This document shows, in pieces, positions 1 to 63,923 of a DNA stretch of 63,923 bases; within the stretch, counting starts at the first letter, position 1, and the number at the start of each line of letters is the position of its first letter. The DNA lies in contig JAJRPO010000016.1 in NCBI GenBank assembly GCA_024280735.1, positions 1-63,923 on the forward strand. Direction: 5' to 3'. The position numbers and the translations under genes are program-made. The DNA is from Alphaproteobacteria bacterium (lineage in GTDB: Bacteria; Pseudomonadota; Alphaproteobacteria; Rhodobacterales; Rhodobacteraceae). The notes below the pieces were generated by a model, which did no database searches, was not told the origin of the DNA, and worked only from the letters and a program-made list of their open reading frames with translations.

Positions 1-102
1 ACACAGGCTGGCAGCCGTTCTGGCCGTCGAACCCGAAACAAAATGCTCGGTCAAACGGTTCTGCTTATAGTGGCTGAGTCGGCTCTTTCGCATATGGCCC
101 AT
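1..102 (-). mobile_element. IS1595/ISXO2-type transposase, N-terminal fragment cut by the window edge
   Basis: Reading leftwards from an ATG at 102 (or the alternative ATG at 93) gives about 34 residues beginning MGHMRKSRLSHYKQ, followed by NRLTEHFVPGSTARTAASLC. This is the typical start of IS1595-family (ISXO2-like) transposases: a basic 'RKSRLS.YKQ.RL' segment, then the HTH-like 'F..G.TARTAA.LC'. The frame is open to base 1, so the gene continues outside the window, and the zinc ribbon and DDE catalytic domain cannot be seen. The assignment rests on recognising the N-terminus. The element ends before the intact neighbouring gene whose stop lies at 155. Confidence 0.72.
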
Positions 103-137
103 GATAACCCCTTTTTTGGGTTATCTGGGTCAGCCCC
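103..137. repeat. Hairpin and putative terminal inverted repeat of the IS
   Basis: Bases 103-125 form an inverted repeat (GATAACCC and GGGTTATC around a T-rich loop) immediately upstream of the transposase start. Read on the minus strand, 137 to about 118 begins GGGGCTGACCCAGATAACCC, which resembles the terminal inverted repeats of ISXO2/IS1016-like elements, so base 137 is a candidate outer end. The other end is outside the window, so neither the repeat nor a target duplication can be confirmed. Confidence 0.35.
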
Positions 138-154
138 AAATACTTAATCATGAT

Positions 155-610
155 CTACCCCTCAACCTTATCCGGCAACCCGCGACCATCATTCCACCAA
201 CGGTTTGGATTGTCGTTATTGGGGTTGTAATTGCTGCGGCTGGCCCAGTCTTCGCGCAGAAAAATCAACGGCTCCTCGTAATGATGCACCTCTAGAATGG
301 CATCCATTACCTGTTCCAAAACCGCCAAATCCCGATCAATCGAGATTTTCAACTCGACCATAGGATAGGTGTTCGTCTGCCCCACTTGATCGTCGCCCAC
401 ATGGGTTGAAGTGGTTGACCCTGCCTCTGGCTGGGTGGTTTCCGTGCCCAACGCTGAAACGGCAGCATTGCGTTGATAGCGGCCATAACCAAGCGGGTGA
501 ACCTGCATCACCGCATCCAGAATTTTGTCGGTGTCGCGCGGCAGCGTCTGTATTTCCAGCGTCCAAACAGGAATAAACCTGCCGGACTTGGCTTTGTAAT
601 TTGCTAACAT
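155..610 (-). CDS. CutA/NIF3 C-terminal-domain-like protein, function unknown
   Basis: 151-residue soluble protein, no signal peptide or membrane segment. It looks like a ferredoxin-like alpha/beta domain of the kind found in CutA1 and inserted in NIF3/YqfO proteins: a first beta-alpha unit (about residues 13-38, 'VWTLEIQTLPRDTDKILDAV'), a loop with Gly/Tyr/Arg residues, and a second beta-alpha-beta unit ending VHHYEEPLIFLREDW, a variant of the 'HPYEEP' signature. The start is supported by AAGGA about eight bases upstream. It is transcribed divergently from the YafY-type regulator at 709, with a long palindrome between them, so it is a likely target of that regulator. The biochemical role is unknown. 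Confidence 0.6.
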   Translation of the reverse strand: MLANYKAKSGRFIPVWTLEIQTLPRDTDKILDAVMQVHPLGYGRYQRNAAVSALGTETTQPEAGSTTSTHVGDDQVGQTNTYPMVELKISIDRDLAVLEQVMDAILEVHHYEEPLIFLREDWASRSNYNPNNDNPNRWWNDGRGLPDKVEG

Positions 611-644
611 CTCTATTGTCCTTTGTGAGCGTGCTTATAATGTA

Positions 645-688
645 TACCGGAACACTGCTGACATCTATCTGTCAGGAGTGTTCCGGTA
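645..688. promoter_or_regulatory. 19-bp-arm inverted repeat, probable YafY/WYL regulator operator
   Basis: The arms TACCGGAACACTGCTGACA (645-663) and its near-perfect reverse complement (670-688) match at 18 of 19 positions and are separated by 6 bases. The repeat fills most of the 98-base gap between two divergent genes, one a YafY-type DNA-binding regulator, which suggests an autoregulatory operator controlling both promoters. The outer 12-bp arms are perfect. As RNA it would also form a very stable hairpin, but there is no T run to suggest a terminator. Confidence 0.6.
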
Positions 689-708
689 GAGTGTAGAAAA
701 GGAATGCC

Positions 709-1386
709 ATGGCCCGCCTGCCCCGAATGTTTGAAATTATCCAACTGCTGCGACAGGCGAAAAAACCGTTGCGCGCAGAGGATATGGCGCAAACGCTAGA
801 GGTCACGATCCGCACAATCTACCGCGACATTGCCACTTTGCAAGGCATGCGCGTTCCAATCGAGGGAGCGGCGGGTGTGGGCTATATCATGCGCCCCGGA
901 TTTGACCTGCCACCGCTGAATTTCGATGTGGAGGAGGCCGAGGCGATAACCGTTGGCCTCAATATGATTGCCCGCACAGGCGACACCAGCTTGCACAAAG
1001 CGGCGCAAAGGGCAGCGCGCAAGATTGCCGATGCAACCCCCCTGAGCAACTCTCTGTTCACTTCAACATGGGGACCGGATGCACCGACAGGTGTTGACCT
1101 GAGTGAAATCCGCGAGGCCATCCGGCAGGAACTGAAAATCCGCATTGAGTATTTGAACGCCGAATATGAGACCAGCATCCGCACCATCAAACCCCTCGCC
1201 GTGGTCTATTACGCCGAATCCATCGTGCTCGCTGCCTATTGCGAGCTACGCCAAGATTTCCGACATTTTCGGATGGATCGGATGGCGCACTACGCCGTTC
1301 TGCAAAACAGTTTTAAGGGCGAGGGTAAGGCACTGCTTGAGGAGGGGCGGTTGGAGCATGGTCATGCGTTTGACCCCAGTGCTTAG
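709..1386 (+). CDS. YafY/DeoR-type HTH transcriptional regulator with WYL domain
   Basis: 225 residues. The N-terminal winged helix-turn-helix (about 1-60) contains LLRQAKKPLRAEDMAQTLEV followed by TIRTIYRDIATLQ, the HTH_11 pattern of the YafY family. A central helical linker precedes a WYL domain from about residue 140, with a strand resembling IRIEYLNAEYE and the later R-x-FRMDRM segment that usually contacts ligand. WYL regulators sense small or nucleic-acid-like ligands; the ligand here is unknown. The start has AAGGA about six bases upstream. It is divergent from the CutA/NIF3-like gene across the palindrome at 645-688, so autoregulation is likely. Confidence 0.85.
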   Translation: MARLPRMFEIIQLLRQAKKPLRAEDMAQTLEVTIRTIYRDIATLQGMRVPIEGAAGVGYIMRPGFDLPPLNFDVEEAEAITVGLNMIARTGDTSLHKAAQRAARKIADATPLSNSLFTSTWGPDAPTGVDLSEIREAIRQELKIRIEYLNAEYETSIRTIKPLAVVYYAESIVLAAYCELRQDFRHFRMDRMAHYAVLQNSFKGEGKALLEEGRLEHGHAFDPSA

Positions 1387-1389
1387 CGC

Positions 1390-1418
1390 TTGCATTCCGA
1401 GCGACTCCCCCCTAAAAG
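1390..1418 (+). promoter_or_regulatory. Candidate sigma70-type promoter for rpmI-rplT
   Basis: TTGCAT (1390-1395), a 17-base spacer and TAAAAG (1413-1418) lie about 75 bases upstream of rpmI. The predicted leader contains GCGACTC (1401-1407, partly in the promoter) and its complement GAGTCGC (1454-1460), plus a smaller GC-rich hairpin near 1436-1453. infC is not present upstream, so rpmI-rplT must have its own promoter. Confidence 0.4.
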
Positions 1419-1492
1419 CCAAGCTCCACCGCGCGTCCGGCCGAAGGGCTGCCGAGTCGCGCTTGTTTGACCTCTAGAATACGGAGATTGAA

Positions 1493-1693
1493 ATGCCCAA
1501 GATGAAGACCAAATCGAGCTGCAAAAAGCGGTTCAAGATGACGGCCTCGGGCCGCGTAAAGGCTGGCCAAGCTGGCAAGCGTCACATGATGATCAAGCGC
1601 TCGAATAAATTCCTGCGCAATGCTCGGGGCACCACTCTTTTGTGTTCTGCCGACGAGAAGATCATTAAATCAATGATGCCATACGCGCGCTAA
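1493..1693 (+). CDS. rpmI: 50S ribosomal protein L35
   Basis: 66-residue, strongly basic protein matching bacterial L35 over its full length: [20 protein letters not shown] at the N-terminus, then the [20 protein letters not shown] segment. It is a structural component of the large ribosomal subunit. It has a strong ribosome binding site (CGGAG, 7 bases before ATG) and is 13 bases upstream of rplT, the universal L35-L20 pair. The usual infC neighbour is absent here. Confidence 0.98.
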
Positions 1694-1706
1694 GGAGATC
1701 TGATAA

Positions 1707-2069
1707 ATGTCACGTGTAAAAGGGGGCCCAGCGTCCCACGCCCGCCATCGCAAAGTCATCAAAGCCGCTAAAGGCTATTATGGCGCGCGTTCCACCAACT
1801 TCCGCACAGCTACGCAGGCGGTTGATAAAGCGAACCAATACGCAACCCGCGACCGTAAGAACCGCAAGCGGACATTCCGCGCATTGTGGATCCAACGGAT
1901 CAACGCTGGTGTGCGTGCAATTGATGCGTCCTTCACTTACAGCAAGTTCATCAACGGCCTGACCTTGGCCGGTATCGAAGTTGACCGTAAAGTTCTGGCC
2001 GATCTGGCCGTGCATGAACCCGCCGCGTTTGAAGCGATTGTGGTTCAAGCCAAAGGCGCGCTGGCTTAA
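1707..2069 (+). CDS. rplT: 50S ribosomal protein L20
   Basis: 120-residue basic protein, full-length L20: [20 protein letters not shown] at the start, the [19 protein letters not shown] region, [19 protein letters not shown] and a C-terminal globular domain ending in KGALA. L20 binds 23S rRNA early in assembly of the large subunit and in other bacteria autoregulates its operon. AAGGAG precedes the ATG. It is followed by a rho-independent terminator at 2095-2120. Confidence 0.98.
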
Positions 2070-2094
2070 ACTTTAAGCCACTGAGAATTTAAAT

Positions 2095-2120
2095 GCCCTG
2101 CGCTTTGCGTGGGGCTTTTT
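2095..2120 (+). terminator. Rho-independent terminator of rpmI-rplT
   Basis: GCCCTGCGC and GCGTGGGGC form a 9-bp stem with two G-U pairs around a TTT loop, followed by TTTTT. It lies 26 bases after the rplT stop. Confidence 0.8.
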
Positions 2121-2197
2121 GTTATGCGGAGTGCTGACGCACGAGATACGAGCCCTTCGGGCAATTGGTGCCTGTATCTACAGACTAGACGAATTGA

Positions 2198-2225
2198 TAC
2201 ACCTTACTTATAACCTAAAGGTGTA
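2198..2225. promoter_or_regulatory. 8-bp inverted repeat upstream of the DUF6326 gene
   Basis: TACACCTT (2198-2205) and AAGGTGTA (2218-2225) are perfect inverted repeats with a 12-base spacer, 29 bases before the start codon at 2254. The region is AT-rich with possible -10 elements (TAGAAT at 2224-2229). It looks like an operator for an unidentified regulator; no regulator gene is adjacent. Confidence 0.35.
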
Positions 2226-2253
2226 GAATATTTACTTTAGATAGGCATTAACG

Positions 2254-2673
2254 ATGACAGATAATACAACAATAACCTCGGACACTACGGCGGTCAGTGT
2301 GCGGGTTAAGATTGCCGGACTTTGGACGTCGCTGCTGTTCGTGTTCGCCTATGTCGATATTTTTGCGTTCTTCCGCGCAGATGTCCTCAACGATGCGCTG
2401 GCGGGTAAGGTTCACATTTTCGAAGCCGGCCAAACTTTTCTATTCCTGACAACGCTTTACGTCACCATCCCCAGCTTGATGATTTTCCTGTCTCTGGTAC
2501 TTGCCCCCAAAATCAACCGCTGGGCAAATATCGTGGTTGCCGTGCTATACGCGATTACAATTGCAGGCAGCTGCGTGGGCGAAACCTGGATCTATTTCCT
2601 GTTTGGCAGTGCGGTTGAGGTTGTGTTGCTGGGGATTATTGTCTGGTACGCTTGGAAATATCCAACCGACTAG
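2254..2673 (+). CDS. DUF6326 family four-TM membrane protein
   Basis: 139 residues with four hydrophobic segments: about 21-38 (LWTSLLFVFAYVDIFAFF), 58-80 (TFLFLTTLYVTIPSLMIFLS), 90-108 and 112-133. The pattern matches small membrane proteins annotated as DUF6326, whose function is unknown. Spacing from rplT (terminator between) and from pheS (71 bases) suggests a single-gene unit under its own promoter, possibly controlled by the inverted repeat at 2198-2225. The ribosome binding site is weak. Confidence 0.7.
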   Translation: MTDNTTITSDTTAVSVRVKIAGLWTSLLFVFAYVDIFAFFRADVLNDALAGKVHIFEAGQTFLFLTTLYVTIPSLMIFLSLVLAPKINRWANIVVAVLYAITIAGSCVGETWIYFLFGSAVEVVLLGIIVWYAWKYPTD

Positions 2674-2744
2674 GCGCGGCATTCCTCGGTTGCAAAATTG
2701 GGTTGGTGTGATAATCCAATCGCGCTGGAATAAGGAATGGTGTC

Positions 2745-3827
2745 ATGGACGGTTTGGACGATCTTAAGGCGAAATATTTAGGCGGGATTTCTGCGGCCAC
2801 GGATGAGGCCACGCTGGAAGACTTGCGTCTGGCCGCCGTCGGCAAAAAGGGCGAGGTCGCGTTGATGATGCGCGGGCTTGGCAAGATGAGCCCGGAAGAA
2901 CGCCAAGTGGCGGGGCCGGCGTTCAATGCTTTGAAGAACGAGATCAACAGCGCTTTGGCCGCGAAAAAGGCTGGCTTGGCCGATGCGGCGCTGAACGAGC
3001 GGTTGCAGTCGGAGTGGATCGACGTGTCGCTGGCGGGGCGTCCGCGTCGTGAGGGGTCGATTCATCCGGTTTCGCAAGTCACCGAGGAAGTCGTTGCGAT
3101 TTTTGCCGACCTTGGGTTTTCGGTGGCCGAGGGGCCGCAAATCGAAAGCGATTATTACAATTTCGACGCTTTGAATATCGCGCCGGAACATCCTGCCCGT
3201 CAGGAACATGATACATTCTACATGCACCGTGACGCGGGTGACGACCGCCCGCCGCATGTGTTGCGCACTCACACCAGTCCTGTGCAAATCCGCCATATGG
3301 AAAAACACGGTGTGCCCTGCCGGATCATCTGTCCGGGGCGGGTTTATCGTGCGGATTACGACCAGACCCACACGCCGATGTTCCATCAGTATGAGGGGCT
3401 TTGCATCGACAAAGACGTCAGCATGGCCAATCTGAAATGGGTGCTGGAAGAATTCTGCCGCGCGTTCTTCGGCATTGACGACATCGAGCTGCGCTTCCGC
3501 GCCTCGCATTTCCCGTTCACCGAACCCTCTGCCGAGGTGGATATCCGCTGTTCATGGGACAAGGGCCAGTTGAAACTCGGCGAGGGCGACGACTGGATGG
3601 AAATCCTCGGCTCCGGCATGGTGCACCCCAAGGTTCTGTCGGCGGCGGGGGTCGATCCGGAGGTCTATCAGGGCTTCGCCTTTGGCATGGGGATTGATCG
3701 GATCGCGATGCTGAAATACGGCATCCCAGATTTGCGCGCCTTCTTTGACAGCGATCTTCGCTGGCTGCGGCACTATGGATTTTCGGCGCTGGATATGCCG
3801 AATATGCATGGGGGGATTAGTGGGTGA
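2745..3827 (+). CDS. pheS: Phenylalanine--tRNA ligase alpha subunit
   Basis: 360 residues, full-length PheS. The N-terminal coiled-coil (1-90) is followed by the class II synthetase core: motif 2 region [20 protein letters not shown], the [17 protein letters not shown] segment, and motif 3 [18 protein letters not shown] near the C-terminus. It forms the alpha2beta2 enzyme with PheT. AAGGAATGGTGTC precedes the ATG. The stop codon overlaps the GTG start of the next gene by four bases (GTGA), an unusual coupling because pheT normally follows directly. Confidence 0.98.
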
Positions 3828-4318
3828 GTAAGATCACCAGAAAAGACATAAAGAGTGCTCTCAAGGAATTTGATGGCCAAAAACACGATTGTATTGATGT
3901 TCACTATACGACAAACCAGACAGCTTCCGAAACACACAGGTTGAGCGTTTTCGGTTATCTTGAGGACAAAGGTTTTGTTGTCTTGAAAAATCAACGTAAT
4001 TTCTTAGATGGGTACGGGCTACCTCCAGATGGCCAAGATAGATTAATTACGCATGAGAAAGTCTATCGTATAACAGCACTGGGCAGAAATTTTTCTCGCA
4101 GCTTTATTTTTAAGGCTTTTCAGAATGTGATCGGAAATATTCCAACAATAGTTATTGCCGTAGGTATCGGCGTAGCAATTAACCTATTGTCAGCGCTCTT
4201 TCAAAAAAGGATAGATTCGCAGCATATTCCTCCTCCCACTCTTGGCCAAGAAGACACCTCGCTCCCTACCGTCTCCCAGCCTGCACATAAACGTCCCCCC
4301 GTTCCCGCTTCCCAATAG
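3824..4318 (+). CDS. Hypothetical protein with one C-terminal membrane segment
   Basis: 164 residues, not recognised. The soluble N-terminal part (1-95) has a mixed alpha/beta pattern with [11 protein letters not shown], reminiscent of the wing end of small winged-helix domains. A single membrane helix follows at about 104-126 ([21 protein letters not shown]), then a short proline-rich tail. It starts with GTG overlapping the pheS stop (GTGA), so translation is probably coupled to pheS. It is visibly more AT-rich than pheS, and its last 53 bases overlap the 3' end of the opposing toxin gene. It may have arrived with the toxin-antitoxin module. Confidence 0.6.
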
Positions 4319-4547
4319 CGATCACCACCACCACAATCTCCCGGTCCCGCACTTCATAAACCAGCCGATAGCCCGACTGGCGCAGCTTGATTTTGTAGCG
4401 GTTCTGTACCCCGTGCAGACGCGATGCCGGAACGCGCGGCTGCTCCAATCGTTCCACCAGTTTCTTTTTCAATTGTCGTTGGATTGTTACCCCCAGCTTG
4501 CGCCATTCTTTGGTGGCGGAGGGCAGGAATTCCAGCTTATAGGTCAT
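4266..4547 (-). CDS. RelE/ParE-superfamily toxin
   Basis: 93 residues, basic. The pattern is that of RelE: MTYKLEFLPSATKEWRKL with the N-terminal strand and helix, a central helix KKLVERLEQ, then RLHGVQNRYKIKLRQSGYRLVYEV, where the Arg and Tyr residues of the ribosome-dependent mRNA interferase site lie, and [15 protein letters not shown] at the end. Such toxins cleave mRNA in the ribosomal A site. The start overlaps the antitoxin's 3' end by 11 bases, as in relBE. The 3' end overlaps the opposing hypothetical gene. The module sits between pheS and pheT. Confidence 0.88.
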   Translation of the reverse strand: MTYKLEFLPSATKEWRKLGVTIQRQLKKKLVERLEQPRVPASRLHGVQNRYKIKLRQSGYRLVYEVRDREIVVVVIAIGKRERGDVYVQAGRR

Positions 4548-4785
4548 TTATGTCCACAGGGACGCCAACCTCACCCATCCGCGCATCGGCTATCGCGTTA
4601 AGTTCCATGTCTTCCAGCATTTCCACCATCGCCTGATATTCCGAGGCGGGAACGCAATAGAACGCGGGTTCATTGCGGTTTAGGATGGCCACGGCAGCAC
4701 CTCCGCCTGCGGCGACGGTTCCCATGGGGTTTTTCTTTAGTTCGGTGACGCTGGCGGTGGTGCTGGCGAATAGGGCGTGGGGCAT
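4537..4785 (-). CDS. Phd/YefM-RelB type antitoxin
   Basis: 82 residues. The N-terminal part ASTTASVTELKKNPMGTVAA matches the Phd/YefM DNA-binding fold (strand followed by 'S.TELK.NP'), and the middle VAILNRNEPAFYCVPASEYQ is the characteristic 'vl..n..p..yvvp...ye' strand pair. The acidic C-terminal part EMLEDMELNAIADARMGE should wrap the toxin. Antitoxins of this type repress their own promoter, and a 13-bp-arm palindrome overlaps the predicted promoter just upstream. The toxin gene follows with an 11-base overlap. Confidence 0.88.
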   Translation of the reverse strand: MPHALFASTTASVTELKKNPMGTVAAGGGAAVAILNRNEPAFYCVPASEYQAMVEMLEDMELNAIADARMGEVGVPVDINDL

Positions 4786-4794
4786 TGGGTGACT

Positions 4795-4838
4795 CCTTTA
4801 AGAGTGCCTTTAATAGCACCCTTAAAGGCTCTTGTCAA
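4795..4838 (-). promoter_or_regulatory. Promoter and palindromic operator of the toxin-antitoxin module
   Basis: On the minus strand TTGACA (4838-4833), a 17-base spacer and TATTAA (4815-4810) form a near-consensus promoter. CCTTTAAGAGTGC (4795-4807) and GCACCCTTAAAGG (4816-4828) are inverted repeats matching at 12 of 13 positions with an 8-base centre, covering the -10 and the spacer. This is the expected layout for autorepression by the antitoxin-toxin complex. Confidence 0.8.
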
Positions 4839-4945
4839 AATTGATAGGAGTTTACCACCACCCGCCGAGCTTTTTCTCTGCTTGGCCTTTTATTTAATGC
4901 CTATTTGCGATACGCGGAACAAAGAAAAATACGGATGCTGGACAG

Positions 4946-7360
4946 ATGAAATTCACACTCTCTTGGCTTAAAGCCCACCTCGACACTGATGCGCCTTTGG
5001 ATGACATCTTGTATGCGCTGACCGACCTCGGTCTGGAAGTTGAGGAGGTTGTCAATCCGATGGACACGCTGGCCGCCTTTACCGTGGCTTATGTGAAGTC
5101 TACAGAAAAGCACCCCGATGCGGATCGCCTGAATGTGTGTCAGGTGGAAACCGGCAAAGGTGTGCAGCAAATCATTTGCGGTGCGCCAAATGCGCGGGCG
5201 GGAATTTATGTGGTTTTGGCCAGTCCGGGGGTGTACGTGCCGGGCATTGATACCACCATTGGCGTTGGCAAAATTCGCGGGATCGAGAGCTTTGGCATGA
5301 TGGCGTCAGAGCGTGAGATGGAATTGTCGGACGAGCATGACGGTATTATCGAGCTGAAGGGGGAGCCGGAGATCGGCTCGCGTTTTGTCGATTATTTGAT
5401 GACGCACAGCCCCGACAAGATCGACCCGATGATTGATATTGCGATCACCCCGAACCGCCCTGATGCGCTGGGCGTTCGCGGGATTGCGCGCGATTTGGCG
5501 GCGCGGGGGATTGGCAGGTTGAAGCCGATGCCTGTGGCGGATGTGAAGGGGACGTTCACGTCTGATATCAAAGTTACGATTGACGCGGATGTACTGGCAA
5601 AGGGCTGTCCATTGTTCACGGGGCGGCTGATCAAGGGCGTCAAGAACGGGCCTAGCCCTGCTTGGTTGCAGGCGCGGCTCAAGGCGATTGGGTTGCGGCC
5701 CATCTCGACCCTCGTGGATATTACCAATCTGTTTACCTTTGAATATAACCGTCCGCTGCATGTGTTTGATGCGGATAAAGTGGCGGGTGATTTACGGGTG
5801 CATTTCGCTGCGGGTGGCGAGAGCTTGCAAGCGCTAGACGAGAAAGAATATTCCTTTGACGCGGGCATGATGGCGATTTCCGATGATAACGGGGTGGAAA
5901 GCATCGCGGGTATCATGGGCGGGATGCCAACGGGGTGTTCCGAGGACACGGTCAATGTGTTTGTCGAGAGCGCCTATTGGGATCCGATCACCATTGCCAA
6001 GGCTGGCCGCAAGTTGAAGATCAACTCAGACGCGCGTTATCGGTTTGAGCGGGGGATTGATCCGGCGTTTACGCAGGGCGGTCTGGATTTGGCAGTCGCG
6101 TTGATACTGGAACTCTGCGGGGGTGAAGCGTCGGAGATGGTTGTTGCTGGCGCTGTGCCGGATGTATCGCGCCAGTATAAGCTGGACACGGACCGCGTGC
6201 AGTCTTTGGTGGGAATGACCATTGCAGCAAGTGAACAGGTAGCAACACTGGAAGCACTGGGGTTTGTGGTTGATGGCGACCAAGTGACGCCACCCTCATG
6301 GCGCCCTGACGTTTTGGGGTCTGCGGATTTGGTGGAAGAAATCGCGCGCGTCGCATCGATGACCAAACTGGTTGGCGTGCCCTAGCCACGAAATTCTGTT
6401 GGCGTTGCCAAGCCAATCCTGACGCCGATGCAAAAGCGCGAAGCCATGGCGCGGCGCACGGTAGCGGCGTTAGGGTACAACGAATGTGTGACCTATTCCT
6501 TTATTGACCAGCCCAGTGCGGCGCTGTTTGGCGGCGGCACGGATGCGGTGAAAATTGGCAACCCGATTTCAAATGACTTGAGCCACATGCGGCCCTCGCT
6601 GTTGCCCGGCCTGTTGGCCGCAGCAGCGCGCAATCAGGCGCGTGGATTTGCGGATATGGCGTTGTTTGAGGTTGGCCCTGTGTTCCATGGCGGGGAGCCG
6701 GATGAGCAAGAAGTGATCGCTACCGGCCTGTTGATTGGCTTTACCGGCCCGCGCGATCCCCATGGTGCGCGGCGTGCAGTTGACACATTTGATGCCAAAG
6801 CGGATGCAGAGGCGGTTTTGTCGGCCATTGGCGCGCCGGCCAAACTGATGGTATTGCGCGATGTGAACAATTGGTGGCATCCGGGGCGCTCGGGTAAATT
6901 ATCGCTGGGGCCGAAAAATGTGCTGGCTGGTTTTGGTGAAATCCACCCTAAAGTGCTGAAAGAGATGGGTGTGAAGGGTCCGGCGGTCGCCTTTGCTGTG
7001 CATATAGCAAAACCACCCTTTCCCAAGAAAAAGACATCAACCCGACCGGCTTTGCAGATTTCGGATTTGCAGGCAGTGGACCGCGATTTCGCTTTTGTTG
7101 TGGACGCGCGGGTCGAGGCGTTGACCTTGCTAAATGCAGCCAAAGGGGCCGATAAGGCGTTAATCACGGATGCGTCTGTGTTTGACCAATTTGGCGGTGA
7201 CAAAGCCGAAGCACAGATGGGCGTGGGCAAAAAATCCGTCGCCATCACAGTGCGATTGCAGCCCAAGGATACGACCCTGACAGACAAGGATATCGAGGCG
7301 GTTTCAGCCAAGATCATTGCCAAGGTCGAGAAAGCTGTTGGCGGTGTATTGCGCGGTTAG
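4946..7360 (+). pseudogene. pheT: Phenylalanine--tRNA ligase beta subunit with an in-frame TAG at codon 480
   Basis: One continuous frame of 805 codons that matches full-length PheT except for TAG at 6383-6385. Before it: the tRNA-binding OB domain (about 40-150), the B3/B4 editing region and B5, ending TKLVGVP. After it: PRNSVGVAKPILTPMQKREA, the catalytic-like B6/B7 core with YNECVTYSFID, and the C-terminal FDX-ACB anticodon-binding domain from about residue 705. The frame is not shifted, and no decay is seen on either side. Close relatives have Leu or Met at the amber position, so TTG to TAG is one simple route. pheT is essential and no second copy is seen here. Possible explanations are a sequencing error, amber readthrough, or two separately translated halves (next ATG at 6428). 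Its natural stop is also TAG. Confidence 0.9.
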
Positions 7361-7371
7361 GGTGATCCAGC

Positions 7372-7393
7372 GGAGCGCCTTGCGGCGCACTCC
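7372..7393. repeat. GC-rich hairpin between pheT and lhgO
   Basis: GGAGCGCC and GGCGCACTCC pair around TTGC with a one-base bulge. There is no T run, so it is at most an attenuator or mRNA-stability element, and lhgO may be partly co-transcribed with pheT. Confidence 0.35.
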
Positions 7394-7423
7394 TATGAGC
7401 CGTTCCGGCGGGGTGGTGCCAAG

Positions 7424-8536
7424 ATGACAGATCAAGTGCAAACGGTTGTGGTGGGCGGCGGTGTGATCGGCATTGCCGTTGCCCGCAAACTGGCGCGACT
7501 TGGTCATGAGGTTCTGATACTCGAGGCGGAGGATCGGGTCGGGCAGCATACCTCGTCGCGTAATTCTGGGGTGATCCATGCGGGGCTTTATTACGATCCT
7601 AAATCCTTGCGGGCTAAATTGTGTGTACAAGGCAAGGGCATGTTGTACGACTATTGCCAATCCCGCCACGTGCCTTTTGAAAAGACGGGTAAGCTGGTCG
7701 TTGCGACCACGCTTAAGCAGGTCAATCAACAGAAGGCTTTGGTGGAAAATGCCCGCGCCAACGGTGTAGATGACTTGACGATTATCTCCGCTACCGAGGC
7801 AATTGCAATGGAGCCGGAACTATCTTGTTTGGGGGCCATCCATTCGCCCTCGACCGGGATTGTGGATGCATCTGCCTTGATCCTTTCCTTGCTGGGGGAA
7901 GCCGAGACGGCTGGGGCCATGCTGGCGTTGGGGTCGTCTTTAGCGCGCGTGGTTCCAGCCGCGAGTGGCTTTCAACTAACAGTGGGCGAAACCCAATTAA
8001 CCTGCCAGAATCTGATAAATGCGGCGGGCCTTGGTGCGTGGGACATTGCGCAGGCATTTGAAGGCTATCCCCCTGCCCTGATCCCGCCAAAATATTTCGC
8101 CAAGGGGCGCTGGTACGCAACGGGGGGGAAACTCCCGTTCAAGCAATTGATCTACCCAATGAGCGACGGGCATTCATTGGGCGTACATTTCACCCGCGAT
8201 CTGGGGGGCGGTTTCCGCTTTGGACCGGATCTGGAATATCTGGACCCTGCGGTGGTGAATTACGATATGGGCGAAAGCCGCGCGCAAGCATTTGAAGATA
8301 GCGTTTCGCGCTGGTGGCCAAATGTACCCAAGGGCAAGATGATGCCGGAAGGCTGTGGTATCCGCCCCCGTGTCACTCAACTGGGAACAGCGCAATCGGA
8401 TTATCATTTTGCGGGCGAGGCTGAACACGGCTACAAGGGGCTGGTGCAACTGTTTGGGATGGAATCACCTGGGCTGACCTCTTGTTTGGCGATTGGCGCA
8501 TATGTTGCAGAAATGGTTGAAGGAATAATAAAATGA
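7424..8536 (+). CDS. lhgO: L-2-hydroxyglutarate dehydrogenase/oxidase family FAD protein
   Basis: 370 residues, FAD-dependent oxidoreductase of the DAO fold. The Rossmann motif VVGGGVIGIAVARKLARLGH is at 9-28, followed by the acidic ribose-binding end of strand 2 (LILEAE) and the family signature TSSRNSGVIHAGLYY near 47. The C-terminal GYKGLVQLFGMESPGLTSCL closes the FAD site. Family members oxidise L-2-hydroxyglutarate to 2-oxoglutarate at the membrane. The start is preceded by GGTGG. The stop overlaps the ytoQ start (ATGA), so the two are translationally coupled. Substrate is inferred from the family. Confidence 0.85.
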   Translation: MTDQVQTVVVGGGVIGIAVARKLARLGHEVLILEAEDRVGQHTSSRNSGVIHAGLYYDPKSLRAKLCVQGKGMLYDYCQSRHVPFEKTGKLVVATTLKQVNQQKALVENARANGVDDLTIISATEAIAMEPELSCLGAIHSPSTGIVDASALILSLLGEAETAGAMLALGSSLARVVPAASGFQLTVGETQLTCQNLINAAGLGAWDIAQAFEGYPPALIPPKYFAKGRWYATGGKLPFKQLIYPMSDGHSLGVHFTRDLGGGFRFGPDLEYLDPAVVNYDMGESRAQAFEDSVSRWWPNVPKGKMMPEGCGIRPRVTQLGTAQSDYHFAGEAEHGYKGLVQLFGMESPGLTSCLAIGAYVAEMVEGIIK

Positions 8537-8982
8537 CACTGAAAATCTACCTGTCAGGTGAAATTCACACCAATTGGCGCACGGAAATCATGGACGGGGC
8601 CAAAGGATTGGACGTTACATTTTCCGCACCCGTCACCGATCACGCGGCGTCTGACGATTGCGGTGTGGCGATCATGGGGGCGGAGGCCGACAAGTTTTGG
8701 CACGACCGCAAAGGCGCGCAATTGAACGCGATCCGCACCCGCAAGGGAATTGAGGATGCGGACATCGTTGTGGTGCGTTTTGGCGATAAATACAAACAAT
8801 GGAATGCGGCGTTTGATGCGGGCGTGGCCAGCGCTTTGGGCAAATCGCTGATTGTGCTGCACGGGCCGGATATTCAGCACCCCCTGAAAGAAGTGGATGC
8901 TGCGGCTCTGGCCGTTGCGGAACGGCCAGAGCAGGTTGTTCAAATGCTACGCTATATTCTCAATAGCGAATTACCGGCCTAA
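8533..8982 (+). CDS. ytoQ: YtoQ family protein
   Basis: 149 residues matching the YtoQ family over its length: LKIYLSGEIHTNWRTEI at the N-terminus, TFSAPVTDHAASDDCG, then NAIRTRKGIEDADIVVVRFG and KYKQWNAAFDAGVASALGK. The fold resembles nucleoside 2-deoxyribosyltransferase-like proteins, but no function is established. It is coupled to lhgO by a 4-base overlap and converges on the GST gene with another 4-base overlap. Confidence 0.85.
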   Translation: MTLKIYLSGEIHTNWRTEIMDGAKGLDVTFSAPVTDHAASDDCGVAIMGAEADKFWHDRKGAQLNAIRTRKGIEDADIVVVRFGDKYKQWNAAFDAGVASALGKSLIVLHGPDIQHPLKEVDAAALAVAERPEQVVQMLRYILNSELPA

Positions 8983-9683
8983 ACTGGACGGGCGGGGCTG
9001 TTCAGCCCTGCCTGTACTGCCGGACGGGCAAGAAAGCGATCGAGGTAGGCGGGGACATTTTCCAGATCGTTCCAGCCCACCAGATCGGTTCCCTCATAGA
9101 AATTCAGCATGGTGTTCAACCACGGGGCAATAGCGATGTCGGCGATGGAATATTCGCCGGTAATCCAGTCGCGCCCTTCCAGCTGACCGTCCAACACTTC
9201 CAGCAGACGCTCACACTCCGCCACATAGCGGGCTTTGGGGCGCGGGTCTTCGATATCTTTGCCAGCGAATTTGTGGAAGAAACCCAGCTGGCCAAACATC
9301 GGCCCAAGCCCGCCCATCTGGAACATCAGCCATTGCAGTGTCTCAAGACGTTTAGCAGGATCACTGGGCAGCAATTGGCCGGATTTTTCGGCAAGGTAAA
9401 TCAGAATTGCGCCGCTCTCCCATAATGGCAGGGGTTTGCCATCCGGCCCGTTTGGGTCAATGATCGCGGGGATTTTATTGTTGGGGTTCAGCGAAATAAA
9501 CTCTGGTGACAGTTGGTCATCGGAACCGAAATTGACAAGGTGCGCTTCATACTCAATGCCCATTTCCTGCAAGGCAATCGAAACTTTGACGCCATTGGGC
9601 GTCGGCAAGGAGTAGAGTTGCAGAATATCAGGATTGGCCGCTGGCCATTTTTTGGTGATGTCGAATTGGGATAGATCAGTCAT
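8979..9683 (-). CDS. Glutathione S-transferase, YfcG/YghU-like disulfide-bond oxidoreductase
   Basis: 234 residues. The thioredoxin-fold N-terminal domain has LQLYSLPTPNGVKVSIALQE, where the Thr-Pro-Asn loop is the active-site region of Nu-class GSTs, then NPNNKIPAIID with the cis-Pro and ESGAILIYLAEKSG for glutathione binding. The helical C-terminal domain includes QWLMFQMGGLGPMFGQLGFF and GEYSIADIAIAPW. YfcG and YghU reduce disulfides using glutathione rather than conjugating it. AAGGAACACC precedes the ATG. Converges with ytoQ. Confidence 0.88.
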   Translation of the reverse strand: MTDLSQFDITKKWPAANPDILQLYSLPTPNGVKVSIALQEMGIEYEAHLVNFGSDDQLSPEFISLNPNNKIPAIIDPNGPDGKPLPLWESGAILIYLAEKSGQLLPSDPAKRLETLQWLMFQMGGLGPMFGQLGFFHKFAGKDIEDPRPKARYVAECERLLEVLDGQLEGRDWITGEYSIADIAIAPWLNTMLNFYEGTDLVGWNDLENVPAYLDRFLARPAVQAGLNSPARPV

Positions 9684-9808
9684 GGTGTTCCTTTGAATTT
9701 ATTGGGTTGATTACAGATTTGGCATGAAACGCGCCGTAGGCAAGCGAAAAACGGCGATTTTGTCGCAGCAACCTTGTTATTTGGCGATTAGTGCCCAACT
9801 ATGGCAGC

Positions 9809-9825
9809 GACGGGAAAATCCCGTC
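9809..9825. repeat. Perfect 7-bp hairpin upstream of mscL
   Basis: GACGGGA-AAA-TCCCGTC is a perfect inverted repeat about 30 bases before the mscL start. No T run follows. It could act on mscL mRNA or bind a regulator; function unknown. Confidence 0.35.
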
Positions 9826-9855
9826 ATAATCAAAGGGCAACGTAGGGGGACTATC

Positions 9856-10287
9856 ATGCTCAAGGAATTCAAAGACTTCATCGCCAAAGGCAATGTCATG
9901 GACATGGCCGTAGGTATCATCATCGGCGCGGCGTTTACTGCCATTGTTAAATCAATGGTCGCCGATCTGATCAACCCCATCGTTGGGCTGTTCATGGGCG
10001 GCGTAGATTTTACCAATCTATACGTTGTTTTATCCGGTGAAGTGGCCGCAGGCACCAGCCTTTCAGCGGCACGCGAAGCGGGCGCAGGTGTGTTTGCCTA
10101 TGGGTCGTTCATCATGGCCGTTATCAACTTTCTGATCATTGCCTTTGTGGTGTTCCAATTGGTGAAAGCTGTGAACAAAGCCAAGGAATCTACTGCCAAA
10201 GAGGAAGAGGCTGCCGCACCCGCTGCGCCAGCCGGACCAACAGAAGTAGACCTGCTGACAGAAATCCGCGACTCGTTGAAGAAATAA
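9856..10287 (+). CDS. mscL: Large-conductance mechanosensitive channel MscL
   Basis: 143 residues from the ATG at 9856, chosen because [20 protein letters not shown] is the canonical MscL start and TAGGGGGA lies 6 bases upstream; a longer reading frame upstream is not homologous. TM1 spans about 15-45 ([20 protein letters not shown]) and lines the pore; a periplasmic loop with [10 protein letters not shown] follows; TM2 spans about 75-100 ([20 protein letters not shown]). An Ala/Glu-rich linker leads to the cytoplasmic helix [13 protein letters not shown]. It releases solutes under hypo-osmotic shock. A terminator follows at 10311. Confidence 0.97.
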
Positions 10288-10310
10288 ACCTCTTGAACTT
10301 ACTCTGACAG

Positions 10311-10335
10311 GCCCCGTCACTTTGGCGGGGCTTTT
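10311..10335 (+). terminator. Rho-independent terminator of mscL, inside the 3' end of the opposing gene
   Basis: GCCCCGTC and GGCGGGGC pair around ACTTT, followed by TTTTC. The stem lies 24 bases after the mscL stop and overlaps the last codons of the minus-strand epimerase gene, whose stop is at 10317-10319. Confidence 0.75.
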
Positions 10336-11177
10336 CTCTTGGGTCTCCAACCTGTGGCAGTCCTGATCTTGGCTGAGGACATTTGCTGGTCCAGTATCGG
10401 CCCTTCCGCCCAGCCACCATACTCAGCAACCACATCGGCCCTTGTGCGCACGATAAACGGTAAATGATTGCCGTACCGTTTGGCAATTTCGGCGGCAAGC
10501 TCACCAACCCGAACACCTTCCTCCGCGCTGACGTTGAAATGCCCAGTAAGGTCCGGGCGTTCAAGCATCAGACGATAAGCCGTTGCCAGATCATCGCGGT
10601 GTACCAGCGGCCAGCGCACATCTTGGTTGCCCCAAATTTCAATGCTGCGTTGGGCTGCTGCCTGTTCCGCAAAACGGGATAATATGCCGCCGTCCTGACA
10701 ATAGGTCATCGCCGGATGAATAACCGCCGTGTTGAACCTCTCGGCCGCCAAAATGAACGCCGCATTTTCAACCATCCACGCAAATGACGCGATGGGTTGA
10801 AAGGGCGTCATCTCATCCGCGACAGTGTCACCCGTTGCCCCGTACAACCAGCAGCCGCCCGTATAAATAAACCGCAACGGAATTGGCCGTTGTTCAACCG
10901 CTCTGTGCAGCTCCTCGATCAAACAGCGATCAACCGCGCCCATGTCGTCGGTGAATGTAACAGCAACCTGAACAATGGCATCGACGGAATTGACAATATT
11001 GCTCCAGTCGGCGGGCGCTCGAATGTCACCTATGACGACCCCGTAACCTAGATTTTTCAGAACCCCCGCACTGTTTGCTGTGCGGGCCAATCCAACAACC
11101 TGATGGCCAAAATCTTTCAGCTCTGCCGCAACTGCGGTGCCAATCGACCCTGTGGCCCCTAATATCAAAACGCGCAA
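10317..11177 (-). CDS. NAD(P)-dependent epimerase/dehydratase (extended SDR)
   Basis: 286 residues with an N-terminal Rossmann motif GATGSIGTAVAAEL (8-21), a D in VVIGDIRAP for nucleotide binding, and FIYTGGCWLYG, the region of the catalytic Ser/Thr-Tyr. The usual YxxxK is not clearly conserved, so it may be an atypical member. The start is TTG with GGTGG about six bases upstream. The C-terminal tail WRPKRKAPPK is encoded within the mscL terminator. The gene stands alone; the substrate is unknown. Confidence 0.75.
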   Translation of the reverse strand: MRVLILGATGSIGTAVAAELKDFGHQVVGLARTANSAGVLKNLGYGVVIGDIRAPADWSNIVNSVDAIVQVAVTFTDDMGAVDRCLIEELHRAVEQRPIPLRFIYTGGCWLYGATGDTVADEMTPFQPIASFAWMVENAAFILAAERFNTAVIHPAMTYCQDGGILSRFAEQAAAQRSIEIWGNQDVRWPLVHRDDLATAYRLMLERPDLTGHFNVSAEEGVRVGELAAEIAKRYGNHLPFIVRTRADVVAEYGGWAEGPILDQQMSSAKIRTATGWRPKRKAPPK

Positions 11178-11253
11178 TTAAACCACCCTCTCAGTCACTT
11201 TCCTAACTGTAGGGCCTCAACTGGACTTGAGATCAAGCAATTATTTGGTCCTT

Positions 11254-11284
11254 AAAAACAACGCCCGCCAATATGACGGGCGTT
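11254..11284 (-). terminator. Rho-independent terminator of ald
   Basis: AACGCCCG (11260-11267) and CGGGCGTT (11277-11284) are perfect inverted repeats. Read on the minus strand, the stem is followed by GTTTTTA, and it lies 13 bases after the ald stop. Confidence 0.85.
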
Positions 11285-11297
11285 GCGATAACTGAAA

Positions 11298-12416
11298 CTA
11301 AATCTTCAACGCCAGCGAGGGCGACATCACATCAATCCCCAAAGCCTTGCCCACCGCGTAATACGTCAGGTTGCCAGCATGGGTGTTCAGCCCGTTCAAC
11401 AGATGTTCGTCATCGGCGCAGGCTTGTTTCCAGCCTTTGGAGGCCAGCGCCATCATGAACGGCATGGTCGCGTTGCCCAGCGCAATGGTCGAGGTGCGCG
11501 CAACCGCACCCGGCATATTGGCCACGCAATAATGCATGATGCCGTCAACTTCATAGATCGGATCATCATGGGTGGTCGCCTTGGAGGTCTCAAAACAACC
11601 GCCTTGGTCAATCGCCACATCCACCAGCGCCGCACCCGGCTTCATTGTGCCCAGCATTTCGCGAGATACCAGTTTGGGGGCCTCGGCACCCGGAATAAGC
11701 ACCGCACCAATTACCATATCGGCAGCAGCGACCAGATCAGCGGTGTTCCCGCGTGAGGCATAGGCGTTCTTGAAAGTGCCGCCATAAACATCATCCAAAT
11801 AGCGCAGGCGGGGCATCGACATATCGGTGATGGTCACATCCGCGCCCATACCCGCCGCGATCTTGGCCGCATGGGTACCCACAACACCGCCGCCCAGCAC
11901 AACCACTTTAGCAGGGGCAACACCAGGGACGCCGCCCATCAGAACACCACGGCCACCATTGGCCTTTTGCAAGGTCCAGCTGCCAACCTGCGGGGCCAAA
12001 CGGCCAGCAACTTCGGACATCGGCGCCAGCAAAGGCAAGCCGCCGTTGCGATCGGTCACTGTCTCATAGGCAATCGCAGTAACACCGCTCTTCAGCAGGT
12101 CCTCGGTTTGGGCACGGTCCGGCGCAAGGTGCAGGTAAGTGTACAGGATTTGCCCCTCACGCAATTGCGCGCGCTCAACAGGTTGAGGTTCTTTAACCTT
12201 AACAATCATCTCGGCGCGGGCAAATACTTCCGCTGCGGTGTCGACGATTTCAGCACCCACGGCAGTGTAATCCTCGTCCGGAAAGCCAGAGCCGATTCCG
12301 GCCATGGTTTCCATAACAACGCTATGGCCACGGGCAATTGCCTCATAGGCCGCTGCGGGGGTGATCCCGACGCGGTATTCTTGGTTTTTGATTTCTTTTG
12401 GGCAGCCGATCAGCAT
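11298..12416 (-). CDS. ald: Alanine dehydrogenase
   Basis: 372 residues, full-length Ald: N-terminal MLIGCPKEIKNQEYRVGITP, the substrate Lys region VKVKEPQPVE, the His-containing LYTYLHLAPD, the NAD-binding VVLGGGVVGTHAAKIAAGMG (about 169-188) and the ANMPGAVARTSTIALGNATM segment. It catalyses reversible NAD-dependent deamination of L-alanine to pyruvate and ammonium, as a hexamer in the cytoplasm. A strong CGGAGG precedes the ATG. It is divergent from an Lrp/AsnC regulator, the usual AldR arrangement. Confidence 0.97.
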   Translation of the reverse strand: MLIGCPKEIKNQEYRVGITPAAAYEAIARGHSVVMETMAGIGSGFPDEDYTAVGAEIVDTAAEVFARAEMIVKVKEPQPVERAQLREGQILYTYLHLAPDRAQTEDLLKSGVTAIAYETVTDRNGGLPLLAPMSEVAGRLAPQVGSWTLQKANGGRGVLMGGVPGVAPAKVVVLGGGVVGTHAAKIAAGMGADVTITDMSMPRLRYLDDVYGGTFKNAYASRGNTADLVAAADMVIGAVLIPGAEAPKLVSREMLGTMKPGAALVDVAIDQGGCFETSKATTHDDPIYEVDGIMHYCVANMPGAVARTSTIALGNATMPFMMALASKGWKQACADDEHLLNGLNTHAGNLTYYAVGKALGIDVMSPSLALKI

Positions 12417-12551
12417 GTCCCGTCCTCCGAATTAAACTTGCGACAACTTGACGCTAGGAGGCTGCCATTAAAATGTAATTGCATAATTTCGCGGTTGTAT
12501 GCGACTGTGTGCAATAATCTGCGAATAAATACGTGAAAAGTGGTGGAAACT
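12417..12551. promoter_or_regulatory. Divergent ald / Lrp-regulator control region
   Basis: The 135-base gap is AT-rich and contains related short sequences, GCATAATTTCGC (12481-12492) and TGCAATAATCTGCG (12510-12523), about 29 bases apart. Lrp/AsnC proteins bind several degenerate phased sites, so these are candidate contacts. No precise operator can be defined by eye. Confidence 0.35.
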
Positions 12552-13019
12552 ATGCGTGATCCTCAAATTGACGATACAGACCGGCGAATCCTGAATGTGT
12601 TGCAACGGCACGGGCGGATATCCAATGCGGAGCTGGCGGAAAAGATAAACCTATCCGCCTCTGCCTGCCACCGGCGGGTGCAACGGTTGGAGAAAGACAA
12701 AATTATCAAGAATTATGTGGCCCTGCTTGACCCGCGCACCGTGGATCGCCGCACCACCATATTCGTCGAGATTTCCCTGTCTGGTCAGGCCGAGGAATTG
12801 CTCGAGGCATTCGAGCGTGAAGTTGCCCTGATCCCCGATGTTCTGGAATGTCACCTGATGGCTGGCTCTGCGGATTACATGCTCAAGGTCGTCGCCGCTG
12901 ACACCGACGATTTCGCCCGCATCCACCAACGCCGCTTAGCGCGCCTTCCGGGCGTTTCCAAACTGCAATCCAATCTGGCGTTACGCACGGTTTTCAAGAC
13001 AACGGCCCTGCCTTTGTGA
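12552..13019 (+). CDS. Lrp/AsnC family transcriptional regulator, probable activator of ald
   Basis: 155 residues from the ATG at 12552, preferred over in-frame GTGs at 12540 and 12543 because GGTGGAA lies just upstream of it. The N-terminal HTH has IDDTDRRILNVLQRHGRISN followed by ELAEKINLSASACHRRVQRL, the AsnC signature. The C-terminal RAM/AsnC ligand domain contains LECHLMAGSADYMLKVVAAD. Placement divergent from ald suggests an AldR-type regulator responding to L-alanine; the ligand is inferred from context. Confidence 0.9.
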   Translation: MRDPQIDDTDRRILNVLQRHGRISNAELAEKINLSASACHRRVQRLEKDKIIKNYVALLDPRTVDRRTTIFVEISLSGQAEELLEAFEREVALIPDVLECHLMAGSADYMLKVVAADTDDFARIHQRRLARLPGVSKLQSNLALRTVFKTTALPL

Positions 13020-13044
13020 TCTCACGGAATACCGTTGTATACGA

Positions 13045-13071
13045 GTTTACCCTTGCCGTTTACCCTATAAT
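13045..13071 (+). promoter_or_regulatory. Direct repeat and -10 element upstream of mcl1
   Basis: GTTTACCC occurs twice (13045-13052 and 13058-13065), directly before TATAAT (13066-13071), about 55 bases upstream of mcl1. The 13-base repeat period places both copies on similar faces of the helix, suggesting an activator or repressor site at the promoter. The binding protein is not identifiable here. Confidence 0.4.
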
Positions 13072-13125
13072 ATTATACCGATTTTCCAACATCAAACTTA
13101 ATTTCTTTACCTACGGAGTCCCGAC

Positions 13126-14094
13126 ATGAGCTTCACCCTCCAACCCCTCCCGACACCCCGCTTGAACCGTTGCCAATTGTTCGGCCCCGGCTCTAACGCC
13201 GTTTTGTTCGAGAAGATGGCCAAGAGCGCCGCAGACGTGATCAACATCGATTTGGAAGACAGCGTTGCACCTTCCGATAAAGACAAAGCGCGTGCATTGA
13301 CCATTGCCGCTGTGAATAATGTGGATTGGGGCGACAAGCATCTGTCCGTGCGCATCAACGGTCTGGACACGCCCCATTGGTATCGCGACGTGGTTGATCT
13401 GCTAGAGCAAACCAACGGACGCCTGGATCAAATCATGATCCCAAAGGCCGGTTGTGCCGCCGACATCTATGCTGTTGACGCGCTGGTAACAGCGGTCGAG
13501 GCCGCTAAAGGCCACACCAAAGCAATAGCATTCGAGGCCATTATCGAGACCGCCGCCGGCCTGTCCCACGTTGAGGAAATCGCTGCTGCATCACCGCGCA
13601 TGCAAGCCCTCAGCCTAGGGGCTGCGGATTATGCCGCCTCCATGGGCATGCAAACCACGGGCATCGGTGGCACCCAGTCGAATTATTATATGCTGGAAAA
13701 TGGCACAGAAAACCGCGCCGTACATTGGGGCGATCCTTGGCATATGGCCACCGTGTCCATCGTTGCCGCCTGTCGCACCCACGGGTTGTTACCCGTCGAC
13801 GGCCCGTTCGGCGATTTCAGCGACGAAGAGGGATACCGCGCCCAAGCCCGCCGCTCCGCCACCCTCGGCATGGTTGGCAAATGGGCCATCCACCCCAAAC
13901 AAATCGCGCTGGCAAACGAGGTGTTCAGCCCCTCCGAGGCGCAACTAACCGAAGCCCGCGAAATTCTGGCCGCAATGGCAGAGGCAACCGCCTCTGGTCA
14001 AGGTGCCGTGGTCTACAAAGGCCGCTTGGTGGACATCGCGTCAATCAAACAGGCCGAAGTAATCGTTAACCAAGCAAACTTGATTAAGGCCTAG
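13126..14094 (+). CDS. mcl1: L-malyl-CoA/beta-methylmalyl-CoA lyase
   Basis: 322 residues, HpcH/HpaI-CitE aldolase fold, closely similar in recognisable segments to Rhodobacter Mcl1: RCQLFGPGSNAVLFEKMAKS, ADVINIDLEDSVAPSDKDKA with the metal-binding acidic residues, LSVRINGLDTPHWYRDVVDL, MGMQTTGIGGTQSNYYML and ATLGMVGKWAIHPKQIALAN. It cleaves malyl-CoA to acetyl-CoA and glyoxylate and beta-methylmalyl-CoA to propionyl-CoA and glyoxylate, a step of the ethylmalonyl-CoA pathway. ACGGAG precedes the ATG. The gene stands alone and is followed by a strong terminator. Confidence 0.93.
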   Translation: MSFTLQPLPTPRLNRCQLFGPGSNAVLFEKMAKSAADVINIDLEDSVAPSDKDKARALTIAAVNNVDWGDKHLSVRINGLDTPHWYRDVVDLLEQTNGRLDQIMIPKAGCAADIYAVDALVTAVEAAKGHTKAIAFEAIIETAAGLSHVEEIAAASPRMQALSLGAADYAASMGMQTTGIGGTQSNYYMLENGTENRAVHWGDPWHMATVSIVAACRTHGLLPVDGPFGDFSDEEGYRAQARRSATLGMVGKWAIHPKQIALANEVFSPSEAQLTEAREILAAMAEATASGQGAVVYKGRLVDIASIKQAEVIVNQANLIKA

Positions 14095-14097
14095 CCA

Positions 14098-14130
14098 TTT
14101 AGGCGCGCCGCAGCGAGCGGCGCGCCTAAA
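14098..14130 (+). terminator. Strong hairpin terminator after mcl1
   Basis: TTTAGGCGCGCCGC and its exact reverse complement (14117-14130) form a perfect 14-bp stem with a 5-base AGCGA loop, four bases after the mcl1 stop. A T5 run follows only eight bases later, so termination may be helped by the stem strength. Confidence 0.75.
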
Positions 14131-14131
14131 T

Positions 14132-14147
14132 TGTGATTTTTGTCACC
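14132..14147. promoter_or_regulatory. CRP/FNR-like site upstream of the alpha-2-macroglobulin gene
   Basis: TGTGA-TTTTTG-TCACC matches the CRP-type consensus TGTGA-N6-TCACA at nine of ten defined positions. It lies about 77 bases before the start at 14224, a suitable position for an activator. The cognate regulator is not in the window. Confidence 0.4.
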
Positions 14148-14223
14148 ATATCCCCCCGTAAGGTTTGCACCGACTCACCACATCTGCGAAACTCCCTCGA
14201 AAGTAATAGGTGAGGGTCCCACG

Positions 14224-17200
14224 ATGCAGTTTTTCAATAATTTCAAAAAGCAAATTCTAGCGACAGCGATAATTGCGCTAACCCCCATCGCTGGCCTCGC
14301 CCAAAATGCCACGCCCCCCATTCCGGCACGGCGCATTACCCTGTATGAGAACACTGATCTTTACGGCGCGGATCTGCAAAACATCTTCAACGTTACCCTG
14401 AACACCTGCGAGGCCTCTTGTCTGGCCGACACATCTTGCAAGGCCTTCACCTATAATTCCAAAGCATCCGCCTGCTTTCCCAAATCCGAATTTGGCGAAC
14501 AATCGACATTCGAGGGTGCGTTTTCCGCCAAAGTCACCGACGCCAGCCCAGCATTGCTAAAGCAATCCAAAACCCGCGCCACGAGCCTCGCTTTCCTGCC
14601 CTCCGGTTTTGTTGCCAGCGCCACCAAAATCGCGCGCCGCAACGGTTCTTGGTATCCGACCAACGGCTGGACAACCGAGCGCCTGCTTGGAGTTGCCCGA
14701 CAAAAGGAAAAATCCGGTGATCTGAACCGCGCCGTGCAACTGCACTTGGCCGCCTTGAACGACATCGATTCCGCCGACGGTTGGATAGAGGTCGCCCGCA
14801 TCGCCAACAAATGGAAAGGCAAAGATCGCAAACAACGCCGTTTCGTCAAGGAAATCAGCGCCGCCGCCGCGATCAACGGCTATCTGCGCGCCAAATCCCC
14901 GCAAACCCAAGTCAACGCCCTGCTTGAACTCGCAACTGCCCTTGAAAAGCAAAACCATGGCCGCCAGAGCATCCCCACCCTGCGCCTAGCCTACACCCTC
15001 GCGCCGCGCTCCGACATCACCGACGCAATTGACCGCGCGGTCTCGCTCTATGGCTTTCGCATTGCGGACCACCGCATCGATCACAACGCCGCCCAACCCC
15101 GCGTCTGTGCCGAGTTTTCAGAGCCGTTGGTCAAGGCAGGCATCAACTACGCCGACTTTGTAAAACTCACAGACAGCGGCCTCGCCATTGAATCCGAAGG
15201 CCAGCAAATCTGTATCGAAGGCATGAGCCACGGCGAAAATATCCGCCTAACATTCCGCAAGGGCCTGCCCTCCGCCAGCGGCGAAGTGCTGCATAAATCC
15301 GTGGACCTGAACGTCTACATCCCCGACCGCGACCCTTCCGCCCAATTCGCGGGCCGCAGCTATATCCTGCCCAAACACGCGGGCGCATCAGTGCCAATCA
15401 CCACGGTAAACCTCGATAAGGTGGCCCTGACAATCTACCGCATCGGCGACCGCAACTTGCTGCGCTCCCTGCAAGAGGGCCTGCTAACCAAACCCCTCGC
15501 GCGTTGGGACCTGTCCGATCTAAACCGCAACCTTGGCCAAAAGATCTGGAGCGGCGAGGCCGACATCAAACGAGTCATCAACCGCGAGGTCATCACCGCC
15601 CTGCCCGTCGGTGACGCGATCACCACATTCGAGGCAGGCGCCTACGCAATGATTGCCCGCGATCCCAATGGCGAGAAAAACGCCCCGTTTTCAACCCAAT
15701 GGTTTGTGGTCACTGATCTGGGTGTTTCCAGCATGGTTGGCAACGACGGCCTGCATGTGTTCACCCGTTCGCTCGCCTCCGCACAAACAACCGCCGCCGT
15801 CAAAGTTCAACTACTCGCCCGTAACAACGAAATTCTGGGCGAAACAGTGACCGACGCCAGCGGCTACGCCCATTTCGCCCCCGGCCTCGTGCGCGGCACA
15901 GGCGGCAACGCGCCTGCAATGATTACCGTGGCAACCGAGGCCGGCGATTTCGCCTTTCTCGATCAAGGTGCCGCCGAGTTTGATCTGTCAGATCGCGGAG
16001 TCGAGGGCCGCGCAGCCCCGCCGCCAATCGACGCCTTCCTTGCAACCGACCGTGGTGCTTACCGCCCCGGCGAAAACATCCACGCAACCCTGCTCGCGCG
16101 CGACCACGCCACCACCGCCATCCGCAACTTGCCGCTAACGCTGGAACTGCTGCGCCCAGACGGGGTGCGTTTTGCCAAACGTCTGGTATCTGACAGCGGC
16201 GCAGGTGGCGGAACCGTATCCTTTGCCCTGCCCAGCAACGCCAAACGCGGCACATGGAAACTGCGGGTCTACGGCGATCAAAAGGCCACGTCTCTGTTGG
16301 AACGCCGCATTTTGGTCGAGGATTTTGTACCGGAACGGATCGACTTTGAACTGGCCATGCAACAGGCGGCAATCCGGCTTTCAGACACACCAATTGTTTC
16401 AATCGACGCCAAATACCTCTACGGCGCGCCGGGCGGTGATTTGGCAGTTGAGGGCGAAATCAAACTCTCCGCTGTGCGCGAACTCAAAGGCTTCAAAGGC
16501 TATGTCTTTGGCCAAGCTGACGAACGTTTCGACACCCGCTTCACTTCAATCGTTGCTGGTTGGAAAACTGCCGCCGACGGGCACCTAGACCTGCCAATGG
16601 AAATGCCCGAAGTAATCGGCGCAAACCGCCCCCTTCAAATCGAGGCCTACATTCGTCTGCGCGACGGCTCTGGCCGCCCCGTGGAACGCCGCATCAAAGC
16701 ACCCCTAGAACCCAGCAGCCCGATGATCGGTATCAGGCCATTATTTGATGGCCAAGCGGGCGAAGATTCACTGGCTGAATTTGACATTGTTGCCGTTGGT
16801 GCAGGAATGGCGCGCCTCGACATGCCAAAGGTGGGCTGGGTGCTGAACCGCATCCACACCAGCTATCAGTGGTACGAAAACTATGGCGACTGGAATTATG
16901 AAAGCGTCACACGGCGGGAACGGATTGCCACGGGAGAGGTCGCCTTGGGCAAACGCGACGCCGCACGGATTTCCGCCAAAGTGGCATATGGCCGCTATGA
17001 GCTGAAACTCATCAGCCAGCAAGAACCCTACACCGCCAGCTCCTACCAATTCTCCGCCGGTTGGTATGTAACCAGCGGTGCCACCGATACGCCTGACGTG
17101 TTACAGGTGGCCTTAGACCAACCGGAATACGGCGTCGGTGAGATCGCCAAACTACGCATCGATGCACGCTTCGCTGGCGTGGCACAGATTTCGGTACTCA

Positions 17201-19689
17201 GTGATCGTTTGATCGAGGTTCGCACAGTTGATATCACTAAAGGTACCAACACCGTAGAAATGACCGTAACCCCCGATTGGGGCGCAGGGGCCTATGTCAC
17301 CGTCAGCGCCATCCGCCCGATGGACGTGGCCGCAGGACGCAACCCATCCCGCGCATTAGGCCTAGTTCATGCCAAAGTTAATCCAGCGGCAAAACTACTA
17401 ACCGCTAAGTTCATCAGCAACTCCGAGGCCTCCCCCCGCAACACCTTAACCGCCCGCCTAAAGGTTGACGGCATCACCGCAGGCCAACAAGTTTACGCCA
17501 CCATCGCCGCGGTGGACGTGGGCGTCCTCAACATCACCGGCTTCAAAACCCCCTCCCCCGATGACCACTACTTTGGTCAACGCAAACTCGGTATCGGCAT
17601 CCGCGACATCTACGGACGCCTGATCGACGGATTGCAAGGCAACAACACATCCCTGCGTTCCGGCGGCGACAGCCAAGCCCAAAAACGCCTCAATAACCCA
17701 CCCCCAACCGAAGAAGTACTGGCGCAGTTCTCCGGCATGGTGCAAGCTGACGCAAACGGTGAAATCACCGCCAGTTTCGACCTGCCTGATTTCAACGGCA
17801 CCGTGCGCCTGATGGCTGTGGTCTGGTCTGACAATGCCGTTGGCCATGCTGAACAAGACGTGCTGGTACGCGATCCGGTTGTCCTGCTCGCCAACGGCCC
17901 GCGTTTCCTCGCGCCCGGTGACAGCACACGGATACAGGTAGAACTGGCCCACGCTTTTGGCCCCACGGGTAATTTTGAGGTCGCGATCACCACAGGCGCT
18001 GGCCTGCAATCGGTTGGCTTTAACCAAGTGGTTAGCCTCTCAGACAAACAACGCAAAACCCTGCAAATTCCCATTGTGGCCACCGCCATCGGCCAACAAG
18101 CCTTCAACATCTGGGTAAAAACCCCCGACGGAAAAACCCTGAGCAAGAGCCTCAAACTGCCGGTGCTTTGGAATGACCCCGAAGTCGCACGTCAAACCCG
18201 CCTGCAACTGGCCAACGGCAAAAGCTGGGTTATTGACGCCAATGTCACCGCTGGCCTGCACGCAGGCACCACCTACGCAACCCTCGCCGTTGGCCCGCTG
18301 GCGCAATTCGACGCGCCCGGCCTGCTGACAGCCCTAAACCGCTACCCCTACGGCTGCACCGAGCAGATCACCTCCAAGGCAATGCCGCTACTGTACTTTG
18401 AACAACTCTCCTCCGCCCTCGGCCTCGGCAATACCGCCAAAGTAACCGAGCGTGTTAACCAAGCCATCACCGCCGTTCTGTCCAACCAAGCCAGCAACGG
18501 CGCCTTTGGCCTGTGGCGCCCCGACTCCGGTGATATGTGGCTCGATTCCTATGTCACAGATTTCCTCAGCCGCGCCCGCAAACAAGGCTTTGTGGTGCCC
18601 GACCGCGCCTTTGAACAGGCGCTGAACAACCTGCGCAACAGCGTGAATTACGCGCAAGACTTCGAGGACGGCGGCGAAGACATCGCCTATGCGCTGATGG
18701 TGCTGGCCCGTGAAGGCAACGCTGCAATCGGCGATTTGCGCTATTACGCCGATACCCATTCGGCAGAATTCGCGACACCCTTGGCAAAGGCACAACTCGG
18801 CGCGGCACTCGCCTCCTACGGTGATCAATCGCGCGCGGACCGCATGTTCAAACTGGCCTCAAACCACATCCTGCGCCCGGAAAAATCCACCGGCTGGCGC
18901 GCTGATTTCGGCTCTCACCTGCGTGACGCCGCGGCAATGCTAACGTTGGCAGTGGATGCAGGAACCCAAGTTATCGACCAAGACGCCCTGATCCGCACCA
19001 TCACCCGCGCGCCCATTGCCAACCGCTCAACGCAGGAAAACCTGTGGTCCTTGTTGGCGGCAAATTCCCTGTCCCAAGATCAAACCCTCGACGGCGTCGC
19101 CCTGAACGGTGCCGCAATGACCGGCCCACTGGTACGGGGTTTTGACGAGGGTGATCTGGCAGACGGCCTGACCCTAACCAACAATTCCGGCCGCGATCTA
19201 ACAGCCGTTACAACTGTCTTTGGCGTGCCCTCAGAACCCGAACCCGCAGGCGGGCGCGGCTACACAATTGACCGCAGTTACTACACAATGGAGGGCAAGG
19301 AAGTCACCCTTAACAACGTCAAACAAAACACCCGCCTTGTGACCGTGCTCTGGATCACCCCGCAACGCCGCGCCGAGGCTCGGCTCATGGTAAACGATCC
19401 GCTGCCCGCTGGATTCGAGATCGACAATCCCAACCTGATCTCCGGCGGCCAACTCGCCGCCCTCGACTGGTTGCAAGAAAACCAAGACGTCGAACACAGC
19501 GAATTCCGCACCGACCGTTTCCTTGCAGCGGTGGATTGGCGCGGGGACCGCCCGTTCTCGCTGGCCTATATCGTGCGCGCCGTGACACCGGGAACCTTCC
19601 ATCATCCCGCCGCCTCGGTCGAGGATATGTATCGCCCAGAATTCCGCGCCCGCACTGCCGCCGGAACCCTAGAGGTGGTGGCTAACTAA
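14224..19689 (+). CDS. Bacterial alpha-2-macroglobulin with N-terminal PAN/Apple domain
   Basis: 1821 residues from the ATG at 14224, chosen because it gives a signal peptide (MQFFNNFKKQILATAIIALT, cut after about residue 26); 28 further upstream codons are open but lack this. A PAN/Apple-like domain follows (about 35-105, with CEASCLADTSCKAF cysteines). Then come MG-type beta domains, a bait-like region, and the thioester motif GCTEQ with Cys1378. The alpha/alpha toroid TED domain and a receptor-binding-like end complete it. Such periplasmic proteins trap proteases that breach the outer membrane. No lipobox is visible. The stop overlaps the pbpC start by one base (TAATG), the standard partner. 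Confidence 0.92.
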   Translation: MQFFNNFKKQILATAIIALTPIAGLAQNATPPIPARRITLYENTDLYGADLQNIFNVTLNTCEASCLADTSCKAFTYNSKASACFPKSEFGEQSTFEGAFSAKVTDASPALLKQSKTRATSLAFLPSGFVASATKIARRNGSWYPTNGWTTERLLGVARQKEKSGDLNRAVQLHLAALNDIDSADGWIEVARIANKWKGKDRKQRRFVKEISAAAAINGYLRAKSPQTQVNALLELATALEKQNHGRQSIPTLRLAYTLAPRSDITDAIDRAVSLYGFRIADHRIDHNAAQPRVCAEFSEPLVKAGINYADFVKLTDSGLAIESEGQQICIEGMSHGENIRLTFRKGLPSASGEVLHKSVDLNVYIPDRDPSAQFAGRSYILPKHAGASVPITTVNLDKVALTIYRIGDRNLLRSLQEGLLTKPLARWDLSDLNRNLGQKIWSGEADIKRVINREVITALPVGDAITTFEAGAYAMIARDPNGEKNAPFSTQWFVVTDLGVSSMVGNDGLHVFTRSLASAQTTAAVKVQLLARNNEILGETVTDASGYAHFAPGLVRGTGGNAPAMITVATEAGDFAFLDQGAAEFDLSDRGVEGRAAPPPIDAFLATDRGAYRPGENIHATLLARDHATTAIRNLPLTLELLRPDGVRFAKRLVSDSGAGGGTVSFALPSNAKRGTWKLRVYGDQKATSLLERRILVEDFVPERIDFELAMQQAAIRLSDTPIVSIDAKYLYGAPGGDLAVEGEIKLSAVRELKGFKGYVFGQADERFDTRFTSIVAGWKTAADGHLDLPMEMPEVIGANRPLQIEAYIRLRDGSGRPVERRIKAPLEPSSPMIGIRPLFDGQAGEDSLAEFDIVAVGAGMARLDMPKVGWVLNRIHTSYQWYENYGDWNYESVTRRERIATGEVALGKRDAARISAKVAYGRYELKLISQQEPYTASSYQFSAGWYVTSGATDTPDVLQVALDQPEYGVGEIAKLRIDARFAGVAQISVLSDRLIEVRTVDITKGTNTVEMTVTPDWGAGAYVTVSAIRPMDVAAGRNPSRALGLVHAKVNPAAKLLTAKFISNSEASPRNTLTARLKVDGITAGQQVYATIAAVDVGVLNITGFKTPSPDDHYFGQRKLGIGIRDIYGRLIDGLQGNNTSLRSGGDSQAQKRLNNPPPTEEVLAQFSGMVQADANGEITASFDLPDFNGTVRLMAVVWSDNAVGHAEQDVLVRDPVVLLANGPRFLAPGDSTRIQVELAHAFGPTGNFEVAITTGAGLQSVGFNQVVSLSDKQRKTLQIPIVATAIGQQAFNIWVKTPDGKTLSKSLKLPVLWNDPEVARQTRLQLANGKSWVIDANVTAGLHAGTTYATLAVGPLAQFDAPGLLTALNRYPYGCTEQITSKAMPLLYFEQLSSALGLGNTAKVTERVNQAITAVLSNQASNGAFGLWRPDSGDMWLDSYVTDFLSRARKQGFVVPDRAFEQALNNLRNSVNYAQDFEDGGEDIAYALMVLAREGNAAIGDLRYYADTHSAEFATPLAKAQLGAALASYGDQSRADRMFKLASNHILRPEKSTGWRADFGSHLRDAAAMLTLAVDAGTQVIDQDALIRTITRAPIANRSTQENLWSLLAANSLSQDQTLDGVALNGAAMTGPLVRGFDEGDLADGLTLTNNSGRDLTAVTTVFGVPSEPEPAGGRGYTIDRSYYTMEGKEVTLNNVKQNTRLVTVLWITPQRRAEARLMVNDPLPAGFEIDNPNLISGGQLAALDWLQENQDVEHSEFRTDRFLAAVDWRGDRPFSLAYIVRAVTPGTFHHPAASVEDMYRPEFRARTAAGTLEVVAN

Positions 19690-21731
19690 TGCGCCGCCGC
19701 TGGCAGATAGGGGCATTCTGTTTGCTGGCCATTGCGGCCAGCGGCCTGGCCTTTGACCGCTGGGTCAGCCAAACCGATTTGCCAAATCTAACCGTTGCCG
19801 TCTCGACCACCGTGGTGGACCGCAACGGCGAGTTGCTGCGGGCATTCACCGTGGATGATGGCCGCTGGCGACTGCCTTTAACCGTGAACGACGTTGACCC
19901 AGATTACCTAAAAGCCCTCATCGCCTTTGAGGATAAACGGTTCTACAACCACAGCGGCGTCGACTTGCGCGCCATGTCGCGCGCCTTGGGCCAAGCCCTC
20001 TGGCACGGCAAAATCATCTCCGGCGGCTCTACCCTAACCATGCAAGTCGCCCGCCTGCTCGAAAACGGCAGCACCGGCGCTTGGGCCGGAAAAATCCGCC
20101 AACTGCGGGTCGCACTGGCATTGGAGCGCCAACTCGATAAAGACCAAATCCTCAACCTCTATCTGCAACTCGCGCCTTTTGGCGGCAACATCGAAGGCGT
20201 CCGCGCCGCCTCCCTCAGCTATTTTCGCAAAGAACCGAACCGCCTGACCGACGCCGAGGCGGCCTTACTTGTCGCCCTGCCCCAATCCCCCGAACGCCGC
20301 CGCCCCGACCGCCGTTCCAAAGCTGCGCAACTGGCAAGGGATCGCGTGTTGTGGCGCATGGCAGACGCAAGAGTTATCACTGACGGCGCAGCGCAGGCAG
20401 GCATGCGCGAACCCGTCCCCTCGCAAAAATTCAACTTCCCCGTACTCGCCCCCCACATGGCCGAGCGGGTGATCAAAGACGCTCGCCCCGGTGCAAACCT
20501 GCAACTCACCTTGGATAAAACCGTCCAGAACGGCATCGAGATCCTGCTGCGCGACTATGTGCAGAACCGCGCCGCTGGCCTGTCTGGTGCGATCTTCGCC
20601 GTGGATCACCGATCTGGCGAAATCATTACCTCAGTTGGCGCACCCGATTACCTCGACGGCGCACGCGAGGGTTTCCTTGATATGACGCGAGCTTTGCGCT
20701 CCCCCGGCTCCACCTTAAAGCCGCTGATTTACGGGCTGGCATTCGAGGCAGGCCGTGCCCACCCCGAGACGGTGATTGCCGATAGACCCACCAATTTCAA
20801 CGGCTACGCACCGCAGAATTTCGACAACCAGTTTCACGGTGACATCCGCCTGCGCAAGGCGCTGCAACTGTCGCTCAACATTCCCGCCGTGGCCCTGCTG
20901 CAAGAGGTCGGCCCGCCGCAACTGATCGCCCGCATGCGCCGTGCAGGGGCCAATCCGCAATTCCCCGGCAGCGGCAAGCCCGGCTTGGCAATCGGTCTCG
21001 GTGGGCTGGGAGTCTCGTTGCGCGACATGGTTTCCCTTTATGCCAGCATCGCGCGCGGCGGGGTGCCAGTGGACTTGCACGAACGCAAAGAAAATGCCGG
21101 CGCAACCGAACGCGCGCCCGTCCTGTCCCCCGTCGCCGCATGGTATGTCGCCGACATCCTGTCTGGCATGGCCCCGCCAGACAACGCTCCGCGCGGCGGG
21201 CTGGCCTATAAAACAGGAACCTCTTACGGCCACCGCGACGCTTGGGCGATTGGTTTTGATGGCCAGCACACCATCGGCGTCTGGCTGGGCCGCCCCGACG
21301 GCGCCGCCATGCCCGGTGCATTGGGCCGCGATTTGGCGGCGCCCCTGTTGTTCGAGAGTTTCGCCCTGCTCAAGCCCAGCCTGACACCGCTACCAAATCC
21401 ACCGCCCGAGGCCCTGATAGTCAGCAACGCTGAACTCCCCCAACCCTTGCAAAAATTCCGCGCGCACGGGCAATTGATCGCCAACATCAACGCTCCCCAA
21501 ATCGCCTTCCCGCCCAATGGCGCACGGATTGATGTGGGCGGCGCAGGGTTTCTGGCGCTGAAGGTTCAAAACGGAAGGCCACCGTTTACATGGCTTGCCA
21601 ACGGTCACCCCGTAGAACCTGCCAGCTTTGAGCGGCAGGTAATCTGGCAACCCGACGGCCCCGGCCATATGTCCATCGCGGTGATAGACGCGACGGGAAA
21701 GTCACAGCGGGTTGAGGTGGTTTTGGAGTAG
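19689..21731 (+). CDS. pbpC: Penicillin-binding protein 1C
   Basis: 680 residues. N-terminal membrane anchor (5-22), then the GT51 glycosyltransferase with FEDKRFYNHSGVDLRAMSRA and SGGSTLTMQVARLL. The transpeptidase domain has the SxxK motif at Ser341 (STLK), an SLN triad motif and KTGTS at Lys508. The C-terminal BiPBP_C domain runs from about 590. It polymerises and crosslinks peptidoglycan, and with the upstream macroglobulin is thought to repair and defend the envelope after attack. Translation is coupled through TAATG. Confidence 0.95.
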   Translation: MRRRWQIGAFCLLAIAASGLAFDRWVSQTDLPNLTVAVSTTVVDRNGELLRAFTVDDGRWRLPLTVNDVDPDYLKALIAFEDKRFYNHSGVDLRAMSRALGQALWHGKIISGGSTLTMQVARLLENGSTGAWAGKIRQLRVALALERQLDKDQILNLYLQLAPFGGNIEGVRAASLSYFRKEPNRLTDAEAALLVALPQSPERRRPDRRSKAAQLARDRVLWRMADARVITDGAAQAGMREPVPSQKFNFPVLAPHMAERVIKDARPGANLQLTLDKTVQNGIEILLRDYVQNRAAGLSGAIFAVDHRSGEIITSVGAPDYLDGAREGFLDMTRALRSPGSTLKPLIYGLAFEAGRAHPETVIADRPTNFNGYAPQNFDNQFHGDIRLRKALQLSLNIPAVALLQEVGPPQLIARMRRAGANPQFPGSGKPGLAIGLGGLGVSLRDMVSLYASIARGGVPVDLHERKENAGATERAPVLSPVAAWYVADILSGMAPPDNAPRGGLAYKTGTSYGHRDAWAIGFDGQHTIGVWLGRPDGAAMPGALGRDLAAPLLFESFALLKPSLTPLPNPPPEALIVSNAELPQPLQKFRAHGQLIANINAPQIAFPPNGARIDVGGAGFLALKVQNGRPPFTWLANGHPVEPASFERQVIWQPDGPGHMSIAVIDATGKSQRVEVVLE

Positions 21732-21739
21732 CCACCTGG

Positions 21740-21766
21740 GGTGCGTGGAAACCACAACACCCTACG
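21740..21766. repeat. Intergenic hairpin repeat, copy 1
   Basis: GGTGCGTGGAAACCACAACA followed by CCCTACG lies just after pbpC. It folds as GGTG/CACC and GTGG/CCAC with an AAA tip and a small internal loop. A 27-base copy with the same frame is at 28546-28572; the base pair next to the tip differs in a compensatory way (G-C here, C-G there). Confidence 0.7.
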
Positions 21767-21833
21767 GATGGATGATTTTCCCATACCATACCAATTGCGT
21801 GCTTTGCAAAAAGCCCAAAGGTTAACGGTGCCT

Positions 21834-22457
21834 TTAGGGTTTTGCCCGATCAGGATGCGCATCAATAACAGCGGGTATTTGCCCCAACCGCGTCATAATT
21901 GCGTTGATCTTCGGATAGGGTTTCAGATCCACGCCCCACCGCTCCGCGTTATAAATTTGTGGTACCAAACACAGATCCGCCATGGTGATCTGGTCTCCAA
22001 GGCAATAATCACCGACACCCTCAAGCATTGCTTCAAACGACGCCAACCCCTTAGGGATAAAGTGCTGCATCCAGTCTTGCATTTCCATGCTGCCGCCCGA
22101 ATTGGCCACCGCATATTTCGCCACAGACAGGTTGCAAACCGGATGGACCTCCATCGCGATCACATATGACAAAGCACGGCATTTGGCGCGGCCCAGCAGG
22201 TCTTGTGGCAGAAAATAGTGATGCCCCGCGTCATGCAAATACTCAATAACCGCGAGGGATTGCGTCATTGTCAGCCCATTGAAATCCACCGTAGGCACCA
22301 GCCCTTGCGGATTGCGTTCAAGATTGGCATCCCCCCGATGTTCGCCCAAAACCAAATCGACCGGAACGACAGAATAATCCAACCCTGCAAGGCCAAAAGC
22401 AATGCGCAAACGGTAAGACGCCGAAGAACGCCAATAATCATAAAGTGTGATGCTCAT
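21834..22457 (-). CDS. maiA: Maleylacetoacetate isomerase
   Basis: 207 residues, zeta-class GST fold. MSITLYDYWRSSASYRLRIA contains the SSASYRVR-type active-site motif with the catalytic Ser, followed by NPQGLVPTVDFNG and TQSLAVIEYL for glutathione binding, and YCLGDQITMADLCLVPQIYN in the C-terminal domain. It converts maleylacetoacetate to fumarylacetoacetate with glutathione as cofactor, the step between HmgA and FahA. It overlaps the marR gene by four bases and is divergent from the hmgA operon. Confidence 0.96.
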   Translation of the reverse strand: MSITLYDYWRSSASYRLRIAFGLAGLDYSVVPVDLVLGEHRGDANLERNPQGLVPTVDFNGLTMTQSLAVIEYLHDAGHHYFLPQDLLGRAKCRALSYVIAMEVHPVCNLSVAKYAVANSGGSMEMQDWMQHFIPKGLASFEAMLEGVGDYCLGDQITMADLCLVPQIYNAERWGVDLKPYPKINAIMTRLGQIPAVIDAHPDRAKP

Positions 22458-22882
22458 GTGTCTGCCTTAAGGTATTGCGTCAGGGTTTCGCGGAAATTTG
22501 GCCCCCCGACGCCCAGTTTGCGCATCAACTTACTCTCGAAATCGAGCGCCAGCGGAGTGATTTCATCCATCAGGGCGCGGCCTTTGTCGGTCAGTTCCAA
22601 CTCCACCAGACGCCGATCTGCGGGGTTGATCTTTTTGGTTATTAGCCCTGCCTTTTCCAATCGGCTGGCCGCACGGCTGACCTTGGACTTATCCATGTCA
22701 ACCCGTTGATAAATCTCACGAACACTGACTGGCCCCGTTGTATGTAAATGAAATATCACCCGCCATTCGGGGATCGTCACCCCGAATCTCGACACATAGG
22801 TTTTGGCGAATTCACGGCTGACCTTCGAGGCCATAGCCGCAAGTTGATAGGGGAGAAAACTGTCGAGTGAAATTTCTGGCAC
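22454..22882 (-). CDS. MarR family transcriptional regulator of homogentisate genes
   Basis: 142 residues. A MarR winged helix: IPEWRVIFHLHTTGPVSVRE, YQRVDMDKSKVSRAASRLEK as recognition helix, then the wing KINPADRRLVELELTDKGRA. Flanking helices form the dimer interface. It is co-transcribed with maiA and divergent from hmgA, with a palindrome overlapping the hmgA promoter, so it probably represses the pathway and responds to an intermediate. The ligand is not known. Confidence 0.9.
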   Translation of the reverse strand: MPEISLDSFLPYQLAAMASKVSREFAKTYVSRFGVTIPEWRVIFHLHTTGPVSVREIYQRVDMDKSKVSRAASRLEKAGLITKKINPADRRLVELELTDKGRALMDEITPLALDFESKLMRKLGVGGPNFRETLTQYLKADT

Positions 22883-22953
22883 GGGTCCGGTTTCATTGTA
22901 AGTGATATGGCCTTGGTTATGCCCTTAAACGTCGCCCGTTTTCAATCTTTTTC

Positions 22954-22983
22954 TTGACATCGTTGCGTTTGCAACAATATGAC
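22954..22983 (+). promoter_or_regulatory. hmgA promoter with overlapping MarR-type palindrome
   Basis: TTGACA (22954-22959), 18 bases, then TATGAC (22978-22983). The palindrome GTTGC-GTTT-GCAAC (22962-22975) fills the spacer, as expected for a MarR repressor site. The promoter overlaps an upstream ATG at 22979, which shows the true hmgA start is further downstream. Confidence 0.7.
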
Positions 22984-23020
22984 AGTACAACTTCACATGT
23001 CCAAATTGCACAGGTACACG

Positions 23021-24385
23021 ATGAACAAAGAAAGCAAACCTGAAACCGTCGTTATCGCCAAAACACCCGTTGGCGTGACGGCCGGCTATATGCCCGGCTT
23101 TGGCAATGATTTTGAAACCGAGGCCTTGCCCGGCGCGCTGCCCGTCGGGCGCAACAGCCCGCAGCGGGTAGAATATGGCCTATATGCGGAACAGCTGTCC
23201 GGCTCGCCTTTCACCGCGCCCAAGGGGACGCTGGAACGCAGCTGGATGTACCGGATGCGGCCCTCGGTCAAGCATGTGAACAGGTTCACCAAGATTGATC
23301 TGCCCTATTGGAAAACCGCACCACATGTGATTGAGGACGTGATTTCCTTGGGGCAGTATCGCTGGGACCCTGTGCCGTTTCCCAACACACCGCTAAACTT
23401 TCTGACGGGGATGCGCAGCATCACCACGGCGGGGGATGTGCATACGCAGGTCGGCATGGCCACCCATGTTTATCTGGCTAATCAGGACATGGTGGATGAT
23501 TATTTCTACTCTGCCGACAGCGAATTACTGGTGATCCCGCAAGATGGCCGCCTGAAGATTTTCACCGAATTTGGCATTATTGACCTAGAACCGCTGGAAA
23601 TTTGCATCCTGCCGCGCGGCATGGTGTTCAAGGTTTCCCTGCCCGACGGTCAGGCGCGGGGCTTTGTCTGTGAAAACTACGGGGCCAAGTTCACCCTGCC
23701 GGGGCGCGGCCCGATTGGCGCGAACTGCATGGCCAATCCACGAGATTTCAAAACACCTGTGGCGGCCTATGAAAACAAAGAAACCCCCTGCAAGGTGATC
23801 GTGAAATGGTGCGGCCAGTTCCACGAAACCGAAATCGGCCACTCGCCGCTGGACGTAGTGGCGTGGCATGGGAACTATGCGCCTTACAAGTATGATCTGC
23901 GCACCTTTGCCGCTGTTGGGTCGATCACCTTTGATCACCCCGACCCTTCGATTTTCACCGTGTTGACCGCCCCGACGGCCGAAGAAGGCACCGCAAACAT
24001 CGACTTTGTGATTTTCCCCGAACGCTGGTTGCCCCAAGAAGACACCTTTCGCCCGCCATGGTATCACAAGAACATCATGTCTGAATTGATGGGCAATATT
24101 TACGGGGTTTATGACGCCAAGCCAGAGGGTTTCATCCCCGGTGGTATCAGCTTGCACAATTGCATGTTGCCCCACGGGCCGGACCACAATTCGTTTGAAA
24201 ATGCGACGCATGACAGTTGGGAGCCGATGAAGTTAACCAACACCATGTCGTTCATGATCGAAACCCGTTTCCCGCAAATGCTGACCCATTTTGCTGCGAA
24301 AGAGGCCCCGATACAAGAAAACTACGCCGATTGCTGGGCGGATCTTGCGAAGAAATTCGACGGCACGCCCGGACTGAAAGACTAA
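23021..24385 (+). CDS. hmgA: Homogentisate 1,2-dioxygenase
   Basis: 454 residues from ATG 23021, chosen because AGG is suitably spaced and in-frame ATGs at 22979 and 22997 lie in or right behind the promoter. Recognisable segments: [54 protein letters not shown], and the Fe(II) site region [16 protein letters not shown] with [15 protein letters not shown]. It opens homogentisate to maleylacetoacetate. First gene of an operon, three bases before fahA. Confidence 0.97.
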
Positions 24386-24388
24386 AGG

Positions 24389-25672
24389 ATGACAAACGTG
24401 ACATTACTGAAAAGCTGGGTAGAGAGTGCGAACTCCCCCGAGACACAATTCCCCCTGAACAACTTGCCCTACGGTGTTTTTGTTACAGCGGACGATGAGG
24501 CCCATTGCTGTGTGGCCATTGGCGACATGGTCCTTGATCTGGCGGTACTGGAGGATGACGGTGTTATTTCAGTCACTGATGAGCCGGTATTTGATCTACC
24601 ATTTCTGAATGAATTCATGGATGCAGGCAAACCCGCTTGGGACGCCCTGCGCGCCCGCCTGATTGATCTGTTGTCCGCTGATGGCGATGACACCCTGCGC
24701 GGTGACAAAGAATTGCAATCCGTGGCCATGGCGCCGCGCGTTGATGCCGCGATGGAAATGCCTTTTGTGGTGGCGGAATACACCGATTTTTATGCGGGAA
24801 TGCAGCACGCCAAGAATATGGGGTCGATCCTGCGCGGCTCGCCTGATTTGCCCGCCAACTGGCTGCACATCCCGATTGGCTATAACGGGCGCGCGTCCAG
24901 TGTGGTTGTTTCCGGCACCGAAATTCGCCGCCCGCTTGGCCAAACCAAAGCACCGGATGCGGAAGTCCCTAGCTTTGGCCCAAGCAAACGTCTGGACATC
25001 GAGCTGGAACTTGGTGCGGTTGTGGGCACTGGTTCCACGCTGGGCCAACCGGTGAGCGTGGCCCAAGCGGATGAGATGATCTTTGGCTATGTGCTGCTGA
25101 ACGACTGGTCAGCGCGTGATATTCAAGGCTGGGAATACCAGCCGCTTGGCCCGTTTCAAGGCAAGGCCTTTGGCACCACCATCAGCCCTTGGGTGGTGAC
25201 GGCTGCGGCATTGGAGCCGTTCCGCACGGCGACACCACCGCGCGAAAAGGAATTGCTGCCCTATCTGAATGAGGAAAAGCCGGGCCTTTATGATATTTCC
25301 CTGTCGGTAACAATGCAGCCAGAGGGCGCGGATAGGGCGACCACGCTGACGCAAACCAACTACAGCCGGATGTATTATTCAGCGGCGCAACAATTGTGCC
25401 ACCACTCGATCGGCGGCTGTGCGATGAATTCCGGTGATCTGCTGGGGTCCGGTACAATTTCCGGCCCAGATCCAAGCGAATTTGGTTCGCTGTTGGAACT
25501 CAGCTGGGCGGGCAAGAAACCTTTCACTTTAGACACAGGCGAGACCCGCAGCTTTATCGAGGATGGCGACACGCTGACCTTGAAAGGTGAAGCGCGCGGT
25601 GATGGCTATAAAATCGGCTTTGGGGAATGCGCGGGTAAAATCCTGCCGGCCCTTGAAACCCCCTTTAAATAA
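24389..25672 (+). CDS. fahA: Fumarylacetoacetase
   Basis: 427 residues with the N-terminal SH3-like domain (about 15-120) and the FAH catalytic domain: VVAEYTDFYAGMQHAKNMGS, IPIGYNGRASSVVVSGTEIR, LDIELELGAVVGTG with the metal-binding Glu residues, LLNDWSARDIQGWEYQPLGP and FQGKAFGTTISPWVV. It hydrolyses fumarylacetoacetate to fumarate and acetoacetate, the last step of homogentisate breakdown. Located directly after hmgA, with AAGGATGACAAACGTG upstream giving a possible alternative internal start; ATG at 24389 is retained. Confidence 0.96.
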   Translation: MTNVTLLKSWVESANSPETQFPLNNLPYGVFVTADDEAHCCVAIGDMVLDLAVLEDDGVISVTDEPVFDLPFLNEFMDAGKPAWDALRARLIDLLSADGDDTLRGDKELQSVAMAPRVDAAMEMPFVVAEYTDFYAGMQHAKNMGSILRGSPDLPANWLHIPIGYNGRASSVVVSGTEIRRPLGQTKAPDAEVPSFGPSKRLDIELELGAVVGTGSTLGQPVSVAQADEMIFGYVLLNDWSARDIQGWEYQPLGPFQGKAFGTTISPWVVTAAALEPFRTATPPREKELLPYLNEEKPGLYDISLSVTMQPEGADRATTLTQTNYSRMYYSAAQQLCHHSIGGCAMNSGDLLGSGTISGPDPSEFGSLLELSWAGKKPFTLDTGETRSFIEDGDTLTLKGEARGDGYKIGFGECAGKILPALETPFK

Positions 25673-25686
25673 GAAAGGCCAGCAAG

Positions 25687-26637
25687 ATGGCAAAGGCATT
25701 TGCGTCCCAAGGGGACATGACAGAAAAGAAAATCACCTTTGAAGAAGTGGGCAAGGACCTTTGGGCCTTTACCGCTGAGGGCGATCCCAACTCCGGTGTG
25801 ATCATTGGCGACGACAGCGTGATGATTGTCGAGGCGCAGGCCACCCCGCGCCTTGCTAATATGGTGATCGAAAAGGTGCGTGAAGTTACCGACAAGCCGA
25901 TTACCCATGTGGTTTTGACCCATTACCACGCAGTGCGTGTGCTGGGGGCATCGGCCTTTAACGCCGATCAGATTATCATGTCAGATGCTGCGCGCGGTAT
26001 GGTGATGGAACGGGGCCAAGAGGATTGGGACAGCGAATTCCAACGCTTCCCGCGCCTGTTTGAAGGTTATGAGAGCATCCCCGGCCTGACCTATCCAACC
26101 ACCACATTCAGCGACAGCATGACCGTCTATCTGGGCAACCGCCGCATCGAGATCAAACAGATTGGCCGCGCCCATACCGCCGGTGACAGCGTGATCTGGG
26201 TGCCGGATGAGCAGGTGATGTTCTCGGGCGATATCGTGGAATATAACTCTGCTTGTTATTGTGGTGACGGGTATTTTAATGAGTGGGGCAGCACGCTGGA
26301 CGCAGTGAAGACCTATAACCCGCAAAGCATTGCGCCGGGTCGCGGTGACGCGCTGGTGGGTGTGGATCGTGTGAATGAAGCGATTGAAAACACCCGCGAT
26401 TTCGTCGAAAGCACCTACCGTCCTGCAGCCCGTGTTGCGGCGAAGAATGGCACGCTCAAGGACGCATGGGATGCGGTGCGCGAGGAGTGTGATCCTAAGT
26501 TCAAGGATTATGCCATTTACGAGCATTGCCTGCCCTTTAATGTGGCGCGCGCCTATGACGAAGCCCGCGGCATTGCCCACCCCCGTATCTGGACCGCCCA
26601 GCGTGATCTGGACATGTGGGAGGCCTTGCAAGGCTGA
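25687..26637 (+). CDS. Metallo-beta-lactamase-fold protein with altered metal motif
   Basis: 316 residues, MBL fold of the SoxH-like type. The usual HxHxDH is THYHAVRVLGAS: both first histidines remain, but Asp-His are replaced by Val-Arg. IGRAHTAGDSVIW and MFSGDIVEY supply the later His and Asp; PGRGDALVG replaces the usual PGHG. The first metal site could be partly kept while the second is lost, so activity as a classical hydrolase is uncertain. It lies 14 bases after fahA and before the FAD hydroxylase. Its pathway role is unknown; a hydrolytic or proof-reading step on a ring or ester intermediate is possible. Confidence 0.85.
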   Translation: MAKAFASQGDMTEKKITFEEVGKDLWAFTAEGDPNSGVIIGDDSVMIVEAQATPRLANMVIEKVREVTDKPITHVVLTHYHAVRVLGASAFNADQIIMSDAARGMVMERGQEDWDSEFQRFPRLFEGYESIPGLTYPTTTFSDSMTVYLGNRRIEIKQIGRAHTAGDSVIWVPDEQVMFSGDIVEYNSACYCGDGYFNEWGSTLDAVKTYNPQSIAPGRGDALVGVDRVNEAIENTRDFVESTYRPAARVAAKNGTLKDAWDAVREECDPKFKDYAIYEHCLPFNVARAYDEARGIAHPRIWTAQRDLDMWEALQG

Positions 26638-26740
26638 TACAGCTGCCCCGCACATGTTGCGGGGCGACCGCCGTTATGGGGAGCGTGGCCTAAAAACCGG
26701 TGCGACGGCAGGACTATCTGAAAACAAATGGGAGAGACCT

Positions 26741-28339
26741 GTGAAAAAAATCTTCGAAATTCCGATGTACCCCTATGCCCGCTCAACGGATCAGGACGCC
26801 TCGCCTCGCGCGCGCCATCCGGTGGTGATCATCGGGGCGGGGCCTGTGGGCCTTGCGGCCGCGATTGATCTGGCGCAACAGGATGTGCCCGTTTTGGTGC
26901 TTGATGACAATGATCGGGTGTCCACCGGATCGCGCGCGATTTGTTTTTCCAAGCGTTGTCTGGAAATTGCCGACCGCCTCGGGGCTGCAAAGCCGATGGT
27001 CGACAAGGGAGTTCTTTGGAACAAGGGCAAAGTGTTTTTTGGCGACCGCGAGGTTTACGATTTCAATCTGCTGCCCGAGGAAGGCCACAAGATGCCCGCC
27101 TTCATCAACTTGCAACAGTATTATTTTGAAGAATACATGGTGGACCGCGTCAAAGCTTTGCAGGCGGAAGGCAAAGAAATTGAAATCCGCGGCAAGAACA
27201 AGGTTGCCGCCATTGGCACTCATGACACGCATGTGACGCTGGAAATTGACACACCGGAGGGGTCTTATAACCTTGATGCGGACTGGCTGATTGCTTGTGA
27301 CGGGGCCGGTTCGCCCACCCGCCGGATGCTGGGCAAAGATTTTGTTGGTCGCGTGTTCGAGGATAACTTCCTGATTGCCGATGTGGTGATGGAGGCTGAT
27401 TTTCCAACCGAACGCTGGTTCTGGTTTGATCCACCGTTCAACAAGGGCCAATCAGCCTTGCTGCATAAACAACCCGATGGCGTTTGGCGCATTGATTTGC
27501 AGCTGGGTTGGGACATCGACAAAGAAAAAGAAATGAAACCGGAGAACATCATTCCGCGCCTCAAAGCGATGCTGGGCGATGATGTGGCGTTTGAGCTGGA
27601 ATGGGTTTCTATCTATACCTTCCAATGCCGTCGCATGGAAGATTTCCGCCATGGCCGGGTGTTGTTTGCTGGCGACAGCGCGCATCAAGTCTCGCCCTTT
27701 GGCGCGCGGGGCGCCAACAGCGGTTTGCAAGATACGGATAATCTGTGTTGGAAACTGAAGTTGGTGATAGATGGCAAAGCAGACGAGAGCCTGCTGGATA
27801 CCTATAGCGTTGAACGCGTTTATGGAGCGGATGAGAACATCCTGAATTCCTCACGCTCCACCGACTTCATCACCCCGAAATCAACTGTCAGCAAACTGCT
27901 GCGGGATGCCGTTTTAGACTTGTCAGAGGAAAACAGATTTGCCCGCCCGTTGGTGAATTCCGGCCGCCTGTCGGTGCCTTGCGTTTATGACGGGTCAAGC
28001 CTGAACGGACCGGATGAAGGGCAATTGCCCGAGTGCAGCCGTGTCGGTTCGGTTTTGAAAGATGCACCTTTTGAAGATGGCTTTTTGCTAGAAAAGATTG
28101 GTGGGAAATTTCAAATACTGGCAATAAATTGCGCGATTCAGCCTGTCACAACGAATGGGGTGACGGCAGAGGTGGTACAAATATCAACGCCTGACGAGGC
28201 TATGATCAGCGTTAGATATTTAGGCAAAGCAAAAACGGCGGTTTACCTGATCCGCCCGGACCAAGTGATCGCCGCCCGTTGGTTGACAGCGGATAGCGAA
28301 ACACTCACAACCGCGCTGAAACAGGCAATGGGAGGCTGA
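26741..28339 (+). CDS. FAD-dependent aromatic hydroxylase (MhpA/PobA superfamily) of the homogentisate operon
   Basis: 532 residues from GTG 26741, chosen because GGAGAG lies just upstream and the protein aligns from there; the open frame extends upstream only as overlap with the preceding gene. Motifs: VVIIGAGPVGLAAAIDLAQQ, the GSRAICFSKRCLEI segment, IACDGAGSPTRRMLG (DG motif) and VLFAGDSAHQVSPFGARGAN (GD motif). A thioredoxin-like C-terminal part follows. This class adds hydroxyl groups to phenolic rings. Its place in the operon suggests it makes homogentisate or a precursor from a hydroxyphenyl compound, an inference. Two bases precede DUF2783. Confidence 0.85.
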   Translation: MKKIFEIPMYPYARSTDQDASPRARHPVVIIGAGPVGLAAAIDLAQQDVPVLVLDDNDRVSTGSRAICFSKRCLEIADRLGAAKPMVDKGVLWNKGKVFFGDREVYDFNLLPEEGHKMPAFINLQQYYFEEYMVDRVKALQAEGKEIEIRGKNKVAAIGTHDTHVTLEIDTPEGSYNLDADWLIACDGAGSPTRRMLGKDFVGRVFEDNFLIADVVMEADFPTERWFWFDPPFNKGQSALLHKQPDGVWRIDLQLGWDIDKEKEMKPENIIPRLKAMLGDDVAFELEWVSIYTFQCRRMEDFRHGRVLFAGDSAHQVSPFGARGANSGLQDTDNLCWKLKLVIDGKADESLLDTYSVERVYGADENILNSSRSTDFITPKSTVSKLLRDAVLDLSEENRFARPLVNSGRLSVPCVYDGSSLNGPDEGQLPECSRVGSVLKDAPFEDGFLLEKIGGKFQILAINCAIQPVTTNGVTAEVVQISTPDEAMISVRYLGKAKTAVYLIRPDQVIAARWLTADSETLTTALKQAMGG

Positions 28340-28340
28340 T

Positions 28341-28535
28341 ATGGCTGATTTGATAACAACACCGAACATCCCGAATGCAGATGATTTCTATGCGGAACTA
28401 TTGGCCGCCCATGACGGGTTGGAAGATGCTGCGAGCAACGCCCTGAACGCACGGTTGTTGCTGACCCTGAGCAATCACATCGGGGATCGCAAGATACTGA
28501 GTGAAGCACTGGAAGTAGCCCGCGCAGCCGGGTGA
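28341..28535 (+). CDS. DUF2783 family small protein
   Basis: 64 residues, predicted helical: MADLITTPNIPNADDFYAEL and LAAHDGLEDAASNALNARLL are the DUF2783 pattern. It follows the FAD hydroxylase by one base, an arrangement that suggests an accessory or coupling role for that enzyme. No biochemical function is known. Confidence 0.85.
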   Translation: MADLITTPNIPNADDFYAELLAAHDGLEDAASNALNARLLLTLSNHIGDRKILSEALEVARAAG

Positions 28536-28545
28536 TTGCGGCAGT

Positions 28546-28572
28546 GGTGCGTGCAAAGCACGACACCCTACG
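28546..28572. repeat. Intergenic hairpin repeat, copy 2
   Basis: GGTGCGTGCAAAGCACGACA followed by CCCTACG lies between the homogentisate operon and the convergent phosphatase gene. Same 27-base frame as 21740-21766 with three substitutions, two of them a compensatory pair beside the AAA loop. Confidence 0.7.
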
Positions 28573-28577
28573 ATAAT

Positions 28578-29336
28578 TCAGATATTTCCGGGCGGCAGAT
28601 GTAATACATCTTGCCGCCCTTCTGCCATAACCTGCCAAACATCCGTTTCCCCCAAAACGATCGCCGAGAGCCGTTTGCCATAAGCCGCACCTGTATCGAT
28701 GTTGATCCGGTTGCCATAGTGTGTAACCTGATCAATCGGCGTATGGCCATGAATGATAATCTTGGCGTATGGTTCTGCCCAGATATGAAATGGCGCGCGG
28801 ATCCAGATCAGATCGTCCTCTACCTGTTGGTCCAATGGGACGCCGGATTTCACCCCTGCATGGCAAAAGAAATACTGCTGGTTTTGCCAAACGTTCGGCA
28901 AGCCTTCCAGAAACTGCAAATGAGTGTCGGGCACCGCAGCCAAGGTTTCTGCATGTAGCTGTTCCAGTGGTTTGTCTTCGAGATATTCAACTCCGTAAGA
29001 CAGCAATGTTTCGCGCCCGCCAAGACGGGGGTGCAACCATGTATAATCGGGTCGTAAAATCGGGTCGGCAGCAAAAGGATCACGCAAAAACACCGCAAAC
29101 ATCCGGTCGTGATTGCCCTTTAAGACCACCCAAGGTTTGCCCTGCGCCATGCCCTTGATCAAATAGTCGATCACCCCTTTGCTATCGGGGCGACGGTCCA
29201 CCAAATCACCAATGTGGATGATAACTGGATCCGTTACTTTATGCGCAGATATATCCGCATCAATAAAGTTGTGTACAGCGCGGAGTTGATCAAGGTCACC
29301 GTGGATGTCGCCAATGGCATAGACAGTTTGCAGCAT
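28578..29336 (-). CDS. PPP-type serine/threonine phosphatase / metallophosphoesterase
   Basis: 252 residues from ATG 29336, chosen for AAGGAACACC just upstream and because the motifs begin immediately (VYAIGDIHGD); an earlier ATG at 29384 has no such support. The metal-binding motifs are GDIHGD, IGDLVDRRPDSKG, LKGNHDRMF, a histidine in FCHAGV and HGHTPID. Such enzymes hydrolyse phosphoesters of proteins or small molecules. The gene is monocistronic and convergent with the homogentisate operon. Substrate unknown. Confidence 0.88.
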   Translation of the reverse strand: MLQTVYAIGDIHGDLDQLRAVHNFIDADISAHKVTDPVIIHIGDLVDRRPDSKGVIDYLIKGMAQGKPWVVLKGNHDRMFAVFLRDPFAADPILRPDYTWLHPRLGGRETLLSYGVEYLEDKPLEQLHAETLAAVPDTHLQFLEGLPNVWQNQQYFFCHAGVKSGVPLDQQVEDDLIWIRAPFHIWAEPYAKIIIHGHTPIDQVTHYGNRINIDTGAAYGKRLSAIVLGETDVWQVMAEGRQDVLHLPPGNI

Positions 29337-29634
29337 CGGTGTTCCTTGATTTTGTATCGTGACTTGAAAGTCGCTGGTCAACATTAGCCACTCAAATTCC
29401 GCATAACAAGAGCGGGGTGCATCTGTCGAGTTGAACCTTCTCGCTGCAAAATGCTGGTCAGCATCACCCCCAACAGCTCGGCTTTTGAAAAGAGCCCAGA
29501 GGGAGGGGCAGCAAAGATGTTACTAAAAATTGCATGATTATAAAAATTTGTAACACAAAGCTTGATTCGAATCGGTGCTTGACGCATAACCGACCAAATG
29601 GTCGACTATTTACGATACTTAAGGGATATGGAAT
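29337..29634. other. Intergenic region upstream of paaJ
   Basis: A 298-base gap between the divergent phosphatase and paaJ, increasingly AT-rich towards paaJ. It contains the palindrome GATTCGAATC (29565-29574), a candidate promoter TTGATT (29563-29568) with CATAAC (29585-29590) and the PaaR-type operator. A 67-codon minus-strand frame inside shows no homology and is not called. Confidence 0.5.
29587..29605. promoter_or_regulatory. PaaR-type operator upstream of paaJABCDE
   Basis: ACCGACC-AAAT-GGTCGAC, an inverted repeat (GACC/GGTC) about 30 bases before the paaJ start and overlapping the end of the candidate -10. The same ACCGACC half followed by N4 and GG occurs in the paaG-paaZ gap, so both are likely sites for the TetR-type PaaR encoded at 35871. 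Confidence 0.65.
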
Positions 29635-30837
29635 ATGGATGCATTAATCTGCGACGCAACGCGCACACCCATTGGGCGGTATGGCGGGGCTTTGTCTTCA
29701 ATTCGTACCGATGATTTGGCGGCTTTGCCAATTGCGGCATTGATGGCGCGCAATCCCGATGTGGATTGGTCCAGTATTGATGACGTGATTTACGGCTCTG
29801 CCAATCAGGCAGGAGAGGATAACCGCAATGTGGCGCGTATGGCCGCGTTGCTCGCGGGGCTGCCTGTGGATGTGCCGGGTATCACAGTAAACCGTTTATG
29901 TGCATCTGGTCTGGATGCAGTTGGCATGGCTGCCCGTGGCATTAAATCCGGTGATATGGACCTGGTGATCGCGGGTGGCGTTGAAAGCATGAGCCGCGCG
30001 CCCTTTGTAATGGGCAAGGCGACGGCGGCCTTCTCTCGCGCGGCAGAGATATTTGACACAACAATCGGCTGGCGATTTGTAAACCGCAAGATGAAAGACA
30101 TGTACGGCATCGATTCAATGCCACAAACCGCGGATAATGTGGCGGCAGATTACAATGTGAACCGCGCAGATCAGGATGCTTTTGCTGAACGGTCGCAGGC
30201 GCGTTGGGCGGCGGCCCATGCAGCCGGTGTATTCAAGGGCGAGATCACACCGGTGTCGGTGCCCGTGCGGCGCAGCGATCCGGTGATTGTAGATACGGAC
30301 GAGCATCCCCGTCCCGGCGTCACTGCGGATAAGCTGGGCAAAATGCGCGGCATTAATGGCGCTGATCTGACAGTCACCGCGGGCAATGCGTCCGGTGTGA
30401 ATGACGGGGCAGCAGCGTTGCTAATTGCCAGTGCGGCGGCAGCCGAGAAAAATGGCCTGAAGCCGATCGCGCGGATTGTCGGGATGTCGAGCGCCGGTGT
30501 TGCGCCGCGCGTGATGGGCATTGGTCCGGTTCCCGCGGTTCGCAAGGTTTTGGCGCGGGCGGGTTTAACCATAGAAGATATGGACGTGATCGAGCTGAAC
30601 GAGGCATTTGCAGCGCAGGGTTTGGCAACATTACGCGCGTTGGGAATGGCAGATGACGCGTCACATGTGAACCCGAACGGGGGCGCAATTGCGATAGGGC
30701 ATCCGCTGGGTATGTCAGGCGCGCGGCTGGTAATGACGGCGGCATATCAATTGCAACGCACGGGCGGGCGCTATGCCCTGTGTACCATGTGCGTAGGAGT
30801 TGGACAGGGCGCAGCAATGATTATTGAAAGGGTTTAA
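29635..30837 (+). CDS. paaJ: 3-oxoadipyl-CoA / 3-oxo-5,6-dehydrosuberyl-CoA thiolase
   Basis: 400 residues, thiolase fold. The nucleophile Cys is in [20 protein letters not shown], followed by [18 protein letters not shown]; the C-terminal half has [18 protein letters not shown], the His motif [18 protein letters not shown] and the second Cys in [13 protein letters not shown]. It carries out the two thiolytic steps of aerobic phenylacetyl-CoA breakdown. Three bases before paaA and first in the operon. It could equally be called PcaF; the context favours PaaJ. Confidence 0.93.
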
Positions 30838-30839
30838 CG

Positions 30840-31832
30840 ATGTATGCACAGATGGTAAAAACCGACGGGACAGGCGTTAAAGATCGCGCTGAGATGTCCG
30901 CCGATGAACAGGCGTTTCAGGACCGGATTGATCGCGGCGAAAAGATCGAGCCTAAAGACTGGATGCCGGATAATTACCGCCGCACTTTGATCCGCCAAAT
31001 CGGGCAGCATGCCCATTCGGAAATTGTCGGCCAGCTGCCCGAGGGTAACTGGATCACCCGTGCGCCTACGTTGGAACGCAAGGCGATTTTGCTGGCAAAG
31101 GTTCAGGATGAGGCAGGGCATGGACTGTATTTGTACGGTGCGGCAGAAACCCTCGGTGTGACGCGTGACGCGTTGACCGAGGACCTGTTGGCGGGGCGGA
31201 TGAAATATTCGTCGATCTTCAACTACCCCACCTTGAACTGGGCCGATATGGGCGCGGTTGGCTGGCTGGTGGATGGCGCGGCAATCATCAATCAAGTGGC
31301 TTTGCAGCGCACATCTTACGGCCCCTATGCCCGCGCGATGGTGCGTATTTGCAAGGAAGAAAGCTTTCATGCCCGCCAAGGTTTTCACATTATGATGAAG
31401 ATGGCGCGCGGTACAAAAGAGCAAAAGGCAATGGCGCAAGACGCGCTCAATCGCCTTTGGTATCCGGTACTGATGATGTTTGGCCCGTCAGACAAAGACA
31501 GCGTTCATACGGCGCAATCCATGGCTTGGAAAATCAAGATGGATACCAATGACGAGCTGCGCCAAAAGTTCGTTGATCAGACAGTACAGCAAATCGAGTA
31601 TCTGGGGCTGGAACTGCCGGACCCAAATACCAAATGGAACGATGAAACGGGGCAGTATGACTACAGCGACCCCGACTGGACCGAGTTTTTTGACGTGATC
31701 AAAGGCAATGGCCCATGCAATGTGGACCGTTTGGCGGCGCGCAACAAAGCTTGGGACGATGGCAAATGGGTGCGCGACGGGTTGATGGCCCATGCCGCGA
31801 AAAAAACAGCCGCCAAATTGGCAGCGGAATAG
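30840..31832 (+). CDS. paaA: Phenylacetyl-CoA epoxidase subunit A (catalytic)
   Basis: 330 residues, di-iron monooxygenase subunit. [20 protein letters not shown] and the later [20 protein letters not shown] carry the Glu/His metal ligands in a four-helix bundle. With PaaC as its structural partner it epoxidises phenylacetyl-CoA to 1,2-epoxyphenylacetyl-CoA. It lies in paaABCDE with short gaps. Confidence 0.97.
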
Positions 31833-31842
31833 GAGAATTAAC

Positions 31843-32127
31843 ATGAAAAACGAATGGCCCCTCTGGGAAGTTTTTATTCGCGGTCAACATGGTTTAAGCC
31901 ATCGGCATTTCGGATCGTTACATGCTCCAGATGCAGAAATGGCAATCAAGAATGCGCGCGATGTATACACGCGGCGCAATGAAGGCGTCAGCATTTGGGT
32001 AGTGGAAGCTGTGAATGTGTCCGCGTCCTCCCCCGAAGATAAAGGCGCGTTTTATGAGCCGTCAAATTCCAAGGTTTACCGTCACCCGACGTTCTTTGAT
32101 ATTCCCGACGAAGTGGGGTCAATGTAA
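31843..32127 (+). CDS. paaB: Phenylacetyl-CoA epoxidase subunit B
   Basis: 94 residues from ATG 31843, preceded by AGGAG; a longer upstream frame overlaps paaA and is not used. MKNEWPLWEVFIRGQHGLSH, HRHFGSLHAPDAEMAIKNAR and EGVSIWVVEA are the PaaB pattern. PaaB bridges PaaAC heterodimers. The stop codon shares one base with the paaC start (TAATG). Confidence 0.96.
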   Translation: MKNEWPLWEVFIRGQHGLSHRHFGSLHAPDAEMAIKNARDVYTRRNEGVSIWVVEAVNVSASSPEDKGAFYEPSNSKVYRHPTFFDIPDEVGSM

Positions 32128-32882
32128 TGGACAAAGATCTGTTTCAATATCTGCTACGCCTTGGCGACAACACGTTGGTTTTGGGGCATCGGGTATCCGA
32201 GTGGTGCGGCCATGCGCCAGTGCTGGAGGAGGACATCGCGCTGGCCAATACGGCGCTTGATCTGATCGGCCAAACGCAACTTTGGCTGGGCCTGGCGGCA
32301 GAGGTAGAAGGTGCTGGCCGTGACGCGGACAAGCTGGCAATGCTGCGCGACATCTGGGGTTTCCGCAATCTGCTGTTGGTGGAATTGCCGAATGGAGATT
32401 TTGGCCGTACTTTGATGCGTCAGTTTCTGTTTGATGCTTGGCAGGTGATTAATCTGGGGCGGTTGATGAAATCGTCTGACCCACGGGTTGCCGAGATTGC
32501 CGCCAAGGCCAGCAAAGAAGCGGCCTATCACGTTGAGCGCTCTGCCGACACGGTTGTGGGTTTGGGTGATGGCACCGCTGAAAGCCATGCACGGATGCAG
32601 GCAGCGCTGGAATACCTTTGGCCTTATGTGGGCGAGATGTTTGTCGGTGATGACGTGGACGCAGCGCTTGTTGCGGCAGGGGTTGTGCCCGATCCGGCCA
32701 GTTTGCGCGAAGAATACGATGCTTTCGTTGGCCGCATATTTGCAACAGCAACCTTGGAAATGCCCGAGAGTCGTTTCACCCATAAGGGGGGTAAAAACGG
32801 CGCGTTTCACACGGAACACCTAGGCCATATGCTGTGTTCAATGCAATGGTTGCAGCGTGCATATCCAGGGGCAAGCTGGTAG
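32127..32882 (+). CDS. paaC: Phenylacetyl-CoA epoxidase subunit C (structural)
   Basis: 251 residues, ferritin-like fold without the complete di-iron ligand set. LGHRVSEWCGHAPVLEEDIA, ALDLIGQTQLWLGLAAEVEG and HTEHLGHMLCSMQWLQRAYP are recognisable. It forms the heterodimer with PaaA and stabilises it. Start overlaps the paaB stop by one base. Confidence 0.96.
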   Translation: MDKDLFQYLLRLGDNTLVLGHRVSEWCGHAPVLEEDIALANTALDLIGQTQLWLGLAAEVEGAGRDADKLAMLRDIWGFRNLLLVELPNGDFGRTLMRQFLFDAWQVINLGRLMKSSDPRVAEIAAKASKEAAYHVERSADTVVGLGDGTAESHARMQAALEYLWPYVGEMFVGDDVDAALVAAGVVPDPASLREEYDAFVGRIFATATLEMPESRFTHKGGKNGAFHTEHLGHMLCSMQWLQRAYPGASW

Positions 32883-32884
32883 CA

Positions 32885-33343
32885 ATGCAGCCCTCAATCG
32901 ATCAAATCTGGAAGTGGCTGGACGGGGTTCCTGACCCGGAAATTCCGGTGATCTCGTTGGTTGATCTGGGCATCATCCGTGGTGTTTCGTGGCAGGGTGA
33001 CACGCTAGAAGTCGCTGTGACGCCGACTTATTCCGGCTGCCCCGCGACTGCGATCATCAATCTGGATATTGAAACCGCCCTGCGCGGCCATGGCATTGAG
33101 CGGCTGGAACTGAAACGCCAGCTGTCACCACCCTGGACTACCAATTGGCTGACTGACAAAGGGCGTGCGGCCCTAGAGGAATACGGCATTGCCCCACCCA
33201 CGGCGGCGGGGGGGCCAAAGCGTTGCCCGCAATGCGGCAGCGAAGACCTGAAAAAAGTGAGCCAGTTCGGCTCAACCCCCTGCAAGGCAGCTTGGCGGTG
33301 TAACGATTGCCTCGAGCCTTTCGACTATTTTAAATGCATCTAA
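32885..33343 (+). CDS. paaD: Phenylacetyl-CoA epoxidase assembly protein PaaD
   Basis: 152 residues from ATG 32885, two bases after the paaC stop; upstream in-frame codons overlap paaC. The MIP18/DUF59-like part has VPDPEIPVISLVDLGIIRGV and TPTYSGCPATAIINLDIETA with the conserved Cys. A C-terminal zinc-ribbon-like segment holds four cysteines, CPQCGSEDL and CNDC. PaaD is needed for Fe-S or di-iron assembly of the epoxidase system. Confidence 0.95.
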   Translation: MQPSIDQIWKWLDGVPDPEIPVISLVDLGIIRGVSWQGDTLEVAVTPTYSGCPATAIINLDIETALRGHGIERLELKRQLSPPWTTNWLTDKGRAALEEYGIAPPTAAGGPKRCPQCGSEDLKKVSQFGSTPCKAAWRCNDCLEPFDYFKCI

Positions 33344-33353
33344 GGAGCGCGCT

Positions 33354-34415
33354 ATGGCCCGTTTTCACGACCTGACAGTGACCGACATCCACAAAACCAT
33401 CCGCGACGCAGTCGTGGTGACGTTGAAACCTGACACACCGGATGATTTTGATTTCACACCCGGCCAGTACCTGACCTTCAAGCATGATTTTGAAGGCGAG
33501 GAGCTGCGGCGCAATTATTCGATCTGTGCGGGCAAAGATGATGGCATTTTGCAGATTGGCATCAAACGGGTTGATGGCGGCACGTTTTCCACATGGGCCA
33601 ACACGGATTTGCAAGTAGGTGACACGCTGCAAGCGATGCCGCCACAGGGGCGGTTTCATACACCGAACGAGGCTGGCACGGGCAAGAATTATTTGGGGTT
33701 TGCTGGCGGATCCGGTATCACACCTGTTCTGTCGATCCTGAAAACCGTTCTGAAACGCGAAATGGACAGCAGTTTCACGCTTGTCTATGCCAATCGCGGG
33801 GTTAATTCGATCATGTTCCGCGAGGAGCTGGAAGACCTGAAAAACACCTACATGGGACGGTTCAACGTGATTCATGTGTTAGAGAGCGACACGCAAGAGG
33901 CTGATCTGTTTACGGGACGTGTGGACGCGGAGAAATGCAAAACCCTATTTGCCAAATGGATCGATATTGCCAGCGTTGACACCGCCTATATTTGCGGTCC
34001 AAAACCAATGATGCTGACGATCAGCGCGGCGCTGAAAGACCATGGTTTAAGCAAAGAACAGATCAAATTTGAACTGTTCGGCGCAGAGCAACAGGGCCGA
34101 GCCAAGAGCAAAGCCGAAGTGGTTGCGAATGCCCGCGCTGTAGGGGCCGAAGCATCGATTATCATAGACGGTACGGCGCGCTCTGTAACGATTGCAAAAG
34201 GTCAAACCCTTCTGGAAGCTGCCCTTGCCCACGATCTAGACGCGCCCTTTGCCTGTCGCGCAGGGGTCTGTTCCACTTGTAAATGCAAGGTGCTGGAAGG
34301 CGAAGTAGACATGCGCGCCAATCATGCCTTGGAGGATTACGAAGTCGAGCAGGGCTATGTGCTGAGCTGCCAGAGCGTTCCGGTGTCGGCAACCGTTGTG
34401 GTGGAATACGAGTAA
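33354..34415 (+). CDS. paaE: Phenylacetyl-CoA epoxidase reductase subunit E
   Basis: 353 residues. FAD domain with the RNYSICAG motif, NAD-binding domain with GFAGGSGITPVLSILKTVLK and TAYICGPKPMMLTI, and a C-terminal plant-type [2Fe-2S] domain: CRAGVCSTCKCKVLEG with a distant fourth Cys in YVLSCQS. It passes electrons from NADPH to PaaA. It ends four bases from the opposing DUF3616 gene; no terminator is seen between. Confidence 0.97.
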   Translation: MARFHDLTVTDIHKTIRDAVVVTLKPDTPDDFDFTPGQYLTFKHDFEGEELRRNYSICAGKDDGILQIGIKRVDGGTFSTWANTDLQVGDTLQAMPPQGRFHTPNEAGTGKNYLGFAGGSGITPVLSILKTVLKREMDSSFTLVYANRGVNSIMFREELEDLKNTYMGRFNVIHVLESDTQEADLFTGRVDAEKCKTLFAKWIDIASVDTAYICGPKPMMLTISAALKDHGLSKEQIKFELFGAEQQGRAKSKAEVVANARAVGAEASIIIDGTARSVTIAKGQTLLEAALAHDLDAPFACRAGVCSTCKCKVLEGEVDMRANHALEDYEVEQGYVLSCQSVPVSATVVVEYE

Positions 34416-34418
34416 GCG

Positions 34419-35462
34419 TTATTCGTCCATTTGCACCGTATATTGATGTGGCCCGCCGTTTGCAGGGCCATCGAAAAACACCGTAATCGACAGGCTGTTC
34501 GGGGATTGTTCGGCGTTTGGGGTAAGGATAAGCCCCTCTGCCTTCCATTTGGGGTTTGGCAAGGCCAATTCTCCCAGATAGTCAGTTGATGACCTGCCGG
34601 GCCGCCAGAAGTGCAAGGCGAAGGGATTGCCTGTGTGGGGGCTGTCCTCGCGGCATTTCCCTTTGCCATCCCGACCACCTACGCCTGCGTTTCCGGTGAG
34701 CAGCATTATGCCGCCCTCAATTGTTTCCATGCCACGAATGCCAAGACCAGGTGGGCCGTTTAGGGTGATGGCGTGTAGTTTTGCGTCACTGAAATCAGCT
34801 TGTCGCAAGGCGTCCAATTCGATTGCTAAAACCAGCGCTTGATTTTCTGTTCCAGTGACAAAGGGCGCACGGAATCCGAAGTAGACGGTTGAGTTGAATA
34901 TTGCCACGGCCTCGATGTTCAAACCGTTTTGCTGCAACGGGGTATCGGCGAAATGGTTAAGGATGGGGAAGCGTTCAAAGGCTGGTTGCAGGGAAACCGG
35001 CGCGGTGTCAAACGGGGTTCCGCTGTCGATGTTTTCGGTGACAACTTCGGAGACAAACACATTCCAGTTGTGCGGGCGGGGCTTACATTTCTTGCGCGCC
35101 CAAGAATGCGAGCCAACGGCGATGAGGGTATCATCAACCGAAGCCAACGCCTCTATGTCAAAATCTTTCCGCTCGGATTTTATCTTGTTCTTGGTTTTGG
35201 CCAGATACAGACGTCCACCAATCTGCATGATGCCATCCACAAGCGTAAACTGCTGGATAAACCGCGTCTCGTCCGAGGCGGCAAAGCAAGTGCCGGATTG
35301 CAGGCAAGTTGCGCCGCTGATATTGGTTGCAATAACGCGGCCCGATTTTGTGAACTCGTCAAATTGGCGCCCAGAGGCCACGGATACCGGTGTGCCGATC
35401 AGCGGTGCCGCTTGCACCATCGGGCCGACAAGACACAGAAATAGCGGGAATAATAACCTCAA
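34419..35462 (-). CDS. DUF3616 domain secreted protein
   Basis: 347 residues with a signal peptide (MRLLFPLFLCLVGPMVQAAP, cleavage after VQA). The rest is beta-rich, propeller-like: DFDIEALASVDDTLIAVGSH, NGLNIEAVAIFNSTVYFGFR and GIRGMETIEGGIMLLTGNAG are the repeated strands of DUF3616, whose function is unknown. It is probably periplasmic. It lies downstream of paaR and the CHMI-like gene in the same direction, but a metabolic link to phenylacetate is not evident. Confidence 0.8.
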   Translation of the reverse strand: MRLLFPLFLCLVGPMVQAAPLIGTPVSVASGRQFDEFTKSGRVIATNISGATCLQSGTCFAASDETRFIQQFTLVDGIMQIGGRLYLAKTKNKIKSERKDFDIEALASVDDTLIAVGSHSWARKKCKPRPHNWNVFVSEVVTENIDSGTPFDTAPVSLQPAFERFPILNHFADTPLQQNGLNIEAVAIFNSTVYFGFRAPFVTGTENQALVLAIELDALRQADFSDAKLHAITLNGPPGLGIRGMETIEGGIMLLTGNAGVGGRDGKGKCREDSPHTGNPFALHFWRPGRSSTDYLGELALPNPKWKAEGLILTPNAEQSPNSLSITVFFDGPANGGPHQYTVQMDE

Positions 35463-35475
35463 TTTTACACACCTG

Positions 35476-35817
35476 TTATAGCAGCCGTTTCTTATAGGCT
35501 TGGGTGTTCATATCACGAATATCCACACTGACGCTAGAAACCTGCGCAAGATATTTCGTAAGATTTTCCCGCAGCAGCAAAGCTAGCTGTTCTTTCTGCG
35601 CATTTGTGCGCCCGGCCAGCAAGAAAACCGTGACATGTAAGAAATCCTCACCAGAGTTGGGCATACGGTAGTGGTCATAGGCGCGCGCGCGGACCTTGAT
35701 GTCGACAGCTTGCATCACGCCACTTGCAACACCACTATCAAAGGCGATTTGCATCACTTTGGGGATGTCATAATTCTGTTCGATGCTGCGGGCGTATTCA
35801 ATAACAAAATGCGGCAA
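35476..35817 (-). CDS. 5-carboxymethyl-2-hydroxymuconate isomerase family protein, TTG start
   Basis: 113 residues from TTG 35817. This start gives MPHFVIEYARSIEQ: after Met removal Pro is residue 1, the catalytic base of CHMI in the tautomerase superfamily. An ATG four codons upstream (35829) would place Pro internally and has its Shine-Dalgarno AAGGA abutting the ATG, while GGAG is correctly spaced for TTG. Other CHMI features are DIKVRARAYDHYRMP and DFLHVTVFLLAGRTNAQKEQ. CHMI (HpaF) acts in homoprotocatechuate breakdown, of which no other gene is seen here; a different substrate is possible. Lies between paaR and DUF3616. Confidence 0.85.
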   Translation of the reverse strand: MPHFVIEYARSIEQNYDIPKVMQIAFDSGVASGVMQAVDIKVRARAYDHYRMPNSGEDFLHVTVFLLAGRTNAQKEQLALLLRENLTKYLAQVSSVSVDIRDMNTQAYKKRLL

Positions 35818-35870
35818 GGGGCTCTCCATTCCTTAAAAACTGGGGGGGCTAACATAGTCTGCGGTGGGTT

Positions 35871-36467
35871 TCAGACGCCATCAACCCCATTTAATATCAA
35901 TCCACTAACCAGTTTTGCATAGCTCTCGCGTTCAGTAACGCTTGCATTACTGTTCCACATGTAGAACCAATTCAACATGCCAAAAGCCGACATGGTGGTG
36001 GCGTGCAATTTGGCAGAATTATCATTGAAAACATCAGGAGCTACGGTGCTGATTATGTCTGAAAAACATTGCACCAAATCGCGTTGATAGCCGCGCAGGA
36101 TTGTTTGCTGCTCTGGCGGCAAGGCAGATAGGCTGCCCGCCTGTATCTGGTGTTCGTGATCCATACCTTGATAGGCCAGCAGAATTTCAGCAACGATGCT
36201 GTGCAGCTTTTCGTCAGGGTTTTGGCCCGCCAGATCAAGGCCACACACACGATCCCGCAGCGCTGCCAAATAACTGTCGAGAATATCAAACAGCAGCGCG
36301 TCCTTGCTGCCGTAATAGTGATAGATCGTGGCCTTGGACACGCCGCATTCCTGCGCCAGCTGCCGCATGGATGCGCGGTCAAAACCCATCGTGGCAAAGG
36401 TTTTGGCGGCGCCTTTCAGGATGTGGGCGCGTTTCTGATCATAGTCTTTGGCAATGGTGCGGGCCAT
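35871..36467 (-). CDS. paaR: TetR family repressor of phenylacetate genes
   Basis: 198 residues. The TetR HTH is clear: KRAHILKGAAKTFATMGFDR, ASMRQLAQECGVSKATIYHY and YGSKDALLFDIL; the C-terminal domain is helical and should bind a CoA intermediate. It is the last gene of paaG-paaI-paaK-paaR, three bases after paaK. PaaR proteins repress paa genes and release on phenylacetyl-CoA. Two matching operators (29587, 39046) support this. A second, unrelated paa regulator (PaaX) lies at 41152. Confidence 0.9.
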   Translation of the reverse strand: MARTIAKDYDQKRAHILKGAAKTFATMGFDRASMRQLAQECGVSKATIYHYYGSKDALLFDILDSYLAALRDRVCGLDLAGQNPDEKLHSIVAEILLAYQGMDHEHQIQAGSLSALPPEQQTILRGYQRDLVQCFSDIISTVAPDVFNDNSAKLHATTMSAFGMLNWFYMWNSNASVTERESYAKLVSGLILNGVDGV

Positions 36468-36470
36468 CGA

Positions 36471-37781
36471 TTATTCCTTAGGGCGATTGTCGATGAGACG
36501 CACGGCCTTGCCTTCTGAGCGGGGAATACCACCGGGGTCGCGCACGTTGATTTCGGCGCTGACGCCCACTACATCCTTGATCCGCTTGGCCAGCATACGG
36601 GCGGCGGCGGATTTGCTGGCTTCATTGGCCGCACTTGGTGTCGCCTCCACATGCACCCGCATGGAATCCATATGGCCCGAGCGGAACAATTCAATCTGGA
36701 AATGCGGCGCAAGGCCGCCTGTGGCCATCAGCTGCTCCTCGATCTGGGTCGGAAACACATTGACGCCGCGCAGGATCATCATGTCGTCAGAGCGGCCGGT
36801 GATTTTCTCCATCCGCCGCATGCTGCGCGCGGTGCCCGGCAACAGGCGGGTCAGATCACGGGTGCGATAACGGATCATCGGCAGGCCTTCTTTGGTCAGG
36901 GTGGTAAATACCAGCTCGCCTGTTTCACCATCTGCCACCAACTCGCCGGTTTCGGGGTTGATCACCTCAGGATAAAAGTGATCCTCCCAGATGTGCAGCC
37001 CGTCTTTGGTCTCGACACATTCATTCGCCACCCCCGGCCCCATAATTTCGGACAGGCCATAGATATCAACCGCATGCATATCAAACGCTTTCTCGACGTT
37101 TTCGCGCATGGCGTTGGTCCACGGTTCTGCGCCGAAAATGCCAACATCTAGCGAACAATCGCGCGGGTCAAACCCCTGTTTGTGGAACTCGTCCAGAATG
37201 TTGAGCATGTAGGACGGCGTGACCATGATTGCGTTGGGTTTGAAATCATTAATCAGCGTGACTTGCCGCTGGGTCTGGCCACCGGAAACGGGGATGACTG
37301 TCGCGCCAAGGCGTTCAATCCCGAGGTGCGCGCCAAGGCCACCGGTGAACAATCCGTACCCATAGGCGTTATGCACGATATTGCCGGGCTTCACGCCAGC
37401 GGCGCGCAAGGAACGGGCACCCAGATCAGCCCAATTGGACAGGTCGGTGGCGGTGTAGCCCACAACAGTGGGTTTGCCGGTCGTGCCAGAGGAGGCATGC
37501 ACCCGCACGATCTGTTCACGCGGCACGGCGAACAGGCCAAAGGGGTAATTGTCGCGCAGGTCGGCCTTATAGGTGAAAGGGAACTTGGATAGATCGGACA
37601 GGGATTTCAGGTCATCGGGATGAACGCCCGCATCGTCAAACCGCTTTTTGTACATGGGCACGTTATTATAAGCGTGGTTCAGCGACCATTTTAGACGGTC
37701 GAGCTGCAACGCCTGAATTTCATCGCGCGAGGCAATTTCGATCGGGTCCAGTGTGGCTTTGTTCGGTGTCAAGTCTTTCAT
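36471..37781 (-). CDS. paaK: Phenylacetate--CoA ligase
   Basis: 436 residues, ANL-family ligase. The P-loop is VHASSGTTGKPTVVGYTATD, then YGLFTGGLGAHLGIERLGAT, the adenylate motif YGLSEIMGPGVANE and TGELVFTTLTKEGLPMIRYR with RTRDLTRLLPGT; the mobile C-terminal domain contains ITGRSDDMMILRGVNVFPTQ. It activates phenylacetate with ATP and CoA, the entry reaction. The start overlaps the paaI stop by four bases. Confidence 0.97.
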   Translation of the reverse strand: MKDLTPNKATLDPIEIASRDEIQALQLDRLKWSLNHAYNNVPMYKKRFDDAGVHPDDLKSLSDLSKFPFTYKADLRDNYPFGLFAVPREQIVRVHASSGTTGKPTVVGYTATDLSNWADLGARSLRAAGVKPGNIVHNAYGYGLFTGGLGAHLGIERLGATVIPVSGGQTQRQVTLINDFKPNAIMVTPSYMLNILDEFHKQGFDPRDCSLDVGIFGAEPWTNAMRENVEKAFDMHAVDIYGLSEIMGPGVANECVETKDGLHIWEDHFYPEVINPETGELVADGETGELVFTTLTKEGLPMIRYRTRDLTRLLPGTARSMRRMEKITGRSDDMMILRGVNVFPTQIEEQLMATGGLAPHFQIELFRSGHMDSMRVHVEATPSAANEASKSAAARMLAKRIKDVVGVSAEINVRDPGGIPRSEGKAVRLIDNRPKE

Positions 37782-38215
37782 ACTTCGGTTTCCTCGTCGA
37801 AATTATTGCCTTTGATGGCACGCGACATGCCGCGAAATTCGGCAATCAAAGTGCCGTCTTGGTTGCAGATTTTCACATCATAGATGCCGTTGCGCCCCGC
37901 AAGTGTTACCTCGGTTGCACGTGCCGTGAGCGTATCGCCGACCCGCCCCGGTGCCAGATAAACAATGTTGTTATTCATCGCCAAGGTGGTCTGGTTACGG
38001 CTGTTGCAGGCATAGGCAAAACAAGTGTCTGCCAATGTATAGGTAATGCCGCCATGGCAGATTTTGTGACCGTTGGCATGATGCCTTTTTACAATCATCG
38101 AAATTTCGGCACTGCCTTCATCAACATTTTCCAGCTTCATACCAAACCAGCGAAACACCTCGTCGGTGACTTGCATTGCAGCGGCGGATTTCTGGGCGCG
38201 CTCACTTGGGGTCAT
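37778..38215 (-). CDS. paaI: Phenylacetic acid degradation hydroxyphenylacetyl-CoA thioesterase PaaI
   Basis: 145 residues, hotdog fold. GHKICHGGITYTLADTCFAY carries the HGG motif with the catalytic region Asp, and VYLAPGRVGDTLTARATEV is the second strand pair. It hydrolyses ring-hydroxylated or dead-end CoA esters and frees CoA. Overlaps paaG and paaK by four bases each. Confidence 0.95.
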   Translation of the reverse strand: MTPSERAQKSAAAMQVTDEVFRWFGMKLENVDEGSAEISMIVKRHHANGHKICHGGITYTLADTCFAYACNSRNQTTLAMNNNIVYLAPGRVGDTLTARATEVTLAGRNGIYDVKICNQDGTLIAEFRGMSRAIKGNNFDEETEV

Positions 38216-39003
38216 TTTTGTGATCCTGTAAACTTGGGGCTGCGTTTTTGTAAAAAGGCGGTAACACCCTCCGCGTAATCAGAGGATTCGCCACAGGTTT
38301 TCTGCGTTTTTGCTTCAAGGTCGATGTGTTCGTCAAACGTGCTGGTTGCGGCTTGCTGGATCAGCGATTTGGTCAAACCAAGGCCCAAGGTCGGGCCGTT
38401 TGCCAGTTGTTCAGCCAAGGCGCGGGCCTCACTCATCAACGCGTCATCGGGAAAGGCTTTCCAGATTAACCCCCAATCTGCGGCTTGTTCTGCTTTCAAA
38501 GGCATGGCGGTCAACGCCAACCCTTTGGCGCGGGCCTCGCCCAACAGATGCGTCAGGGACCAACTGCCACCGGCATCGGGGATCAGGCCAACCTTTGCGA
38601 AAGACTGGATAAATTTGGCGCTGTGGGCCGCCAGAACAATATCACAGGCCAGTGCGATGTTGGCACCCGCCCCCGCAGCAACGCCGTTAACAGCGCAGAT
38701 AACGGGGAATTCCAGCGACCGGATCAGGCGGATAAGCGGGTTATAAAAGATCGCGATGGTGTGGCCAAGGTCTGGAGCGCCATCCATCTTCGAAGGATCA
38801 CGATCCCCCAAATCCTGCCCCGCACAAAACCCGCGACCGGCCCCTGTCAACAGGATAGCCCGCGCACCATTGTCACGTGCTTGTTTCAATTCAGCCCGCA
38901 AAGCATTGTGCATTTCGTCGGTAAAACTGTTCAAACGGTCGGGGCGGTTCAAGGTGATTTCCACCCAATTGCCGTGGTCATACGTTAGGATTGTATCGCT
39001 CAT
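38212..39003 (-). CDS. paaG: 1,2-epoxyphenylacetyl-CoA isomerase (crotonase family)
   Basis: 263 residues from ATG 39003; two adjacent ATGs (39006, 39003) occur and GGGG is better spaced for the second. Crotonase-fold motifs: LTGAGRGFCAGQDLGDRDPS, ICAVNGVAAGAGANIALACD forming the oxyanion hole, and KVGLIPDAGGSWSLTHLLGE with the catalytic acidic residue. It isomerises the ring epoxide to oxepin-CoA. First gene of the minus-strand unit paaG-I-K-R and divergent from paaZ. Confidence 0.93.
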   Translation of the reverse strand: MSDTILTYDHGNWVEITLNRPDRLNSFTDEMHNALRAELKQARDNGARAILLTGAGRGFCAGQDLGDRDPSKMDGAPDLGHTIAIFYNPLIRLIRSLEFPVICAVNGVAAGAGANIALACDIVLAAHSAKFIQSFAKVGLIPDAGGSWSLTHLLGEARAKGLALTAMPLKAEQAADWGLIWKAFPDDALMSEARALAEQLANGPTLGLGLTKSLIQQAATSTFDEHIDLEAKTQKTCGESSDYAEGVTAFLQKRSPKFTGSQK

Positions 39004-39037
39004 CATTGCCCCGCTGTCAGAAACTTCACAAACAGAC

Positions 39038-39066
39038 TTGCATAACCCGAACGGTCGGTCAATAAT
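39038..39066 (+). promoter_or_regulatory. paaZ promoter with PaaR-type operator in the spacer
   Basis: TTGCAT (39038-39043), 17 bases, AATAAT (39061-39066). The spacer holds CCCGAACGGTCGGT (39046-39059), which on the other strand reads ACCGACC-GTTC-GGG, the same half-site and spacing as the paaJ operator. It lies 58 bases before paaG and 30 before paaZ, so one bound repressor could control both. Confidence 0.7.
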
Positions 39067-39096
39067 AATTTCACCCCGAAGATATGAGGAAACGAC

Positions 39097-41127
39097 ATGA
39101 CGCTCTTGCAAGTAAACAGCTTTGCCGCCGGACAATGGATCACCCCAGACGCAAGCGCGCGTCCGATTGAGGATGCGGTGACAGGGCAGGTTTTTGCACT
39201 AGCGGGTAACGCAGCGCTGGATGTACAAGCCATGCTGGAATATGGCCGCAATACCGGCGGGCCTGCACTCAGGGCGTTAACATTTCATGATCGGGCGCGG
39301 ATGCTCAAGGCGCTGGCGGCACATATCGGCAAACACAAGCAGGCGCTTTATGATCTGTCGTTCAAGAGTGGCGCCACGCAAGCGGACCACATGATCGATA
39401 TTGATGGCGGCATCAGCACAATGTTTGTCTTTGCCTCCAAGGGGCGGCGCGAAATGCCGGATGGGCATATCTATGTTGATGGTGAGCTGGAGCAACTCTC
39501 CAGGAATGGCAGCTTCCTCGGCCAACATATTTGCACGCCACTGCAAGGTGTCGCCGTGCATATCAATGCCTTCAACTTTCCTGTCTGGGGGATGCTGGAG
39601 AAGCTGGCGCCGACCCTGCTAGCAGGCGTTCCCGCCATTGTAAAGCCCGCCACGGCGACCTGTTATGTGACGGAATTATGTGTGCGGATCATGCTGGAAA
39701 GCGGTATTCTGCCAGCCGGTGCGCTGCAACTGGTTTCGGGCGGGTTGGGCGACATGCTGGACCATCTGGGAATGCAGGATGTGGTCAGTTTTACCGGCTC
39801 GGCACAGACCGCGCTGAAACTGCGTTCCGCGCCGCATATCTTGGAAAACTCTATCCGGTTCACCGCAGAACAAGACAGCTTGAACGGTTCTATTCTGGGG
39901 CCGGACGCCACGCCCGACACGCCTGAATTCGATCTGTTCATCAAAGAAGTCAGTCGTGAAATGACCACAAAGGCGGGGCAGAAATGTACAGCCATCCGCC
40001 GAATTATTGCGCCAGAAGCACTGGTTCAGCCCGTTATCGAAGCACTGTCAAAGCGATTGGCCAAAACAGTTATCGGCGCGCCTGATTTGGCAAAAACCCG
40101 TATGGGCGCGCTGGTGTCAAACGGCCAGAAACGGGATGTTCTGGAAAAAGCGAATATTATCGCAACCGAGGCAGAGCGGGTTTTTGGCAACCCAGATGAT
40201 TTCACCGTGACGGGTGCCGACGGCACTAAAGGTGCCTTCCTACCGCCGATGCTGTTCCATTGCGCTGATCCCGACACGGCGGTTCGGGTGCATGATACCG
40301 AAGCCTTTGGTCCGGTTTCCACCGTCATGGGGTACCGCGATCTGGAGCATGCAATTGCACTGGCAAACAAGGGGCAAGGGTCACTGGTGGCCTCGGTTAT
40401 CACCCGTGATGCCGATGTGGCACGACAGGTTGCCATTGGCGCAGCGGCGTTTCACGGGCGGCTGTATTTCAACAATCGCGATAGCATGAAAGAATCCACA
40501 GGCCACGGTTCACCCCTGCCCCATATGGTTCACGGTGGGCCGGGGCGCGCGGGCGGCGGCGAGGAACTTGGCGGCGTGCGCGGTGTGATGCATTACATGC
40601 AGCGCACAGCGATTCAAGGCAGCCCGGATATTCTCAGCGCGATCAGTGGAACCTGGATTCCTGGCGCAACGGAACTTGCCAGCGCGGTTCATCCGTTCAC
40701 CCAGCGATTTGACGCGCTGAAAATTGGTCAAACCCTGCATACGGCCCCCCGTATTGTGACGCTGGAGGACATCGAGCATTTCGCCGATTTCACGGGTGAT
40801 AATTTCTATGCCCATATGGATGACGCCGCCGCCAAACGAAACCCGTTCTTTCCGGGCCGCGTGGCGCATGGTTATCTGCTGTTATCCTTCGCGGCTGGCC
40901 TGTTTGTTGAACCAAACGAGGGGCCGGTTCTGGCCAACACCGGCCTTGACAACCTACGCTTCATGCAGCCCGTCGCAGCGGGTGAGGCGATCAAGGTCCG
41001 GCTGACAGTGAAGAAAAAGACCAAACGGAACGAGGAATACGGCGAAGTGCGCTGGCATGTATCCGTTACAAACGACACAGCTGCGCTGGTTGCAGAGTAT
41101 GAGTTGTTAACGATGGTTGCCTATTAA
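39097..41127 (+). CDS. paaZ: Bifunctional oxepin-CoA hydrolase / 3-oxo-5,6-dehydrosuberyl-CoA semialdehyde dehydrogenase
   Basis: 676 residues, two fused domains. The N-terminal aldehyde dehydrogenase (1-520) has AVHINAFNFPVWGMLEKLAP, VSFTGSAQTALKLRSA and TKAGQKCTAIRRIIAPEALV with the catalytic Cys. The C-terminal MaoC-type hydratase (about 535-676) has DFTGDNFYAHMDDAAAKRNP, with Asp/His catalytic residues, and FPGRVAHGYLLLSFAAG. It opens the oxepin ring and oxidises the aldehyde. GAGGAAACGAC precedes ATG. paaX follows. Confidence 0.97.
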   Translation: MTLLQVNSFAAGQWITPDASARPIEDAVTGQVFALAGNAALDVQAMLEYGRNTGGPALRALTFHDRARMLKALAAHIGKHKQALYDLSFKSGATQADHMIDIDGGISTMFVFASKGRREMPDGHIYVDGELEQLSRNGSFLGQHICTPLQGVAVHINAFNFPVWGMLEKLAPTLLAGVPAIVKPATATCYVTELCVRIMLESGILPAGALQLVSGGLGDMLDHLGMQDVVSFTGSAQTALKLRSAPHILENSIRFTAEQDSLNGSILGPDATPDTPEFDLFIKEVSREMTTKAGQKCTAIRRIIAPEALVQPVIEALSKRLAKTVIGAPDLAKTRMGALVSNGQKRDVLEKANIIATEAERVFGNPDDFTVTGADGTKGAFLPPMLFHCADPDTAVRVHDTEAFGPVSTVMGYRDLEHAIALANKGQGSLVASVITRDADVARQVAIGAAAFHGRLYFNNRDSMKESTGHGSPLPHMVHGGPGRAGGGEELGGVRGVMHYMQRTAIQGSPDILSAISGTWIPGATELASAVHPFTQRFDALKIGQTLHTAPRIVTLEDIEHFADFTGDNFYAHMDDAAAKRNPFFPGRVAHGYLLLSFAAGLFVEPNEGPVLANTGLDNLRFMQPVAAGEAIKVRLTVKKKTKRNEEYGEVRWHVSVTNDTAALVAEYELLTMVAY

Positions 41128-41151
41128 GGGCTGGAAGGCCTATGCAAGAAT

Positions 41152-41949
41152 ATGGATAGGCAGAAAATGACATCGTTTGAGGCCGCTATCGCGGCGCTCG
41201 GCAATTTGGGCGATTCCAGTGTTTGGTCGTTGATCGTCACTGTGATGGGTGATCGGGTGGGTGATGGCGGTGTCATTGCCGGCCCCGTTTTGGCCGAGGT
41301 TCTGGAACCCATTGGCGTTAAGCCCGAAGCCCTGCGTGTTGCCCTGCATCGCCTGCGCAAAGATGGCTGGATTGCCAGTAACAAGACGGGGCGCACCAGC
41401 GCGCATCGGTTGACAGACTTTGGCATGGCCGAGACCCGGGTTGCCGCCCTGCGAATTTACCAGCGGCAAGTGGAGCTTCCGGCAAACTGGTATTTGCTGG
41501 TAGGAGAAAAAGACGCAAACCACCCGACCGACGAAAGTATCCTATACTTGGGTCGAGGCGTATATCTAGGGTCGGGGATTGCCCCCGTACAAGATGCGTT
41601 TTTGGTGATTCAGGGCAACAGGCCAACACTCCCCAAATGGTTGAAAAGCCAACTCGGCTGGGATGAACTGGCGGTTTCTTACGCCCAGCTGGCCGAAGCT
41701 TTAGGGATTGTTAATGACGCACTCAGGGCCAACCTGCAACTACTGCCTAATCAAGTCGCCACTCTGCGTACCTTGGTTGTCCACCATTGGCGGCGAAATC
41801 TGCTGCGCCACCAAGACCTTCCTTTAGGGTTTTTCCCCGAGGGTTGGCAAGGAGAGGATTGCCGCGAATTGGTAATGGCGTTGCTGGATCGCCTGCCCCT
41901 TGAGGCTAATACGAAACCAGCATCCAAACCGCCACGGCCCCGAGGATAA
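41152..41949 (+). CDS. paaX: PaaX family transcriptional regulator
   Basis: 265 residues. The N-terminal winged helix (about 18-85) contains SVWSLIVTVMGDRVGDG followed by VKPEALRVALHRLRKDGWIA and KTGRTSAHRLTDFG, the PaaX pattern, with the central and C-terminal PaaX domains after it. PaaX represses phenylacetate genes and is released by phenylacetyl-CoA. ATG 41152 is kept; ATG 41167 with ATAGG ahead is an alternative. Its end overlaps the convergent LysE gene by 44 bases. Having both PaaR and PaaX is notable. Confidence 0.92.
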   Translation: MDRQKMTSFEAAIAALGNLGDSSVWSLIVTVMGDRVGDGGVIAGPVLAEVLEPIGVKPEALRVALHRLRKDGWIASNKTGRTSAHRLTDFGMAETRVAALRIYQRQVELPANWYLLVGEKDANHPTDESILYLGRGVYLGSGIAPVQDAFLVIQGNRPTLPKWLKSQLGWDELAVSYAQLAEALGIVNDALRANLQLLPNQVATLRTLVVHHWRRNLLRHQDLPLGFFPEGWQGEDCRELVMALLDRLPLEANTKPASKPPRPRG

Positions 41950-42505
41950 CACCGAAACCCATGTTCAATACCCGCGCTTCATTTGGTGATCGAAAACGGC
42001 TGGCAACGGTATCGCCCAGTTTTATCCAGACAATAAAAGCAATGAAATTATTCAGCGTAAAGACAGTTGTAATAAGCAATACTGCCCCCGGCTGAGGCTG
42101 ATCTCGATGCCCCAAAAACTGGCTGAACATCAACGCGATGATGACATAGGCCTTTGGGTTCAGCACCAACAAAACCGCCCCATCAAAAAAGCTGGCAGGC
42201 TTGCTAGGCGGTGCCCCATCGGTCACGCCTGCGCGAAACAGCTTCCACGCAATCCACAGAACGTAACCCGCGCCTGCGTTTTTTAGGAGCGCAAAGATTT
42301 GCGGGTGTTGTTGCATGAGCGTAAAAAGACCAAAACCGATGGCCGCTGTCACAATCCATGTGGCAAGATGATAACCAAAGTTTGCAGGCAGCGTAGCGCG
42401 CAGGCCAAAACGCGCGCCGTTGGCAGCAAAAAACATGTTACCGGGGCCGGGACTATAGGCCAGCGGGAACAGGAAAATAATCAGAGCGATAGTGGTTTCG
42501 AGCAT
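41906..42505 (-). CDS. LysE family amino-acid exporter
   Basis: 199 residues with six hydrophobic segments and the LysE/RhtB signature FLFPLAYSPGPGNMFFAANG near the N-terminus. Family members export amino acids or related metabolites by proton antiport. Substrate unknown. It stands alone on the minus strand and its 3' end overlaps paaX by 44 bases. Confidence 0.9.
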   Translation of the reverse strand: MLETTIALIIFLFPLAYSPGPGNMFFAANGARFGLRATLPANFGYHLATWIVTAAIGFGLFTLMQQHPQIFALLKNAGAGYVLWIAWKLFRAGVTDGAPPSKPASFFDGAVLLVLNPKAYVIIALMFSQFLGHRDQPQPGAVLLITTVFTLNNFIAFIVWIKLGDTVASRFRSPNEARVLNMGFGVILGAVAVWMLVSY

Positions 42506-42577
42506 GGTGCGTTCCTAGTTTTACCTTCACCAGGGGACAGCATCGTGTGACGTTGGGCGACCCGTTTCTTGCGGGTT

Positions 42578-43828
42578 CTAAGGCTCAATTATTGGGACAC
42601 GCATGTTTAGGCCTTCAACATCCATTCCCGCAATCTTTTTATAGGTATCCGCAAATCCTTGCCGCTCTGCCAAGGGCATAACCGTTTCAATGTCGTCAAA
42701 CCCAATCGGCGCGCGCGCGTCCACAATATCCAGAATTTTATCCGGCCCATCGCCGCGATTGGCCAACACCACCGCGTTCACCACTGCGCGGCGTTCACTG
42801 TCATAGGTATCAAGCGCATACTGGCCAATCCCGTTATCCCGCAACTCACGCGCCAACACGCGCGCGTCAATAATGGCTTGCGAGGCTCCGTTAGAGCCAA
42901 TGGGATACATCGCATGGGCGGCGTCCCCCAGCAGGGTAACGCGCTCAAAACTCCACTGCGGCAGGGGGTTGCGGTCCACCATGGGAAACTCCCAAATACC
43001 ATCAGCCTGCGCAATAATCTCCGGCACATTGAACCAGTCAAAATCCCAATCTTTGAAATGGGGGGCAAAATCGGCGCGGGTGCCAGCGCGGTTCCAATCC
43101 TGTTTCAACCAATCAAAATCTGGAGGCAAGGCAAGGTCGGCAATCCAGTTGATCAAGCTGCCGCCACCGTCTGTATCGCCAATCGGGTAGGCGACAAATT
43201 TGCACCCCTTGGATCCCGCCATCATCATCGAACGCCCTGTCAGGAACCGTGGTCCCCGCGTAATGCCGCGCCACATCATTGTACCGCCCCAAACGGCGGG
43301 ACCCTCATCAGAATACAAGGTTGACCGAATGCCTGAATTGATCCCGTCGGCCGCAATCAGTACTGACCCAGCCACGGTGCCCAAATCTGCCCCAGTGGCG
43401 CGGTCACTCAGGTTAACCTCAACGCCATCCGCGGAGGCTTTCCAGCCCGTGACAGCCGCGCCCATAGTGATCACGTCACCCGCACGTGCAATCAGCGCAT
43501 CATACAACGCCATCTGCAAACCACCGCGATGGATGGAAAACTGTGGCCAGTTATAACCCGCCAGCTCCCCCCTCGGTTCGCGCCAAATTTCGCGGCCATG
43601 TTTGGAGTAATAGCCAACTTCCTCGGTGCGCAAACCGATTTTATCGAGCGCATCTTCCAGCCCTAACTCAAACAACTCGCGCGTGGCATGGGGTTGTAAG
43701 TTGATCCCCACCCCCAGCGGGCGAATTTCACGCACAGCCTCATAGATATGAAACGGAATGCCCACTTGATGCAGGCTCAGACCCAGCGACAGACCGGCAA
43801 TTCCGGCCCCTGCGATAAGAACAGTCAT
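42578..43828 (-). CDS. Flavin-dependent monooxygenase (PhzS/UbiH-like)
   Basis: 416 residues from ATG 43828, where the Rossmann motif VLIAGAGIAGLSLGLSLHQV begins at once; 22 upstream codons overlap the MoaD-like gene. Other FAD motifs are LIAADGINSGIRSTLYSDEG (DG) and RVTLLGDAAHAMYPIGSNGA (GD). RPLGVGINLQPHATRELFEL is typical of salicylate-hydroxylase-like enzymes. It starts two bases after the MoaD-like stop, so it is translationally coupled. Substrate unknown. Confidence 0.85.
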   Translation of the reverse strand: MTVLIAGAGIAGLSLGLSLHQVGIPFHIYEAVREIRPLGVGINLQPHATRELFELGLEDALDKIGLRTEEVGYYSKHGREIWREPRGELAGYNWPQFSIHRGGLQMALYDALIARAGDVITMGAAVTGWKASADGVEVNLSDRATGADLGTVAGSVLIAADGINSGIRSTLYSDEGPAVWGGTMMWRGITRGPRFLTGRSMMMAGSKGCKFVAYPIGDTDGGGSLINWIADLALPPDFDWLKQDWNRAGTRADFAPHFKDWDFDWFNVPEIIAQADGIWEFPMVDRNPLPQWSFERVTLLGDAAHAMYPIGSNGASQAIIDARVLARELRDNGIGQYALDTYDSERRAVVNAVVLANRGDGPDKILDIVDARAPIGFDDIETVMPLAERQGFADTYKKIAGMDVEGLNMRVPIIEP

Positions 43829-43830
43829 CG

Positions 43831-44076
43831 TTATCCCCCTACCATGAATGGCATCAATACAACTTCGCTGTCGGGGCTGACCGGTGTAAACCACGCCTCG
43901 CGGTAAATCTTGCCGTCAATTGCCAGTGATACGCCCGCTGCGATTTGGCTTTGCAGGCCGGGATAGTTGCGTTCTAATTCGCGTAACACCTGTTTGAAAT
44001 TGGCGGCCTCTACCTCAACCTCTGCCACGCCGTCGGTAGCGCTGCGCAAGGAACCCCAGATGGTGACTTTGACCAT
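43831..44076 (-). CDS. MoaD/ThiS family sulfur-carrier-like protein
   Basis: 81 residues with the beta-grasp ubiquitin-like pattern: MVKVTIWGSLRSATDGVAEV, the helix ANFKQVLRELERNYPGL, VSLAIDGKIYREAWFTPVS and the end VLMPFMVGG. The terminal Gly-Gly, needed for adenylation and thiocarboxylate formation in MoaD and ThiS, is intact. It is coupled to the flavin monooxygenase and lies downstream of a molybdopterin oxidoreductase, so a role in cofactor maturation or as a sulfur donor is an inference. Confidence 0.82.
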   Translation of the reverse strand: MVKVTIWGSLRSATDGVAEVEVEAANFKQVLRELERNYPGLQSQIAAGVSLAIDGKIYREAWFTPVSPDSEVVLMPFMVGG

Positions 44077-44127
44077 TATCTATCAGCTTTTTCTTTGACA
44101 CACAGACCACCGCAAAGTCGCGAAATA

Positions 44128-44165
44128 TCCGGCCACAGGTATGTGTTAACAAACCCATGGCCGGA
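44128..44165. repeat. 8-bp inverted repeat between the molybdoenzyme and MoaD-like genes
   Basis: TCCGGCCA (44128-44135) and TGGCCGGA (44158-44165) are exact inverted repeats around 22 bases. No T run follows in either direction. It could be a processing hairpin or a regulatory site separating the two minus-strand units. Confidence 0.4.
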
Positions 44166-44182
44166 CAATCAAGATTTAATGA

Positions 44183-46219
44183 CTAACTTACCCGCACATC
44201 CACAAAGGTTTCATTATAGCAGGCCCCATCCTCTGTATCGGTACGGATGTCTGACGGGATCAACGCATTCGCCGTCAAGCCGGTATCACTGGTACACCGC
44301 CATGTCCCCTTAGGGCTGTAAAGCACCCCTACCCGCGTTTTGTCGGATGATTTGAGGGTAAAAGTCACATCCGCGCGCCTATTCCAGACGGTGACTTTAA
44401 CGCCATCAGTCAGCCCCAGACGCGCCACATCATCAGGGTGCATTTCCACCACCTCAGGGCCAGAGGAATCCGCATGACTGCCAAACGTCGCGTTGGTGCG
44501 TTTATCCGAGGAGGGGGTGATCAGCACAAAAGGATGATCCTTTGGCACTGGCTCAAAACGCGGCACGCCATAACCGAAACGATCCTGATAATCCTGACAG
44601 AAGAATTCGATTTTACCGCTGGGCGTGGCGGGCATGACGTTTTTGCACATGACCATATCCTCGCCATTCGCGGCCTTGATTTCGATCGCTTTATCTAGGG
44701 GCATCTGGCTGGCCCGCAGACCGCCAAACTGGGGATGGTTCGCATCCATCGCATCATCCATCAGCTGGGCATCACTGGCTTTGAACAGGGGGGCATCATA
44801 ACCAAAACGCGCCGCCAGACGGCGGAAAACCTCGGTATTGGGCAGGCTTTCACCGACGCAAGGGATCACAGGTGCGGCGCGCTGCACATAGTTTTGCCCA
44901 TAAGCCCCGTAGACATCGTCAAACTCAAAATGGCTGGCGGCGGGCAGGATCACGTCGCAAAGCGCCATGCTGTCGGTCATCACCACATCACAGCCCACAA
45001 CAAACAAATCATCCCGTTTCAGGGCATTGATCATATTGGCCTGATCGGGGTGCGAAGCAACGGGGTTGTGGTTAAAGATCATCAAAGCCTTGATCGGTAC
45101 GCGCAGGTTTTCATCCAGCAGTTTTTCGGGCACATCAACGATGTTGAAAACCCGCGCGCCTTGTTTCATCAAATGATTGCCATGCAGGCGCGCCTGTGTT
45201 TTTGGCGTTGCCACACCGGACTTGGCAATCACCCCCGCCCCCAAACGGCCATGGTTTCCGGTAAGGGCTTGCAGGGCCATACCTGCGCGCAGGCCGGAAC
45301 CACCAGAGCGGCCTCGCTCGATGCCATTCCCAAAAGAGGCCGCGACATTTGTAGCGGCGACATACCAATCGGCCAGCAGAAAAAACTGCTCGGTTGTGAT
45401 GCCACAAATCGCATTCACATCCGCAACGGAATACTGCCGTGCCTGCGCCATATAGGCGTCAAATCCCGTGGTCCACTCTGCGATGAACGCCTTATCCAGC
45501 GCATCGCGCCGTTCCAGCTCGGCCGCAAGCGCCATGGCCAGCACAACGTCGGTGCCCGGCAGTAACTGGATGTGCATATCGCATTGATCCGCAATTTTGG
45601 TCCGTTTAGGGTCAATAATCACCAGCTTGGCCCCCTGCTTGCGGGCCTTTTTCAGGATGGGTGCAAGGTGCAGGTTGGACACCGTAACATTATTGCCCCA
45701 AGCCACAATCATATCCGCATGAATTGCCTGCGTTGGCGGCATTCCCGCCGCCGCCCCAAACAGGCTGGTGTAAGCGCCACCCCGCACGGCCCCACACAGC
45801 GGTCCACGGTTCAGCTGGGTTGCGCCCATGTGATAGAAAAACCGACGATCCATCGACCCGCCAGCAATCTCTCCATGCGGACCCGCATAGTTGAACGGCA
45901 GAATGGATTGCGGCCCATGTTCGTTGATCGCCTTGGTGAAACCTTCATGCACCAGATCAAGGGCTTCGTCCCATGTGATCCGCTCAAACGTGTCGCCCAC
46001 CCGTTTCAACGGATACTTCAGACGCGCCTCACCATGCACAAAATCGGGATAATAGCGCGCAACCTTGTTGCAGATTACATTGTTGGTATAGGGGTTCGCG
46101 CGGGAGCCTTTGACCTCGATCAGAGTATCACCCTGAACCTTAACGCTCAGGCTACAGGTATCGGGGCAATCCAGCGGGCAAATGCTGGGGAGGGTTTTAA
46201 CGGGTTGCTGTTGGGTCAT
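44183..46219 (-). CDS. Molybdopterin-dependent oxidoreductase (DMSO reductase/BisC family)
   Basis: 678 residues. N-terminal [4Fe-4S] motif: CPLDCPDTC and the fourth Cys in VICNKVARY. The Mo-bis-PGD core has HADMIVAWGNNVTVSNLHLA and LVIIDPKRTKIADQ; FNHNPVASHPDQANMINALK marks the second dinucleotide site, and a C-terminal molydop-binding domain spans about 575-678 with GVLYSPKGTW. No Tat signal is visible, so it should be cytoplasmic. The physiological substrate is unknown. MoaD-like and flavoprotein genes follow on the same strand. Confidence 0.88.
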   Translation of the reverse strand: MTQQQPVKTLPSICPLDCPDTCSLSVKVQGDTLIEVKGSRANPYTNNVICNKVARYYPDFVHGEARLKYPLKRVGDTFERITWDEALDLVHEGFTKAINEHGPQSILPFNYAGPHGEIAGGSMDRRFFYHMGATQLNRGPLCGAVRGGAYTSLFGAAAGMPPTQAIHADMIVAWGNNVTVSNLHLAPILKKARKQGAKLVIIDPKRTKIADQCDMHIQLLPGTDVVLAMALAAELERRDALDKAFIAEWTTGFDAYMAQARQYSVADVNAICGITTEQFFLLADWYVAATNVAASFGNGIERGRSGGSGLRAGMALQALTGNHGRLGAGVIAKSGVATPKTQARLHGNHLMKQGARVFNIVDVPEKLLDENLRVPIKALMIFNHNPVASHPDQANMINALKRDDLFVVGCDVVMTDSMALCDVILPAASHFEFDDVYGAYGQNYVQRAAPVIPCVGESLPNTEVFRRLAARFGYDAPLFKASDAQLMDDAMDANHPQFGGLRASQMPLDKAIEIKAANGEDMVMCKNVMPATPSGKIEFFCQDYQDRFGYGVPRFEPVPKDHPFVLITPSSDKRTNATFGSHADSSGPEVVEMHPDDVARLGLTDGVKVTVWNRRADVTFTLKSSDKTRVGVLYSPKGTWRCTSDTGLTANALIPSDIRTDTEDGACYNETFVDVRVS

Positions 46220-46363
46220 CTTAGCCTCGCTGGAATACGTGAGAGTAGATATGGCAAGGTTTTAGGAATGTTAAAATGTCCAGTTATTGAGATTCTAAGC
46301 ATACCAATTATTATAGGCTCTGACCCTCGGCAGAACGAAGCAGCTCTATCCGTGCAGGAAAAA

Positions 46364-46741
46364 TCAACGCCCAAACCCTTGATCCGATCTTAACGCGCAC
46401 CGATTGCCGTCGGGGTCAGAAAATTCTGCGGTGGTTCCCCAATCGTGGTGGACAACCTTCATCTCCACTCCTTTGGCTCGCAATACATCGCATTCACTTT
46501 GAACGTCGGGAACATTGAAGCGAAATTTGGTAGGGCATGTTTCCTTTGGTTTAACACCATCATGCGAAATGCCGCCCGGCTCGACCATTAAATATGTGTC
46601 ACCCAGCGAGAATGTTGTGATTTGTTCGTTAGGGCGATCAATTTCAAATAGAGTTTTCAAACCCAATATATTGCCATAAAATTCGATACATTTGTGGTAG
46701 TTTTTAGTATTCAGAATTATACCTGACTGCGTGATATTCAT
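46364..46741 (-). CDS. VOC family (glyoxalase/bleomycin-resistance fold) protein
   Basis: 125 residues with paired beta-alpha-beta-beta-beta units: IILNTKNYHKCIEFYGNILG at the start, FSLGDTYLMVEPGGIS in the middle, and FRFNVPDVQSECDVLRAKGV followed by FSDPDGNRCALRS with the usual terminal Glu replaced. It is more AT-rich than its neighbours. An isolated gene; substrate unknown. Confidence 0.8.
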   Translation of the reverse strand: MNITQSGIILNTKNYHKCIEFYGNILGLKTLFEIDRPNEQITTFSLGDTYLMVEPGGISHDGVKPKETCPTKFRFNVPDVQSECDVLRAKGVEMKVVHHDWGTTAEFSDPDGNRCALRSDQGFGR

Positions 46742-46879
46742 GGTTCACCTCTTGCCTAATTATAAAAATAACCCGTGTAGTTTTCTATTTCTACAAGCTC
46801 AAGTAAGGTTTAGGTCAAGTAAAAACCCTCCCTGCAAAGTCAATTGCAGGGAGGGTTGAGAACCGGTCAAAAACCCCCG
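46742..46879. other. AT-rich gap with the XDH-operon terminator
   Basis: 138 bases between the VOC gene and the large XDH-family subunit. It includes TGTAG and CTACA inverted repeats near 46777-46796 and the strong terminator at 46819-46857. The promoter of the VOC gene should be here but cannot be fixed by eye. Confidence 0.4.
46819..46857 (-). terminator. Rho-independent terminator of the XDH-family operon
   Basis: AACCCTCCCTGCAA (46824-46837) and its exact reverse complement (46844-46857) form a 14-bp stem with a 6-base loop; read on the minus strand it is followed by TTTTTAC. It lies 23 bases after the large-subunit stop. Confidence 0.9.
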
Positions 46880-49114
46880 TTACCCCTTAATCACCTTCAA
46901 AATCTTAGGTGGTGACATGGGCAGCGCGCTCATCCGTTTGCCGATCGCGCGGGAGACGCCATTGCTGACGGCGGCCAGTGGTGGCACAATCGGGGTTTCG
47001 CCTACGCCGCGCACGCCGTAGGGGTGGCCGGGGTTGGGGATTTCCAGAATGACCGTATCAATTGGCGGCAAGTCTGACGCCACGGGAATACGGTAATCAA
47101 GGAAGCCCGCGTTTTGCAAACGCCCGTCTTCGCCGTAGATATATTCCTCGTTCAAGGCCCAGCCGATACCCTGCACAGCACCGCCCTGCATTTGGCCCTC
47201 GACATAAGACGGATGCACCGCTTTGCCGGCGTCTTGGAACACTGTGTAGCGCAAAACTTTGGTGAATCCGGTTTCTGGATCGACCTCGATATCCGCCAAA
47301 TGCACCCCGAAACTGACGCCCGCACCGTCGGCATTCACCTCGTGGTGGCCTGCAATTGGTCCGCCAGTCTTATTGGCAATGGCGGCGATTTCCGCAAGCG
47401 ACATCGGGTCATATTTACCAGCGTTTTCACCGGCGGGTTTGGCATAGCCATCTTCCCAAGTCACCGCCTCTGGATCGATGTCCCAGATTTTTGCAACCCG
47501 TGTGCACATAATCTTAATGGCCGCCCGCGCCGCCTCAATCGTGGCCAAACCAACCGCAAAGGTCACGCGGCTGCCGTCTGTTACATCGTTAAAACCCAAC
47601 GAATTGGTATCCGCCACAATTGTTCGGATGTTCTCATAGGGAATGCCCAACTCCTCGGCCGCCATCATGCTGATAGAGGCGCGCGAGCCGCCAATGTCGG
47701 GATTGCCTTCGGTCACGGCAACCGTGCCGTCGTCGTTCAGGCTGAGCGAAACAGAGGTGTTGCCGCCAAAGTTGAACCAGAAACCGGCTGAAACACCGCG
47801 CCCCTGATTGGGGCCGAGGGGGGCGGAATAATGCGGGTGGGCTTTGGCGGCCTCCAAAGTTGCTTTCAGGCCAATTGCCTCAAATGTAGGGCCATAGCTG
47901 GCCTTGGTGCCCTCGTCCGCCGCATTCAACAGCCGCACATCGATGGGATCAAGACCCAGTTCCAAGCACAACTCATCAACCACGGCCTCCACTGGATAAA
48001 CCGCTGTCGGCGCTCCGGGCGCACGATAGGCGGCTTCGCGGGGGCGATTGGTCATCACGTTGAAACCCTCGGTGTGGACCGCATCCAGATCATAGGCGGC
48101 AAAGGCGCTCATCGCGCCGAGGTCAATCGTACCGCTGGGAAACGCACCGCATTGATAGCGCAGCATCGCGTAACCAGCGGTGATTTTACCATCTTTGGTC
48201 ATGCCGATTTTAACGTCGGTCAGCGAGGACAGCGTCGGGCCGGAAGCCTTGAACACTTCATCGCGGGTCATCACGATTTTCACAGGCTTGCCCGCTTTGC
48301 GCGACAAGGCCAGCGCGACAGGTTCGATAAACACGGTGGTTTTACCGCCAAAGCCACCGCCAATTTCCGAGGCCGTCACCCGCAACTGGCTGATGTTCAT
48401 GCCGAGGTAATCGGCACACATGCCGCGCACGTTATAATGCCCTTGGGTACAGCACCACAGATCGGCCTTACCATCCGGTCCCATGCTGGCAAGACAGGCG
48501 TGCGGTTCGATATAGCCTTGGTGCGTGGCCTCTGTTTTAAAGGTACGCTCGACAATCAGGTCAGCTGCTGCAAAACCCGCTTCGACATCGCCGTGGCCAA
48601 AATCGGTTGTGTGGCTGATGTTGGCGGCGGTGCCTTCTGGCAGCCGCTTGAAGTTGCGATCCGGATGCAGCACTGGCGCATCCGGTTTAATCGCGTCCAA
48701 TATCTCGGTGACATGGGGCAACACCTCATATTCCACCGCGATCAGTTTCAGCGCCTGTTTGGCAATCGCCTCGCTGACAGCCGCAACACCGGCAACCGCG
48801 TGACCATGATACAATACCTTGCCGCGCGCCATGCAGTTATCCAAACCGTCCTGCATAAACGAATTGCTGGCCTTTGCGAAATCATTCGCTGTCACAACCG
48901 CCTTGACGCCTTGCAACGCCTCCGCTGCGCTGGTGTCAATCGAGATGATACGCGCGTGGGCATGCGGGCTGCGCAATATTTTTCCGGTGAGCATCCCGGG
49001 TGCAGACATATCGGCCCCATAAAGCGCACGACCTGTTACTTTGTCGACACCATCGGGGCGCAGGGGCCGTGTGCCAAGAATTTTGAATTCGCGTTTTTCT
49101 GTGTCCAAAGCCAT
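46880..49114 (-). CDS. Xanthine dehydrogenase family molybdopterin-binding large subunit
   Basis: 744 residues from ATG 49114; a TTG two codons upstream is in frame but not needed. The aldehyde oxidase/XDH a/b hammerhead domain (about 18-125) is followed by the Moco domain with EIGGGFGGKTTVFIEPVALA and the catalytic-Glu segment PYGVRGVGETPIVPPLAAVS near the C-terminus. No CoxL-type active-site Cys loop is seen, so it is not a form I CO dehydrogenase. It hydroxylates an N-heterocycle, aldehyde or aromatic CoA ester; the substrate is unknown. Last of three coupled subunit genes. Confidence 0.92.
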   Translation of the reverse strand: MALDTEKREFKILGTRPLRPDGVDKVTGRALYGADMSAPGMLTGKILRSPHAHARIISIDTSAAEALQGVKAVVTANDFAKASNSFMQDGLDNCMARGKVLYHGHAVAGVAAVSEAIAKQALKLIAVEYEVLPHVTEILDAIKPDAPVLHPDRNFKRLPEGTAANISHTTDFGHGDVEAGFAAADLIVERTFKTEATHQGYIEPHACLASMGPDGKADLWCCTQGHYNVRGMCADYLGMNISQLRVTASEIGGGFGGKTTVFIEPVALALSRKAGKPVKIVMTRDEVFKASGPTLSSLTDVKIGMTKDGKITAGYAMLRYQCGAFPSGTIDLGAMSAFAAYDLDAVHTEGFNVMTNRPREAAYRAPGAPTAVYPVEAVVDELCLELGLDPIDVRLLNAADEGTKASYGPTFEAIGLKATLEAAKAHPHYSAPLGPNQGRGVSAGFWFNFGGNTSVSLSLNDDGTVAVTEGNPDIGGSRASISMMAAEELGIPYENIRTIVADTNSLGFNDVTDGSRVTFAVGLATIEAARAAIKIMCTRVAKIWDIDPEAVTWEDGYAKPAGENAGKYDPMSLAEIAAIANKTGGPIAGHHEVNADGAGVSFGVHLADIEVDPETGFTKVLRYTVFQDAGKAVHPSYVEGQMQGGAVQGIGWALNEEYIYGEDGRLQNAGFLDYRIPVASDLPPIDTVILEIPNPGHPYGVRGVGETPIVPPLAAVSNGVSRAIGKRMSALPMSPPKILKVIKG

Positions 49115-49116
49115 GA

Positions 49117-49593
49117 TCAAGCCCCCCGCATTTCAGCAGCGGCATCCATTACCGCATTGATAATCTTATCGTACCCAGTACAGCGACAAAGATTGCCGGC
49201 CAGCCAATAGCGGGCCTGCTCCTCGCTGGGATCGGGATGTTTTTCCAGCAGCGCCTTGGAGGCGACCAGAATGCCCGGAATGCAAATGCCACATTGCAGC
49301 GCCGCATGTTCCAGAATTTTCTTTTGCAGAATATGCAGCTTGTCGCCGTCTGCCATGCCCTCAACTGTGGTGACTTCCTGCCCCTCGGCCTCGGCTGCCA
49401 ATACCAGACAGGAACAGACCAGCCGCCCGTTCAGGGTGACACTGCAAGCGCCACAATCGCCAGAGCCGCAGCCCTCTTTGGCACCGGTTAATTGCAAATT
49501 ATTGCGCAACACATCCAGCAAGGTTTCTTGCGGCTCGCACAGATATTCCACCGGATCGCCGTTGATATTTGTGGTCACATGTATCTTGTTCAT
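49117..49593 (-). CDS. [2Fe-2S] small subunit of the XDH-family hydroxylase
   Basis: 158 residues with both cluster domains: the plant-type site KEGCGSGDCGACSVTLNGRL with a fourth Cys in VCSCL, and the helical site QCGICIPG and NLCRCTGYDKI. It transfers electrons between the Mo and FAD subunits. The start overlaps the FAD-subunit stop by four bases (ATGA); the large subunit begins two bases after its stop. Confidence 0.95.
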   Translation of the reverse strand: MNKIHVTTNINGDPVEYLCEPQETLLDVLRNNLQLTGAKEGCGSGDCGACSVTLNGRLVCSCLVLAAEAEGQEVTTVEGMADGDKLHILQKKILEHAALQCGICIPGILVASKALLEKHPDPSEEQARYWLAGNLCRCTGYDKIINAVMDAAAEMRGA

Positions 49594-50447
49594 GATTTTG
49601 CTCCTGCACGGGTCTGGGCGATTTTTGCGGCCCGTTTGGCCAGTACGCCAACCACGTCTTTGCGAAATTCTGTGGTGCCGCGCTTGTCGTCAATTGGGGT
49701 CGCAGTGGCGGAACAACAGGCCGCGAGCTTTTCGAGCGCGGCATCCTCCAGCTTAGTCCCCACCAAACAAGACGCATCCGCCGTTAGGATTGTCGGGCCA
49801 ACCGCCCCAAGGATAACAGCGGCGGCAGTGCAAGTGCCAGCCGCGTCAAATTCCAGCGACACACCAGCTGAGGCAACCGCGATGTCCATTTCGGTGCGCG
49901 GGATAAACCGCAGATAGGCATCTGATGCATTATCTGGCCGCGACGGCAGCAGGATCGAAGTGATAAACTCCCCCTTCGCAAGCGAGGTTTTCCCGGGACC
50001 AACAGGCACATCTGCCACCGGACAATCGCGCGTGCCATCCGGCCCCGCAATCCGCGCAACCGCACCAGCAGCGGCCATTGCCGGAACACTGTCGCCCGCA
50101 GGTGAGGCGTTGCACAGGTTGCCTGCCATCGTGGCGCGACCCTGCACTTGGGTGGAACCGATCAGCTCCAATGCCTCCACCACACCGGGCCACAGGGCGC
50201 AAACACCTGCGTGTTCACCAAGTGCGGCGCCGCTGACAGCCGCCCCAATGCGAAAACCACCATCCTCTGGCGTGATGTCATGCATCCCATCAATATGTTT
50301 GATATCCACCACCAGATCCGGCGTGATCATATCCATTTTCATCTGTACCAACAAATCAGTGCCGCCCGCCAGAACGCGGGCGGTGCCCGTTTCCTGAGCC
50401 AGCAAGGCAACAGCCAATTCGGTGGTTTTAGGGGCTTCAAAGCGCAT
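49590..50447 (-). CDS. FAD-binding medium subunit of the XDH-family hydroxylase
   Basis: 285 residues from ATG 50447, where AAAGGA is about eight bases ahead; a further upstream ATG at 50474 lacks this. RVLAGGTDLLVQMKMD is the first FAD motif and TMAGNLCNASPAGDSVPAMA the second; the C-terminal CO_deh_flav_C domain follows from about 170. First gene of the operon. No XdhC-type maturation gene is adjacent. Confidence 0.93.
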   Translation of the reverse strand: MRFEAPKTTELAVALLAQETGTARVLAGGTDLLVQMKMDMITPDLVVDIKHIDGMHDITPEDGGFRIGAAVSGAALGEHAGVCALWPGVVEALELIGSTQVQGRATMAGNLCNASPAGDSVPAMAAAGAVARIAGPDGTRDCPVADVPVGPGKTSLAKGEFITSILLPSRPDNASDAYLRFIPRTEMDIAVASAGVSLEFDAAGTCTAAAVILGAVGPTILTADASCLVGTKLEDAALEKLAACCSATATPIDDKRGTTEFRKDVVGVLAKRAAKIAQTRAGAKS

Positions 50448-50593
50448 GGGGGTTATCCTTTGCAAACTCGGCAATCAGAGTGATTAAACCTGTCCTTGAA
50501 ATATGCATACCATCGTATTCGCAGAATCGGCAAGCAGGGAAATCGTTATTTTGATGTGCTTTTTAGCACCGGTTTTTCCAAGCCGCCCGTCCC

Positions 50594-51184
50594 TTAACCC
50601 GCCATCTTCGGCGGGTCCGCCAAACCATCCCCGCGCCACAAAACAAAAGTCAGGATGCCACTGGCATCAGTGGTCAGCGCATGAGGCTGGTTTGCAGCGT
50701 GAAAAATAGTGTCACCTGCTTGCAATGTTCTTGGCTCTTGCCCCGCCACCTCGAATATGCCGGTGCCGGACACCACGAAATACAACTCCTCTGGCTCATG
50801 GGAATGCCAAGGATAATGCAAATTTGGCCCCCAGAATCCCACGGTCATACGGGTAATATCAGTCTGGAAATAACCATCTCGCGGGCCTGCCAACTCAAAC
50901 CAACCAAAGCGGTTCAAAAAATCACGGCCTACTTCTGCTTCGCTGTAAGTCTGGCGCCATTCCACAAAAGGGGCAAGCGCCAGCAAGGCTGATTGCAAAG
51001 GTTGCGTCAGAGCATTGGCCAAGCCGGAATGACGTTGCATTTCACCAATTGCAGGTATTGCCACAGGGCTGCGCGCCGTAAAAGGCATTGCCTCCGGCCA
51101 AGGTACAAAACTTCTCTGATTCGGGGTGGCGGCGGCGATCTTGGCGGCCGCCGCGAGGGCGTTATCAAACAGGGTTCTATTCAT
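50594..51184 (-). CDS. DMSP-lyase family cupin (DddQ-like)
   Basis: 196 residues. An N-terminal helical part precedes the cupin. WRQTYSEAEVGRDFLNRFGW, then HYPWHSHEPEELYFVVSG gives the metal-binding His/His/Glu set and the Tyr that acts as the base in DddQ; HAANQPHAL gives the last His and ILTFVLWRGDGL closes the barrel. These segments match the DMSP lyase family, which releases dimethyl sulfide and acrylate. However, it is downstream of pobA and ligC on the same strand (71-base gap), so a different substrate is possible. Activity is inferred. Confidence 0.72.
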   Translation of the reverse strand: MNRTLFDNALAAAAKIAAATPNQRSFVPWPEAMPFTARSPVAIPAIGEMQRHSGLANALTQPLQSALLALAPFVEWRQTYSEAEVGRDFLNRFGWFELAGPRDGYFQTDITRMTVGFWGPNLHYPWHSHEPEELYFVVSGTGIFEVAGQEPRTLQAGDTIFHAANQPHALTTDASGILTFVLWRGDGLADPPKMAG

Positions 51185-51255
51185 CGGTTAAACCAACTTC
51201 ACAACCCCACCGGTGTCATGCCTGCAAACGACAACCTGCCGTCGCTTTTATAGTT

Positions 51256-52431
<1,176 letters not shown>

Positions 52432-53379
52432 CTACGCGCTCATCATCTGTTCGACACGCTGCAAAACTTCCATCGCAGGCAGGCATTGGCGCAAGGAACC
52501 GTTAGGCTCGCGCCCCTCGCGGATGGCAGTAATGAATTCGCGGTCAATCAGCTCAATCCCGTTGCTGGACACCGCCACATCCGACAGGTCAATCGGCTGT
52601 TCGCGGCCATCCACCAGATCGTCATAGCGCGCAATCCACGTGCCATTGTCGCAGATATAACGGAAGAACGTGCCCAGTGGCCCGTCATTGTTGAACGACA
52701 GCGACAGGGTACACAGCGCGCCCGAGGGGGTTTTCAGGATGATGCTCATATCCAGCGCAATGCCCAGTTCGGGGTGTTTGGGGCCTTGAACCGCGTAAAC
52801 CTCGCTCACATCCTCGCCGGTTTGGTGCATGAACAGATCAACCGTATGGGCCGCGTGGTGCCAGAGCAGATGATCCGTCCAACTGCGCGGATCGCCCTTG
52901 GCGTTGATGTTTTTGCGCCGGAAGAAATAGGTTTGCACATCCATCTGCTGGATTTTGATCTCACCGGCGGTAATCTTGTTATGCAGCCACTGATGCGACG
53001 GATTAAAGCGCCGAACATGCCCCGCCATTGCGGTCATGCCGGTCTCAGCCTGCACCCGCACCATTTCGCGGGAATCTGCGATGCTGTCGGCCATCGGAAT
53101 CTCCACCAGCACATGTTTGCCCGCCTTCATGCACTGAATGGCCTGCGCCGCGTGCATCTGCGTCGGTGTCGACAGGATCACCGCATCCACATCATCGCGC
53201 GCCAGACTTTCGCCCAGATCGGTGGTGGCGTGGCCGATGCCACGTTCTGCCGCAAAAGCCTTAATCGTGGCTTGCTTGCGGCCCACGACCGAGGTCACCT
53301 CGACCCCGTCAATCTGCGCCAAGGCGTCCAGATGTTTCATCCCGAAGGCACCCGCCGCCCCTGCCACACATATCCGCAT
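52432..53379 (-). CDS. ligC: 4-carboxy-2-hydroxymuconate-6-semialdehyde dehydrogenase
   Basis: 315 residues from ATG 53379, where the Rossmann motif RICVAGAAGAFGMKHLDALA begins; 16 upstream codons are unsupported. Gfo/Idh/MocA family, with strong similarity to LigC: DDVDAVILSTPTQMHAAQAI, VRRFNPSHQWLHNKITAGEI, QQMDVQTYFFRRKNINAKG and HLLWHHAAHTVDLF. It oxidises the LigAB product to 2-pyrone-4,6-dicarboxylate. Leads ligC-pobA-cupin, divergent from no gene but next to the LysR regulator. Confidence 0.96.
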   Translation of the reverse strand: MRICVAGAAGAFGMKHLDALAQIDGVEVTSVVGRKQATIKAFAAERGIGHATTDLGESLARDDVDAVILSTPTQMHAAQAIQCMKAGKHVLVEIPMADSIADSREMVRVQAETGMTAMAGHVRRFNPSHQWLHNKITAGEIKIQQMDVQTYFFRRKNINAKGDPRSWTDHLLWHHAAHTVDLFMHQTGEDVSEVYAVQGPKHPELGIALDMSIILKTPSGALCTLSLSFNNDGPLGTFFRYICDNGTWIARYDDLVDGREQPIDLSDVAVSSNGIELIDREFITAIREGREPNGSLRQCLPAMEVLQRVEQMMSA

Positions 53380-53536
53380 TTTGAGTATCCTTTTTTGTTG
53401 CTGGCAGGTTAGCCTTACCGGTGCCATAGGTGAAATCAGAAAAGCAATTTTTCTATTTGTTTTTTGTATAGGTACCTATTGGCGTGGATTGATGCAATGA
53501 AACCAGATCATTATTTGTCGTTTAAATACAAGGCTA

Positions 53537-54730
53537 CTACAGCCCAGTTTCCATTCCAACGCGATAGGGTTTGCGAATAATATCCAGCAACAAAGATTGC
53601 GTCACCGTCGGTTCCCACGTCTTGCGATAGGTCAATCCGATCATCCGCGCGCTGTCCGGCAACTCAATCGGCAGGGCCACCAGCGTTTGCGTGTCCAACT
53701 CATGTTGCGCCTGTGAGGTCGAGATAATCGTCATATAATCCCCCGCCAGCAACAGCCCGCGCAGCAGGATAAGCGAGCTGGAAACCACCTTGACCGGTGT
53801 ATTCGCCAGCATTGGTATTTGCAGCATATTGCTGAGATATGTCCCCGCAGGTGTTTGTTTGGGCGGCGCGACCCAGGGGTATTCCAGCGTATCCGCCAGC
53901 GTGATATTCGGGGTCTGCGTCAGCGGGTGGCCATGGCGCACAACAAGGGCCAGCGTGTCCTTGAACAGGGGTTCCTGTATGATATCCAGCTCAGGCAATT
54001 CATTGCGCAGGGCACCAATCAGGAAATCCGTTTGCCCGTGGCGCAGGTCGCGCAGCAGCTTGGAATAGGCCCCCTCTACCGTCGCGATTTGCACGAAGGG
54101 GCGCTGTTGCAGGAAATTATGGATGGCTTGCGGCAAGACCTGTGTGCGCACCAACGGCAGGGACCCAATGGTGATCCGCGCGGTATCTGTACCCTGCAAG
54201 GCCGCAATTTCCGCCACGCCCTGTTGCAGCTCATGCGCCGCCAGTCGCACATGGCGGAGCAGGTTTTCTGCCGCTGCCGTCAGCTCAATCCCCTGACCAT
54301 TGGCGATGAACAGCGGCCTACTAATCGAGCGTTCCAAATCCCGCCCTGCGCGGTGGACCGAGGGTTGCGAAATCCCCAGATTACGCGCCGCCAGCGAAAA
54401 GCTGCGGGCCTCAGCCAAGGACAGCAACGCGCGCAATTGCGGCGCGGTCACGCGATGTTCAAACGGGCCGCCGCCTTTGGCCCCCAAGGCAATCTCGCCC
54501 AAAGCCCGCGCAGCGCGGCGGTGATAGGCCCGCCCCGCATCGGTTAACCCCATGCCTTTATGCAGCCGCACAAACAGCGGTGTTTGCAGGGATTTTTCAA
54601 GGTTCGAAATGGCGTGGGTGACCGCGGGTTGGGACAGGGCCACCGCCTCGGCCGCATGGCTGATATTGCCCAGTTCTGCGGTTTTTACGAATGCGCGCAG
54701 GTGGCGTATATTTGGGAAATCGGGTGTCAT
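53537..54730 (-). CDS. LysR-type regulator with two tandem HTH domains
   Basis: 397 residues, about 90 longer than usual LysR proteins. Two winged HTH domains are present. HTH1 (8-67): LRAFVKTAELGNISHAAEAV then ALSQPAVTHAISNLEKSLQT and PLFVRLHKGMGLTDAG. HTH2 (97-155): LRALLSLAEARSFSLAARNL, GISQPSVHRAGRDLERSISR, PLFIANGQGIELT. A normal LysR substrate-binding domain follows from about 185. It is divergent from galB-ligB and upstream of nothing else on its strand, so it should control the protocatechuate genes. The ligand is unknown. Confidence 0.9.
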   Translation of the reverse strand: MTPDFPNIRHLRAFVKTAELGNISHAAEAVALSQPAVTHAISNLEKSLQTPLFVRLHKGMGLTDAGRAYHRRAARALGEIALGAKGGGPFEHRVTAPQLRALLSLAEARSFSLAARNLGISQPSVHRAGRDLERSISRPLFIANGQGIELTAAAENLLRHVRLAAHELQQGVAEIAALQGTDTARITIGSLPLVRTQVLPQAIHNFLQQRPFVQIATVEGAYSKLLRDLRHGQTDFLIGALRNELPELDIIQEPLFKDTLALVVRHGHPLTQTPNITLADTLEYPWVAPPKQTPAGTYLSNMLQIPMLANTPVKVVSSSLILLRGLLLAGDYMTIISTSQAQHELDTQTLVALPIELPDSARMIGLTYRKTWEPTVTQSLLLDIIRKPYRVGMETGL

Positions 54731-54782
54731 TCACGCAGCCTATAGGTTTTTATTATGGCAGCAAGGCCAGTTTTGATTGGCT

Positions 54783-54811
54783 TTGAAGTGGTCAAAAAGC
54801 AAAGATAGGAT
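54783..54811 (+). promoter_or_regulatory. Candidate promoter of galB-ligK-galD-ligI-ligAB
   Basis: TTGAAG (54783-54788), 17 bases, TAGGAT (54806-54811), 30 bases before galB in the 111-base gap shared with the divergent LysR gene. CCTATAGG (54738-54745) and nearby AT-rich T-N11-A-like sequences are candidate LysR contacts. Confidence 0.5.
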
Positions 54812-54841
54812 AACCGCCCCTTTATCGAAACGAGCCGACCC

Positions 54842-55579
54842 ATGACCGATAAAAAAACCGCCCTCGTCATTTCTGCCCATGCCGCCGATTTCGTGTGGCG
54901 CGCCGGTGGGGCCATCGCACAGCATCAGGCCAAGGGTTATGAAGTCACGGTTGTTTGTCTGTCCTTTGGCGAGCGCGGCGAGAGTGCAAAGCTGTGGAAA
55001 CAGGAAGGCATGACGCTGGAAAAGGTCAAGGCGGCGCGCCGTATCGAGGCAGAGAATGCAGCCCAAGCGTTAGACGTGCATGACATTCAGTTCTTTGATC
55101 TGGGGGATTATCCGCTGGTTCTGGACAAGGACGACAAATACCGTCTTGTCGATGTGATCCGCGCCGTGCAACCCAATTTCATGATGAGCCATTCGCAATA
55201 CGACCCCTATAACACCGACCATATGTATACGACCAATGTGGCGATGGAATGCCGGATGATCGCGCAGGCCTGGGGACATAACCCCGGCGAAAAGGTTCTG
55301 GGGGCGCCGCAACTGTATCTGTTTGAGCCGCATCAGACGGAACAAATGGGCTGGAAGCCGAATGTGTTTCTGGACATCACCGATGTCTGGGACAAAAAGC
55401 GCGCGGCGATTGAATGTATGCAGGGCCAGGAACATTTGTGGGATTTCTATACCAATGTGGCGCAAAATCGCGGCAATCATTTCAGGCGCAATTCCGGTGG
55501 TATGGCGGGCGGGCGTGCGGCGCGTTACGCCGAAGGGTTCCAGATGATTTACCCGACGACAGTGGATGAACTCACATGA
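54842..55579 (+). CDS. galB: 4-oxalomesaconate hydratase, PIG-L/LmbE fold
   Basis: 245 residues. The PIG-L zinc motif appears as [20 protein letters not shown], where the usual HPDD is HAAD, as in GalB hydratases rather than deacetylases. [40 protein letters not shown] and [14 protein letters not shown] follow. It hydrates 4-oxalomesaconate to 4-carboxy-4-hydroxy-2-oxoadipate. First gene of the lig operon; its end overlaps ligK by four bases. Confidence 0.9.
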
Positions 55580-56247
55580 ATGTCGTCGTGCAAAACATCA
55601 AACGCGCCGACGTGGACGTAATCGCAGGCCTTGCCAAATGCGGCGTGGCAACGGTGCATGAGGCGCAGGGCCGCAAAGGCTTGCTCGCCGATTATATGCG
55701 GCCCATTTACAGCGGCGCGCGGGTGGCCGGTTCTGCTGTCACCATCCTTGCGCCGCCCTGCGATAACTGGATGCTGCATGTGGCGATTGAGCAATTGCAA
55801 GCGGGGGATTTGCTGGTTCTGGGCACCACCTCGCCGTCCAACGCGGGGTATTTTGGCGATCTATTGGCGACCTCGGCGATGGCGCGGGGCTGCAAGGGGT
55901 TGATCATTGACGCGGGCGTGCGCGATGTACGGGACTTGACGGAAATGGGATTTCCGGTTTGGTCCAATGCGGTGTTCGCGCAGGGCACAATTAAGGAAAC
56001 CCTTGGCTCGGTCAACGTACCTATTACCTGTGCTGGCGCGCAGATAAATGCGGGGGATGTTATTGTTGCGGATGATGATGGCGTGTGTGTTGTCTGCCGC
56101 GAAGAGGCGGCGGATGTGTTGGCTAAAGCGCAAGCGCGGGAAGCCAATGAAGCAGATAAACGCGCGCGGTTTAAAGCGGGGGAACTTGGCCTTGATATGT
56201 ATGACATGCGCGGGCGCTTGGCGGCCAAAGGTTTGAAATATGTCTGA
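55576..56247 (+). CDS. ligK: 4-carboxy-4-hydroxy-2-oxoadipate aldolase / oxaloacetate decarboxylase
   Basis: 223 residues, RraA-like fold (also called GalC or LigK). [60 protein letters not shown] with the catalytic Arg/Asp, and [20 protein letters not shown]. It cleaves the galB product into pyruvate and oxaloacetate and can decarboxylate oxaloacetate. Overlaps galB by four and galD by eight bases. Confidence 0.95.
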
Positions 56248-57295
56248 CAGCGTGCGCTGCATGTGGATGCGGGGGGGCACCTCCAAGGGGGGGTATTTTC
56301 TGGCGGAGGACCTGCCGCAGGATAGGGGCGCGCGCGATGCCTTTTTGCTAAGCGTTATGGGATCGCCGGACCCGCGCCAGATTGATGGCATGGGCGGGGC
56401 GGACCCTCTGACCTCTAAAGTTGCCATAGTTAGCAAGTCGCAAAGCGGCGCGGATGTGGATTACCTGTTTTTGCAGGTGGGCGTGGATAAGCCGCTGGTC
56501 AGTGACATGCAGAATTGCGGGAATATTCTGGCGGGCGTTGGCCCTTTTGCAATTGAACGCGGGCTTGTGGCGGTGACCGGCGACAGCACCGATGTTGTGA
56601 TTCATATGCTGAACACCGGACAGACGGCGACGGCAACGCTGCAAACGCCTAACGGCAAGATCAGTTATTTGGGCGACACCGCGATTGACGGGGTGCCCGG
56701 CACCGCCGCCCCCGTGGCGATTGCGTTTCAGGATAGCGCCGGTTCCAGTTGCGGGGCGCTGCTGCCCACGGGAAACGCGCGCGATGTGATTGACGGTATC
56801 GAGGTAACCTTGATCGACGACGGCATGCCTTGCGTGGTGATATGTGGCGTGGATATGGGGATCACTGGCAATGAGACCCGCGAGGAATTGTAGGCCAATG
56901 ACGCCCTGCGCGCGCGGCTTGAGGCCATCCGCCTACAAGCGGGGCCGCTGATGAACCTTGGCGATGTTGCGCAGAAAACCATCCCGAAAATGACCATGGT
57001 CAGCCCTGCGCAGCACGGTGGCACCATATCGACCCGCACGTTTATTCCACACCGTTGCCATGCCTCGATCGGGGTGCTTGGCGCGGTTTCTGTGGCGACG
57101 GCTTGCCTGACTACGGGGTCCGTTGCCGCCGATATGGCAGTGATTCCGGCGGGTAATTCCAAGGTCCTGCGGATTGAACACCCGATTGGCAACGCGCCTA
57201 TACTGGCGACGCTGGCAGCGGATGGCACAATTGCCAGCGCGGCGGTCATTCGCACTGCACGTAAATTATTTGACGGGGAGGTATATGCCCGATGA
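56240..57295 (+). pseudogene. galD: 4-oxalomesaconate tautomerase with an in-frame TAG at codon 218
   Basis: PrpF-family protein (GalD/LigU); one frame of 352 codons, intact except for TAG at 56891-56893. Before it: MRGGTSKGGYFLAEDLPQDR, the MQNCGNILAGVGPFAIERGL region with the catalytic Cys, GSSCGALLPTGNARDVIDGI and GITGNETREEL. After it: ANDALRARLEAIRLQAGPLM, NLGDVAQKTIPKMTMVSPAQ and a full second half. The two parts are in the same frame with 19 open codons between the stop and the next ATG. The family usually has Glu or Asp there (GAG to TAG fits). Tautomerises 4-oxalomesaconate. Neighbours overlap at both ends (8 and 4 bases), so a working protein would be expected. Confidence 0.9.
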
Positions 57296-58182
57296 CCAAA
57301 GAAAAGCAAATCATGGACGCGGATTGGGTGGAATTCCACCCCACCCCTAAAAAGCCGGATTTCATCCTGCCCGACGGCACGGTGGATGCCCATTGCCACG
57401 TATTTGGCCCCGCCGCTGAGTTCCCCTATTCCCCCTTGCGAAAATATACCCCCTGTGACGCGGGCAAAGACCAGCTGTTCGCCCTGCGCAACCACTTGGG
57501 CATTACGCGCAATGTGATTGTGCAAGCTTCCTGCCATGGCCGCAATAATGACGCCCTGCTGGATGCGCTGACTGCGGCGGGTGACTTGGCGCGTGGCATT
57601 GCGGTTGTGGGGCCGGAGGTTACCGACGATGAGCTGGCTATTATGCACAAGGCAGGCGTGCGCGGGGTGCGGTTCAACTTTGTTAAGCGGCTGGTGGATG
57701 CTACGCCCAAACAGGTGTTTCTGGATATAACGGAACGGATCGCCAAACTCGGCTGGCACATTGTGGTGTATTTCGAGGCTGCCGACCTAGAGGAACTCAT
57801 CCCCTTTCTAGAGCAACTGCCCACCACGGTTGTCGTCGATCACATGGGGCGGCCTGACGTGTCCAAACCCCTCGACCATCCCGATTTCCAGCGCTTTATC
57901 TCGTTATTGGCGAATAACCCCAATATCTGGACCAAGGTCACCTGTCCCGAGCGCCTGACCGTTCAAGGCCCGCCTTACACAGACGTCATTCCCTTTGCCC
58001 GCACGTTGGTGGATATCTTCCCTGACCGCGTTCTTTGGGGCACCGATTGGCCGCATCCGAATATGAAATCCCACATGCCGGACGACGGGCATCTGGTGGA
58101 TGTAATCCCGCTGATCGCCACCACTGCTGACAGGCAACAGGCTTTACTGGTAGACAACCCCATGCGGCTGTACTGGGCCTAA
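57292..58182 (+). CDS. ligI: 2-pyrone-4,6-dicarboxylate hydrolase
   Basis: 296 residues, amidohydrolase-family TIM barrel. The metal-binding start is GTVDAHCHVFGPAAEFPYSP; later VRGVRFNFVKRLVDATPKQ, VVDHMGRPDVSKPLDHPDFQ and DRVLWGTDWPHPNMKS, with the conserved Asp. It hydrolyses the pyrone ring to 4-oxalomesaconate. Starts with ATGA overlapping the galD stop, with GGGGAGG ahead. Confidence 0.96.
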   Translation: MTKEKQIMDADWVEFHPTPKKPDFILPDGTVDAHCHVFGPAAEFPYSPLRKYTPCDAGKDQLFALRNHLGITRNVIVQASCHGRNNDALLDALTAAGDLARGIAVVGPEVTDDELAIMHKAGVRGVRFNFVKRLVDATPKQVFLDITERIAKLGWHIVVYFEAADLEELIPFLEQLPTTVVVDHMGRPDVSKPLDHPDFQRFISLLANNPNIWTKVTCPERLTVQGPPYTDVIPFARTLVDIFPDRVLWGTDWPHPNMKSHMPDDGHLVDVIPLIATTADRQQALLVDNPMRLYWA

Positions 58183-58192
58183 GGAGAGACCG

Positions 58193-58552
58193 ATGGACAT
58201 AACAGAATTCGACCACCACACCCCGATTGAGGGCACCACCCTGTTTGACGGCAAGATGGCAATGAAAGGTTATCAGCTCAACAAGATGTGTTTTACTTTT
58301 AATGGTGCTGCCGCGCGGGCCGATTTTCTCGGCGATCCAGAAGGGTATATGACCCGTTTCAAACTGAACGAGGCGCAAAAACAGGCCTGCCGTGACAAGG
58401 ATGTATTGGCGATGATCCGCGAGGGCGGCAATATCTATTATCTCGCCAAACTGGCCGGTGTTTACAAGATGAACATGCAGGATATTGGCGCCCAGCAAAC
58501 GGGCATGACCGTCGATGAATTCAAAGAAAAACTGGTAAGACAAGGGGACTGA
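58193..58552 (+). CDS. ligA: Protocatechuate 4,5-dioxygenase alpha subunit
   Basis: 119 residues, LigA fold: LFDGKMAMKGYQLNKMCFTF, REEGY-like FKLNEAQKQACRDKDVLAMI and GNIYYLAKLAGVYKMNMQDI. It caps the active site of LigB in the heterodimer. AAGGAGAGACC precedes ATG. One base before ligB. Confidence 0.96.
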   Translation: MDITEFDHHTPIEGTTLFDGKMAMKGYQLNKMCFTFNGAAARADFLGDPEGYMTRFKLNEAQKQACRDKDVLAMIREGGNIYYLAKLAGVYKMNMQDIGAQQTGMTVDEFKEKLVRQGD

Positions 58553-58553
58553 T

Positions 58554-59402
58554 ATGGCCAAGATAATCGGTGGCTTGACCACCTCGCATATTCCCGCCGT
58601 GGGCAACGCGATTGCGAACAAGCTGTTTGACGAACCCTATTGGAAACCGTTTTTCGACGGCTATCCGCCCCTGCGCGACTGGCTGGATATTCACAAACCC
58701 GATGTGGCGATCAACATTTACAATGACCACGGGCTGGGGTTTTTCCTCAACCAAATGCCCACCTTCGCCATTGGCGCAGCCCATGAATATATCAACGAGG
58801 ACGAGGGTTGGGGCATTCCCGTGCTGCCCCCCTTCCCCGGCGACGCGCCCCTGTCTTGGCATATAATCGAAAGCATGGTGGAGGATGAATTCGACATTAC
58901 ATCCTGTCAGGAATTACCGGTAGATCACGGCTTTACCGTGCCGATGCAACTGTTTTGGCCGGGCCTTGGGGATCACCCGAATTTTCCGCGCGCGATTCCA
59001 ATCAGCGCCAACACGGTGCAGCATCCCATTCCAACCCTGAAACGGGCGCTGGATTTTGGCAAGGCCTTGGGCCGCGCCATCCGGTCCTACCCCGAGGATA
59101 TCAAAGTTGTGGTGCTGGGCACCGGCGGCATGTCGCACCAATTGGACGGCGAGCGGGCGGGTTTCATCAACAAAGAATTCGACCAGATGTGCATGGAAAA
59201 GATCGTCACCGATCCCGAAAGCCTTACCAAAATATCACGGCGCGAGCTGGTGGAAAAGGCTGGTGCGCAGGGCACGGAATTCCTAATGTGGATGATGATG
59301 CGCGGCGCGCTAAGCGAAAAGGTCAAACCGCTGCACACCAACTATCACATTCCGATTTCCAACACTGGCGCGGGGACGATGTTGTTGGAATGTATCGATT
59401 AG
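58554..59402 (+). CDS. ligB: Protocatechuate 4,5-dioxygenase beta subunit
   Basis: 282 residues, class III extradiol dioxygenase. Fe(II) ligands lie in LTTSHIPAVGNAIANKLF (His12) and INIYNDHGLGFFLNQMPT (His59), with a Glu near residue 240; GTGGMSHQLDGERAGFINK carries the catalytic His. It opens protocatechuate between C4 and C5. It ends four bases into the opposing ThDP enzyme gene. Confidence 0.97.
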   Translation: MAKIIGGLTTSHIPAVGNAIANKLFDEPYWKPFFDGYPPLRDWLDIHKPDVAINIYNDHGLGFFLNQMPTFAIGAAHEYINEDEGWGIPVLPPFPGDAPLSWHIIESMVEDEFDITSCQELPVDHGFTVPMQLFWPGLGDHPNFPRAIPISANTVQHPIPTLKRALDFGKALGRAIRSYPEDIKVVVLGTGGMSHQLDGERAGFINKEFDQMCMEKIVTDPESLTKISRRELVEKAGAQGTEFLMWMMMRGALSEKVKPLHTNYHIPISNTGAGTMLLECID

Positions 59403-61039
59403 CTGCCGCTTAAGGTTGCCATTGGGGTGAGTGCTTCCGGGTCCATCACCAACTCGATAATCGCCGGTCTTCCGCTGGCCTTTGCCCGCGCAAAGGCCGC
59501 TGAAAACTGATCGGTTTCCGTCACCGTTTCGCCGTGACCCCCATAGGCCCGCGCCAGTGCGGCAAAGTCTGGATTCACCAAATCAGTACCGCTGGTGCGT
59601 TTGGGGTAATGTTTTTCTTGGTGCATGCGGATGGTGCCATACATGCCGTTGTTTGCCACAATCACGATCACATTAGCACCATGTTGCACGGCGGTGCCAA
59701 ATTCCTGAATGGTCATTTGCAAACAGCCGTCGCCGGTAAAACACACAACGGTTCTGTCGGGATGTTCCAGCGCCGCGGAAACTGCTGCGGGCAAGCCATA
59801 GCCCATAGAGCCGCTGGTCGGGGCCAACTGGCTGCGCCAAGATTGATAGCAGTAATAGCGGTGCAGCCAGACCGTATGATTGCCCGCGCCATTGGTCAGG
59901 ATGGCATCATCGGGCAGGACCGCGTTCAGATGCTGAACGATTTGTTCCAGTTTTACGGCACCCGGGGTTTCGCATGGAACCTGCCAATCGTTGTATTCCT
60001 GCCGCGCGGTTTCGACCTGCCCTTGCCAAGGCATGTCTAGCGGTACTGGCAGGGCTGCAAGATCAGCCAGCAAGGGGCCACTGTCAGCAACCACAGCCAT
60101 ATCGGGGTGATACACCCGACCCAATTCCGACGCATCAGGGTAGATATGGATCAGTTTCTGCGCGGGTTTCGGCACCTCTAACAAACTATATCCACTGGTG
60201 GTGATCTCCCCCAAACGCGCGCCAATCACCAGCAGTAAATCCGCCTCTCGTACCCGTGTCGCCAATTTGGGATTGATGGCAATACCCACGTCGCCCACGT
60301 AATTTGCGTGGCTGTTATCCATATAATCCTGACAGCGAAAAGACACCCCGACAGGCAGGGCGAAATTCTGGGCAAAAGTCGCAAGGTCCGCTGCCGCCTG
60401 CGCCGACCAACCGCCGCCACCGACAATCACCATGGGGCGTTTTGCAGCGCCGATCATACCGGCAATATCGCGGCTCACACTTTCCCGTGGCGCATTGAAA
60501 ACGGGTGTGGCCGCTGCCACATCCAACACATCAGCGGATGCTGACAGCATATCCTCTGGCAAAGCCAGCACCACTGGGCCAGCACGGCCAGACGTGGCCA
60601 AATGGAAAGCGTGTGAAATATACTCTGGCAGGCGGTCCGTCTGTTCCACCTCTGCCACCCATTTGGCCAAAGGCGCGAACATTTGGCGATAGTTCACCTC
60701 TTGAAACGCCTCTCGGTCCCGTTGGTCACGCGCCACTTGTCCGATGAACATAATGACAGGCGTTGAGTCCTGAAACGCCACATGAATACCCGCAGAGGCA
60801 TTTGTCGCCCCCGGCCCGCGTGTCACAAAGGCGATACCCGGTTTTCCGGTCAGCTTGCCATAGGCCTCAGCCATCATCACAGCGCCGCCTTCATGACGGC
60901 AAATCACAACCTCAATGCCAGACTGGTACAGCCCATCAAGCGCCGCAAGAAAGCTCTCTCCGGGGATGCAAAATACCCGTTCCACACCTTGGATTTTCAA
61001 TTGATCGACAAGGATCGATCCTCCGTGACGCACAGTCAT
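59399..61039 (-). CDS. Thiamine-diphosphate-dependent enzyme, acetolactate-synthase-like
   Basis: 546 residues from ATG 61039, selected because AGGAG is six bases ahead; the ATG at 61045 abuts that same AGGAG. Domains: N-terminal pyrimidine-binding with VFCIPGESFLAALDGLYQSG and the Glu in CRHEGGAVMMAEAYGKLTGK; central domain with VIVGGGGWSAQAAADLATFA; C-terminal pyrophosphate-binding with GSMGYGLPAAVSAALEHPDR, CFTGDGCLQMTIQEFG and VIVANNGMYGTIRMHQEK. No small regulatory subunit lies nearby, so it may be a catabolic 2-oxoacid enzyme rather than IlvB. Convergent with ligB. Confidence 0.85.
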   Translation of the reverse strand: MTVRHGGSILVDQLKIQGVERVFCIPGESFLAALDGLYQSGIEVVICRHEGGAVMMAEAYGKLTGKPGIAFVTRGPGATNASAGIHVAFQDSTPVIMFIGQVARDQRDREAFQEVNYRQMFAPLAKWVAEVEQTDRLPEYISHAFHLATSGRAGPVVLALPEDMLSASADVLDVAAATPVFNAPRESVSRDIAGMIGAAKRPMVIVGGGGWSAQAAADLATFAQNFALPVGVSFRCQDYMDNSHANYVGDVGIAINPKLATRVREADLLLVIGARLGEITTSGYSLLEVPKPAQKLIHIYPDASELGRVYHPDMAVVADSGPLLADLAALPVPLDMPWQGQVETARQEYNDWQVPCETPGAVKLEQIVQHLNAVLPDDAILTNGAGNHTVWLHRYYCYQSWRSQLAPTSGSMGYGLPAAVSAALEHPDRTVVCFTGDGCLQMTIQEFGTAVQHGANVIVIVANNGMYGTIRMHQEKHYPKRTSGTDLVNPDFAALARAYGGHGETVTETDQFSAAFARAKASGRPAIIELVMDPEALTPMATLSGS

Positions 61040-61186
61040 GGCCATCTCCTGTTATGGGGCGCGGCTTGGCCCAATAGCCGAGACCTAACGCCTTACTACA
61101 GGTTTACGCAATAACAATTGTCTGTGGATGTTTCCCACACAGGGGAAAATAATCTTTCGTTATAGTGCCGGGCTGTGGCCCCCTGT

Positions 61187-62500
61187 TCACATGGAGTTTG
61201 GCAGTACCAGAACCAGCCAAGGCACCAGCACAATCAACGCAAGACGAAAGAGGTCGACGATCCAGAACGGGGTGACACCCTTAAAGATCGTGGCCGTCGT
61301 CACATCGCCAACCACCCCCTTGAGCACAAAGACATTCAGGCCAACCGGTGGGGTTATCAAGCTGATTTCTGTGACCACAACCACCACAATACCAAACCAG
61401 ACAGGATCAAACCCGAGGCTGACAACCAGCGGAAAAAAGATTGGTACGGTGAGCAGCAACATCGATAGGCTCTCAAACACGGTGCCAAGGATGATGTAGA
61501 CAAGAATAATCAACAGCATCACGACCATCGGGCCAAGCTCCAGGCTTGTGACCAGTGCCAACAAACCTTCAGGTAGGCCCGCAAGGTTCACGAAGTTAGA
61601 GAATATCCACGCGCCGATAAGGACCACAAACAAAGACGAAGAGGTTTGCGCGGTTTCTATCAGCACCTCAAAAGTGGCTTTGACGCTCAGAGTACCACGC
61701 GACAAGGCAATCAAGAATGCGCCAGCAGCCCCCATTCCCGCCGCCTCGGTTGGTGAAAACGAGATGTGCAGTGGCCAAACATTTAGCGCGCCGTACAATC
61801 CACCAATAACGATGAAGAACAACAGCAGCACGGCCCAAACACCACGCAAGGCTTTGATACGATCACCCCAGCCGGAATGCTCTCCTGCAGGGCCGGCTTT
61901 AGGGTTCCGCATCACGGTATAACGCACTGCGACAAGATAGAATATTATGCCGATCAGACCGGGGATAATCCCCGCAATGAACAACTTGCCAATGCTGGTT
62001 TCCGTAAGGAGGCCGTAAATCACCAAAATAACACTGGGCGGTATCAAGATACCCAAAGTGCCACCCGCCGCGATGGACGCGGTAGAGAGGCTGTCTGCAT
62101 AGCCGTATTTGCGCATTTGTGGCATTGCCACCTTGGACATGGTCGCGGCAGTTGCCAGCGAGGAGCCGCAAATCGCGGAAAACCCGGCACAGGCAACAAT
62201 TGTGGCCATCGCCAACCCGCCGCGCATATGGCCGAGGAAAACATAGGAAACTTGATACAGCTCTTTGGACAGGCCGCCTTTGTTCACAAACAGCCCCATC
62301 AAGATGAACAACGGAACCACCGACAAGCCGTAATCTTGCGCCGTATCGATCACCAAACGGCTGGCCATAGAAATCGACGCCTTAAAGTTGGTCAGCTGCG
62401 AATAGCCGGTGATGCCGACAATCCCCATGGCAATCGCAATGGGCATACGCAGAAATACAAGGAATAGGACGGCGGCAAAGCCGATAATTGCAAGCGTCAT
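61187..62500 (-). CDS. dctM: TRAP transporter large permease subunit
   Basis: 437 residues from ATG 62500, which shares a base with the dctQ stop (TAATG); a long upstream extension overlaps dctQ and is not used. About 12 membrane helices, beginning MTLAIIGFAAVLFLVFLRMP, with SAICGSSLATAATMSKVAMP, GGTLGILIPPSVILVIYGLL and EISLITPPVGLNVFVLKGV typical of DctM. It forms the Na+-coupled permease with DctQ. The substrate is not known; the location suggests an aromatic or dicarboxylic acid. Confidence 0.93.
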   Translation of the reverse strand: MTLAIIGFAAVLFLVFLRMPIAIAMGIVGITGYSQLTNFKASISMASRLVIDTAQDYGLSVVPLFILMGLFVNKGGLSKELYQVSYVFLGHMRGGLAMATIVACAGFSAICGSSLATAATMSKVAMPQMRKYGYADSLSTASIAAGGTLGILIPPSVILVIYGLLTETSIGKLFIAGIIPGLIGIIFYLVAVRYTVMRNPKAGPAGEHSGWGDRIKALRGVWAVLLLFFIVIGGLYGALNVWPLHISFSPTEAAGMGAAGAFLIALSRGTLSVKATFEVLIETAQTSSSLFVVLIGAWIFSNFVNLAGLPEGLLALVTSLELGPMVVMLLIILVYIILGTVFESLSMLLLTVPIFFPLVVSLGFDPVWFGIVVVVVTEISLITPPVGLNVFVLKGVVGDVTTATIFKGVTPFWIVDLFRLALIVLVPWLVLVLPNSM

Positions 62501-63009
62501 TATACAGTAACCTTTTGGGGGGCAAAAATTAGCAACACGCCGCGAGCAACCAGTATAATCGCGGTCACCGCGGTGGCAAAGGCAATAAACCAGCCGATAT
62601 AGAATTGCGGTAAGCCAAGATATTCCGTGATATCGCCATAGGAACGCGACCGCTCTGCCAACTGAAAAACCCGCAACGCAGGCCAAAACAGCACAATGCC
62701 ACTGGACAGGTTTATCACAATATCGCGGATACGGGCGAGGGCGATGGAAAACAATGGGTCCATCAGATCAACCACAATATGCGCGCCTTTCCAAGTAACC
62801 ATCGGCAGGGACGAAAACACAAGAATGGCCATCAGCAGACGGGTCAGCTCGGTGGCGGATTCGATTGGGTTGTTGGCGACGGATCGTAAAACCACATCAA
62901 AGAACGTCATGGCCATCAACAGGAACAGTGCAATAGCAGCCAAATATGACGGCATATCCGCTAATTTCGCCAAAATGGAACGCGGATTTTGCTCGGCAGT
63001 TAGTGACAT
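62500..63009 (-). CDS. dctQ: TRAP transporter small permease subunit
   Basis: 169 residues, four membrane helices: about 18-38 (YLAAIALFLLMAMTFFDVVL), 50-70, 95-113 and 130-160. DctQ pattern ESATELTRLLMAILVFSSLP and TWKGAHIVVDLMDPLFS. It pairs with DctM. The dctP gene lies upstream with a hairpin terminator between. Confidence 0.9.
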   Translation of the reverse strand: MSLTAEQNPRSILAKLADMPSYLAAIALFLLMAMTFFDVVLRSVANNPIESATELTRLLMAILVFSSLPMVTWKGAHIVVDLMDPLFSIALARIRDIVINLSSGIVLFWPALRVFQLAERSRSYGDITEYLGLPQFYIGWFIAFATAVTAIILVARGVLLIFAPQKVTV

Positions 63010-63032
63010 GTGATTTCCCTACTTTGACATAC

Positions 63033-63057
63033 AAAAGGCCCTGTTACGGGGCCTTTT
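63033..63057 (-). terminator. Hairpin terminator/attenuator between dctP and dctQ
   Basis: AAAAGGCCC (63033-63041) and GGGCCTTTT (63049-63057) are perfect inverted repeats with a 7-base loop, so the minus-strand stem ends in TTTT. Placed 26 bases after dctP, it should lower expression of dctQM relative to the more abundant binding protein. Confidence 0.8.
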
Positions 63058-63082
63058 GAAATTTTAACTAGAACCCGGTAGC

Positions 63083-63923
63083 CTATTGGCCCATCATCGT
63101 TTCAGCGATGAACGCATGCGCAGCAGCGCCATCAATGCCTTTTGCACTTACTTCGGCAATGACACTTGCGATGATCGGTTCTGCCAGCTTGCTGTAGGCG
63201 GCCGCATCCTCTGCCGAGGATTCAGTGTAGGAGTTGGACGCATCTGCATCCAGCGCTTCGCGGCCAATCACATCGATTTGGTCCCAAACAGCCCCAGCCA
63301 TCCGTGACAGCTCTTCGCCAAACACTTTTTCGAGTGCAGCTTGATCTACTGCGGAAATGGAGGCGAATTTATCCTCGTTCATAATCAACGCAAAAGAACC
63401 CCGGTAAAAACCACCCGGAACAGTAAAGGTATGCGGTGCCACTTCGGTCAGCTTGAAACCTTTCTTGCCTTCCATCGGCATCATCACACCATCAGCCGCA
63501 TGAGAGGCCAATGTTTCATACACTTTTGGTGCCGGAACGCGAATACCTGTGGCCCCCAAAGCCGCACCAACATCGCCGGAAACCCCGCCGCCAAGACGCA
63601 ATTTCATGCCGGAAATCTCGGCCAATTTTGAGACTTTGGTAGATGAATGCAAAACTCCCGGGCCGTGAGTATGCAGCGCAATCAGTTTCACGCCGCGATG
63701 CTCGTTTGCAGATGCAAAGAACTTCTCATAGGCGCGCCAATAGGCGACCGATGCAGCTTCTGCATTGCCGGAATAGCCCGGTAGCTCGATCATTTTGGTG
63801 GTGACAAACCGACCTGGCGCATAGCCGTGGAAAATCCAGCTGACATCAGCCGCACCATCTTGAATCAGGTCGAATTGCGCAGGCGGGCTGCCCAGTTTGT
63901 ATTTGATTTGCGCGGTGACGCGG
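63083..63923 (-). CDS. dctP: TRAP transporter substrate-binding protein DctP, 5' end outside the window
   Basis: 280 residues visible, open to the window edge with no stop; the N-terminal part with its signal peptide is missing. Recognisable DctP segments: YKLGSPPAQFDLIQDGAADV with the following SWIFHGYAPGRF, YFASANEHRGVKLIALHTHG-type region, KLAEISGMKLRLGGGVSGDV with the conserved Arg that holds the carboxylate, and GVMMPMEGKKGFKLTEVAPH. Periplasmic binding component. Substrate unknown. Confidence 0.9.
   Translation of the reverse strand, partial: RVTAQIKYKLGSPPAQFDLIQDGAADVSWIFHGYAPGRFVTTKMIELPGYSGNAEAASVAYWRAYEKFFASANEHRGVKLIALHTHGPGVLHSSTKVSKLAEISGMKLRLGGGVSGDVGAALGATGIRVPAPKVYETLASHAADGVMMPMEGKKGFKLTEVAPHTFTVPGGFYRGSFALIMNEDKFASISAVDQAALEKVFGEELSRMAGAVWDQIDVIGREALDADASNSYTESSAEDAAAYSKLAEPIIASVIAEVSAKGIDGAAAHAFIAETMMGQ

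Follow-up and report, generated by a model that had tools for sequence, protein, structure and literature searches.

Phenylalanyl-tRNA synthetase (PheRS) is essential, and so is pheT, the gene of its beta subunit. The pheT copy considered here carries an in-frame amber codon, which raises the question of whether the stop belongs to the living organism or to its assembled sequence. The gene lies near the start of the window, by which we mean the whole stretch of DNA analysed (63,923 nucleotides), in a draft genome that is 70.93% complete and comprises 2,631,577 bases on 88 contigs. The nearest named relatives of this genome are Rhodobacteraceae and Amylibacter drafts, and the source organism is, as judged by sequence, an Amylibacter-like member of the Rhodobacteraceae. 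The features on which the argument turns are as follows.

2745-3827, + strand: pheS, phenylalanyl-tRNA synthetase alpha subunit, intact (open reading frame; TIGR00468 match at 2865-3773)
4946-6382, + strand: pheT, part before the stop, with tRNA-binding, B3/4 and B5 domains (open reading frame, Pfam)
6383-6385, + strand: in-frame TAG, pheT codon 480, absent from the relatives examined
6386-7360, + strand: pheT, part after the stop, with CLM and FDX-ACB domains and the terminator TAG at 7358-7360 (open reading frame, Pfam)

Starting from the ATG at 4946, the pheT frame (4946-7360, + strand) consists of 479 sense codons, the TAG at codon 480, 324 further sense codons and the terminator, and is unbroken apart from codon 480, as an earlier sequence-only reading of this DNA had reported. 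When the stop is counted as a residue, residues 1-803 matched the bacterial PheT profile TIGR00472 over its full length (positions 1-798 of 798), scoring 652.2 bits where the curated cut-off is 402.65 bits; unlike a regular bacterial PheT, the gene has its frame interrupted by this TAG. Pfam domains tRNA_bind, B3_4 and B5 (residues 412-469) were found 5′ of the stop, and CLM (starting at residue 11 of the part after the stop) and FDX-ACB 3′ of it, in line with the further claim that both flanks are intact PheT with a complete C-terminal FDX-ACB domain. Since B5 ends before the stop and CLM begins after it, the stop sits in the B5/CLM linker. The companion gene pheS showed no stop within its TIGR00468 match (2865-3773) and was the sole pheS match in the source draft genome.

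A search of 61 genomes returned a pheT match in 57, and the only internal stop among these was that of the source genome itself (1/57), the remaining 56 all being free of one. The gene was present in 30 of 33 genomes of the genus and in all 22 of its high-quality genomes. Within the 120-residue stretch around the site, a stop occurred at one of 140 loci, a set into which several genomes were entered twice, and this locus was the source copy (L032). The residue at the site of codon 480 was Leu (23) or Met (6) at all 29 genus loci examined; at all 80 loci of a second set of relatives it was Leu (58), Met (21) or, once, Phe, the two sets overlapping in some genomes; it was variable in more distant members of the class. 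In the two nearest relatives, G010 and G015, whose pheT genes are 84% and 83% identical to that of the window, the gene runs uninterrupted across the site with Leu at this position. Viral contigs scanned for the pheT stop site gave no match. The change is thus absent from related genomes, as expected of a sequencing or assembly error.

Selection was compared on the two sides of the stop. Against G010, dN/dS was 0.049 before the stop and 0.043 after it, and against G015 the values were 0.060 and 0.040, ratios that are rough because dS is near saturation. Changes specific to the lineage of the window numbered 49 synonymous and 8 non-synonymous before the stop, and 53 synonymous and 5 non-synonymous after it; at columns otherwise invariant among 27 genus sequences, the window pheT showed a single unique change. 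By these substitution patterns, both parts of pheT are under the same strong purifying selection, in agreement with the earlier claim that the gene shows no decay. It follows that the stop is either very recent or absent from the cells. An old pseudogene is ruled out by dN/dS being equal across the stop, a test to which a very recent break would be invisible.

Sequence comparison leads us to regard the pheT TAG as probably (at roughly 0.8) an error in a single base, introduced by sequencing, assembly or consensus calling, a reading favoured because PheRS is essential and one copy of pheT was found. The TAG would have come from a base-call or consensus error, or from a rare nonsense variant taken as the assembler's path, in which case a dead variant would have been sampled from a mixed population; in the cells, pheT would be an ordinary gene encoding one chain of about 804 residues. 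We infer that the original reads would carry a sense codon at 6383-6385, and the TAG is most likely no fixed feature of the living organism's pheT. With regard to copy number, the sequence-only reading had proposed a genome search for a second pheT; profile search of the 70.93%-complete source draft yielded one match each for pheT and pheS and no second copy of either, the pheT match being the interrupted copy. Given this completeness, a further pheT copy could lie in the missing part. Of the three explanations listed in that reading, error fits best, and readthrough and a split enzyme find little in their favour; two options absent from its list are that a mixed population contributed a real nonsense variant and that a functional pheT lies in the 29% of the genome left unassembled.

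The isolated stop, seen in the consensus sequence of an otherwise intact and selected gene of one draft, resembles the single-base errors of draft and metagenome assemblies. A comparable case was found in another draft of the genus, in which pheS (locus L365, G029:C193:5500-7234) carries an in-frame TAA six codons before the contig end; this stop is unrelated to that of the window pheT, and shows that such stops do enter drafts of the genus. Against an error, the pheT stop itself lies ~6.4 kb from the contig start, away from the ends where errors gather. At that start, bases 1-140 of the window recur as exact copies of 137-140 bases at the ends of contigs C6, C24, C67 and C82 and as a near-exact copy (111 bases, 98%) at contig C34. 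This is, by its distribution, apparently a dispersed repeat where the assembly broke, and we take the shared contig ends of 137-140 bases as a signature of graph assembly from short reads.

In-frame stops were next counted elsewhere in the assembly. Five, pheT included, were found in 622,063 bases of the source genome and three in G003 and G022, two relatives each consisting of one contig, from which 800,000 bases together were covered, an excess that is not significant (P = 0.24); with pheT set aside because it was the starting point of the analysis, the count is 4 versus 3. A generally error-rich assembly is therefore not demonstrated. If all five stops were random errors, the implied rate would be about 3 per 10,000 bases, a rate that we consider high for well-covered short-read data. 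These counts are rough. A codon-score screen returned 42 candidates in the source, 27 in G003 and 16 in G022, most of which were judged by eye to be gene junctions or antisense frames, and it missed pheT itself; nine of the 85, plus one candidate from a homologue screen, were checked against Pfam, and of these, four of the five frames from the source and three of the five from the controls looked like one broken gene, the other three being gene junctions. Candidates outside the Pfam check include L184:3549, L185:9788, L192:11222, L194:714, L207:439, L209:16029 and several in G003 and G022. The homologue screen, covering 109 kb of the source, 98 kb of G003 and 70 kb of G022, gave as clear cases pheT and an AraC-type regulator in the source, none in G003 and one in G022.

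The other interrupted source genes encode a 4-oxalomesaconate tautomerase, a pyrimidine 5′-nucleotidase, the AraC-type regulator and a phage tape-measure protein, the last called a broken gene solely because two tail domains flank the stop. The first of these lies in the window:

56891-56893, + strand: in-frame TAG, the second on the contig, within the 4-oxalomesaconate tautomerase gene (56240-57295)

With this stop read through, the tautomerase matched an NCBIfam equivalog almost from end to end. In the single-contig relatives, the interrupted genes were photolyase-like (G003) and an ATPase inhibitor zeta subunit and an outer-membrane barrel (both G022); in-frame TAG sites in these relatives lie at L219:2884, L227:12319 and L234:3597. 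Relatives carry Glu (3) or Asp (6) at the tautomerase stop (n=9), Glu (10), Arg (7) or Lys (2) at the nucleotidase stop (n=19) and Glu at the regulator stop (14/14). Because the nearest relatives carry Glu there, the apparent change at three of the four interrupted source genes with homologues is of the G:C to T:A type (a post hoc P of about 0.02). We did not rely on this as an oxidation or mutator signature; pheT does not fit it, and mutY and mutM are both present with no stop in either. The predominance of TAG among the stops is near the expectation from codon make-up, TAG accounting for 47% of one-step stops.

The foremost alternative to an error is that the TAG is a real, recent amber allele and that the enzyme is supplied by basal readthrough, by an unrecovered suppressor tRNA or by a second PheT. 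We consider this unlikely. The essentiality of PheRS speaks against it, as does the release factor RF1 (prfA), which is intact in the source genome (490.8 bits, no stop, GGQ present), so that the loss or alteration of RF1 expected for natural amber suppression was not seen there. A search for an amber suppressor tRNA, which the sequence-only reading had also suggested, found no CUA anticodon among the 27 tRNAs detected in the 71%-complete source genome, nor among those found in G003 and G022; on the other side, the same incompleteness, with 27 tRNAs compared with 35 and 33 Rfam matches for the two single-contig relatives, leaves room for a tRNA or a gene copy that the draft did not recover. 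A change of code or a suppressor tRNA is accordingly unsupported by the CUA search in these three genomes and by the intact RF1. TAG terminates 15 of the 43 window genes counted, pheT included, and this usage, together with the intact RF1 and the lack of a CUA tRNA among those found, indicates that TAG is a working stop codon in the source organism. Two further observations favour a real allele: in-frame stops are similarly frequent in the two single-contig relatives, and the 100 bases 3′ of the stop fold somewhat better than shuffled sequences (z -1.99, 7/200), unlike those of the nearest relatives (z 0.20 and 0.29), a single marginal prediction to which we attach little weight. The restriction of the stop to one of the 57 genomes with pheT, in contrast, tells against it.

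According to Belinky et al. 2021 (PMC7918605), in-frame stops are widespread among bacterial genes that are intact in other respects and subject to purifying selection, which also lends the amber allele some plausibility, and the dN/dS of pheT, well under 1 before and after the stop, is like that of the cases described there. The rule stated in the same paper accepts only stops common to two or more genomes, so excluding sequencing errors; the pheT stop, seen in one genome where theirs occur in at least two, fails it. No title among the literature matches listed concerned a split or an amber pheT. It strikes us as quite improbable that living cells of an Amylibacter-like lineage have a real amber codon here, in their only pheT, and obtain enough PheRS through leaky readthrough, or through a restart at codon 495 that yields a two-chain beta subunit.

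A split PheT, in which a 479-residue N-terminal chain and a C-terminal chain initiated at the ATG at 6428 would form a working beta subunit, is very improbable. The proposed restart, put forward by the sequence-only reading, is the following.

6428-6430, + strand: ATG suggested as a restart; an ordinary internal Met codon (pairing, alignment, folding)

This ATG is codon 495 and lies 42 bases 3′ of the stop, near enough for re-initiation in principle, and the break falls in the B5/CLM linker, as if between two domains. Predicted Shine-Dalgarno pairing at the ATG, however, is +0.3 kcal/mol, where 35 gene starts of the window range from -9.5 to +1.6; only 3 of the 35 are weaker, so that a start signal is lacking, though not absolutely. 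In addition, the ATG falls inside the hairpin predicted 3′ of the stop, and it is not new, the corresponding Met being internal also in the two nearest relatives with intact pheT. The suggestion of a second chain starting near 6428 thus finds little in its favour. Aminoacyl-tRNA synthetases split into two chains are known, such as the LeuRS of Aquifex and the AlaRS of Nanoarchaeum. The pheT break resembles these in lying between two domains but differs in that the second part has no start signal of its own and follows in the same frame without a gap, and no stop-broken pheT was found among the related genomes searched.

Programmed readthrough or recoding of the UAG at codon 480 deserves no more credence than a split enzyme. 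The weak hairpin predicted downstream would suit it, but its signal is absent from the two nearest relatives, the stop is conserved in none of the relatives, and pheT itself terminates with TAG; as for readthrough in general, which had been listed among the possible explanations, the unconserved stop, the intact RF1 and the failure to find a suppressor tRNA in the recovered genome leave little of it. That TAG is a sense codon in the source organism, an idea to which the further in-frame TAGs of the genome might point, is already contradicted by the present results and has next to no probability, since RF1 is intact, no CUA tRNA was found, 15/43 counted window genes end in TAG, TAA is also among the in-frame stops, and the residues of relatives differ from site to site (Leu/Met for pheT, Glu/Asp for the tautomerase and Glu for the regulator).

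An essential synthetase subunit surviving on readthrough or as two chains would, if true, be a striking case; the biological claim of an amber pheT is nevertheless probably without importance. What the error reading offers is a caution, namely that a clean in-frame stop at a domain boundary can mimic recoding or a split enzyme when it interrupts an essential gene in a draft, and that comparison with relatives reveals such a stop as private to one assembly.

Finally, the arrangement of the two PheRS genes varies. In the window, pheS and pheT are separated by about 1.1 kb (3824-4945), which contains three features.

3824-4318: open reading frame with no Pfam match
4266-4547, - strand: ParE-like toxin (Pfam)
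4537-4785, - strand: Phd/YefM-like antitoxin (just under the Pfam cut-off)

The two genes adjoin directly in G010 and G015, and at the 86 loci that carry both, the distance between them runs from -1 to 1,303 bases, a spread that makes the pheS-pheT interval look like an insertion hotspot. In G006, another genome of the genus, the profile is matched by two overlapping pheT pieces (1-683 and 321-798), which may represent either two copies of the gene or a mixed bin. Upstream of pheT in the same genome, the first 35 bases of the gene are matched again (89%) at G006:C137:2736-2770, a repeat that looks, from its sequence, as if the start of pheT had been duplicated by an insertion.
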